A DNA stretch of 48,734 bases, from assembly GCA_943704415.1 (NCBI GenBank), contig CALSCO010001459.1, positions 1 to 48,734 on the forward strand. The letters run 5' to 3'. Shown piece after piece: positions 1 through 48,734 of this stretch (positions within the stretch are counted from its first letter, which is position 1; each line of letters starts with the position of its first letter). Made by a program: the position numbers and the translations under genes. This DNA is from Parvularia atlantis. Taxonomy: Eukaryota; Opisthokonta; Rotosphaerida. The notes beneath the pieces are model-generated. The model worked only from the letters and a program-made list of their open reading frames with translations, was not told the origin of the DNA and ran no database searches.

Positions 1-364
1 GTGAAAGGCCACGAGCACCGTGATTTGACGGCCAACACTGCACATGTACATGTACACAGCGTGCGAGACGGCGTGGATATGCGCGCGTGCGTGTGTGCGT
101 GCCGTTCTGCCGAGCGTGAAGGGTCGGGCCGCCCACCTGCGGTGCGCGGACGATTGTGAACAAGGCGCACGTGGCATGCAGGCGGCAGTGGGTGGCACAC
201 CGCGGTGTACTCCGAGTTGGCCACTGGCGCGAACGGCGTGCAGCTGTAAGGTAAGGTCTTTGAAGAGTCACTGAAGACGCAGAAATGACACACATGGTCG
301 GCACAGTGGGACAGAGACACAGAGGGACAGGGACACGGGTACAGAACTCGATTGCGCAGCCGTC
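1..364. other. No gene recognised at left end
   Basis: I find no supported gene in this stretch. It has GC-rich, repetitive GTGC-type sequence and a short self-complementary ACATGTACATGT near position 41. The short open frame here has no recognisable protein character. It may be flanking DNA of the retroelement that begins at about 365, or the edge of a gene outside the window. Confidence 0.4.
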
Positions 365-2061
365 GTGTGGTCGGTTCAACATCTTCGCATCTATCTCCTT
401 GGTCGCCCGTTCTCACTCGTGACTGACTACAACGATCTTATCGCCACTATCAAGAACACGTGCGACGACAGCAACGCAAGACTCGCCCGCTGGTCTCTCC
501 TGCTGCAAGAGTTCGACTTCACCATCACCTACCGCCCCGGTTGGCAGCACAGCAGCGTCGATATGCTGTCTCGACTGCCCGTCGACCCAGCCCCGGCCAC
601 GGTCGCAGCCGCCTTCACGCGAACCATTGCCCCACCATAACCTTACACGGCGTCGCAAGACAACTACTCGACCGTTTGGCTCTCGGTCCAGCGTGAAGAT
701 CCGTGTTGCAACAAGCTGCTCGCCTTCCTGGAAGATGGATGGACGACGGGCAACAAGACCGATGCGCGGGCACTCTTCACAGCGGCCAACTTCGAAGTCA
801 AGCAGGGCCTCCTCTACTTCAAACAAACCGCAGATACGGCCCTAGTGGCCGTCCCAGCATCGATGCAGACGTCGCTCCTGCGCCAACTTCACGACGATCT
901 CGGGCATCTGGGCGCAGCGCAACCGACTTCCACTACTGGCCCGCCATGCGCACCGAGATTGAGCAATTGAATACTGCCGCAGCTGCACCACGTGCGAGGC
1001 CCGCAACACGCCGCGACAACGCCACCTACAGCCATTCAAGCTGCTCGAGATGGACAGCTCTCGACCAACGGCAACCTCTACGTTCTGGCGATCACGGACC
1101 ACTTCTCCAAATTCGTCATGCTGCATGCGATGGCCACGATGGACGCCGCCACGGTGGCGGACGGCCTCAAGAAAACCGTCCTCACCTTCGGCGCACCGAA
1201 GCGCATTCTCAGCGACCAAGGCCGCCCGCCAGTTCACCGCTCAACTGACCACGAGGCTCTGCAGCATGCTCGGCATCGAGATGATCAACTCGACACCTTA
1301 TCACCCGGCTACAAACGGCCTCGTGGAACGGTTCAAACTCCACCCTCATCCACATGCTGACGCACTTCGTAAAGGACGATACGGCCACTTGGGACCGCCA
1401 CCTGGACGCGGTCGCCTCGGCGTACAATTCAAGTCTTCACCCGTCGACGGGATTCTCACCAAACCGAATCGTCTTTGCCCGTGACATCACTCTTCCGTCT
1501 GACCTCGCCCTTCCTGCGCACACGCCGTCGCTGCCAGTCTCACCCCGTACGTACCTTGACACAACACAGGCGGGCCTCCGTCGTGCTATAGACCTGGCCC
1601 ACACACATCTCGCGGCCGCACACAACAAACAGGGCACGTCGTACGACAACACACATCGCGATGTCACGTTCAACATCGTGTCACTCCATAACCCGGCGGT
1701 TCCCCTCGGTACCTCGGCCAAGCTGCACAAGCCCGGCCCATGGCGGGTCACGGCACGCAACGGGCTCAAGTATACCCTGGCCTCGTCCGACGGCACCCAA
1801 GTACACACGGTTCACGTCCAACGACTGAAGCCGTTCATCTCCCGTCCGTCGAACGGTCCACCCTCTCCGGACCCGATCACCACTGGCACAACACCCCTGC
1901 GGACGCTTCCTGATCAACCGCCTCATCGACCGACGCCCGAACCCCCACCGGTGCGGGACGCAATACCGCGTACTGTGGCGCGGCTACGCCGAGTCCGACG
2001 CGACCTGGGAACCTGCACGCAATTTACCTTGATCCTTGACGATCGCGAGCACCCGTACTAA
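365..2061 (+). mobile_element. Fossil RNase H and integrase part of gypsy-type pol
   Basis: The open frame at 365-640 reads as the end of an RNase H domain of Ty3/gypsy type. Segments at about 840-1480 read as an integrase zinc-binding region and catalytic core. The frame at 1354-2061 continues into the integrase C-terminus and ends in a tail resembling the chromodomain-like end of chromovirus integrases. The order RNase H-integrase is the family's usual order. This part is a broken fossil spread over several frames. Its 3' end meets the minus-strand pieces of the same family at about 2060. Confidence 0.82.
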
Positions 2062-4230
2062 GCAGTTCACAGGAGTGACCTCGTCCCCCCGGATGTCGTA
2101 GAGAATCATGCGCTCGTGGCCGTCAATGTGTTGCGTAAAAACGGCGCCCAGGCCCGAATACGAGGCATCCGTGAACAGCGTGAAGGGTAGGTCCCAACCA
2201 GTCAGGGTATGCGAGGATCGGCCACGTCATCTTCTCTACGGGCGTCGCCGCCGATCCGGCCAAAATACGCGCAATTCTCAACATGCCAGCACCGACAGAC
2301 GTCTCTTCGCTGCAGTCTTTCCTCGGTGGCGCATCCTACTTCCGCCGTTTTATCAACGGTTTATCGGCACGGGCGGCTCCGCTCACCAACTTGACACGCG
2401 CGGAGACGCCCTGGTCATGGTCACCAGTGACGAGCGCGGCCAAGAAAGGCAGCGATGGCAAGGCATTCCCGGTAAAGTTGGCCGAGGACGAGGTCAAGGT
2501 CGGTGATGTGCTGGATGATGGAGCGCGACGCGAAAATGATGTCGTCTAGGTAGACCCAGCAGTTGACGCGGAGGAGGCCGGCGAGGACGAGCGAGATCCG
2601 CGGCCCTCTGAAAAGTTGCGGGTGCGTTCTTGAGGCCGAAGGGCATGCGTGTGAACTCGTACAGGCCTCTCGGGCCGTGGAACACGGTCTTCGGTGCGTC
2701 ATGCGGGTCAATGGGGATCTGGTTGTAGCCCGACTGCAATCAATGGAAAGACGCTCTTGCCGCCCAGGCGGTCGAGGATGTTGTCGATGCGCGGGATAGC
2801 ATAGGTGTCGCCGACCGTAACGCTGTTCAGCTTCCTGTAGTCGACGCGGAACCGCCACGTGCCGTTGGGCTTCCGGCCCATCACGACGGGTGACGCCCAG
2901 GGGCTGGTTGAGGGCCGGATCATGCCGGCGGCGAGCAGCTTGTCCACCTCGTGCTGTTGTGCCGCCTGCATGGTTGGGTTGAGGCGTCGCGGAGGCTGCC
3001 GGACAGGTGGTTGGTCGGCCGCGCTCGGGATCTGGTGGCCCTTGATGGATGACGCCGCCACCTGGGTCATGTCGGACCCAAAACACGGAGTGGTGGCGGT
3101 TGAGACACGTGCGGAGCAGGAGTGCATGGGGGTGATCGTCCGGAACGGCGCGTTGTAGCGCCAATTTCCATGCCTCGCCCGACCAGCCAGCTACCGCTAG
3201 CTACGTCTGGAGCCCCTCGCAGACGCTCACGCGACTACTGCCAGTGTTAGCGCGGTGGAACCATCACACGAACAGCCATCCGGCTGGGATCGTAGTCTCT
3301 GCGCCAGATGATATGGCGTGACCGCAGTAGCAGCCGCGCTGGCAGATCGATGCTGGCGTGAAGGGCCGTCAGCAGGTCGCAACCGATGATGACTTGGTGG
3401 CTGAGGTTGGGAGCGACGCCAAAACGCCACGTTGTGTCGACGTCGCCTGAGAACTTGACGGCAAGGTCGACTGCGTAACGGACGGGGAGAGAGACGATGA
3501 CTAGCGCCACTGTCCATGCCGGTTGATCTTGTAGGGCGGTCGGTAGGTGTAGACGCTCGTAGAAAGCGCTCGAGATGAGCGAGTGAGACTCGATCAGAGC
3601 CGGGACGGTCTGGCCGGCGATGAGAACTTGTGCTGTCAGCGCGCGCGTGGCGGGTGTTGACGCGCTGTGGACGCCGGTGATGTCGGAAGGTTCGGGCTGG
3701 GGAGGATGGGCGGCAGCGTGCCGCCCCTCAAAAATCCTCCTCCGAGTCGGTTGGCGCCGCCTGGTCTTCGTCGATGGCGGCGATGCGTCCCTTAGCCCGT
3801 GGCGTCGGCTTGGCGGTGCGGTAGTCGAGTTGCGTAGAGTCAGCGTTGGTGCGGCTCGCTTGAGCCTCGCGTCGGGGTCTGTTGTTGCGAGGCGCGCTCG
3901 GGCAGTTTCGAGCGAGGTGGCCGATGCCGCCGCAATTGAAGCACGTGCGGTCATCCTCGCGCCGCTCGCGGGGCTGGTTGCGGTAACTGGACGTGTCCGC
4001 CAGGCGTGAGGTGAGACCGCGGCGGGGCGGGTTGCGCGCGGTTGGGGCGGTCGCGTTGATCGCCGCGGCCGTTGGGGTCGCCGGCGACCGACGCTGCGGG
4101 CGGCATGCTTTGTACAGTCCGTACACTGATCCGCAAAATCCTCGAGTGAAGTACTGTACAGTACACCACCGAGTGAGCACCGGTTCTGAGGCGTTGAACG
4201 CGGCTTGATCTGAAAGTGTGACCAGTGTGA
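2061..4230 (-). mobile_element. Fossil gag, protease and reverse transcriptase part
   Basis: On the minus strand, reading from about 4230 downwards, there is a gag-like stretch with a retroviral zinc knuckle (CX2CX4HX4C spacing) near 3940. Next comes a retropepsin-like segment at about 3250-3640, then a reverse transcriptase at about 2421-3164, and the first part of an RNase H domain near 2060-2200. This is the gag-pro-RT-RH order of Ty3/gypsy elements. It is broken, with several interruptions. A small opposite-strand piece of RT/RNase H connection at about 2210-2450 interrupts it. The element ends just upstream of the gene starting at 4253. Confidence 0.82.
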
Positions 4231-4252
4231 TATAGCCGATCACACAAAAGGA

Positions 4253-6004
4253 ATGGCGGCGACGGCGCGCCGACGCCTGTCGTCTGTGCCGGCGCTGCCG
4301 CCGAGCGCGACGGTGCAGACGCGGCCCGCGCGCGCGCTCGCGAGCCCGATCAGCCTGAGTGAGTTTGCTGCGGCGGTCGAGCGGTGCGGGCTGCAGCCGC
4401 GCTCGCGCGTGGTGCTGCAAGCGGACGTGTCGCCGGCCGGGCTCGCGATGCTGGCGCTGGGCTCGCGTTACTTTGCGCGCGACCACGCCAAGGGCCTGCT
4501 GTTCTTCCTCGTGCGGGCCGACTCCGACATGCCGCGCGAGCGCGTGCGCTGGCTGATGCGTGAGGCCGTGCGCACGATGCCCAAGTTTGGTGCGTGCACG
4601 TGCGCGCACAGCGGTTGCGCATCCGGCTCACGCGGGCCGTCGCAGGCATCGCGTGCTCGACACAGCTCTACTTCCCGAGCGGCATCGAGCGCCTCGACAT
4701 CGACGCGCGCCGCGTCGCGTCGCAGCTGCTTGCGCATCGCCACGGCGCCGACCACGTCGTCGTGCTCCGCCCCGCCGAGGACACAGCCATCGCCGCCGTG
4801 CGCGCCATGAACCTGAGCGACGTCGACCTGGCGCGTATCCAGCGGCTCAACATCGCCCCGCCATTCAAGACGCATCTCACGCCCAAGACGTTTGTCTACG
4901 TGAGCGACTTCCGCCTGGTGCGCTGGAACGTGCACGGCGGCGGGCACGCTGACACGTACGCACGTGCCAGGACCGCATCGTCGCCACGGCCGCGACCGCG
5001 CACGCACCCAGTCTGCCGCGGGCCGTGTTTGACGTGCGCATCTTTAGCGACCGGACGTCGCGCGCGCTCGAGGTGCTGCGCGCCCAGCCGCCGGACCTGT
5101 TTGCGCAGGTCGAGCGGCTGCGCGAGCACTTGCACACGCACATCCAGACGCTGCACAGGCTCGGTGCGCGCCTTGTGGTTCTGGCGGAGCGCTGCTGACG
5201 GCCAGGGCGCGTGCGCAGTGCTCGACGCGCTCGAGCACCACGCGCAGTTTGTTCCCGAGCACGGCTATGCCATCGTGACGGCGCAGGGCGCGTGGCTCGA
5301 GCACCCGATCTTGCTCAGCCACATCATGCTTGAGCTCGCCGACTGGGTCATGGGGCGCGGGCACTCGATCACGCACGACAAGTACCGGCGCCTGGTCGAC
5401 GGTGTGGCGCGGCTTGCGCGTGTGTGCCGCGCGGGCTGACGTACAGCCTTGCACAGGCGTCGAGAGGAGACCGCAGTTTGTGCTCAACAACGCTGTCTTC
5501 TTTCGCATGGGCCTGCGAGGGAGCGAGATGGTCGGCCGGCCGGGGCCCGTGCACGGCTCGCGCTGGCTCGTGCGGCCGTCCGTTAACGCGGGCCACAAGC
5601 CGGTGCAGCTCGTGGGCGGGGATGAGGCGACTCGGTGGCTGTTCTTCACGGTACGGGCGTCTGTGGCGAGCGTGCGGCTGGGCACGACCGACCACACCGA
5701 GTATCCGCTCTTTGTCGGCCAGCTGATGCAGCTGCCGCGCGTGCCCGCGACCGTCACGCTGGCCCTGCGCTCGCTACCCGCGCCCGTTCAGCGCATCGTG
5801 CCGGCCATCTTCTACGTCGACGCGAGCGGGCGGCCGGTGCTCGTGGCCGCGCCGACGCTCGGCACCAAGGTCGAGCCCGAGTTGCGCACGCCCGACCTAG
5901 TGCCGGGGCTGGACGTGCGCTCGCGGCTGCCGCCGGTGCCGTACGCGCTCAACAGGGACTGGCGTGAAGCGGGGCTGTGTGCACTTCTTCCACCGTCTTC
6001 GTAG
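4253..6004 (+). CDS. Unrecognised protein, mitochondrial-like N-terminus
   Basis: I do not recognise this family. The start ATG at 4253 gives an N-terminus rich in Arg, Ser and Ala with no acidic residues in about the first 35 positions, which looks like a mitochondrial targeting peptide. The reading passes through introns that fit the local GTGCG...AG rule: 4590-4645, about 4930-4971, about 5165-5213 and about 5402-5459. The frame then runs to a TAG at 6002-6004. The product is roughly 490 residues of mixed helix and strand, with a well-conserved-looking block around 5240-5400 (EHGYAIVTAQGAWLEHP) and a long strand-rich C-terminal exon at 5460-6004. No catalytic motif is obvious. Codon and base use match the neighbouring host genes, so it is probably a real host gene rather than part of the adjacent retroelement. 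Confidence 0.6.
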
Positions 6005-6020
6005 ATTGCACAGAGGGGCA

Positions 6021-6021
<1 letters not shown>

Positions 6022-6090
<69 letters not shown>
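6022..6090. repeat. (AC)n microsatellite
   Basis: About 34 uninterrupted AC dinucleotides lie between the 3' ends of two convergent genes, 18 bp after the stop of the plus-strand gene. It is a simple sequence repeat likely to vary in length between strains. Open frames across it (Thr-His or Val-Cys repeats) are spurious. Confidence 0.98.
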
Positions 6091-6091
<1 letters not shown>

Positions 6092-6119
6092 CTTCTTGCT
6101 TGGGAGGGTAGCGAGGGGT

Positions 6120-6671
6120 TCACTTGCCACCGTTTCGCTTGACCGGCCGAGCCGGCTGGGCCGTGATGAGCAGCGCGGGGCCGTCCGGCAGCGCGTCCGT
6201 GCCGACGGCGTCAAATTGCTTGAGCAGGTGGATCACGGCCTGCACGTCCGACACGCGCCAGTTGTTCTCTTGCGCCGCCTCGACGAGCGCCGAAAGCACA
6301 CCGGTCGACGGGCCGGCGACACGTGCAGCAGCCGGAGGACGACCACGCGGGCGCTTGACGGGCGGCGCGGCAGCACGGGCTATCGAACGGCGCTTGGCCG
6401 CCGGCGCGGGCTCGATCTCGTCCGTGGTGCCGTTGTTGCCGTCGTCGTCGTCGTCGCCGTCGTTGTTGTGGTCGCCATCGGCCTTGTCGCCACCGTCACC
6501 GTCACGCTTGTCCTCAGCGTCCTCGCCGTCGTCTGTGTCCTCATCCACAGCGGCAGCAGCAGCCGTCGCCGCCGCCGCCGCCGCCGCCGCATCGCGGTGG
6601 GCGCGTGCGCGGTGGATCGCCAGGCCCTGCGCGCCCTTGAACTCCTTGCCGCAGTCGCCGCAAGCCACCAT
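6120..6671 (-). CDS. C2H2 zinc finger and AT-hook protein
   Basis: This is an intronless 183-residue frame. It starts with one C2H2-type finger at residues 4-25 (CGDCGKEF...HRARAH), then an alanine run, an Asp/Asn-rich acidic stretch at about residues 40-90, and a canonical AT-hook core KRPRGRPP at about residue 110. A short conserved-looking helical segment follows ([18 protein letters not shown], about residues 138-155), then a basic tail. One finger plus an AT-hook points to a nuclear DNA-binding protein that prefers the minor groove of AT-rich DNA, which is unusual in such a GC-rich genome. Partners and targets cannot be inferred. It is divergent from the Mago gene with 273 bp between start codons. 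Confidence 0.78.
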
Positions 6672-6944
6672 GGCCGTTTGTCACCAAAGTGGATACCATT
6701 GCTGTGAGCTCATTGGCGATACGTGCGAGTGCAGCATGGGCAGGAAGGTGGGTGGCAGCGTGCATTTCACAGTGTGGCTGCCGCCTCGCGTCCCATCCTC
6801 CTCCTCGTCGCGCTGTCCTTTCTTCTGCGCGCCATCGCGCCTGCCGCGCCGCCCCGCCGGCCTCACCGCATCGCGTACGTGCGCGCCGATCCGCTGACGC
6901 TGACGCACGCGACAGGCGCTTCGTCGGACGCGGTCGCTGCAACC

Positions 6945-7637
6945 ATGGAGGAGTTCTACCTGCGCTACTAGTGCGCGCCGTGCGCGGGGTGCGCGGGGCG
7001 GCTGACGCGGTGGCGCGTAGCGTCGGCCACAAGGGGCGCTTCGGCCACGAGTTCCTCGAGTTCGAGTTCCGCCCGGACGGCCGCATGCGCTACGCCAACA
7101 ACTCGCACTACCGCAAGGACACGATGATCCGCAAGGAGGGTGCGACAAAGCGCAGCTCATCCGCCCTCGGTCGTTACCGACGCACGTGCGCGCACACGTC
7201 ATCGCAGCCACCGTCAGCCCCGCCGTGCTGCGCGAGCTCAAACGCATCATCGAGGAGAGCCAGATCATGACCTGCGACGACAAGCTGTGGCCCATGCCCG
7301 ACCGCGTCGGCCGCCAGGAGCTCGAGATCGTCCTGGGTAACGAGCACCTGTCGTTTGCCGTGCGTGGCGCGCCCGCGCGTGCGCGCTCGGCCCGACCGCG
7401 CTGACGCCGCATCGCGCGCGTACAGACGTCCAAGATCGGCGCGCTGAACGAGGTCGAGAGCAGCCAGGACCCGGACGGCCTGCGCACGTTCTACTTCCTC
7501 GTGCAGGACCTCAAGTGCCTCGTGCTCTCGGCCATGTCCGTGCACTTCCGCGTGCGTCTTAGCCGCAGTCGATCACGCGCTGTCGCCGCTGACAACGCCG
7601 GTATGCCCGCGCGCAGATCGACCCCATCCAGGTGTAG
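6945..7637 (+). CDS. MAGOH: Mago nashi, exon junction complex subunit
   Basis: Five exons (6945-6970, 7021-7139, 7208-7359, 7426-7551, 7617-7637) join to 147 residues, against 146 in human MAGOH. The sequence matches the family from end to end: an EFYLRYYVGHKG start, [12 protein letters not shown], the MIRKEA segment, [16 protein letters not shown], and the LVQDLKCLV...HF end. Mago forms an obligate heterodimer with Y14/RBM8A and locks eIF4AIII on spliced mRNA upstream of exon junctions, acting in the nucleus and in mRNA export and decay. The frame is open upstream to 6723, but the ATG at 6945 matches the family N-terminus. All four introns are 50-69 nt with the local GTGCG donor. They make this gene the best calibration of the splice rule used for the whole window. 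Confidence 0.98.
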
Positions 7638-7720
7638 ACACGCGCGCGTGCTCAGCCGCCCTGTGTGTGCGTCGCAAGCAAAAGAGATTGGTCGGTGTCT
7701 GCACATCTAGTCGTGACAAG

Positions 7721-9497
7721 CTAGTCGCGCTTGTTGTCGACCAGCAGGCTCTTCAGCTGCGCCAGCTGCTGCGCCAGCTCGTCTGCCAGCAGCGGCCCGT
7801 GTCGACTCGCGCGTAGCGCCTTTGCCTCGCCGTCGGCGTCGTCCGCTTCGTGAGCCGCACCGTCCAGCTTGGCGAGCTCGGACCGCGCGCTCTTGACCTG
7901 CCGCGATGCATCAACACAGACCGCGCGCACTGGCGGGCGCACCTTGGCCTGCAGCGACGTCAGCAGCGCGCGGAAGCGCGACTTGGCGTCCCACAGGCCC
8001 GGCGCAAACTCGGGCGACGCGGCCCGCCACGCCACGAGCGCCGTCAGCAGCGCCGTGAACTGCTTGGCGGCGGCGAGGCTCGCAATGCCTGCAGCGAGCT
8101 GCTCGGTGCTCGCGACTGCACAGATGCTATCAGCAGACGCTGCGCGAGCACGCGCCACGTACGCGCGGTCTCGAGCAGCGCGCTGTCGTGCAGGGTGCTG
8201 CAGAGCAGCAGCGCCCAGACCGTGCGGCTGACGGGCGAGGCGGCCGACGCGGCGAGCCGCCGCCCGAGCTGCGTCTTGGCGACAAACTGCGCGAGCGATG
8301 CGCTGTAGCGGCACGTCACGAGCAGCAGCGTGTCGGACGCCTAGGTATGCACGACTGCGGTCAGCGATGCGAGCTGAGCAGCAACGACACGCACCTGCGG
8401 CTGCGATGGCGCGAGCGACACCAAGGTGCGCACCACGCCCGACGACAGCAGCTGCTCCGGCACGTCCGGGCTGCGGCGCAGCGCGAGAACGAGCGCGTGC
8501 ACCACGCCGCAGGCCGCGGCAGCCTCGGCCGGCTCGCGCGCGACCAGCCCGCGCTCGACCACGGCGAAGACAGCCGCGAGCACGTCGGGCGCGGCGAGTG
8601 CGAGGCTGCCCTCGGCGGGCGCACAGGCCGGCACGGCGACGAGCAGCGACAGGGCGAGCCGCTGCGCGAGGGCGTCGTCCGCAGCTAGGCGGTGCAGCGG
8701 GCGCAGCACCTCGGTCAGCAGCAGCGGCAGCAGCGCGGCGTCGGTCCCGAGCACGTTACGCAGGAGCCACACGAAGCTGCGGGCGTCAGCGATCAGCCGC
8801 TTCTCGTTGGCGCACCGACGGCGCACCGCTCGGCCAGTGCCGGCCGCCGCCGCTCGCGCGCAAAGACGAGCCAGGCGGTTGTGGCCGGCGCGAGCTGCTC
8901 CGCGAGGGCCGCCTCCTGCAGCACGCGCGCCGCGCACGCGCTCGCCGATGCCTCGGCGTCGAGCAGCAGCCACGCAATCTGCTCGAGGCGCTCGACCGGC
9001 GCGGCGTCGCGCGGTGCAGACGGCGGCGGCAACGGCAGTGGCAGCGGCGCGGCGTCGATTGGCTCGAAGACAAAGTCGTCGTCGTCGGGCTGTTCGGCGG
9101 CGTGCGACGTCGCGCTGATTGTGGCGCCATCGTCGTCGTCCGCGTCGTCCGTGTCGGGCACGGGCGGCAGCGGCGCGTCGTCTTCGATGTCCACGGCGCA
9201 CAGGGCGCGGCCGATCGCGTCGTTGCCGCTCGCCAGCAGCCCCGGCAGCCCCGCGAGCACGAGCCACCACACGAGCCGCTGCGCCTCGGCGTGGATCTCG
9301 GGCCCCTCAGCGGCCGCCGCGAGCATCTGCTGCAGCCCGAGCACGACGCGCCGCGTGATCGGCGCGGTGCTGCTGCCGTGCGCTTCGCCGCGCCACGCCG
9401 CCGCCCACGCGCCGCGCACCGCCGCGAGCCCCGCCGCGCCAGCCGCGCCGAGCCGCGGCTGATCGAAGCCGAGCAGCGCGACGACCTCCGCCGGCAT
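7721..9497 (-). CDS. Helical-repeat (ARM/HEAT-like) protein, family unknown
   Basis: The ATG at 9497 opens a long frame, and joining exons at introns near 8800-8849, 8341-8394, 8112-8160 and 7901-7945 extends it to a TAG at 7721. The product is about 540 residues, rich in Leu and Ala and almost entirely predicted helix in repeating pairs, which suggests an ARM/HEAT-type solenoid. An acidic, low-complexity insert with Asp runs lies around 9060-9220, after roughly the first 110 residues. The C-terminus is a charged helix. I cannot name the family; a distant relation to SAAL1-type armadillo proteins is possible but not shown. A solenoid of this kind is usually a protein-interaction scaffold. It is convergent with Mago (83 bp between stops). 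Confidence 0.62.
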
Positions 9498-9549
9498 TGG
9501 TTCTCTCCTATCTGGCCTCACGCAACACACAGCATGGTTGCAGACAACT

Positions 9550-9655
9550 TGGCCATGTTGGGAGATGCTGCCCAGCGAATGAGACGAAATGCGGTGTGGC
9601 GGCGGTCCACTCGGCCATGCTGGGAAGCGCCGCTCAACGGATGAGGAAAATACGG
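9550..9655. repeat. Imperfect direct repeat, 45-bp unit, 61-bp spacing
   Basis: Two copies of a sequence of about 45 bp (9550-9594 and 9611-9655) lie between the divergent start codons at 9497 and 9850. Each copy reads TGGCCATG-like, then a TGGGA core, then CAACGGATGAGG/AGCGAATGAGAC, then AATACGG/AATGCGG. They are similar at roughly three quarters of positions. In one frame both copies encode a related short peptide (MLGDAAQRMR / MLGSAAQRMR), but no larger gene contains them. The setting suggests a duplicated promoter element or the remnant of a small duplicated coding or mobile sequence. Confidence 0.7.
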
Positions 9656-9849
9656 CTGGTGGCGCGGCATTGGGCGCCCCGCCGCGTCGCGCGCCGCCGT
9701 CGGGGTTGGCTGCGGGGGAGGACGCGCGCTGCGTGTCGCGGACGTGCTGCTGTGGACCGCAGTGCCGCGTTGGTGCTGCAGCCGGGAGGGCGCGTGGCGT
9801 GCGCGGCGCTGTGCAGAAGGCTGACGTACACAAAGCAAGCGGCGCCAGG

Positions 9850-10287
9850 GATGGACGGTGCCACGCTCATCCCGTACGAGCGCCTGACGCTGCAGAAGCT
9901 GCTGGGCAAGGCGCGTCGTCGTCGGCCGTGGACGCAGTGCCGATGCTGAAAGGCCGTGGCGCCGCAGGGCCAGTTCGGGTCGGTCTACCGCGGCGCGCTC
10001 GACAGCGCCGACGTCGCCGTGAAGAAGATCCCGCAGGACGTGGCCGGGGCGGGCGGCGACGGCGCGTCGTGGGACCCGGCCGTGTACTACAAGCGCGAGG
10101 TCGAGATCCTCTCGTCCGTGCACCACCCGAACGTGCTCCGGTTCAAGGTGCGCCGTGTCGTCGTCGTGCTCGATGTGAACAGCGCAGCAATCGAAGGGCA
10201 TCTGCTTCCACGCCAACAACCTCTACATCGTCACCGAGTACGTCGGCGGTGGCGACCTGCGGCGCTACCTCGAGGCCGTGCGTGTGA

Positions 10288-10321
<34 letters not shown>

Positions 10322-13300
10322 GGAGAGCACGACTCACGCGCCGCCCGTGCACAGAACATCCCGTCGTGGATGCAGCGCATCACCATCGCCATCGAGATCG
10401 CCTCGGCGCTCGCGTACCTGCACAGCAAGAACATCGTCCACCGCGACGTCAAGACGGGTGCGCGGACTGACGCGCACGTGCATGTGCACTGGGCTGACGC
10501 GCGCGGCCGGCAGAGAACGTGCTGATGACGGAGGACCGCGTCGTCAAGCTGTGCGACTTTGGGTTTGCGCGCGAGGTCACGTCGCTCAAGCGGCCCAGCC
10601 ACTACACCATGTGCGGTGCGTGCGCGGCCGTGGCGGGCACCATGCGCGTGAGTCGCTCACGCGGCCGCGGGTCAGGCTCCGAGTTCTTCGAGGCGCCCGA
10701 GATCATGTTCTGCCTCGATTACGACGAACGCGTCGACATCTTCTCGTACGGTGCGCTCACGTGCGGCCGGCCGAGCGTGTGCATCGCTCACGGGCGCCTC
10801 AGGGCTTGTGCTGTGCGAGCTCATCTCGCGCAAGCAGCCCAGCACAACCGTCTTCAAGCGCGTGATCCCCGGCTTTGGCATTAACGCGTGCGTGCGGCCG
10901 ACCACTGGCACAGCGCCGCTGCGGCTCACGCGCGCGCGCGCGCGCGCGTGCCAGTATGGAGATCCGCGATTGCGCCGAGGCCGAGTGCCCGACCGAGCTG
11001 CTGCAAGCTGCGCAGGGCTGCTGCGAGGACGACCCGGACAAGCGGCCCGGGCTGGACATGGTTGTTGCGCAGCTGAGGTGCGTGCACGTGTGCGGCGTGC
11101 GCAGAAGCGCGCCGTGATTGTGCGCGCGCATCACAGACGGTGCTACGAGGAGCTGTGCGGTGAGCCATTCATCCCGTACCGCGATCCGGCAGACGATCAG
11201 CCCACAGTGGACCAGGTCGTGCCAGCCGGGCCGGAGACCAATGGCGACGTGCGCACTCGCGCGTGCAAAGCGCGATCGGTCGCTCACCCAGTGCACACCG
11301 CAGCACATCGACGGTGTCATGCCCGCAGCGTCGGGCGACGTCTATGAGCCGAACACGATGACAGTGGACGCCGCTGGCGATCCCGTCGTGCGGCCGCTGC
11401 TCGCGCTCAAGCGGCAGCGCACGTCGATCAACAACGCCACGCGCATCGTCAAGGAGGACCTCCTGGCGCCCGCGACGCCCCTGCCGGCCGTGCCGAAGAT
11501 TGCCGTTGACCCCGGGACTGCCGTCGGGTGCGTGGCGCTTTGTCGTGTGCCTGGGCGCCTGTGAGGCTAACGCGGGGCCGCAGCACGCCGACGCGGCACG
11601 TGCTGTCGCCCTTCAGCCTCGGCGAGCCCTCGAGCCCGTCGCGCAACTCGAGCGGGATCGACGCCGCCTCTTCCGCGACCGATGCACCACCGGGGCAGCC
11701 GCTCGGGACGAAGCTGACGCTCTCGTGCGTGCGCGCCCCGATTCCAGCGCCGCTGACACGTGCGCCCGCAGACGTTCGTCCGCGGACCTTATCTCGTCCG
11801 CGTCGGCGGACGGCGAGGCGCTGGCGACGCACCCGTCGGCCATGGGTGTGCGCCGTGTGCTGTGTGCATGTGTGCATGAGCTGAGCCCGCGGCCCGCAGA
11901 GTACGCCAAACTGGCCGACAACGCCAAGGTCGAGCAGCTCGGGAGTATCTTCTACTACATCGACCCGGCTATCGTTCGGCGCGCGGTTGAGACGTCCGAC
12001 GGCGATCTCGAACGCGCTGTCGCGTCGGTGCTCAGCGAAGGTGCGGCCTGTCGGCCTAGTGATGCCTGCGATCTCACGCCCGCGACAACCCCGGCAGGCG
12101 AGCTCGTGCGCTCGGCCAGCGCAGATCACGTCGCAGCATTGCTGCAAAGCCAGCCGCCGCCGCCCGCGGCACCCGCACCGACCGACATCGAGGTGCGCGC
12201 TCAGCACGGCGCTGAGCAAACGCACTGACCGCGACGCTTTCCCGCCCAGCCGACAGACGAGAAGCCGCGCGCCGTGAGCATCTCGCTGCCGCCGACGAGG
12301 CCGATGTCTGGGACGACGGACGGTCCCAGCTCACCGGTGCGTGCGAGGCGTGTTGCGCGCATCGCTGACACGAGTGCTTGCCTGGAGCAGACGGGCTCGT
12401 CACCGCCGACGTCGCCGTCGGGGCGCATCAAGTCGGACGGGCCCGGGCCGCTCAAGTCCCCGCGGGCAGGGCAGCCGGTCGCTACGGCGGCAGCGGCCGT
12501 CGACCGTCGCCGGGGCTCGCTCGGCAAGGTACGCGCGCATTGCCTGCGATCTGCGTGCTCACGCCGTGCAGTCGCGGGAGCAGAGCGCGCCGCCCGGCAG
12601 CCCGTCGTCGCCGTTCCACCGGCGCAAGTCGTCGTCGGCCGGGCGATCGGCAGCGGAGCGAATGCTCGAGCGGCTGCCGAGCTTCAGGCGCGAGACGGCC
12701 GAGAACACGCCCGAGATCATTCGGATCGGGCGGACGCTGCTCGTGACCTACGCCCTGCGCTCGTCATACTTTGGCAGCGGCGACGCGCACGCCCAGCAGC
12801 GGTGGACGTCGTTCCTGGTGCAGCTCACGGCGTCGCTGCCCGTCGTCGACTGCCAGGCGCGCACGCCTGCGGGCCGTGTGGTCTGTCACTGACCCGTGCA
12901 ACGCATAGGTCCGCTCGAAGAATACGCGCCTCAAGACGTACCGCAACTGGTGCGCGGCAGCGATTGGCCGTGGTGCGCGCGGTCTCACGACGGCGCGTGC
13001 GCGCAGCTTCACGGCCGAGGACCTGATCTACTGGCTCATGTTTGTCGAGCAGGACGCCCTGCGGCGGCGCGCGGATGGTGTGCGCGTCGCGTGTCATCTA
13101 GCACTGCTGACGCGCGTGCGCGCGTGCGAGCGCAGCCATCGAGCTGGCCAACATCCTCGTCAAGCTCGAGATCATTGTGCCCATCCACGGCACGCCGGCC
13201 ATGACCTTCAAGGAGGGCGCGAACGTGCTCTTCCGCTACCGTCACGACCAGGCCGCGCTGCAGGCCAACCTCGAGAGCAAGGCGCTGGCCGACCGCAATG

Positions 13301-13749
13301 CCAAGAAGGACATGACGCGGCGGACGTCGCTCAAGCGCTCGTCGATAGTGCGCAACCGCGCACGCGTGGCACGATGGGCCCGCTCAGCTGCATGCGGCGC
13401 AGAACCCGCTCTCGAAGGGGCTGTCGTCGCCGCCCGCGGTCACGTCGCCCACGGTCGCGTCGCCCGCGCGTCGCACTCCCTCGGCCATGTTCCTCACCGA
13501 CCAGTCCTCGCCGCCCACCGACACGGTGCGCGCCCACCCATCCGGGATGCGGCACCGCACGCTCACGATCGCGCTGCTGCGCAGGCGACGCTGCACCGCA
13601 AGCCCAGCGGCAAGGGCAAGACGGCGGCCGGCGGCACAGCGGCCTCGCCCGAGCCGCCTGCGCCCGACAGCAAGCCTAGACGGGGCATTGGCGCGAGCCT
13701 GCTCGACATGGTCTCGGCGCTCGGGCTTGGCGGCGTGGCCAAGAAGTGA
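9850..13749 (+). CDS. TKL-family protein kinase with CUE-like and DEP domains
   Basis: About twenty exons join in one frame from ATG 9850 to TGA 13747-13749 (roughly 950 residues). The kinase domain is first: glycine loop GKGQFGSVYRG near 9905-9995, VAVKK lysine near 10015, HRDVKTENV near 10440-10515, DFG near 10557, an EAPE motif near 10690, and CPTELLQAAQGCCEDDP...RP in the last lobe. This pattern is typical of tyrosine-kinase-like (LIMK/TESK or Dictyostelium TKL) kinases. A Ser/Pro-rich linker follows. Next is a CUE-like segment near 11890-12040 (IDPAIVRRAVETSDGDLERAV), another Ser-rich linker, and a DEP domain near 12810-13260 (YRNCFTAEDLIYWLM...). The tail is Ser/Pro-rich and basic. DEP domains usually target proteins to membranes or GPCRs and CUE binds ubiquitin, so a membrane signalling kinase is inferred. 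Two introns appear to use GC donors. Confidence 0.85.
9911..9967 (+). other. Probable GC-AG intron in TKL kinase gene
   Basis: The kinase glycine loop is only restored if the segment from GCGCGT at 9911 to CAG at 9967 is removed (57 nt, phase 0), joining LLGK to GQFGSVYRG. The donor reads GCGCGT where nearly every other intron reads GTGCGT or similar, so position +2 is C. A CTGAA-like branch motif precedes the acceptor. GC-AG introns are spliced by the normal major spliceosome. Confidence 0.75.
10290..10319 (+). repeat. (CTG)10 triplet run inside an intron
   Basis: Ten CTG triplets lie inside the TKL kinase intron that begins GTGCGTGTG at 10278, just after the exon encoding the LRRYLEA segment. 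Because they are intronic, the leucine run that can be read here is not part of the protein. Confidence 0.9.
12857..12908 (+). other. Second probable GC-AG intron in TKL kinase gene
   Basis: Between the Ser-rich linker and the DEP domain, the frame is kept by removing 12857-12908 (52 nt, phase 0). The donor is GCGCGCACG and the acceptor ATAG, with a CTGAC branch motif 16-20 nt before the end. This joins VVDCQ to VRSKNTRLKTYRNC, which leads directly into the conserved DEP core. No GT donor nearby gives a normal-length intron in frame. Confidence 0.7.
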
Positions 13750-14118
13750 GTGGCACGGCACGTGTGGAAGGATCAGTCCGGACAGGCGCGGCCGCGCGCA
13801 CAGGCTGCTTATGTTCCCGCGCCGCGTGCCGCGCACATCGCGCAGGCGGCAAGTGGGGCGCCCAGGACGGCGTGGGCGGGCTGCCCGGCTGCCGTGCAGG
13901 GCCGGGCTGGCTCACGTGTGGCGCGCGCATCAGGCGCCTCGCGGCCGTCGCCAGCACCGCGCACGGCGACGTGCTCGACCTGTACCTCTCCCTGTACCGG
14001 CGCTTCCTGAACACGGCCTGAGAGCGTGCTCGCTGGAGTCACCGACCACACCGGCCGTGCAGCACCCGCACGCCACGCCGCGGTCGGCGCAGACTGGCCA
14101 GGTGCGTCACAACCACGG
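13750..14118. other. Gap between convergent genes; possible small exon
   Basis: These 369 bp separate the stop of the TKL kinase gene from the stop of ORC6. Most of it is unremarkable GC-rich sequence. One plus-strand frame ends near 14021 with a plausible coding stretch (VLDLYLSLYRRFL at about 13966-14010) that resembles the start of an LYR-motif mitochondrial protein. I could not build a complete gene around it. I see no other feature. Confidence 0.35.
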
Positions 14119-15289
14119 TCACAACGCCGACGCGACCTCGCCGCGCCCCTCGACCGTGGCCATGTCGGCGAGCAGCTCGCGGCGCCACGCGTCGTACTCG
14201 GCGGCCGCTGCGGCCTCCTGTGCGGCCTCGAGCTCGTCTAGACGCCGCCGCCGCTTCGGCGCTTGCTCGATCAGCGGTGGCGGTGGCGCGTCGGCGGGCC
14301 GTGCGGCGCGTGCTCGTTGAGCTGGTGCGGCGGCAGACCGTGGCGGCGATGCGGGCGACGAGGGCGTTGACGGCAGCGCGACGCGCGGCTGCGATGCCGC
14401 CGCCGACGTTGGCTCATCCGAGTGCTCGTCGTCGTCTGGTGCTGCTGCTGCTGCTGCTGCTGCTCCGACGCTCTTGCTGCTGCGTGTCGCGCGTGCTGGT
14501 GCAGGCTGCGCGCCGCCCTTGGCCGCGGCCACGGCGTCGGCGCAGACGTCCTCGATCGCGGCGCAGACCCGGTCAAAGTGCGCCTCGCCCAGCATCGCGC
14601 CGTCCAGCAGGGCGCTCTTGCGCAGCTGCACCTTGAGCGCGCGGCACACGACCAAGAAGGCGGCGACGACGTGCACGGCCTCGGCGTCGGGCATGCGCTG
14701 GCGCACGCTGCGGGGCACGACGATCAGCAGCAGCAGCAGCAGCAGGCAGCAGCGAACGCACGTCGCCAGCAGCCGCTCGCACGGCGCGACGACGCCCACG
14801 CAGCCAAACTGCACAGCCAGCTGGCGCACGCTCACGTCGCGGCTGCGGCGCACGTCGATCAGCAGCCGTCGCCGCCGTCGAGGTGAGGTGAGGCGCGCAC
14901 CGCTCGTCCACGAGCACGGCGCGCAGGCGCTGCAGCGTCTCGCCGTAAACCTTCTTGGACACGGCCGAGGCGCGCACGGCGGCGGCGCGGTCGATCGTGC
15001 GCCCGAGGCTGCGCGTCGGCCGTGTGAGCGCCGACGGGGCGCGAGAGGCCCGGCGCGCACAGGCCGCACGCGAGGTCGACGCAGACGGTCGGGCGGCAGA
15101 TGCGCATCTGCCGTGCCGCGTGGCCGTCGGTCAGCGCAGACGGCAGCAGCAGCACGGCGCGCGCACCTGCTTCGGCAGCGTCGGGCAGCGCACGTCGGCG
15201 AGCCGCAGCAGCTCGGCCGCGCGGTCGCGCACGTCGGCTGCGTCGGCGCCAAGGCCCAGGCGGCGCATCGCATCGGCCACGTCGGCCAT
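14119..15289 (-). CDS. ORC6: Origin recognition complex subunit 6
   Basis: ATG at 15289, TGA at 14119, about 330 residues after splicing. The N-terminal TFIIB-like part is clear: MADVADAMRRLGLG, then AAELLRLADVRCPTLP, the VCVDLACGL segment, the SKKVYGETLQRL helix, RDVSVRQLAVQFGCVGVVAPCERLL, and the second cyclin-like fold ending KKSALLD-type helices (VCRALKVQLRKSALLDGAML). Order and spacing match human ORC6. The C-terminus has Ala and Ser/Pro-rich linkers, a basic KRRRR patch and a final acidic helix that in metazoan ORC6 contacts ORC3. ORC6 is needed to load MCM helicases at origins. Introns sit near 15107-15171, 15024-15078, 14839-14897 and 14717-14772. It is convergent with the TKL gene and lies 43 bp beyond the 3' end of the next kinase. 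Confidence 0.93.
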
Positions 15290-15332
15290 CAGGATCGAGT
15301 ACACAAGGTCGGGAGAACAACAAAGTGAGGGT

Positions 15333-17243
<1,911 letters not shown>

Positions 17244-17331
17244 GCCCGGCGTGTGCTTGCCGATGATCTGTGCGTGCGTGTGGGAAAAACTGAGCGATCA
17301 CCTCGCGCACGGCGCGGGTGCAAAAGGGGAA

Positions 17332-17349
17332 GGGGGGGGGGGGGGGGGG
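17332..17349. repeat. G18 homopolymer, likely assembly junction
   Basis: Eighteen consecutive G residues, preceded by AAAAGGGGAA. Both divergent genes beside it lack their first exons exactly here: the RGS domain on the right starts without its first helix, and the kinase on the left has an acceptor site but no upstream exon. This looks like a collapsed gap or poly-G read artefact rather than a natural promoter. Confidence 0.75.
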
Positions 17350-20300
17350 CCTTGAAGGGCTCGATCATCTTTGCGCGCTACCTGCTCGACAAGGGGCTGA
17401 GCGACGACCCGGTCATGTTCTTCCTCGGCGCGCAAGAGTTCCACAACGAGGCCAAGCGCGCGACAAACGAAGAGCGCGCCGAGGCGGCCAAGATTCTCTA
17501 CGACGCGTTTCTGAAAAAGGTGCGCGAGGCGGCCGCTGCGGCTTTGGTGTGACCGACCGCCCGCGCCCGCAGCCAAAGAAGATCCGCAACCTCGGCCTGA
17601 GCGACCCGCAGATCGTGAGCGAGATCGCCGAGCACATCAACAAGCCGACCAACTGGATGTTTGACCGCGCGGCGTCCGACACGTTCACGCAGGTACGCAG
17701 GACCCGGCCGTGCCGTTGCATCTTAACCGCGCGTGCCGCGCGCAGATGGAGAAGAAGCACTTTGACGCGTTCCGCAAGAGCGCATTCTACAAGCAGGTGA
17801 CGGACAAGGTGCGTCGCGCACCTCGCGCGCGTCGCCGTGCGCGCCGACGTGCTACACAGTCGCTCTCGGCCAAGGTGACAATGCCTGCGACGCTGGTGTC
17901 GGCCATGGAGCAGCTCTCGCCGTCCGAGAAGGCGCGCGATGTGCGTGATGCCGTGGCGCGCGAGCGCGCGGCTGCTCGTTGACGACCTGTTTGTGCGTGC
18001 GCAGGAGGCGCAACAACAGCAGCAGAAGGCCGAGGTGGAGGCGCTGGTGGCCAGCTCGAGCAAGCAGGAGGGCGACGCACGCGTCAAGGCCGCCCCGCGC
18101 AAGGAAAAGGTGCGCGCACGCCCGACAGATGCACGCGCCGACCGCTGACACGCCACGCCCGCGCCCGGTCCGATAGAAGACAGTCAAGGGGGGCAAGTCC
18201 TTGCGCACGACCAAGGCCGTCCTTGTTACCGCGCCCGTCGTCGCCGACACGCTGGCGCCGCTGCCGAGCAGCCCCGTCTCGCCGCGCGTGGGCAAGGCAC
18301 CGCGTGTGGCCAAAGCGCTCAAGCGCGGCTCGTCACTTGGACCCTCGCCGCGGAGGACCGTCGAGCTGGCCGAGTGCGTGTCTCCCTCGCGCCTGCAATG
18401 CGTGTCTCACGACCGCCCGCGCAGGTCGCCGGCCGTGGCGCTGCCGCCGTCGCCCGCTGCCGCTTCGTCCGCAGCCGCAGCAGCCGCAGCAGCCGCGGAA
18501 CCGGGCAAGAAGAAAAAGTCAATCCGTGCACGAGGTACGTACACGCCCAGGCCATCATTCGTGCGCCCCCTTCCCGGCCAACGCGCACGCAAACGCCAGG
18601 CCAGAGCGAGCGCAAGGCCAAGGCCAAGGCCGGCGACGGCGCCGACGCCGAGGGCGTAACGCCCATCCGTCCCGCGGCCGGGCCGCTCAAGCGCTACGGC
18701 GGGCAGGGCCAGGCGTACTCGAAGCTGAAGGACGACTGGGTGCGCCACCGCCGCACCGCGTCTCGCGCGCACGTCGTCGCTGACAAGGCGGGGCGGCGCA
18801 GGTCGTGTTTGACAACAGCGAGCTTGAGGCGATGGCCGCGCGCGCGGGCAACGAGCTGACAGAACGGCGTCGGCTCACCGTCGCGACGCTCAACATCACG
18901 CGGGTGCGGCGCGCGCGAGGCGCGTGCGGGCCCCGGTGACTCAGCGGCGCCGCAGGAGGCGCAGAACCCGCAGGTGCGCTTCCAGGCCATCTGCGAGAGC
19001 CTGAAGAACCTCAAGGCGGACGTGATTATGCTCCAGGTGCGCCGCTGAGGCCGCGCACACCTGACCACTCGGGCGCTCAACGGCCGGCGATGTTTGCAGG
19101 AGGTCACGCCCGTGTTCCTCATCAGCCTGCGCGAGTGCCCGTGGGTGCGCGACGCGTTCTACATCACGGACGTCACGGGGTCGTCGTTCGTTGGCCGCAA
19201 GTACGGCCAGGTGTGTGCGCATGGCACCACCGCGCCTCCGTTGGGCTGGCCTAACCCCGCGTACACTCAGGTCGTGCTGTCGCGCGTGCCGTTTGTGGAA
19301 ATCATCTTCTCGCAGCTGCACTCGCGCAGCCAGGCGATGGCCGTGGTGGGCGTGATTGTGGTGCGCACGGCGGCTTGCGCGGCCCTGTGTGAGCGGCGTG
19401 CTCACGGTACAGTGCAGATCAACAGCCGCCGCGTCGGCTTTGCCAGCCTGGACCTTGACGAGCGCGAGCAGGACACGGCGCTGCGGTGCGCGCGCGGCCA
19501 GTCAGTTGGTGGCGCGGCGCGGCACTGACGTACCCGCGGGCGCAGGTCCGACCAGCTGCAGAGCGTGCTGACGCTCGTGAGCGAGCTCGAATGCGACGAC
19601 GTCTTCATCGGCGGCTCACTCGCCTCCGACGCCAAGTTTGACAGCCTTGTGCCGGTCGACCTGGCGCACGGCTGCGTCGATCTGTGGGAGCAGCACTTTG
19701 CCGGTGCGGGCCGGTGGCTGGGCGTGTGCGGCGCTGACGACCGTCGCACGAAGGCCTGATGGGCCAGGGCGGCGAGCCTGCAAACGGCCTGTCGACGCGG
19801 TCGATGCCGTCCAGCCTGCAGTCTGTCGAGGACTCGTCGAGCGTGTCTGCCGCCACGAGCACAAGCGTAAGCCCCGCTGTGCAGTTGCGCTCATGGTGGC
19901 ACTTACGGCAGTCTCGTCGCGTGCCAGACGAACGCGCACAAGCGCTCGGTCTCGTTCCAGACGCCCGACGACTCGCCCATGTCGGGCCGCGTCGGTCTTG
20001 CGAGTGCGTTGCGCTCGCGCTGGCTGTGCCGCCTCGCTCATGCCGCGCGATCGCAGGTCCCGTGTCGGACTTTACGCGCCGGGTGTCGCAGGCGCGTCGC
20101 AACCGCTCGTCGATGCGCCTGACCGAGGGCGCGGCGGGCGCCGCTGCCGGCGCAACAATACGGTCGTCGTCGAGCCATCCGTCGGACCTCGACAAGACCG
20201 CAGCTGGTGCCGTTGGTGCGGCACAGCCCGATCTCCTCGCGGTGCCGGGAACAGCCAGCGCGAACGACGCGGGTCTGCCGGCGTTCGGTGTGTCGCGCCG

Positions 20301-20757
20301 CGCGTTTGCGGCGCATGTCACTGACGCGGCCGGGGCGCAGGTTTCACGGTCAACACGCGCCTCAACCTGCTCGCGCGCGACTTGTTTCTGGTCCACCCGG
20401 TCCGCCGGCCCGACCGCCTCATTGTGCGCTCATACGAGAACTACTGGGGCCAGACGCGCAGCCTGCGGCTGTTTGCCAACGAGCAGGTCCGCATGCGCGC
20501 GCGCGCGCGACATTGGCAGGGCGCTGATCCTGTGTGCGCCGCTCACAGATCCCCGGCATGGCTGGTATCTTCCCGTCGGCGCACTTTGGCGTCGTGGCCG
20601 TCGTCGAGTGCGCGCCGCCGAGCGAGCCGCAGCGGTGCGCCGCGTGCTGCTGCTGCCGCATCGGTGTGCTGCGTTGCTGACGCGGCGCGTCGCCAGGACG
20701 GCCGCACCGACGAGCCCGCGCGGGGCCAAGAGCGGCAGCGGCTGCGTCGTGTCGTAA
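17350..20757 (+). CDS. RGS domain fused to TDP2-like EEP domain, CaaX end
   Basis: Exons joined in a single frame give about 830 residues, with the 5' end missing at the G18 run. An RGS domain comes first (SIIFARYLLDKGLSDDPVMF near 17360, IYD/ILYDAFLK, HFDAFRKSAFYKQV near 17757-17797). A Lys/Ser/Ala-rich linker follows. From about 18830 there is an EEP fold most like tyrosyl-DNA phosphodiesterase 2: TVATLNI, RFQAICESLKNLKADVIMLQ-EVTPVFL, TDVTGSS, VVLSRVPF. A Ser-rich insert of about 130 residues (19760-20300) interrupts it before the terminal strands (GFTVNTRLNLLARDLFL, PSAHFGVVAVVE). It ends in CVVS, a CaaX prenylation box. Several catalytic positions are replaced: the His of the SHLxS motif, the Asp of GDxN (here GGSL) and the Asp of SDH (here SAH). 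RGS domains speed GTP hydrolysis by G-alpha, so a prenylated G-protein regulator with a pseudoenzyme module is inferred. Confidence 0.82.
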
Positions 20758-20819
20758 AGCCCAAAGCGGCAGCATTCATTATTGTGTGCGTGTGCCACGA
20801 GACCACTTTCTTTCTTCCC

Positions 20820-21506
20820 CTACTTTTTGAGGCTCTTGCGCAGGGCGCGCGTGAGCTTGAGGCGCTTCTTGTACTTGTGCTTGTTCATCTTGAGCCGGCG
20901 CTTCTTGAGCACGCTCGTCATCCGCCACACGGGCGGCTGGGCCGTGAGGCTGCGCGTGCGTGCTCGCCATGAGCACGCGGCCCGACAAGGCGCACGCGCG
21001 TCGGCACACACCCCCGCAACGCCTCGTTCAGCTTGCGCAGCAGCTCCTGCGCGCCGCCCTCGACGACCTCGTCGCGCTGTTTGCGGCGCAGCGAGGCGTG
21101 AGCGCGCACGGCACGTGCTGCGCGCTCACGCCGACGCACCAGCGGCCACTGCACGAGGTGCGGCGGCTGGTGCGGCCGCGGCGGCATGAAGAGCGACACG
21201 TCGCTGTGCAGCAGCGCGTCGGCCGTGCGCGCCGCGGCGGCGGCGGCGGCGGCGGCCGCCGGGGCCGTCGCGGACGCGTCGCCGAGCAGGTGCCGCCGGT
21301 GCGCCGCGTCGAGGTCGCCCATCACACGCCGTAGCGCCGCGGCGCCGGGCGCGCTGATCGGGAATGCTGCCGCATGCACACACGGACGCCAACGTCAGGC
21401 GCCGCCGCCGCCGCGTGAGGAGCGCGTGAAGGGCCGCGCGCGCACCGTGGCTCGAGACGGCGCGCGCCGTCCACGGTGCCAGGCGTGCGATGCGCAGCCG
21501 GTGCAT
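20820..21506 (-). CDS. Mitochondrial small-subunit ribosomal protein mS38
   Basis: Exons 21446-21506, 21140-21366, 21012-21076 and 20820-20949 (complement) join to 160 residues. The N-terminus MHRLRIARLAPWTARAVSSH is an ideal mitochondrial presequence. The last 30 residues (TSVLKKRRLKMNKHKYKK then RLKLTRALRKSLKK) match the C-terminal domain of AURKAIP1/Cox24, now named mS38. This is a highly basic helix that binds small-subunit rRNA near the decoding site and helps mitochondrial mRNA translation. Human mS38 extends further after this block, whereas here the protein stops right after it, as in some fungi. The middle is an Ala-rich linker. It is convergent with the RGS gene (62 bp apart) and sits 51 bp downstream of the Slo channel gene. 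Confidence 0.9.
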
Positions 21507-21557
21507 GTCGCTGAAATCGGCGGTGCAATTGATGTTGCAGGCGTACGTATGTACACG

Positions 21558-24500
21558 TTACAGGCTGTGCTCGCGGCGCGAGGCGTGGTACAGCGCGTTT
21601 GTGCGCGGGCTCGCGAGCACGTAGACCAAGTCGCTGGGCAGCACCGGCGTGCTCGGCCTGTGCGATGCGCGCGACGTCGGCGGGCACGCAGGCGGACGCG
21701 GCGTGCGCGAATGGAGCGCACCAGGGGCTCGTGTACACGAAGCTGAAGAAGGTGTTGGTGCTGCCGGCGTCGCTGTTGGGCTGGCGGTGCAGGCCGATCG
21801 CGAGCACGCCGTGGTATTCCTGCACAGCACGGCGTCAGCGGGCACGGGCCGCACCGGACAGCGCACCATCAGGTACTGGAACAGGTGCCCAAACGTGTGC
21901 GCCGGCGACGGCGCGGCTTTCGCGTCCTTGTCGGCGCCACCCTCAGCCGGCGCCGCGGTGTGCACGCTCGTGTCGGACGGCTGCGGGCCAAAGAACAACG
22001 ACGGCACGCGGATGCTGTGCAGACGCTGCTGGTGCACGCCGAGCTCGTCATCCAGGGCTGCATGGCCGCATACACGGTCAGCGGAGCTGGATGATGGGAG
22101 GTGGCAGCGGCAGGACGCACCGCACATCTCCTTCTTCTTGAGGTTGCACAGCAGGTCGATCAGCGGCATGATGTTCTCGCGCCCCATGAAGACCTGCGCA
22201 TCACACAGACATCATCAGCACCCGCACGGCACTTGCACCGAGCGCACCTGGAACAGCAGGCCGTCGATCATACTCGTGGAAATGATGCGCCCGGACGCGT
22301 AAACTGCGTCGCGTCAGCGTGCCACCCAGGCTGCGCCCATGCACGCGCGCACCGGGGCTGAGCATATAGCGGTAGTCGTTCGAAAAGTCTACGTCGACGC
22401 CCGAGCCGGTCACCTGCGGCGGGATGAAGCGCCAGTTGTTGCGATGGACTACGTGCGCGCGAGTGAGCCCCGCAAACACACACTGTGCCGTGCACGGCGG
22501 CGTACTCAGCTCAGTCTGCACGTTCCTGATCTGGTCCTCCCCGGCCAAGTTGAAAATTTTGTGCGTCATCATGCTGCGGCGCAAGCGTCGGCACAGGGTG
22601 CGGGCGACGACGCGCGCGCACATGTTGCCCACGTCCAGCAGCGGCTCCTCGATGTCTTCCTGCATGCGCTTGCTGTAGTCGACCGCCACGACGACGCGCC
22701 GTGCCCGGCGCACGCCCGCGCTCAGCAGCACCTGCGTCTTCTTGGGGTCGCCCTGAACGCGCACACCCGCGCGTCTGAGCGCCCAGGGAGGGCAGCCGCC
22801 ACGCGCGAGCACGCACGACGAGGTAGTAGATGAACGGGAACCATCGCAGGAACTTCCAGTCGTCCCGGCTCGGCGGTTTGGCGTGCACAAACACGATCGG
22901 GTAGATCTCGCTGTAGCGCAGGTGCGTCGAGCGCAGGGTGCTGACAAAGAAGAGGTGGTCTCTGGCGCACCACGGCGCGTCAGGATGGCCCGTCCCCGCG
23001 TTGCGTGAGCGCGAGCGTGTGCCGCACTTCATTTGGCCGCACACGACGACGTGCGACCGCAGCCCGTCCGCGTTCTTGATCTCGGCATCGTCGTACGCGA
23101 CGGGGTTCCTCAGCACGAAACTACGCGGGCAGGACGTGTTCAGCTGACGTGCGTGACATGCCGGTTCGCACCCGCGTACCACTCGTTTACGGGCGAGTCG
23201 ACGCAGTTAACGTCCGGGAAGTGCGTCTTGACGGACGCCTCAAACACCTCCACGGGCACGACCGTGCCGACCTGAACGCACTCCACGGGTCATCGCACCG
23301 CGGGCCCCCGGCGGCGCACGCACGTGGCTCTCGCCCTGGTCGTCGTCGCCGGGCACAAAGTGCAGCGGCTCAACGTCGTCGGCGTCGGCGTACAGCGTGA
23401 ACAGGGACGTGTCGATGAAGCGCTGGCCCGGGCGGTCGTTAGCACGCGTTTGTGCCCTGCACAGGCGCGCATGCGCACCTCGCCGTTGAGCGGGCGCCGC
23501 GGGATCGCGCTCACGTCGTGCATCTCGTGCATGTTTGAGCGCTCGCGCCGGATGTTGCGCAGCTCGTGTGCTGCCGGGCGAGCGTCAGGCCGGAGAAGGC
23601 GTCAGCGACCGCGCGTACCCTCGTCGCTCGACTCGAGCAGGTCGCCGAGCGCGGCTGTCTGCACGTCGGCAAAGTCCTGGGCGATGAAGAAGGCGATGTC
23701 GCTCTCCTGCAGCACGTAGTCGTACAGCTTGGACGTCGGGTTGAGGAGCGTCTGTTTGCACCGAGCCTGAGACGTACGGTCTTCGTCGCGCACGCACGCA
23801 ACGCACGTGGTGCACTTTCTTGTGCGGCAAGAACGTGCGCACGCCGAGCATGATCACGCCGTAGCGCTGGTAGACGTCCTGCGCGAACACCATGTCAGCC
23901 CGATCGCGTGCTGTCCTGAAGCTGCGCACCAGGCACATGAACGAGAACGTGCGGTTGATGTAGAACGCCCCGACGGGCGCCTCGTACAGCTCGTTACCCA
24001 CGCCGTCGCCTTCGCACGCGTGCGGGCTCAGGCGGCTGCATGCTTCGTGCGGCCGGCGGCGCACCGTACTGGTCCAGCCATGACGTGCCCCCGCGCACGT
24101 TGGACGACTGCCGCCACAGGTTGAGCAGCAGCGTGCTCACACCCGGGTAGAGGCAGTTGGCCGCCATCAGCGCCTGCTTGTACGTCTGCAGCGCGATGTT
24201 TTTGACGTCCTTAAGGTTCGCCTGGGGAGCGCGCTGAGCTGCACGCGCATGGCCGGACGTGCGCGAGACGCACGCGGTGCTCCGGCAGGTTGTTGAGCAC
24301 GTACAGCGGCACGTTGGGCGAGTGCTCCTGCACGGCCCACGCGCGCAGCGTATTGTGCCGGTCGGCGACGGCGTGGTCGTCGTGGTACTTGTCTGCACGC
24401 TCATGTGGGTGTGCACGCCCACACGCGATCGACCCACGCGCACCCGAGATGAGGAACACGGCAGATGCCGTGCGCACGCCCGCGCGCGCCAGGTCGTCCG

Positions 24501-26815
24501 CGTCCTGTGCGCGCGCGTCAGCCCGTGTGCGCGAGCAGGCCGCGCCTCGCACACGGCACCATCGACGAGCCCTGCAGCAGAAAGACGCGCGAACGGTAGT
24601 AGGGCAGCGTGATAAGGTTGCGCAGGAATGTGGACGGCTCGTAGCGCAGGAGGATGACGACCTCAAATAGGTCGTTGTGGCTCGACTCCTGCGCGCCGTC
24701 CGCGTGCGCTCAGCCGACACGCCGGCCAGTCACGCCTCGCACACGTGTCATGCCTGTGAGCCTAGTTCGTTGAGCGCGTCGACCACTGGCGTGTCCTGCG
24801 CAGACGAGATGCACACGACCACGTGCTTCTGGTACGGCCGCAGCAGCGTCGACAGCAGGCTCTTGCGGTAGCCGCCGCCGCTGGCTGTGGCACCGGTCAG
24901 ACCCCCGCCATCACCCGGCACATGTGACGCGCCTCGGCGCAGCGAGAACGCCTCGTTCAGGGCCGAGATCTGCGCCGGGATGATGTAGAGCGCGAGCACG
25001 ATGATCACGGAGATGATCAGACGCCCCTGCCACGAGCGCGGCGTGATGTCGCCTGACGGTGGCGGCGTGTGAGTGCCGAGGCCCGGCGCGCTCCCCTGCG
25101 CACCGTAGCCGACCGTGGTGACCGTAACGACCATCATGTACATCGAGTTGAAGAGCGACATCGGCTCGCCCCAGATGTTCTGCAGGGCGCACGCGCACGG
25201 TGAGCCAGCCACGCAGGCAGGCGCACGAGGTGCGCGCGCGTGCCTCGGCCCACTGCACGGCCATCATGCCCGTGATGGTGAACGAGATCATGGTCATGAT
25301 GATCACGACGATGCGCTCGTGGACCACATCGTACTTTTGCTGGATGCCTGCGCGACATGAAGTTGAGCGGGGCGGGCTGCTGGGAGCGCACGCACACACA
25401 CGGCGCACCAAGCGCGTGGTTGAGCAGCACAAACATGTCCTGCACCTTGGCGATGATGACCCACACGCGCAGGTAGCTTGGCACGTACAGTATCTGCCAG
25501 TTGCGACGCGCGAGCCGCGGTACGTTAGACACACACGGACGAGAGCGCAGCAGCGACGCGCACATTCAGGTTTTGCACGTCAAAGACAGACGCCACAAAC
25601 ATGAACGCCGTGACGATGTCGATCGCGGTGATCCAAATCGACGTCGTGATGCGCATGTTGATGATGAAGACGCCTGCATGTGCACACGAGTTGGCAGGCA
25701 TGCGCGCGGTCGCGGTCGCACGCACGAAAGAAGGTCGACGTGCAGATGAGGAACGAGATGGCCACCTCGGTCACGTACAGCCACCACGGCCGCGTCGTCG
25801 TCCACCAAATGCCGTCACTGCGGGCGCACGTGCGTGCGTGCGTACGGTCAGAAGGGAGGCAGATGCGGTGGCATGCGTGCCACACACGCACACAATTATG
25901 GTGCCGTCCTCGACGATCACGTCGTAGTCGCGCGAGGTCAAGTCAATCCGCTCGAACCGCCCGCGCTCGACAAAGTACAGCATCACCATGATCACGTCCA
26001 ACAGGATCAGGAACCAGAACTGCGGCGGGCAGGTCAGCGCGCGCGCTCCGACCTCTTGGCCGCCACCGTCAGGACGCACCCACAGGTACGACGACATCGG
26101 CCGCTCCGACGCCGGGCCATACAGGCCAAACTCGGTGAACGGACGCTGGATGGCGACGTGCAGGCGCTTGACCGAAGCCAGCAGCCACCTGGGCGGGCGT
26201 CACAACGAGGTCGATCACGCGCGCGCACGCACCGCAGTGTGGGCAAGCGCCGCTGCTGCGTCGTCGCCGCGAGGCGCGACTGGATGAACTTGCGTCGCTG
26301 CCGCCCAATCGACGTGCGTGCCTGGGACTGCGAGCGCGTGAGCTGCATGCGCCGCCTGGGCAGCTGGGCGCGCACGTCGCCGTTGGCCTGGACAATGTCC
26401 CAGGCCCTGGGCGAGGACACGTGCGAGCGCCTGTCGGTCGCGCCGCTCTTGGCCTTGCTGCTGCTGTGCGCGTCGCGGTGAGCCCGCGTGCGCGTGCGCG
26501 TGGCCCCGTCGGTGCGCGCACACCTCCCGCTGATCACCGTCGCGCTCAGCGTCGACGGGTCCGAGTGCCGCGACACGCAGTCGTGGATGCTCACGACGGA
26601 CGCGCCCTCGTCCGCGTTACCCTGCACCTGCATGCCGCCGTTCACACCGTCTTCCTCGCCTTCGCCCTCGCCCTCGCCCTCGCCGTTCACCGGCGTGACC
26701 GGGACGCCTGGCAGCGGGCGCTGGGCCGCGCCGACGTTGGCCGGCGCACGCGGCCGCACGCCGCCACCCGACGCACCCGCGGCGATCCCCCGAGCATCGT
26801 CACCGCCGACGACAT
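21558..26815 (-). CDS. Slo-family (BK-like) potassium channel
   Basis: ATG 26815 to TAA 21558, about 25 small exons and some 1,100 residues. After a basic N-terminus come membrane helices (FWFLILLDVIMVMLYFVERG near 26010; WLYVTEVAISFLIC near 25780; ITTSIWITAIDIVTAFMFV near 25630; YLRVWVIIAKVQDMFVLL near 25450; IVVIIMTMISFTITGMM near 25300). The pore has the filter TVGYGDITP near 25105-25050, followed by the last helix LIISVIIVLALYIIPAQIS. Two RCK domains follow, each opening with a Rossmann strand (HVVVCI near 24820, HVVVCG near 23060). The spacing and the linker (GVSTLLLNLWRQSS, ADMVFAQDVYQRYGV) are those of Slo1/Slo2 alpha subunits. The S4 candidate carries only one Arg and one Lys, and no Asp-rich calcium bowl is visible. 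Gating by another ion, as in Slo2, is therefore possible. Confidence 0.92.
25053..25103 (-). other. Intron splitting the K+ selectivity filter
   Basis: A 51-nt phase-1 intron (donor GTGCGCAGG, CTCAC branch motif, acceptor TCAG) interrupts the codon of the last glycine of the TVGYG filter of the Slo channel. Splicing gives TVGYG followed by DITPRSW. Confidence 0.85.
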
Positions 26816-27359
26816 GGACGAGAGGCGCCGCTGCGACACGTGGCGGCGCGGCGCGGGATCAGCGTCACGTGCTCAGCGCGATTCGGCGGCGCCGGCACCG
26901 GCTGCCGCGCGAGCGACGTGGTCGAGTCCTCGTCGAGCGGGAGCGAGCGCGACGTGTCGACGCGCAGCGCCTCACGCGCCGTGCGCCTGTGGCGCGCCCG
27001 TCAACCGGGGTGGCGCGCAGCGTGGTGGTCTGCGAACCGTGACGCGGCTGATGAAGCCTGGACCATACCGACAGTTTGTGCTTCCAAATGCGGACTCCCA
27101 GGCTCATGAATCTGTGTACACTGGTAGGGTCGCAACGATTGTGCACTAATTGGTAATTAGCAGCGATGCGTCTACAGTCGCAGCGGCGCGGGCGCGTGGA
27201 CGGCGGGTCGTGGCGGGCGGACGGGTCGTGTGTGGCCCGTGCGGCCCACCGCGTGGCTCGCCGCTTGGTGCTGCCTGTGGCGTTGTGTGCGGTTCTGGTG
27301 GCCTTGCCGCCGCCCTCACTGACCGTCACGCCCGCCGGGCAGGCGCGAGTACAACTGGG
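26816..27359. promoter_or_regulatory. Divergent intergenic region, Slo and CCDC6 genes
   Basis: These 544 bp separate the start codons of two divergent genes and are among the longest non-coding stretches in the host part of the window. The part at about 27060-27165 is clearly AT-richer than its surroundings and holds a perfect inverted repeat (27146-27160). I see no TATA box at a convincing place. The rest is GC-rich and featureless to the eye. Confidence 0.55.
27146..27160. promoter_or_regulatory. Perfect inverted repeat CTAATT-GGT-AATTAG
   Basis: Six-base arms with a 3-bp centre lie in the AT-rich island between the divergent Slo and CCDC6-like genes. The TAATT/AATTA arms resemble homeodomain half-sites, and the dyad would suit a dimeric regulator. 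This is inference from sequence only. Confidence 0.5.
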
Positions 27360-29140
27360 ATGGACAACAGCGACGACACCGGGACGCTGCGCGCCTTGCT
27401 CGCGGCTGCTCGCTCGCGCGTGGACGAACTGGAGAAGCAGAATGACAAGTGGCGGCGCACGGCGTCGTCGCTGCAGGCCGCGGCCGAGCAGGAGGAGGAC
27501 TTCATCACGAACAAGCTGCTCCGGCGCATCGACGAGGTCAAGGCCGAGAAGACGCGGCTGCTGCAGCAGCTCGAGCGCGACGAGCAGTACCTGGCCAACA
27601 CGCTGCACAAGCAGCTGCAGCAGGTGCCGGGCGCGCTCGCCGCCGCCGCCGCGCGGAGAGGGCACACGGCGCTGACGGCGTCGCGGCAGCTGCGCGAGGA
27701 GAAGATCCAGCTCGAGCAGGCGATGGAACGCGAGCAGGAGCAGGCTGTCAACCGGCTGCGGCGCCAGCTGCAGGAGCTGCAGCAGCAGGGGTGCGTGTGC
27801 ATGTGGCACACACGGGCACGGGCGCGTGACACTCGCGCTGGCCAGCTCGGCGGGTGCACGGCGCCTGTCCGACATCGACTTGCGCCGCGAGGAGCAGGTG
27901 CGCTTGGCGCTCGCGCAGGAGCAGGAGGCGAACCGCAAGGCACGTGCGCACCGGGCCGCATGCGCCGAGCGCTGACCGACGCGGCAGCACGAGGAGACGA
28001 TCAAGCAGCTGCGACTCGAGCTGGAGACGGAGCAGGGCCGCTCGCGCATGCTCCAGGCGCGCATAGACCAGATGCGCGAAGCGACCGTGGAGATGGTGCC
28101 GGGCGCGTGGCTGTCTTCGCGTGATGATGCACACGAGCGCTCACGCCGCCAAATGGCCCCACTCGCAGCAACTGACCGCCGAGCAGCAGGAGGAGCACAT
28201 CTCCAACAAGTTGCTGCGGCGCATCGCCAACCTCAAGAAGGAGAAGGAGCAGCTGCTGGTGCAGTACGAGCAGGAGGAGGAGCACATGACCAACACGCTC
28301 TCGAAGAAGGTGCGCGTTGCCCCGTGCGCTGTGAGGGTGCTGGCTTACGTGCGCGACGGCGGCCAGGTGTCGCGCCTCATCGCCGAGAAGCGCGCGCTCG
28401 AGCGCACGCTTGAGTCGGAGCGCGAGCACATGATTGCCACGCTCAAGGAGCAGCTGCGCAGCCTGATTGCCGCGAGGTGCGCATGATCATGCGTGTGTGC
28501 GGTGTGCTGTGGCTGACGACCGGCGCGGGCCAGCCACGACGCCGACACGGCCGAGCAGCTGCTCGGGCCGATCGACCTGCTCACCGAGCAGATCCGCGAG
28601 TGGCAGCACAAGTACGCCGCGCTCGAAAAGTCGAGTGCGTTGCGCCCGGAGTTGCTGCAGCCCGCGTCGGCGATCTGACGCGCGCGCGTCGCACACAGAG
28701 CGCGCCGAGATCGAGACGCTGCGCGAGGAGCTCGCCTTTGTGCGCGCGGAGAACCTTCAGCTGCAGCAGACCGTCGTGCGGCTGACCTCTGGGTGCGTGG
28801 CTTGGTCTGTGTGCGAGCGGCGGCTGACGAGCGTGCGTGCGACGCAGGTCCGGCGAGCAGCGGCGCTCGCGGTAGGCACCTGCATTGCCTTACACACGCT
28901 GGCCGTGCTGACGCGCGCCTTGCGCACCACGCACAGGTCGAGCTCCATGAACCTGCCCACGACCAGCCCGTCGGTGCGCGGGCAGCGTGCGGCCGCGAGC
29001 GCCGCGCCGTACGTAGACGCTTGGTTTGCGCAAGCGTGCCTGCTGCACTCACCCCGCAGATGTCGCGCAGGCCTGCCCTGTCGCTCGACGACAGCGCCGC
29101 TGCTCCTACCGCCGCCACTGCTGCCGCCACGCGGACGTGA
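27360..29140 (+). CDS. CCDC6-like coiled-coil protein, duplicated core
   Basis: ATG 27360 to TGA 29138-29140, about ten exons. The protein is nearly all coiled coil, with the family signature EQEEDFITNKLLRRIDEVKA, then ERDEQYLANTLHKQLQQ and MEREQEQAVNRLRRQLQ near 27490-27780. It matches the CCDC6 (H4) domain in which EQEE-F/Y-xxN-L units recur. A second set appears near 28180-28470: EQQEEHISNKLLRRIANLKK, EQEEEHMTNTLSKKV, ESEREHMIATLKEQL. The C-terminus has more heptads (ERAEIETLREELAFVRAENL) and a Ser/Pro/Ala-rich tail ending SLDDSAAAPTA. CCDC6 is a cytosolic and cytoskeleton-associated phosphoprotein in animals, linked to checkpoint signalling. The function in protists is not known. It is convergent with the next coiled-coil gene, 46 bp away. 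Confidence 0.85.
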
Positions 29141-29186
29141 AGACTCGCGTGCCGAGTGTGTGGCTGTCGCTTGCTTGCAGAAATTT

Positions 29187-31206
29187 TTACACGATCTGCA
29201 CAGTGTTGTTTCGGCAGCGCGAGCACCCGCAGCGTGAGATGTCCACTAGCGACGCGTCCGCCTCGTCGTGCTTTCGCGCGGGCGGTGTTGGGGCCGGCCG
29301 GGGTGATCGCGGCGGCGTGCCAGCCGGCGCTGGGCGTGTGTAGCGGAGCTCCTGCGCGCCGTCGTGCCTGTGAGGCACTGCTCGTGGCCGCTGGTAGGAT
29401 GCCGCACCTGCTCGAGCGCGGCGCAGCGCTGCGACAGCGCAACGACGCTGGCTTCGAGCTGCCGCGTCGACATCTTCCACGCGTCACGCTCCTCCTCGAG
29501 CTGCTCGCACTGCGTTGCGCTGCGCAAGGCGTCGTCAGCGGCTGCCCGTCCTACGGCATCCGACGCACCGCTCGCGCGCCTTCTGCAGCTCGTCGTGCAG
29601 CGCGCGGTCATGTTGGATGTGCTCGCGCTGCATCTGCTCCCACTCACCCGAGCCCGGCGCGGGTCCGCCTCGCACGCCGCCGCCGCCGACGCGCCCCACG
29701 CCGACGCTGACCAGCAGCCGCTTGAGCTGCTTGGCCAGCTCCACCTGCTCGTTCAGCGCGCGCTCGCTCTGCGCCAGCTCGTGCTCGAGCGCGATCAGCT
29801 GGCAGACACGCGTCAGTCGGCCCGCAGGCGCGCCGCCCAGCGGGCACGCACCCGCGCGTCGTTGTTGGACCGCGGCGAGCCGGCCACCGGGGCCAAGTCC
29901 ATTGCGCCGTCCGTTTGCGTCCCGCGCGCCTGCGTCAGCGCCGGCCGCACGTACGCGCCGCTGCTGCTGACGGCTCCGCGCGGTGACGCCGCAGACGCAA
30001 GTGCACTCGCGCCAGACCTGCGTTCACTCAGTCGCCGCGCGCAGCCGCTGAGCATGCGGTCGCGCACCTGGCACGGGACAACGCGTCAGCCAGCACCCTC
30101 TTCTCTTGCCGCAGCGTGTCGATGCTGTGTCGCAGCGCATCCGCGCACGTGAGTCGGAGGCAAGAGGCGCTCAGGCCGCGCTGGCGCACGTCTCTGTCTG
30201 CGAGGTCGCGAGCGTCTTCCAATGGCTGATGTGGAACGCGCTGTACTCTTGCAGCTGGTCGAGCTCGACCTGCTTGGCCTTCTCGGCGGTGCGCGCACGC
30301 GCCACGTCGTCCGCCTTTGCGTCCGCGCGCATGAGCTGTGCCGTATCGCCTGCGCGCAAAACGCACGAGCTCCTGGCTGCGCGCCGCCCACTGCTGCTTC
30401 GCCGCGACCAGCTCGGCGCGTGCATGCTCTGCGTCGTGGCGCGCGGCGGCCACCTCTGCGCCGCCGCACCCGTCAGCCCCAGCACGCGGCAGCGATCATC
30501 AACGCACGCGCTGCCACGCCGTCGTCGTCGTCGTCGTCGTCGTCGTTGCACTCGTCCGCGAACGACGCGCTCCCACCCGTGGTCGGCGCAGCGACCACTT
30601 GGACGCGCAGCCGCTCGGCCTCGGCCTTATAGCGCGCGCAGTCTGCGCGCGGGTTGAGCCGGTGCTGGTCCGGTCGCGCACGGGCGGCGCACCTGACGCG
30701 AGCCGGTCCAGCTGGGCCTGCAGCTGCGCGCGCTGCGTGTCGAGCGCCGCCTGGCGTACGCGGTCCTGCTCGCGGTGCAGGCGTGCGACGGCGTCGATGG
30801 CCTGGTCGAGCTGCTCCTGCGTCACCTGCGCCTGCCCCTGTGCCTGCGCGAGCTCGGCGGCGTGCGCGCGCTCGAGCTCGGCCAGGCGCTGCTCGAGCTG
30901 CAGCCCGTCGCGCGTCGCGGCCAGCTCACGCTGCAGCCACTCGACCTCGGCCAGCAGGAACGCCTGGTCGTCGAGCAGCGTCTGGTCGACGGCGGGCGGC
31001 GGCGGCGCGGGCGGCAGGAGCAGGTGCACGGGCGCCTCAAGCGCCTTTTTGAGCACGGCGATCTCGGCATCACGCAGGCGCACGGTCTCGCGCAGCTGCG
31101 CCACCTCGAGCTCGAGGTGCCCCAGCGCCCCGGCCACGAGCGCCACGTCGGCCGCGGCCGGCGCAACGCCGTTGAGGCCGCGCTTGTGTGACGCCTGCGC
31201 GGGCAT
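29187..31206 (-). CDS. Coiled-coil protein of unknown family
   Basis: ATG at 31206 (MPAQASHKRGLNG), TAA at 29187, about 600 residues after splicing. Heptad-rich helices run through most of it: HLELEVAQLRETVRLRDAEI near 31110, LLAEVEWLQRELAATRDGLQ near 30950, a long EQRLAELERAHAAELAQAQ helix near 30880, AEKAKQVELDQLQEYSAFH near 30260, RQEKRVLADALSR near 30090, and EQLEEERDAWKMSTRQLEAS near 29480. A run of eight Asp lies in an exon near 30515-30545. The C-terminus is Pro-rich and ends in a Cys/Arg cluster. No motor or other enzymatic domain is seen. It may be a cytoskeletal, centrosomal or Golgi tether; the sequence does not say which. It lies 62 bp downstream of the ataxin-2 gene on the same strand. 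Confidence 0.65.
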
Positions 31207-31268
31207 TGTGGCAACGCGAACATCGCCACTCTTACTGTCCACGTGCGCACGACACGCGGGGGGCTGTG

Positions 31269-34184
31269 TCACGAAGTCGACGGCGGCGCCGGCGCCGGCC
31301 TCTGCACGCTGGCGTCCTGTGGGGCTGTGTGTGGGGCGTGCGGGGCGTGAGGACGCGTGGGCGCGTGGCGCGATCGCACGCACAAGCACCGGCACCCGGG
31401 GCGGCTGCGCGCGGCGCACGCGGCTGCGATGGCGGGCCGGCCGGGGCGACGGCGACGGTGGGCGAGCCGGCCGGAACGGGTACGGCCATGGGCATCACGG
31501 GCATCGGCAGCGGGTACGGGATCTCTGTGTACACGCGCGCGTGCGCGCGCAAGGACCAGGCGGGCGACGTGAGTTCGGCGCGATCGAACGCGTGCACGCG
31601 CACGCACGCTGCGGGACAGCGTACGGCGACTGGTCCATGTAGTACGGCTGCGCATAATGCGGCACTGTGCCCGGGCGTGTGAGCACGGCCGGCTTATCGC
31701 GCACAAGCGCTGCCCGTCACGCACTCGCATAGTACGGCATCTGCATCGGCATCGGCACGACACGTGGCATCGGCTGCGGCCTGTATCCGGCCGGCATGGG
31801 CGCGCCGGCCATGTACTGCTGCTGCATGTACATCTCGGCCTCGGGCGTGAGCATCTGCGGCGCGAGTGTGTGCGTTGAGCGTGCGCGCGCGCAGGCGCGG
31901 CTGCGGCGCAGCACACCGCCTGCTGTGGGCCCTGGTGGATGAAGCGCGCCTGCGCACGCTCGCGTCAGGTGCAGTGCATGCAAGCACGCCGCAGGCGGCA
32001 GCGCACTGCCTGCTGCTGCTGCTGGTACGTGAGCGCCTCGATGTCGATCGCTGGCGGCGTCGTGTGCGCGGGTCAGCGACAAAGCAGAGCGGCGCGCGCA
32101 GACAAGCGTACACGGCTGCTTGCCCATCATCCGTGGCGACATCATCTGCTGCGGCACCGGCACCGGCACCGGGACCACGTACGGCGACGCAGGCAGCGCG
32201 GCCATGCCAGGGCTGCCCACGACCACGGGCACGGCCACGGGCGCAGCCGCCGGCGCCGACGGGACGTACGCCTTGGCTGAGACGTTGAACCTGATCGGCT
32301 CTGCGCGGGCGGGCCAGTGTGAGCGCGCTCGCTCTTGCCTCGACGTGGTGCCGCACTCTTTGCGGGTGCGGCCTCAGCCGGCTTGGCCACCGTCTCGTCG
32401 GCCGTGGCCGGGGCTGCAGCGGCGTTTGCGGGAGCGGCGGTGGCGGGCACATCGGCCTGCGGCAGCCTCTCAGTCAGCGCACGGTCAAACGGTGTCAAAG
32501 AGCGCGTGCCTTTGCGGCTGTGCTCGCGGTCGCGGCGGTCGCGGACTCGGCTGCGGTCGGCGAAGCGCTCGCAGTCGGAGACGCAGCAGCAACCGGCGAG
32601 GCGGCCGCGGCCGGCGAGCGTTGGCTCTTGGCCATGTTGGCGTTGAACTTGTGCGAGTCGCGCTCAAAGTCGTGCTTGAGCTCCAGCGCCTTGTTGCGGC
32701 GTGCATTCGACAGCTGCCGCCAGGCCCATCGTCAGCGACCGCTTGACGGTGCAGCGCGAGCGCACCTTGTCCTGCTCGCTCTTCACAAACTTGTCCATGG
32801 CCTGCTGCACGCTCTCGGTTGCCTGGCCCCGGCTGTCGGCCGCCTGGCCGTCGCAGCGCTGAGCACACCGACGCGCACACCGATGCGTACACACAGAACG
32901 CGCACCTTGCGTTGCTGCGGCGGTACGTACGCGTTCGCGGAGCGGCGCTGCACCGCCCCGAACGCCATCTCCTCGTCGGCGCCCTGTGCAGTGTCGGGCT
33001 CCTCGAAGCTCGCCTGCGCGCGGGCCGGCGTGCGCGCAGTCAGCAACGCGGTGGCACTGCGTGCGCGTCACAGACCTCGTCGCGGCCACGGCCGTTCGAC
33101 TTGTTGAGCATCTCCTGCGCGATCCGCGCGGCTTCGCGCTCGCGCTTGGCAAAGTCGGGCGCGCTCTTGTCGATCTGCGTGGTGTAGATCTGCACGTGCG
33201 CGCACACGCACACACGCGAGCGTCAGACTACGTCGCGATGGCCGTGTGTGCGCCCACGCGCCTCCTCGCTGAACGACGACACGACGTTGAACTTTTCGTT
33301 GTTGACCTGGAACTGGTCCCACTGTCGTCCGCCACGGCCACGCTCAAGCGAGAAATCCTCCAGCGCGCCCGCTGCGGTGCACAGCGGTGATCAGCAAGCA
33401 GTGCGCGGCGGCCTGCCCGGCTGCGCTACCATCGTCGTCCTTCCACGGCACTAGCTCGCGCTCGTTGTTGTCGCGGTTGCCGCTGATGGCCGTGTCAGTC
33501 TGCGCGCGCCATTGTGAGCCACCGACTGCGTGCTAGCGGGGGGTCGGCGCCCACCTTGAACGCCGCACTGCCCGCGGCGCCGCCGTGCTCGGGCGCGCCG
33601 TCGCTGTCGTGCAGCGCGACGCCGCGCGCGACCACGTGCACGAGGTTCTCGCCGGGCACGACGAGCGACTCGACGATGTCGTCGCGGCTGGCGGGCGCGC
33701 TCTCGCCCGGCTTGAGCAGGAACGCGCGGTTGAGTGTGACGCCAAAGCTGCAGCCGGCGCCGCGCGTGTCATGACCCTGTGTTGCGCCAGCGTGTGCGCA
33801 CCGCTCGTGCAGCGTCGCCGTCCCGAGCAGGCCGACGTAGACCTCGCCCGACGCCAGGTGCACCTCGACCTGGTGGCCGATCAGGCGCGCAAACAGGTAC
33901 AGCGCGCGCTCGTGCTGCTCGGCCGCGCCGGGCGTCTCGGCGGCGGCGCTGGCTGGCGAGGCGGCGCCGGCGGCGGCTGCTGTGGTGGGCCGCGGCGTCG
34001 TCGTCTGCGCGCTCTTGACGCTCACGGGGCTCATTGCCGCCACCGGTGAGGACGCGCCCGACGTCGGCGTGCCCGGCTTGGCGCCGACGCCGCCGACGCC
34101 GCCGACGCCGCTGCTGGCGCCGCCCGCCGGCGAGGCCGTGCGCGAACCGCGGCCACGGCCACTTGGAGCGCGGCGGGCCTCCAT
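31269..34184 (-). CDS. ATXN2: Ataxin-2/Pbp1-like RNA-binding protein
   Basis: ATG 34184, TGA 31269, about 10 exons and nearly 800 residues. After a Gly/Ala/Pro-rich N-terminus, an Lsm-like fold spans about 33900-33600 (RLIGHQVEVHLASGEVYVGLL; later IVESLVVPGENLVHVVARG). The LsmAD domain follows (LYTTQIDKSAPDFAKREREAA near 33190-33130, ending NAYVPPQQ near 32925), as in ataxin-2 and yeast Pbp1. A PAM2 motif, RFNVSAKAYVP, near 32290-32260 would bind the MLLE domain of poly(A)-binding protein. The C-terminal third is rich in Pro, Met, Tyr and Gln (for example MPYYAMPHYAQPYYMDQS) and is likely disordered and prone to condense. Ataxin-2 regulates poly(A) tail length, stress granules and translation. 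Its start codon is only 26 bp from that of the divergent gene at 34211. Confidence 0.93.
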
Positions 34185-34210
34185 GCGGTAAATTACACAA
34201 TCGCTGTCAA
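34185..34210. promoter_or_regulatory. 26-bp space between divergent start codons
   Basis: Only 26 bp, AT-richer than average (it contains GTAAATTACACAATCGC), separate the ATG of the ataxin-2 gene (minus) and the ATG at 34211 (plus). A shared bidirectional promoter must overlap the coding sequences, or the transcripts must overlap. Confidence 0.6.
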
Positions 34211-34614
34211 ATGCTGTCGGAACAAGATGTACAGGTGCTGTTCGAGGTCGACGTGCTGCGCGAGCTACAGGAGCCGACGTTCCTCGAGGCGCTGCGCGAG
34301 GTCGAGCGTGAGGCCGGGCGCGCGGCAAGGCGCGACGATGGGTCGGCCAGCTCGCGCGCACGACCGCCGCACCTGGCGGTCGCCGTAACTCGCGACGGTG
34401 CGTTTCGCTCCGGCTCCGCATCGACGCGATCACCCTGATGCGCGGCCGCACAGAGGCCCGCGCGCAGCTCAAAGAAGCAGCGAGATGCCTGCTACTCAAC
34501 CGTCGCGCGCTCGTGCAGGCGCTACGCGCCGAGCGCGAGGCCGCCAAGCTCGCCGCCGCGAACGTCGGGCGCAACAACGTCATCCAGGCACTGCGCGACA
34601 GCGGACTCGTTTGA
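34211..34614 (+). CDS. Small helical protein of unknown function
   Basis: Two exons, 34211-34397 and 34454-34614, give 115 residues. The intron is a standard one (GTGCGTTTC donor, CTGAT-like branch, ACAG acceptor). The protein is rich in Arg, Ala, Glu and Leu, with an N-terminal amphipathic helix (VDVLRELQEPTFLEALREVE) and a C-terminal helix (RRALVQALRAEREAAKLAA), ending NNVIQALRDSGLV. There is no signal peptide or membrane segment. The amphipathic pattern suggests a small subunit of a complex, but I recognise no family. The intact splice frame and the normal stop support it being real. Confidence 0.6.
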
Positions 34615-34700
34615 CACCGCCCCCCTCCCCCACCCCCACACACACCACCCACACACACACCGCACAATCTCAATCGATCGCTCAGTGTCGTGCACAGAAT

Positions 34701-35903
34701 CTAAACAATCGACTGCAGCCGGTCGGCCACGGCAAGCTGTGTCCGCGTCAGGTTCGAAAGGTAGACGACCATGAGCAGGTCCTGCAGGTTGGTGTTGAAC
34801 ATGTGCTCAAACTGCTGCCGGTCGACCTTGGGCACGGTCGCCACGGCCTCCATCAGCTGGCGCCCGATGTCGATGTCGGGCGTGCCCGCGCCGCTCTGCC
34901 GCGCGCGTCGGTGAGGCGTGCCCGCGCCGCATTGACGCGGCCGCGGCCACACACACCAGCACGTCGTCGACATACTTCTGCGCCTTGTCCAGCAGGTCGC
35001 GCACGCTGGTGACCGAGCGCTGCAGGTTCTCGAGGTCCGACAGGAGCGACGCCGTTCGCGTGGGCGAGGCGCTCGCGCGTGCGACCAGGTCGACTGTTTG
35101 CGTGCGGCGTGAGCGGCCGCACGCCAGCACGCCAGGCCCACGCACTGCCGATGCGCTCGGCCTCGGACAGCTTGAGCTCGCACGGGATCGGCAGGAACAT
35201 GGACCCCTGCGCACCCTCGGTTGTGATCAGGCCGATGTACGAGCTGCGGGACGCGCGCGCGCGTGCACATGCGTCAGCTGCAGCCACCGGGTGCTAGCGC
35301 GCGCGCGGCGTGCGGCACCTCGTGTACGCGTTGATGTTGAGGCGGCTGTTGGTCAGCTCCGTGTCGACCGTGAGGTGGACCGGGTGCTGCAGCTCCTTGT
35401 TGAGCATGGCGCGGATCTCCTTGCCGTAAAAGTCGTGGATGAGGGACGAGGCGAGCGAGAGCGAGTTGCCCGTGGCGTACCTGCGTGCGAGTGTGTGAGG
35501 ACGCCAGCGGCGCACCAGCTCCGCAAGAGCACACCAGCCGACGATGATCTCCTTCGGGTTGGCGCGCTGGTGCAGGTCGAGCATGTTGCGGTGGTACTCG
35601 ATGTCGATCAGCGGCTGGTCGCCGACCTCGGTGTGCGGCACGGCGAAGGCGCTGCGGACCTCGATGTCGCCGGCCTCGCCCACAACGCCGAGCAGCGTGC
35701 CGATCACGCGCGTCTTCTCGTTTTCCTCGCCCCGGCGCATGAAGTGGTCCAGCACCGACAGCACGACGACGGGGTGCACCTGGCGGCGGCGGGCGCACGC
35801 GCGGGTGGCGTGAGCGACACGTACGCGCAACACGGCAGGCTGAGGCAGGGCGCACCTTGACGCGGTGCGAACCGACCGCGAGGGCCACGTGGTCGGTCGC
35901 CAT
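34701..35903 (-). CDS. EIF3F: Translation initiation factor eIF3 subunit f
   Basis: ATG 35903 (MATDHVALAVGSHRVKVHPV), TAG 34701, about 285 residues. An MPN domain starts almost at once: HPVVVLSVLDHFMRR, TRVIGTLLGVV, FAVPHTE, then IDIEYHRNMLDLH and KEIIVGWYATG. A loop follows (LIHDFYGKE), then HLTVDTELTNSRLNINAY. The C-terminal helical part has DLENLQRSVTSVRDLLDKAQKYVDDVL and the conserved end FEHMFNTNLQDLLMVVYLSNLTRTQLAVADRL, which is diagnostic of eIF3f. As in other eIF3f proteins, the zinc-binding JAMM residues of active MPN+ proteases are not present, so the role is structural in the eIF3 octamer that binds the 40S subunit. The start codon is 15 bp from that of the divergent ITPK1 gene. 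Confidence 0.96.
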
Positions 35904-35918
35904 GTTGACTTTGCGTGG
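35904..35918. promoter_or_regulatory. 15-bp space between divergent start codons
   Basis: The eIF3f ATG (35903, minus) and the ITPK1 ATG (35919, plus) are only 15 bp apart. No core promoter fits here, so promoter elements must lie inside the opposite gene or in the introns near each 5' end (eIF3f has one after codon 16). Confidence 0.6.
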
Positions 35919-37122
35919 ATGCGGATCGGCTACCACTTCCCGCCCAAGAAGCTCGCCAAGCAGCGCATCGGCGACCTGCTGCAGCACCTCGCGTGCGTGG
36001 CGGGCGCGTGGCGCGGATCGTCCTGACGTCGTGTGCAGCGCGCAGGGGTGGACGCTCACGCCGATCGACCTCAACCGCCCGCTCGACGCCCAGGGCCCCT
36101 TTGACGTCGTGCGCCGCCCGGCCGCCCGCTCGGCGCGCCCTCCCGGCTCAGCCCGCGGCGGCGCAGGTGCTGCACAAGCTCACGGACCTGATCGTGCGCT
36201 CCGATGACGACCCGGCCGCCGCCGCCCGCCTGCGCGCGCTCAACGACTGGGCCGCCACGCACCCGCGCACGGTCTGGATCGACCCGCTGCCGAGCGTCGT
36301 GCGCCTGACCGACCGCATCGCGACGGCCGATGCGCTGGACGAATGCCTCGCGCGGCATCCGGGTGCGTGCGTGCGTGCGTGCGTGCGTGCGCAGGTGCGC
36401 GCTGGCGGCGGCCTGACGCGCGCGTCCAGGCCTCTTTCGCCTGCCAAACGCCGTTGTGCTGAGCGATGACCGCGACGCCGACGCACTCGTCGGGCTGCGC
36501 TTTCCCGTCGGTGTGCGCGTGCTCGTGCGGTGAGCGTGGTGTGCTGCTGAGCGCCCGCGCACGCCGAGCAGTCGTCAAGACGGCCGCGGCGTGCGGGTCG
36601 CCAGACGCGCACCTGGTGACGATCGCGTTCGAGCCGGCGCAGGTGCTCGCGGCGAGGCGAGGGCGCGTGCTCGTGCAGGAGTTTGTGCGGCACGACAATG
36701 TCATGCTCAAGTGCTACGTGCTCAACGGCAACGTGCGGCTGGACCTGCGGACGTCGATCGAGCTCGGCGCGTCTGCCGAAGCGGTCCAGCTCGACACGCA
36801 GACGCTGTCGAAGCGTGCAGACGCCCACGCCAAGCTCGAGCAGCGCGCGCAGGGCGCGGTCGACCCCGGGCGTCTGCAGCAGATAGCGTGCGCGCTCGGC
36901 GAGACCCTGGTGCGCCTGCACCGACGTTGCTGGGCGCGCAGGCTGATGGCTGTCGCACAGGGCCTGAGCCTGTTTGGCTTTGATCTGATCGTGGAGGGGC
37001 CGTCGGGCGAGCCGCACGTGGTCGACGTCAACTACTTCCCCGCGTACGACGGCGTGGACGACTTTTTCCGCCAGACGCAGGCACTGATCGTTGCCAAGCT
37101 GCGCGCGCGCGACACCATATAG
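35919..37122 (+). CDS. ITPK1: Inositol-tetrakisphosphate 1-kinase
   Basis: ATG 35919 to TAG 37120-37122, six exons, about 295 residues. It aligns along its whole length with ITPK1: start RIGYHFPPKKLAKQRI, then TPIDLNRPLDAQGPFDV and LHKLTDLIVRSDDD. The WIDPLPSVVRLTDR segment follows (substrate side), then FPVVVKTAAACGS, the VLVQEFVRHDNVMLKCYVL strand, SLFGFDLIVEG, and the metal-binding end VVDVNYFPAYDGVDDFF with Asp and Asn conserved. The ATP-grasp enzyme phosphorylates Ins(3,4,5,6)P4 and Ins(1,3,4)P3 on the way to InsP6, in the cytosol. Seven GTGC repeats fill part of the intron near 36363-36390. ITPK1 is found in animals, plants, Entamoeba and other protists but not in typical fungi. Confidence 0.96.
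36363..36390 (+). repeat. (GTGC)7 run at an intron donor
   Basis: Seven GTGC units form the 5' part of an ITPK1 intron, so the GTGCG donor signal is itself tandemly repeated. The conserved protein alignment fits splicing at the first unit, but slippage to later units would be possible. Confidence 0.85.
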
Positions 37123-37176
37123 GCAGCTGATGATCATCACTTGTTCGCACTTGCAAGCAAACACAAAAAGGGCACG

Positions 37177-40100
37177 TCACACCGCGGCCGTTGTGCCGTT
37201 GATCGTCACGTCGCTCGGCAGGCCCTGGCGCTCGAGCGCCGACAGCACGCGCGACATGAGCTCACGCTCCTTGACGCGCTCGGCCTCGCGCTCGGCCTCC
37301 AACTGGCGTTGCTTCTCCCACATCTCGCGGACCTCCTTGTCGCGCTGCGCGATCTGCCGGCACTCCTCGTCGAGCAGGCGGCGCGTCTCGTTCAGAGACG
37401 CACGCAGCTGCCGCGCCTCCTCGACCGTCTCGCGCGAGCCGCCGCAGCACATGGCCAGATACCGGCTGACTGTGCCGCCACCGTTCTCCATCGTCGCCAG
37501 CTCCGACATCTTCATGTCTTCCTGCGGCTCGTACGCGGCCGGGCCGATGAAGCTGAGCGCCACGGGCAGGAACTGCGCAGCGCGCGAGGCGTGAGACGTT
37601 GAGAGGCGCGCAAGGCGGTCACAGGCGCACCAGCATCGCGTGGAATACACTGAGCACGCAGACGAGGAAAAACTGCTTGAAGAAGACGATGAAAACGTAC
37701 GACTGGCTGACCGAAAGCAGCATGATCGCGAGGAAGGTCGAGAGCGCGCCGTTGATGACGCTGTTGCCGATGTCGGCGATGGCGGCGATGACGCGCTCGT
37801 CGCGCGTGCCCTGCTTGAGCTGCGCGCGGCGCCAGGCGCGGGTCGGCACGCGACTTGGCAGCGCGCGAGCGCACACGCACCATAAAGCAGTGCCCGATGT
37901 GCGCAACGTAGTCCACCGAGAGGCCCACGGCGAGCACGAGGTTGACGGCCGACACCGAGTCGAGCGCAACGTCCCAGAACGTCATCAGGCCGATGATGTC
38001 GAGGATGACGAGCGCGACGCACAGCTCGACCTGCACCGCCCAGCCGCGTCAGCGCACGGCGCGCACGCAGCGCCGCAAGGGCACGCACCAGCAGCGCGAC
38101 GATCGGCTGCGCGATCAGCAGCAGGATGATCACAAAGACAATGATGAGCGACGACAGCAGGCTGCTGTAGATCGAGCTCTCGACCACGGCGTTCTGCTCC
38201 CACGTCAGATAGAGGTACGTCCACGGGAAGGCCTCGATCTCAAGCTCGGCGCACTTGTCGCGCAGGGCGTACATGGCCTGGACCTGTGGCGACGCGGGAC
38301 GTAAGGCCACGAGCGCACACATACGTGGCGGAGCGCACCTCCTCGGGCGCGCTCGACAGCGGCTCGTACGACCAGCGGATGCGCGTCGACAAAATGGCGC
38401 CGTTTGCGCCGGGCCCGAACACGACGTCGTTCGAGTACAACTGGCCCTCGGGTGTCACAAGGAAGGCGCGCAGCCACTCGTTGAACACGGTCGCGTTGGG
38501 CGGGCGGCCGTTGCTGTCGAGCTGGTCCTGCGCGCTCGCCGTGCGTGAGTACCGCCCTCCCGGCGGCGCAACGGCCTGCAGTGTGCACCTTATACTCGCT
38601 GGTGCCGAGCCACGCGATGTACTCGTCGAACCACGAGCGGTAGAAGGCCGAGTTGGTCGGGTACATGAACGCGGTGCCGTTGAGGTCGGCGGTCAGGCCG
38701 GCAAGGAGCGCCTGCACGTCCGGGTTGCCGTACTGCACTGTGCCCGTCGTGACGATGTCGACCTGCCGCGCGGGTGTCTCGTTAGTAACCGCGCTCGCCC
38801 CGCCAGCGCACGGCGCACCGGGTCGCCCAGGTCGACAAACAGGTTTGCGTTCACGTCCTGCGTCACCGACACATACGAGCCGTCCGGCACGAAGCTCGAC
38901 AGGGCGTCCTGCGCGGCGTGCATGCGTGAGCCCAGCCGACGTACGCCTCACGCACGCGCGCGCGACGCACCTTGATCACGACCTGCGTCACGCCCCAGAT
39001 CGACACGCCGGCGAGCGCGAGCGTGGCCAGAATGATGAGCAGGCGCATGGGCCGCTTGAGCACAAACGGCGCCCAGTACACCTCGAGGAAGTAGGGCACG
39101 TAGCCGCTGGATGACGACGGGCGTGAGCGTGAGCGTGAGCGCGCCGCATCCGCGCAGCAGCGCACCGCTTCGTCGGTGAGTCGATCTTCTCGTACGGGCG
39201 GCGGATGCAGCAGCAGCAGTCGAGGCGGCCGTTGGCGATGCGGTGCTCATCGAGCACGAGCGCGCTGCAGAACCAAGTGATCTGGAAAAAATACAGGCCG
39301 ACGGCGGCCAGCGCGGTGAAGACGCAAAACGACTGCAGCGCGGGCAGGGGCGACGTCGCGCCGATGAGAAACGCGAAAAAGTTGGTCAGGCTGCGGCGCG
39401 GCCCCGCGTGAGGCGTCGCTCTTGTTGGTAGCGTCAGCACGATGCGCGCACCTCGTCACGGTGATGGAAACGCCCGCGTGCGCCATGGCCTCGGCCGTGC
39501 GCATCTCGATCGACTCGTGCGGGTCCGTCTGCTGGTACGCGTTGAAGATGATAAACACGTTGTCAACGCCGACCGCGAGCAGCAGGAACGGCAGGACCGA
39601 GTGCACGTAGTTGTACTTGTAGCCGAACGCGCTGGCCAGGCCAAAGCTGAAGGCGATGGCGAAGCCGATGCTGACGATGCCCATGAGCGAGAGCACGACG
39701 CGCGAGCGCAGAAACGAGAATTTGCCGAGGACGACGGCGGTGTAGACAATGATGAGCGCGAAGCCCGCGAGCAGGATGACGACGTCGCTTGTCACGGCCT
39801 CGTTGAACTCGTCCGTGTACGAGCGCTCGGCCTCGGGGTAGACGTAGAGCTGGTCGTTCTCGGCCCGCGTGAGGCTGATGAACGCGAGCTCCCACGTCTC
39901 CGCCGGCAGATCCACGACCGAGCCCCCGAGGACCTGGCCACGGTTGTCGAGCAGATACACGGTCTTGAGCGCGGTCGCGCCGATGATCTGCGTGCGCGCG
40001 CAGCTCGTCGGCATCGCGAGCACGCGCGTGCGTGAGCGTACCTCGCCGCTGTCGTCAAAGTCGATGCCGCCGAGCTGGCGCAGCACCGCGGTCGGGTCCT

Positions 40101-40864
40101 GCCTGTTGCGGGCGTTGATCGTCGCGAGTGGGTCCGCGTCGGCCTCCAGCGCCGCGAGGTCAAAGTTCCAGAGCGAGAGGATGCTGTCGATGTCGCACTC
40201 GGTCGTGCCCGGGCGGAACACGCACAGGTTCTGGAGGTACCACCACTCTGGCGCGTCGCCCTCGCCGCCGCCGTCGTCCGCGCCCTCTTCCTCAACGGGT
40301 ACGGTCACGTTGAGCGCAGCGATCTCGAGGTGCAGGTTCATGGCCGCGACGAGCGCCACCGACGTGAGCGCGTTGTCGCCCTCGCGTGACTCAACGATCA
40401 CGTACGACACGCGCGGCTCATTGGTGTACAGCGCGCCAACTGCGGCGCCGCGTGAGCGTCAACAAGCACGCAGGGGCGGGCGGCGCACCCAAGCCGGCCT
40501 GCTCGAGCGCGACCGAGTCCTGCGGGATCCACAGCTTGTCGCCGCGGTTCTCGATCTCAAACTGGACGCAGCCGATCGCGGCCAGGCCGGCCACGAGCGC
40601 GGCGCAGGTCATGACGCCGGCCGGGTTGCGCGCGCAGAAGCGGCCGATGTGCCAGAAGACGTAGAAGAAGAACGCGTTGCAGGCGTTGCTGATCGCGCGC
40701 AGGCCGCTGTTTACACGATCGTAGCAGCCTGGGTCCGCCTCCGCCTCCTGCTGCTGCTGCTTTTCCTTGAGCGCCTCGCCACTGCCGCCGCCGCTGCTGC
40801 TCGTGCTGCTCGTGCGCGACGCGCCCAGCAGCGCCTCGACTGAGCCCTCTGCCGTGCTGGCCAT
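37177..40864 (-). CDS. Patched-related RND family membrane protein
   Basis: The ATG at 40864 (MASTAEGSVEALLG) is the most conservative start; the frame is open upstream with further ATGs at 40927 and 41077. The stop is at 37177, giving about 1,000 residues. Order: Ser-rich cytosolic lead; first TM (MTCAALVAGLAAIGCVQF near 40600); a large lumenal/extracellular loop; a five-helix sterol-sensing-like block at 39820-39190 with the helix-4 motif AVGVDNVFIIFNAY near 39565; a second TM1-like helix near 39030; and a second loop. The second membrane block (38150-37620) carries AVGLSVDYVAHIGHCFM. These paired GxxxD-type motifs are the proton/sodium-relay hallmark of RND proteins (Patched, NPC1, PTCHD). 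Unusually, the C-terminus is a charged coiled coil (ETVEEARQLRASLNETRRLL...) ending DVTINGTTAAV. Transport of sterol or lipid is inferred from the family only. Confidence 0.88.
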
Positions 40865-41226
40865 CGCGGAGAAAGTGCAGCAGCCACGTGGCCAGATCGC
40901 CGATCCTGTCACTGTTCTGCGTGCCATGCTGGCTGGCGGCAAGGTGGCTGGCGAAGAATGACTGGCCGAGCTACCGACAAGGCTAGGCTGCCCGACACGG
41001 TCGCCGAGGACGCCGCCCACCGCCTGATAAGATGGGCACAGCTCAATCGAGTTCATCGGCGGCCCGGCTCTCCCCATGACCCGGCCCGTTGGGCCCTTGC
41101 CCGCGCATAACCGGTGCGTGCCGCTCGCTGCGCCCGACGCCGTGCGCTGACTTGGTCTTTCTGCTTACTTTCGCATGTGTCGTGCACCAGAGGTTACGTA
41201 GCAACGTTGCCAGAACGCAGAACAGT
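40865..41226. other. Upstream region of patched-like gene
   Basis: These 362 bp lie between the patched-like start codon and the stop of the PMT gene on the same strand. The frame of the patched-like protein remains open to about 41077, so part of this may be coding N-terminus. The region 41080-41226 is less GC-rich and is the likely promoter plus the 3' end of the PMT gene. No other feature was seen. Confidence 0.45.
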
Positions 41227-44200
41227 TCACTCGGGAACACCGGCCATGTCCCAGTCAAACGGCCAGAGCTCGCGCAGGAACGGGTCCTTCGGGCGCAGCC
41301 GGCGCAGCTTGAGGCCCTCGGCCGTGAGCGGCCAGCCGTAGGTGACCGGGGCAAAGTGCCAAAACACGGCCACGGTCACGGCGAGCAGTGCCACGGCCAC
41401 CGACGCCTGCAGCGCCGCGCCGCTCCCGCCGCTCCCCAGCCGCTGCAGCGCCCGGTCGAGCACGATCGCCGTGAGGAAGACCGAGAAGATGAATGCCGCA
41501 AAGTAATGGTGCAGGAACAAGCAGCGGTGCATCAGCCAGAACGGCAGGTAGTGCATCGCCCAGGCCACGAGCATGAACCGCCCCTTGCGCAGCAGGTCTG
41601 CCATGAGCGCGCGTGCGCATGAGCCGCCCGTGCACGCACACACGCGGCGCGCACCGCTCGTGCCGGCCTCGCCCATCGTGCGCTCAAGCACGATCAGCAC
41701 CACGTACGCGATTAGGCCCGCAAAGCTCAGCCACCACACAAACGGGTTGCCGAGCAGGTAGATCTGCCACGGCAGCGGCAGATGAGTGCCGGCGGCCCGG
41801 ACGACCGGTGCAGCACGGCACGCACCTGCGTCGCGCCCTCGCTCCAGAAGCTTATGCCCCGGTGCAGCACGGGCCACTCGTATGGCTGTGACTGCCACGG
41901 GTGCGACACGGCGAGGCCTTGCAAGCGAGCGCATCAGCAGGCGCAATGGCGGCGGCGGGCCCTTCGATGCGCCTCACCCTGGTTGTAGAAGTTCATCGCC
42001 TTGAGCAGCTCGATCAGCTTGTCGAAGAACGACAGGTGCTGGCGGACGGGCGGGTGAAGCGGCACTGAGCGCGCAGCGCGTCAAGTCAGGCGCACGAGCG
42101 CACGCGCCCCGGCAGCGCACTCTTGGCGTGCTCGTGCTCGATCACCACCCACAGCAGACCGTCGTGCCTATTAGTCGTGCCGACCTGCGCGTGCCAGGTC
42201 AGCACAGCACTCGTCACAGACGTCGCTGCAGACGCGCCTCGTACAGCCCATTGCCCCACGACGAGGGAAGCGTGCGCGGGTGCGTCACAAGGAGCTCTGC
42301 GTGCATGCCATCGTCACGACCACGGCCAGCACAGGCGCACACCGCACCGCCCGTCGCCGTGTTGCGCAGCCGGAACTGTGTGAACTGCACCAGCAGATCG
42401 CCGTCGTCGAGCTTGATCTCGGGCGTGTAGTGCACGCTCCACACAGTGCGCCTGTCGATGGCCCTGTTGCGCAACGTCAGCCTCGCATGGCGTGCCCAGC
42501 GTCGTAGCGCACAGCTCCTCCGGCACAGCGCCCACGCGGTGCCACCCCGTGCTGCCGGTCGGCATAGCGCCGTTGTCGGCGTACAGGAACAGCTTGGTCA
42601 CGTTCTGGCCCAGCGTCGTGGTGCGGCGTGAGCAGGTGCGCGTGTGCGGCGTTCATGCAAGCGGCCCACGCACGTTCATCAAACGGAATTCGCCGTCGTT
42701 GACGACCATCTGCGCGCCCTTGGTCTTCTTCTTGCCACCGACGGGCACGACCACCCAGTAGTTGAGGTCGTTGCGCAAGTACGAGCCGCTGACCTGCACA
42801 CAGCACGCCGCCGCTGAATACGCGGCGGCCGCGGGTGCCAAAGGGCGCGCGCACCACTGAGAGCGGGAAGTCGACACCCGGCACACGCGTCGCGTTGGCC
42901 GAGAGATAGCCCTCGCACTGGACGTTGCGAATGGTGACCATCGAGTCGTACGCGATCGCTGTCGCGCATCGACGAGCGGCAATCAGCCACGATGCATGCG
43001 CGCCGTCGTCGAGTGAGACGCGGACGCACAGCGCGGGGCGCGCGCGTAGTTGTTGCCGATGAGCTCGTCCTGGAACTCTGCCGACATGAACGCGTCGCCC
43101 GGCCCGCTCTTGGGAAGAAGCGCAAAGTGGACCCAGAAGAAGAGCACAAACATCTGTCGCGCACGCGCACACGTCAGTGCACGCCGTCCTCGGCGCTGCG
43201 ACGGCCCGCACCACGACGGGCAGGATGATCAGGCATGCAGCGCGCGCACGGAAGTGCCGCCACGTCTCCATCTGCGCGATAGGTCAGCGCCCGTGCTCGG
43301 CCGTCGCGGCTGCGTACCAGCGGCTTGCGGATGAGGATGTAGACCAGCTGCTCGACCGTGAACAGGCCGATGACGGCGACGATGAGCACGCCGATCGACT
43401 TCATGCTGATGGCCGTGCCCAGCCAAAAGCCCGTCAGCGATAGCCATGCCCACCACGCGGTCGAGAACGGCCTATGTGAGCGTGAGCGTCGAGCCCGGCG
43501 CCTTCGCGTGCGACGCACGCGTGCTGCTGGTATTTGGAGAACTTGACCCAACTCAGCGTGGCCAGCAAGATCGGGAGCAGCAGCTGCGCGTCCAGCAGGA
43601 TGAAGCGCGACATCGTGATCAGGCCGTTGTCTGCGCCGTCGCACGCGTTAGCGCCCGCGAGGTCAAAGCGTGCCCATTTGTCCACCGAAGCAGATCATCA
43701 GCGCCGCGAGCGCGCTCAGCAGCTGCGACACCTCGAGCTCGCGCAGGATCCAGTAGCCGAGCGGCGCGAGCAGGCCGCCGCTCACGGCCGAGACGGAGCG
43801 CATGGCCGCGTAGGGCACTGCGCGGTGCGGTGTCAGCAGCCGCTCCGCGACGGGAGCGGCCCGGCCGCACCGTTCCACCCGTCGAACGTGTCGTTGATGG
43901 CATAGAACGGGTAGCTGCCGTCGTAGCCGAGCAGCGCGCAGAGCGCGGCCAGGACGAGCTTGGCGAGGGGCGGGTGCAGGTCGAAGAAGTAAGTGCCGCG
44001 GAGGTAGTAGTTGGTGAACTTGCCAAAGTGCACCTCGTCGAAGCTGCGACGCGCAGGCGCGCGCGCGCTGGTCAGCAGGCACGTGCCGCGCACGAGCGTG
44101 CCCGCCACGCACACGACGCGGCGCGGCTCCTCGATCGCCCACAGCCGTAGCGCGAGCGACACGGCCGTGATAACCGAGAGCACGAGCCAGTCGGTCGCGG

Positions 44201-44375
44201 TCAGGAACGTCTGCGGCGCCTTGCCGCGCTCCTCGGCCGCGGCCGCCGCCTTGAGCACGGCCGACCACGCCTCGTGCGCCCACTTGACCCCGCCGCCACC
44301 GCCGCCACCGCCGCTGGGGCCTGCTGCGCTGGTTGTGCCGCTACTCTCACCCTGCCGTCCACGTGGCCGACCCAT
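41227..44375 (-). CDS. Dolichyl-phosphate-mannose-protein mannosyltransferase (PMT)
   Basis: ATG 44375, TGA 41227, about 780 residues. After a Gly-rich lead comes the first TM (WLVLSVITAVSLALRL), then the loop-1 signature SFDEVHFGKFTNYYL near 44040 with the catalytic Asp-Glu pair and FFDLHPPLAKLVLA near 43980. Further TM helices follow (SRFILLDAQLLLPILLATLSW near 43600; GTAISMKSIGVLIVAVIGLFT near 43400). A lumenal segment comes next, at about 42990-42200, with MIR-type repeats (GSYLRNDLNYWVVVPVGG; WHRVGA; LLVTHPRTLPSSWG). The C-terminal TM block (PMT_4TMC) has YLLGNPFVWWLSFAG and HYLPFWLMHRCLFLHHYFAA. The enzyme transfers mannose from dolichyl-phosphate-mannose to Ser/Thr of secretory proteins in the ER. 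PMTs are typical of fungi, animals and a few protists, and absent from plants. Confidence 0.94.
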
Positions 44376-44416
44376 CCTTGGTGACACAGAACCCTGTCAC
44401 TGAGGCAGCGGCACGC

Positions 44417-47400
44417 TTATTGGGTCGGCTCGGCTTGCGTCGGCTCCAGCATCGGCGCCTCGCCCGGCGGCTCGGCTTGCGTCGGCTCGGCTTGCGTCGG
44501 CTCCAGCATCGGCGCCTCGCCCGGCGGCTCGGACGGCGGCAGCAGCACGACCGGCGGACGTGCCCGCGGCGCTGCGGGCTTACGCGGCCTGCGGGCGGGC
44601 ACGGCGCCGGGCGCTGCCGACGGCGCGCTCTGCTGGAAGGTCAGGCACGGCCACTCAGTCCACAGCGGCCGCACGCACCGAGCGAACAGGCGTCGCGCGA
44701 AAGTCGTCGTCCAGCGAGGCCAGGTTGAGCACGCCCAACAGCGGCGGCGCCGGCGGTAGCGGTGGGAGCGAGCCCCGCAGCGGTATTACGCCCAGCATTG
44801 GCAGCCACGGCATCGGCGGCGGCGGCGGCGGCGGCTGCGACGCCTCGGACACCGGCTCATTCTTGACGACAGGCCGGCGAGGTCCGCGTGGCCGCACCGC
44901 CGTCTGGGGCAGCATGACGACGGGCTCGCCGTCCGGCGGCGGGCAAGGCCTCCGCTGCTGCTCCGAGTGCTGCTTCTTGAGGTAGACCCGGTAGAAGCGC
45001 GAGAGCTCGGGGATGACCAGCGCGTCGGCGAGCTCAGGCGGGCAGCGCTCGCGGATGAGCTCGCGCATGAGGTTGTACACCTGCCGCTGGCAAGCTAGCT
45101 CGTTGTACTTCTTCGGCACGAGCGCACGGCTCTCGGAGCTGTGCGGGCCGGGGTCAGTGGTGCTCCAACAGAGGGTCCGCGCTCACCGCAGCAGGTTCTG
45201 CAGCTCGCCGATGGACATCGACAGCGACATGATACGCACGAGCTGCTCCGTGCACGCAGCCGACCAGCGAAAGACGATCGTCGGCCGGCGGTCGGCCGGA
45301 TTGTTGCCAGCGTCCGTGCTGCGCGGCGGGCCGCGTTAGCCTGCCCTGTCGCGCATGTTGCCAGCAACGACACGCACGTCGCCTTGGCCATCGCGAGGTA
45401 CGGCGCGCGTTCAGCGGCCGGCAGCGTGTCCCACGCCACCTTGAGCTGCGCCTCAACGTCCAGGCGCTGACTCTCGGGCGTGTCGGCCGGCGCGGGAAGG
45501 CTGAGCCGCTGGCGCTCGTCCTCCGTGAACAGCACAAAGGCAAACAACTCTGCCGCAGACGTCAGCCGCGGCTCGCGGCGCGACGCGACCGCACCTTGCC
45601 GCGTGCCCGCCGTCTCGCGATGCACATCCAGCGTCCGCAGCGCGCCGTCTGTGTCGGCCGCGTGAGCCGGCACCGCGGGCCTGTCGGCGCCCGAGCGCAC
45701 TGTCGATCATCATGCGGAACTCGGCCGAGATGACTTCGTTGATGCGCTCGAGGTGCCGGTCGCGCTGCTCCTCCTTGGCGGCGATCATGACCTGGTAGAT
45801 GATGAGCTGTCCGCACGCATCAGCACCGCAAGTGTCGTTATCAGCCGGCGGCGCACCCGCAGCCGCGTCGCCTCGACCGGCAAGAAGTTTAGGTGCGCCA
45901 GATGCACGCCCGATATGCGCAGCCGCAGCACTCGGCCCGGGCCATGCGCGTCGCCCTGGCTGGGCATGGCAGGCCCCTGCGAGCCGTCGGGCGGTGCCGA
46001 CGCGGGCGCCGCCGCCTGCGCGTCCAGCTTGGCCTGCTCCATACGCACGCGCTGGGAGGCGCCATGTCAGCGGACACGCGGTGCGTGGGCACGCGCACCC
46101 TCTCGTCGTGCTTCAGCGCGGCCTCGCCAAACGCGATCAGGGCCATTGACAGCTCTTCGGGCAGGGGTCGCTCCGGCGGATCGAAGGCGTCGCGGTCTGC
46201 GCCGCGTGGTTGGTGGGCACCCGTGCGCAGCAGCCGAAGCGCCCTGCGGCCACGCACGCTGCTCAAACGCCGCGCGCACCGCGTACTGCGCCGTTGCCAG
46301 CTCCGGCTGAACAGGCGCACGCAGTCAGCGCTGATCAGGGCAGCTGCTGCACACGCACGATCGGCGCCGAGGACGTGACCGGTCGCTTGACAATTCGCCG
46401 CAGCTTGGCCGGCTTTGCCCCGGGCACCTGCAGCGCCGCCGGGTCGTCGCCAGCCCCATGCTCGCTCTTGATCGCGACGCCGTTCGCGGTGGGCGCTACC
46501 GGGTCCTTGCGCTTGCGCGGCTTGGATGCGGGCGCGTCTGCCCCGGACGCAGGGTGGCCGGCCGTGCTCGCGTCGTCCATGGCGCCCTTGCCCTTGCGCG
46601 GCTTCTGCGTTGTGCGCGGCCAGTGAGCAGAAGACGCGCCGCTGCGCCCTGCGCACCTTCTTCGCGCCGTCGGCTGCATCAACGCCGTCGGCAGCCGTTG
46701 CGGGCTTCACCTTGCGGCTGCGTTTGGGTTGCCCGCTGTGCATCCGTGCGCGCGCAGTCAGTGCCAGGCCGTACGAGACGCGGCGCGCGCAACTGGTCGC
46801 CGTCGGAGCGCCGCAGCCGCGTGCTCTCGAGGTACTCACGCAGGCCGTCGCCGTCAAACACGAAAAAGTCGTCGCTCCGGTCGACCACGGTCGGCCCGGC
46901 GTCGGCGCCCGTGCCTGTGCCAAACGCGGCGGCGAGCCCGAGCTGCGCCGGCGCGACGACGACGACCTCGTCGCTGTCGTCGATGAACGAGTCGTCGCTA
47001 TCGTACCACTCGTCATCGACGCCGCCAGCCAGGCCCGCCGCCGCACCGCCGCCGCCGCCGCCGCCGCCACTGCCACTGCCACCGGCGCCGTCCTCGTCCT
47101 CGTCGTCGCTCCGGCCCGCCGTGCGCTTCTTCTTGAGCGACTTGCGCTCGGCCTCCTGCGCCGCGCGCGCGCGCCGCTCAGCACCTGGCACGCCGCACAC
47201 CACGCGCCGCACCTGCCACTTGGCGCCGAGACGGTCGAGAAAGGTCGCGGGCGTTTTGCCGGCGATGCGCTCAGCCGCCTCCGCTCCGGCGTCTGCCACC
47301 GCTGCCGCCTCGGCCGCCGCCGCAGCCGCCACAGCCGCCGCAGCCGCCCGCTCCTGCTCGCGCTGCTTCTGCTGACGTGCGTGCTCGAGCGCGAGTAGCC

Positions 47401-47497
47401 GCGGGACGTTGTACCAGTTGCCCCACACGGCCGGCAGCACGACCTGCACCGCGCCGTACGCGGCCGCGACAACGCGCGGCTCGGCATCAGCTTCCAT
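44417..47497 (-). CDS. Ubinuclein/HPC2-like HIRA-complex subunit
   Basis: Exons joined in frame from about 47497 (ATG; the frame is open a little further up) to TAA at 44417 give about 800 residues. Near 47010-46830 is the Hpc2-related domain: DDEWYDSDDSFIDDSDE followed by DDFFVFDGDGLREYLES, which binds the HIRA WD40/B-domain region. Acidic and Lys-rich linkers follow. The ubinuclein middle domain then appears in pieces: LAHLNFLPVEATRLRLIIYQ near 45890-45790, HLERINEVISAEFRMMID, RPTIVFRWSAACTEQLVRIM near 45280, and LVPKKYNELACQRQVYNLMRE near 45115. Within it, ELFAFVLFTEDERQRLSL...WDTLPAAERAPYLAMAKA (45550-45390) resembles an HMG box. The C-terminus is Pro-rich with a 19-residue tandem repeat. 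HIRA complexes deposit histone H3.3 outside replication. Confidence 0.85.
44424..44531 (-). repeat. 57-bp tandem repeat in ubinuclein C-terminus
   Basis: Nearly two identical 57-bp units (44424-44480 and 44481-44531) encode a 19-residue repeat built from EPTQA and PPGEAPML. The copies are identical over at least 50 bases, which indicates recent duplication. The repeat keeps the reading frame. Confidence 0.9.
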
Positions 47498-47548
47498 GCT
47501 GGCTGGCCGTATCTCTGCGTCCACGTACACACAGTCGTCCAGCAACCG

Positions 47549-48137
47549 TCAACTAAGCTTCACCGCCGCGCCACGCAGCGACAGGTGCTCCTGCACAACG
47601 CTCGGCTGCAGCTGCTGGATGTGCCGAAACACCTCGGCCGAGTGGAACTGCAGGCGCGTCTTCGGGTCGACGTACTTGGCCTGCAGTCATGCGCGGTTGT
47701 GCGGCGCATGAGCGATGGGCGAGCCGCGGCGCGGCGATCGCGCACCGGCAGGCCCGTGATGTCGCAGTACTTCTTGCGTGGCGTGAGCGGCGGCGGCGCG
47801 TCGATGCTCGTGTCTGCAGACGTGCGCGATGATCAGCAGATATGCACACGCAAGACAGAGAGAACGACACGCACACGTCGCGACCGACACCGGCAGTCGC
47901 TCGAACCGCTCCTGCTGCAGGATCTGCTTGAGGTTCTTGCGCCGCCCGGCGTGCGCGCCGAGGCGCGAGCGCGCCTTGAACCGGAGCCCAGCGGCCGCTG
48001 CTGCCGACGCCGCGTCGTCCGACTGCTCCCCGGCGTGCGGCGTGTGCGCGTCAGAACTCGTGCACGTGTGCGATCGCGGCAAAGCAGGCGCGCACCCCGC
48101 CGGCCGCTGCGGGCGCCGCGACGCGCTTGGGCGCCAT
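47549..48137 (-). CDS. INO80C: INO80 complex subunit C (Ies6), YL1-C domain
   Basis: ATG 48137 to TGA 47549. Four exons give about 145 residues. The N-terminal half has a short basic block, GRRKNLKQILQQERFERL, corresponding to the RKYKNLRQIL block of human INO80C. The YL1 C-terminal domain follows: SIDAPPPLTPRKKYCDITGLP, spliced to AKYVDPKTRLQFHSAEVFRHI, then LQPSVVQEHLSLRGAA. In the INO80 chromatin remodeller Ies6 pairs with Arp5 and couples ATP hydrolysis to nucleosome sliding. A YL1-C domain is also found in Vps72/SWC2, but that protein is longer and has an acidic H2A.Z-binding region, so INO80C fits better. The gene is 51 bp from the ubinuclein gene on the same strand, and its start is 86 bp from the divergent gene at 48224. 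Confidence 0.92.
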
Positions 48138-48223
48138 GTGCGAACGAAGGGCGACGCGCAAAAAGCAACTAATCGGAACACTGCGCCGCCACACTGTCAT
48201 TGTATGCACCCGCATCAGGCGCG

Positions 48224-48734
48224 ATGTCGGCTTCGCTGTCGGTCATCGTCAAGCGCACGCTCGAGCGCCTCGGCACGGCCACGACGCAGCAGCTGGTGGA
48301 GGCGCTGCCGGCCGATCAGGTGCGGCCGCACGCTCTGCTGGCCGGATGGGGCGCGCCTGAGAGAGGGCGCGCCAGCTCGCGTCCAAGCGGCACCTCAAAA
48401 CGCAGATCCTCCAGCGCCTGCAGCGCGCGGGCGGGCTGAACCGCAAGATGCTCCGCAACGAGAACGGCAAGCGCGTCTGGGTGTGGCTGCTGCCGCCGAG
48501 CAACAAGCCCGGCGCCAAGGCTGCCGCCGAGGTCGAGGCCACCGAAGCCATTGAGGACGCCGCAGAGGACGACGAGCCCGCGCCGCCGCCGCCGCCGCCA
48601 CCCGCCAGCCAACTGCAGCGCGCCCGGGCGGCCACGCGAGCGTCCAAGCAGGCGCTCGTCTCGGGTGACCGGCGGCTGCGGGTGCGTGCCGTGCTACGCG
48701 TGCGCATGGGCCTCTCTGACGCGGCCCCCCCCCC
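48224..48734 (+). CDS. Winged-helix-like small protein, cut by window end
   Basis: ATG 48224, first exon to about 48321. An intron with donor GTGCGGCC and acceptor CCAG follows, and then a second exon to about 48679. The third segment starts as an intron (GTGCGTGCC) and is cut by the end of the sequence. The first about 85 residues read as a winged-helix-type fold: SVIVKRTLERLGTATTQQLV, then SKRHLKTQILQRLQRAGGL and RKMLRNENGKRVWVWLLPP. A Lys/Ala/Glu-rich linker, a Pro run and a basic helix follow. Similar short winged-helix proteins occur as mitochondrial ribosome or transcription subunits, but I cannot assign this one. It is divergent from INO80C. Confidence 0.55.
48725..48734. repeat. Poly-C at the end of the sequence
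   Basis: The sequence ends in at least ten C, inside what should be an intron of the gene starting at 48224. No telomere repeat is present. Together with the internal G18 run this looks like a sequencing or assembly artefact at a contig edge. Confidence 0.6.

Follow-up and report, generated by a model that had tools for sequence, protein, structure and literature searches.

A probable single gene joining an RGS domain, a TDP2-like EEP domain with replaced catalytic residues and a C-terminal CaaX box in Parvularia atlantis

To our knowledge, no other gene combines an RGS domain, an EEP domain and a CaaX box. INPP5A and INPP5E, inositol 5-phosphatases of the EEP superfamily, end in a CaaX box like the protein described here and are not known to carry an RGS domain, and Axin, as far as we know, contains no EEP domain. 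The R4 RGS proteins RGS2 and RGS4 share the RGS fold with the present protein, in which several Gα contact residues are replaced and the EEP domain and the CaaX end are additional. The nearest architecture among those compared is that of GRK1 and GRK7 (RGS, kinase and CaaX); in both, an RGS-type domain is combined with an enzyme domain, and the C-terminus carries a CaaX box for prenylation (CAAS in GRK1; PMC3307776). Their kinase domain is inserted in a loop of the RGS domain, whereas here the EEP domain follows the RGS domain, separated from it by a linker. A Pfam search of our 767-residue model found no kinase domain. In TDP2, a UBA domain stands where this protein has its RGS domain (as given in part of PMC11369425). 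In the Axin RGS domain, which binds APC, the position of RGS4 Asn128 is changed to Gln (excerpt of PMC3434218), whereas the present protein probably retains the Asn and shows changes at other positions.

A relative with both RGS and EEP domains was found neither by the protein searches nor in the literature searched for RGS with TDP2 or exonuclease-phosphatase. The 8000 candidates sharing most words with the whole protein were scored and none reached E <= 10; 883 candidates for the EEP part and 334 for the RGS part gave none with E <= 1. The EEP part matched no NCBIfam family, and none of its seven pattern matches in viral contigs was confirmed. These missing relatives are weak evidence, because the search detects only candidates that have identical words in common with the query, and proteins from spliced eukaryotic genes are perhaps under-represented. 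When the model was compared with its own genome at E <= 1, 17 of the 18 matches were its own exons and the other (E 0.073) lay on contig C402.

The locus lies in contig C360 of an assembly of 616 contigs (16.25 Mb); the window, i.e. the whole stretch of 48,734 nucleotides analysed, has a GC content of 60-74% per kb and is eukaryotic, as judged from its introns and gene content. The RGS-EEP gene is on the plus strand and is flanked by two minus-strand genes:

15849-17297, minus strand: protein kinase gene with short introns (Pfam Pkinase, E 4.7e-46; exons joined by eye)
20820-21125, minus strand: gene with a COX24_C domain (COX24_C, E 2.1e-12)

The kinase gene and the RGS-EEP gene are divergent and their starts are near each other, while the COX24_C gene is convergent with the RGS-EEP gene, with 62 nt between the stops.

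The gene model was built by hand (20 exons, 17355-20757, plus strand) and then checked for frame and phases. It forms a single frame of 767 residues with CVVS at its end and a TAA stop at 20755-20757. The first-pass annotation had described one stop-free frame running from the RGS domain through a Lys/Ser/Ala linker and the EEP fold to CVVS, and this phase-consistent model bears it out. All 19 introns (50-67 nt) begin with GT and end with AG, and their phases are compatible. The accompanying claim that every junction uses GTGCG...AG with matching phases held for the AG ends and the phases, but the GTGCG donor was present in only 13 introns; the others have GTACG (two), GTGTG (two), GTAAG (one) and GTCCG (one). 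The acceptor is CAG in 17 introns, TAG in one and AAG in one. Motifs resembling a branch site (CTNAY or TNAY) were present in 18 of the 19 introns; in 13 introns the motif lies 17-26 nt from the end, and in the other five it is nearer or further.

The training set for codon usage comprised 1072 codons, taken from stretches that surround family matches at other places in the genome and were chosen by eye; two of the 13 stretches contain one stop codon each. By this codon usage, the frame used had the highest score of the six in 18 of the 20 exons (all except exons 7 and 20), a figure that is biased upward because the exons had been selected for openness. In addition, a synonymous codon score, given in bits per codon, was calculated, which is independent of amino-acid content. 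This second test is noisy on short pieces, since five of the 19 introns, including introns 6, 8 and 19, gave exon-like scores of 0.23-0.41 when read as coding. The longest open chain that allows introns (2789 nt) exceeded those of all 40 Markov simulations, the best of which reached 2494 nt; as the simulations come this close, openness by itself is weak evidence in such GC-rich DNA. The RGS alignment spans introns 1 and 2 in register and the EEP alignments likewise span introns within the EEP domain, and these junctions are therefore independently supported. The borders of exons 15 and 16 were set partly by frame and sequence character, which was our own choice.

Both domains that had been named in the first-pass annotation were above the curated Pfam cut-offs in HMM searches with RGS and EEP profiles. 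The RGS domain is encoded by three exons:

17355-17519, plus strand: exon 1 (5' incomplete), first part of the RGS domain (Pfam RGS from profile position 13; model)
17573-17692, plus strand: exon 2, middle of the RGS domain, with the probable RGS4 Asn128 equivalent in KIRNLGLSD (model, Pfam, alignments)
17746-17808, plus strand: exon 3, last part of the RGS domain, MEKKHFDAFRKSAFYKQ (model, Pfam, alignments)

The domain alone scored 54.8 bits with Pfam RGS (cut-off 23.9; E 1.5e-14; profile positions 13-116 of 117) and 50.3 bits within the whole model, also above the curated cut-off. Its best matches among solved structures were RGS2 and RGS4. Leu159, Asp163, Ser164 and Arg167 of RGS4, which are Gα contact residues, correspond here to Gln, Lys, His and Ala, respectively. 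RGS4 Asn88 is replaced by Pro, while the changes of Glu87 to Asp and of Ile114 to Leu are conservative. The equivalent of RGS4 Asn128 depends on the alignment: the RGS2 and MAFFT alignments both place Asn at this position, whereas the RGS4 alignment places Gly there. A placement of Asn128 in the motif SRNM, by which it would have been lost, was rejected, as counting from Glu87/Asn88 of RGS4 puts Asn128 in the motif VNLD. By these alignments the catalytic Asn128 equivalent is probably kept. Mutation of E87, N88, I114 and N128 of RGS4 cuts GAP activity by more than 90%, as stated in an excerpt of PMC3434218.

The genome encodes possible targets of such a domain: Gα matches above the cut-off were found on contigs C144 and C201, and a third, weak match below it on C57. 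Twelve RGS matches were listed genome-wide, and the RGS-EEP gene is missing from the list because its exons are short. Eight of these 12 loci were retrieved, and the Glu-Asn pair is kept in all five that could be read (L001, L002, L003, L006 and L007). We consider it somewhat unlikely that the protein is an active canonical RGS GAP on the organism's Gα, its EEP part being a passive domain with a regulatory role. The Asn at the Asn128 position in two alignments and the conservative changes at Glu87 and Ile114 agree with such an activity, but the Gly in the RGS4 alignment, the Pro in place of Asn88, the four replaced contact residues and the Glu-Asn pair retained by the other readable RGS matches argue against it. 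The earlier assumption that the RGS domain acts on Gα is thus plausible in view of the probable Asn128 equivalent, but it is weakened by the replacements at Asn88, Leu159, Asp163, Ser164 and Arg167, and a GAP activity of the RGS part is uncertain. Binding of some partner by the RGS part is plausible, and this partner is perhaps not Gα, because several of the RGS4 contact residues are replaced.

The EEP domain extends over exons 9-19 (18802-20634) and contains a large loop that is not found in TDP2:

18802-18903, 18956-19036 and 19100-19210, plus strand: exons 9-11, N-terminal part of the EEP domain (Pfam Exo_endo_phos; TDP2 alignments)
19271-19360, 19418-19485 and 19546-19703, plus strand: exons 12-14, N-terminal part of the EEP domain (Pfam Exo_endo_phos; TDP2 alignments)
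19754-19866, 19928-20003 and 20057-20287, plus strand: exons 15-17, Ser/Ala-rich loop inside the EEP domain (model)
20341-20486 and 20549-20634, plus strand: exons 18-19, C-terminal part of the EEP domain, FPSAHFGV (TDP2 chain 4gz2_A with FPSDHWGL, E 0.092)

The motifs VATLNI, LQEV, SLDLD and GGSLASD are found in exons 9-14, and the inserted loop comprises about 140 residues (531-668). With Pfam Exo_endo_phos (PF03372) the domain alone scored 30.2 bits (cut-off 24.5; E 4.8e-7; profile positions 14-132 of 225) and 27.4 bits within the whole model, above the cut-off, the match being confined to the N-terminal half. The C-terminal half is supported by some alignments with TDP2 chains at E values of about 0.09-0.6. 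Of the 13 solved-structure matches of the EEP part, 11 were TDP2 chains, the remaining two (weak) were Polymerase delta-interacting protein 2, and none was a 5-phosphatase. The designation of the domain as TDP2-like therefore stands, with TDP2 as the closest, weak relatives of solved structure (best E 0.0035).

The replaced catalytic residues, which the first-pass annotation had not mentioned, set the domain apart from TDP2. The TDP2 motifs GDTNLRD, SHL and FPSDHWGL read here GGSLASD, SLD and FPSAHFGV. Asp262, Asn264 (an active-site residue of TDP2) and Asp350 are thus replaced by Gly, Leu and Ala, and the EEP motifs GDxN and SDH appear as GGSL and SAH, while the equivalents of Asn120 (LNI), Glu152 (LQEV) and His351 (SAHFG) are shared with TDP2. 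In the same genome, 12 other EEP matches were found at nine places; a six-frame motif scan of these places, which used no gene models, detected GDxN at eight (not seen on contig C460) and SDH at all nine. The magnesium site of TDP2 is made up of N120, E152, D262 and H351 (excerpt of PMC11369425), so that three of its four residues are kept here and D262 is Gly. In human TDP2, D262N and D350N each abolish activity, as reported in part of PMC10407441. These replacements suggest that the EEP part is probably a pseudoenzyme. That the EEP part still hydrolyses a phosphoester by means of a rearranged active site, with the RGS-CaaX part targeting the enzyme to a membrane, appears highly improbable: the equivalents of Asn120, Glu152 and His351 are in its favour, but Gly, Leu and Ala occupy the positions of Asp262, Asn264 and Asp350, and either of the single TDP2 substitutions is sufficient to kill the activity (PMC10407441, in part). 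As three of the four residues of the Mg site are kept, binding of a metal or ligand, or an altered chemistry, is possible. The proposal that the EEP domain is a module for phosphoinositide or protein binding gains from the replaced catalytic residues, which favour a binding role, while phosphoinositide is a putative ligand.

Whether the two domains belong to one gene depends on the linker, which is rich in Lys, Ser and Ala and is covered by exons 4-8 (17860-18739):

17860-17940 and 18005-18109, plus strand: exons 4-5, start of the linker (model; 0.25 and 0.28 bits per codon, above the other five frames)
18177-18373 and 18425-18534, plus strand: exons 6-7, Ser/Pro/Ala/Lys linker with the weakest coding evidence (0.02 and -0.17 bits per codon)
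18600-18739, plus strand: exon 8, linker in the EEP frame, without an in-frame ATG (GC3 0.96; 0.34 bits per codon)

The synonymous score was 0.33 bits per codon for the RGS part, 0.33 and 0.35 for the EEP parts and 0.14 for the whole linker, which was still the highest of the six frames. No in-frame Met is present between residues 132 and 338 of the model. Because exon 8 scores as coding in the EEP frame and there is no Met between residues 132 and 338, one gene is likelier than two, and we infer a single transcript with good though not full confidence, which was lowered because introns also score like exons. The alternative, which we regard as unlikely, is that there are two genes, or one locus with two promoters, with an RGS protein ending and an EEP-CaaX protein starting within the linker. 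Some of the alternative readings considered in this text could hold at the same time. Exons 6 and 7 are the weakest coding parts of the model, and introns 6 and 8 reach 0.41 and 0.37 bits per codon when treated as coding. Retention of intron 6, whose 51 nt are divisible by three, would lead to a stop at 18657-18659 and retention of intron 8 to one at 18857-18859. Moreover, Met338 immediately precedes the EEP fold, an ATG inside intron 6 (18398-18400) starts an unspliced frame that runs into exon 8, and the local gene spacing can equal an intron length, as shown by the 62 nt to the COX24-type gene. However, a separate EEP gene would begin within coding-like sequence, since exon 8 lies upstream of Met338 and scores as coding in the EEP frame. 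At introns 6, 7 and 8 the donors are GT[GA]CG, the acceptors are CAG and the phases match; both versions considered (a start at Met338 or at 18398-18400) would share sequence with the first gene in the same orientation, and the unspliced frame 18149-18856 matched no Pfam family.

The C-terminus of the single-gene model is determined by the splicing of the last intron:

20635-20696, plus strand: intron 19, whose retention would give a protein ending in CAACCCCRIGVLRC and not in CVVS (sequence)
20697-20757, plus strand: exon 20, C-terminal CVVS (CaaX) and TAA stop (model)

In intron 19 the donor is GTGCGC and the acceptor CCAG, and CTGAC lies 20 nt upstream of the intron end. The CVVS end is favoured because the donor is of the usual kind and both this CTGAC and a CAG acceptor are present. 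The CVVS end reported previously is present in the spliced model and, provided that intron 19 is spliced, it has the Cys-aliphatic-aliphatic-X form of a CaaX box. The tail produced by intron 19 retention, CAACCCCRIGVLRC, is Cys-rich, and another membrane anchor is conceivable there. Prenyltransferase alpha repeats (PPTA) above the cut-off were found in the genome on contigs C255 and C186, and matches to PF00432, a family broader than protein prenyltransferases, on C171 and C75.

Taken at about an even chance, the best reading of the locus is one gene for a prenyl-anchored adaptor with an RGS fold and a pseudo-EEP module. The protein would be anchored on membranes by a prenyl group on its C-terminal CVVS, and its N-terminal RGS fold would meet a Gα subunit or another RGS-binding partner. 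The long, basic and Ser-rich linker would join it to the TDP2-like EEP fold which, with key catalytic residues lost, may serve as a binding module or scaffold and not as a phosphodiesterase. More tentatively, the protein would stand for a class of RGS proteins that recruited a catalytically dead EEP fold of the DNA-repair type, next to the RGS fold, as a sensor or scaffold on prenyl-anchored membranes; this fold would link G-protein signalling with a ligand, be it a nucleotide, a phosphoinositide or a protein. If real, the gene would represent a second route, besides the GRKs, by which an RGS fold has come to be combined with a prenyl anchor and a domain derived from an enzyme. It would also count as a candidate for a TDP2-like EEP pseudoenzyme and offer a direct test case for dead EEP folds as membrane ligand sensors.

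The 5' end of the gene adjoins a homopolymer tract:

17332-17349, no strand assigned: run of 18 G directly before the first recognised RGS residues (sequence)

Upstream, the RGS frame stays open through this tract as far as 16506 and contains an ATG at 17037; the open stretch upstream of exon 1 is antisense to exons of the kinase gene. A start in the frame 16506-17549 (ATG 17037) was rejected, the RGS match again beginning at profile position 13 (single-exon E 0.16). A start across the G tract in the upstream frame MICACVWEKLSDH... was joined in two ways, which gave RGS scores of 54.2 and 55.2 bits as compared with 54.8 bits, and was likewise discarded as unsupported. The 5' part of the gene was lost, misassembled or missed by recognition. 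A decaying gene, in which the frame still reads on while the broken 5' end and the lost active-site residues reflect relaxed selection, is in our opinion a poor candidate. It would account for the RGS start not found at the G tract and for the replaced active-site residues, but all 20 exons are open, the frame used outscores the other five on codon usage in 18 of them, and the splice signals look intact. Furthermore, a faulty assembly may explain the missing 5' part, because matches to 16 G occur frequently in these contigs (1113 + 967 matches, which count overlaps and not distinct runs); G runs such as that at 17332-17349 may mark such faults. A run of ten C is present at the very end of the contig (48725-48734).

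Three further minus-strand frames of the window had recognisable domains:

14122-15288, minus strand: second cyclin-like domain of ORC6 (E 5.7e-11)
33498-34700, minus strand: Ataxin-2 SM domain (E 2.1e-12)
39250-40458, minus strand: sterol-sensing domain (Sterol-sensing, E 4.8e-23; Patched, E 3e-22)
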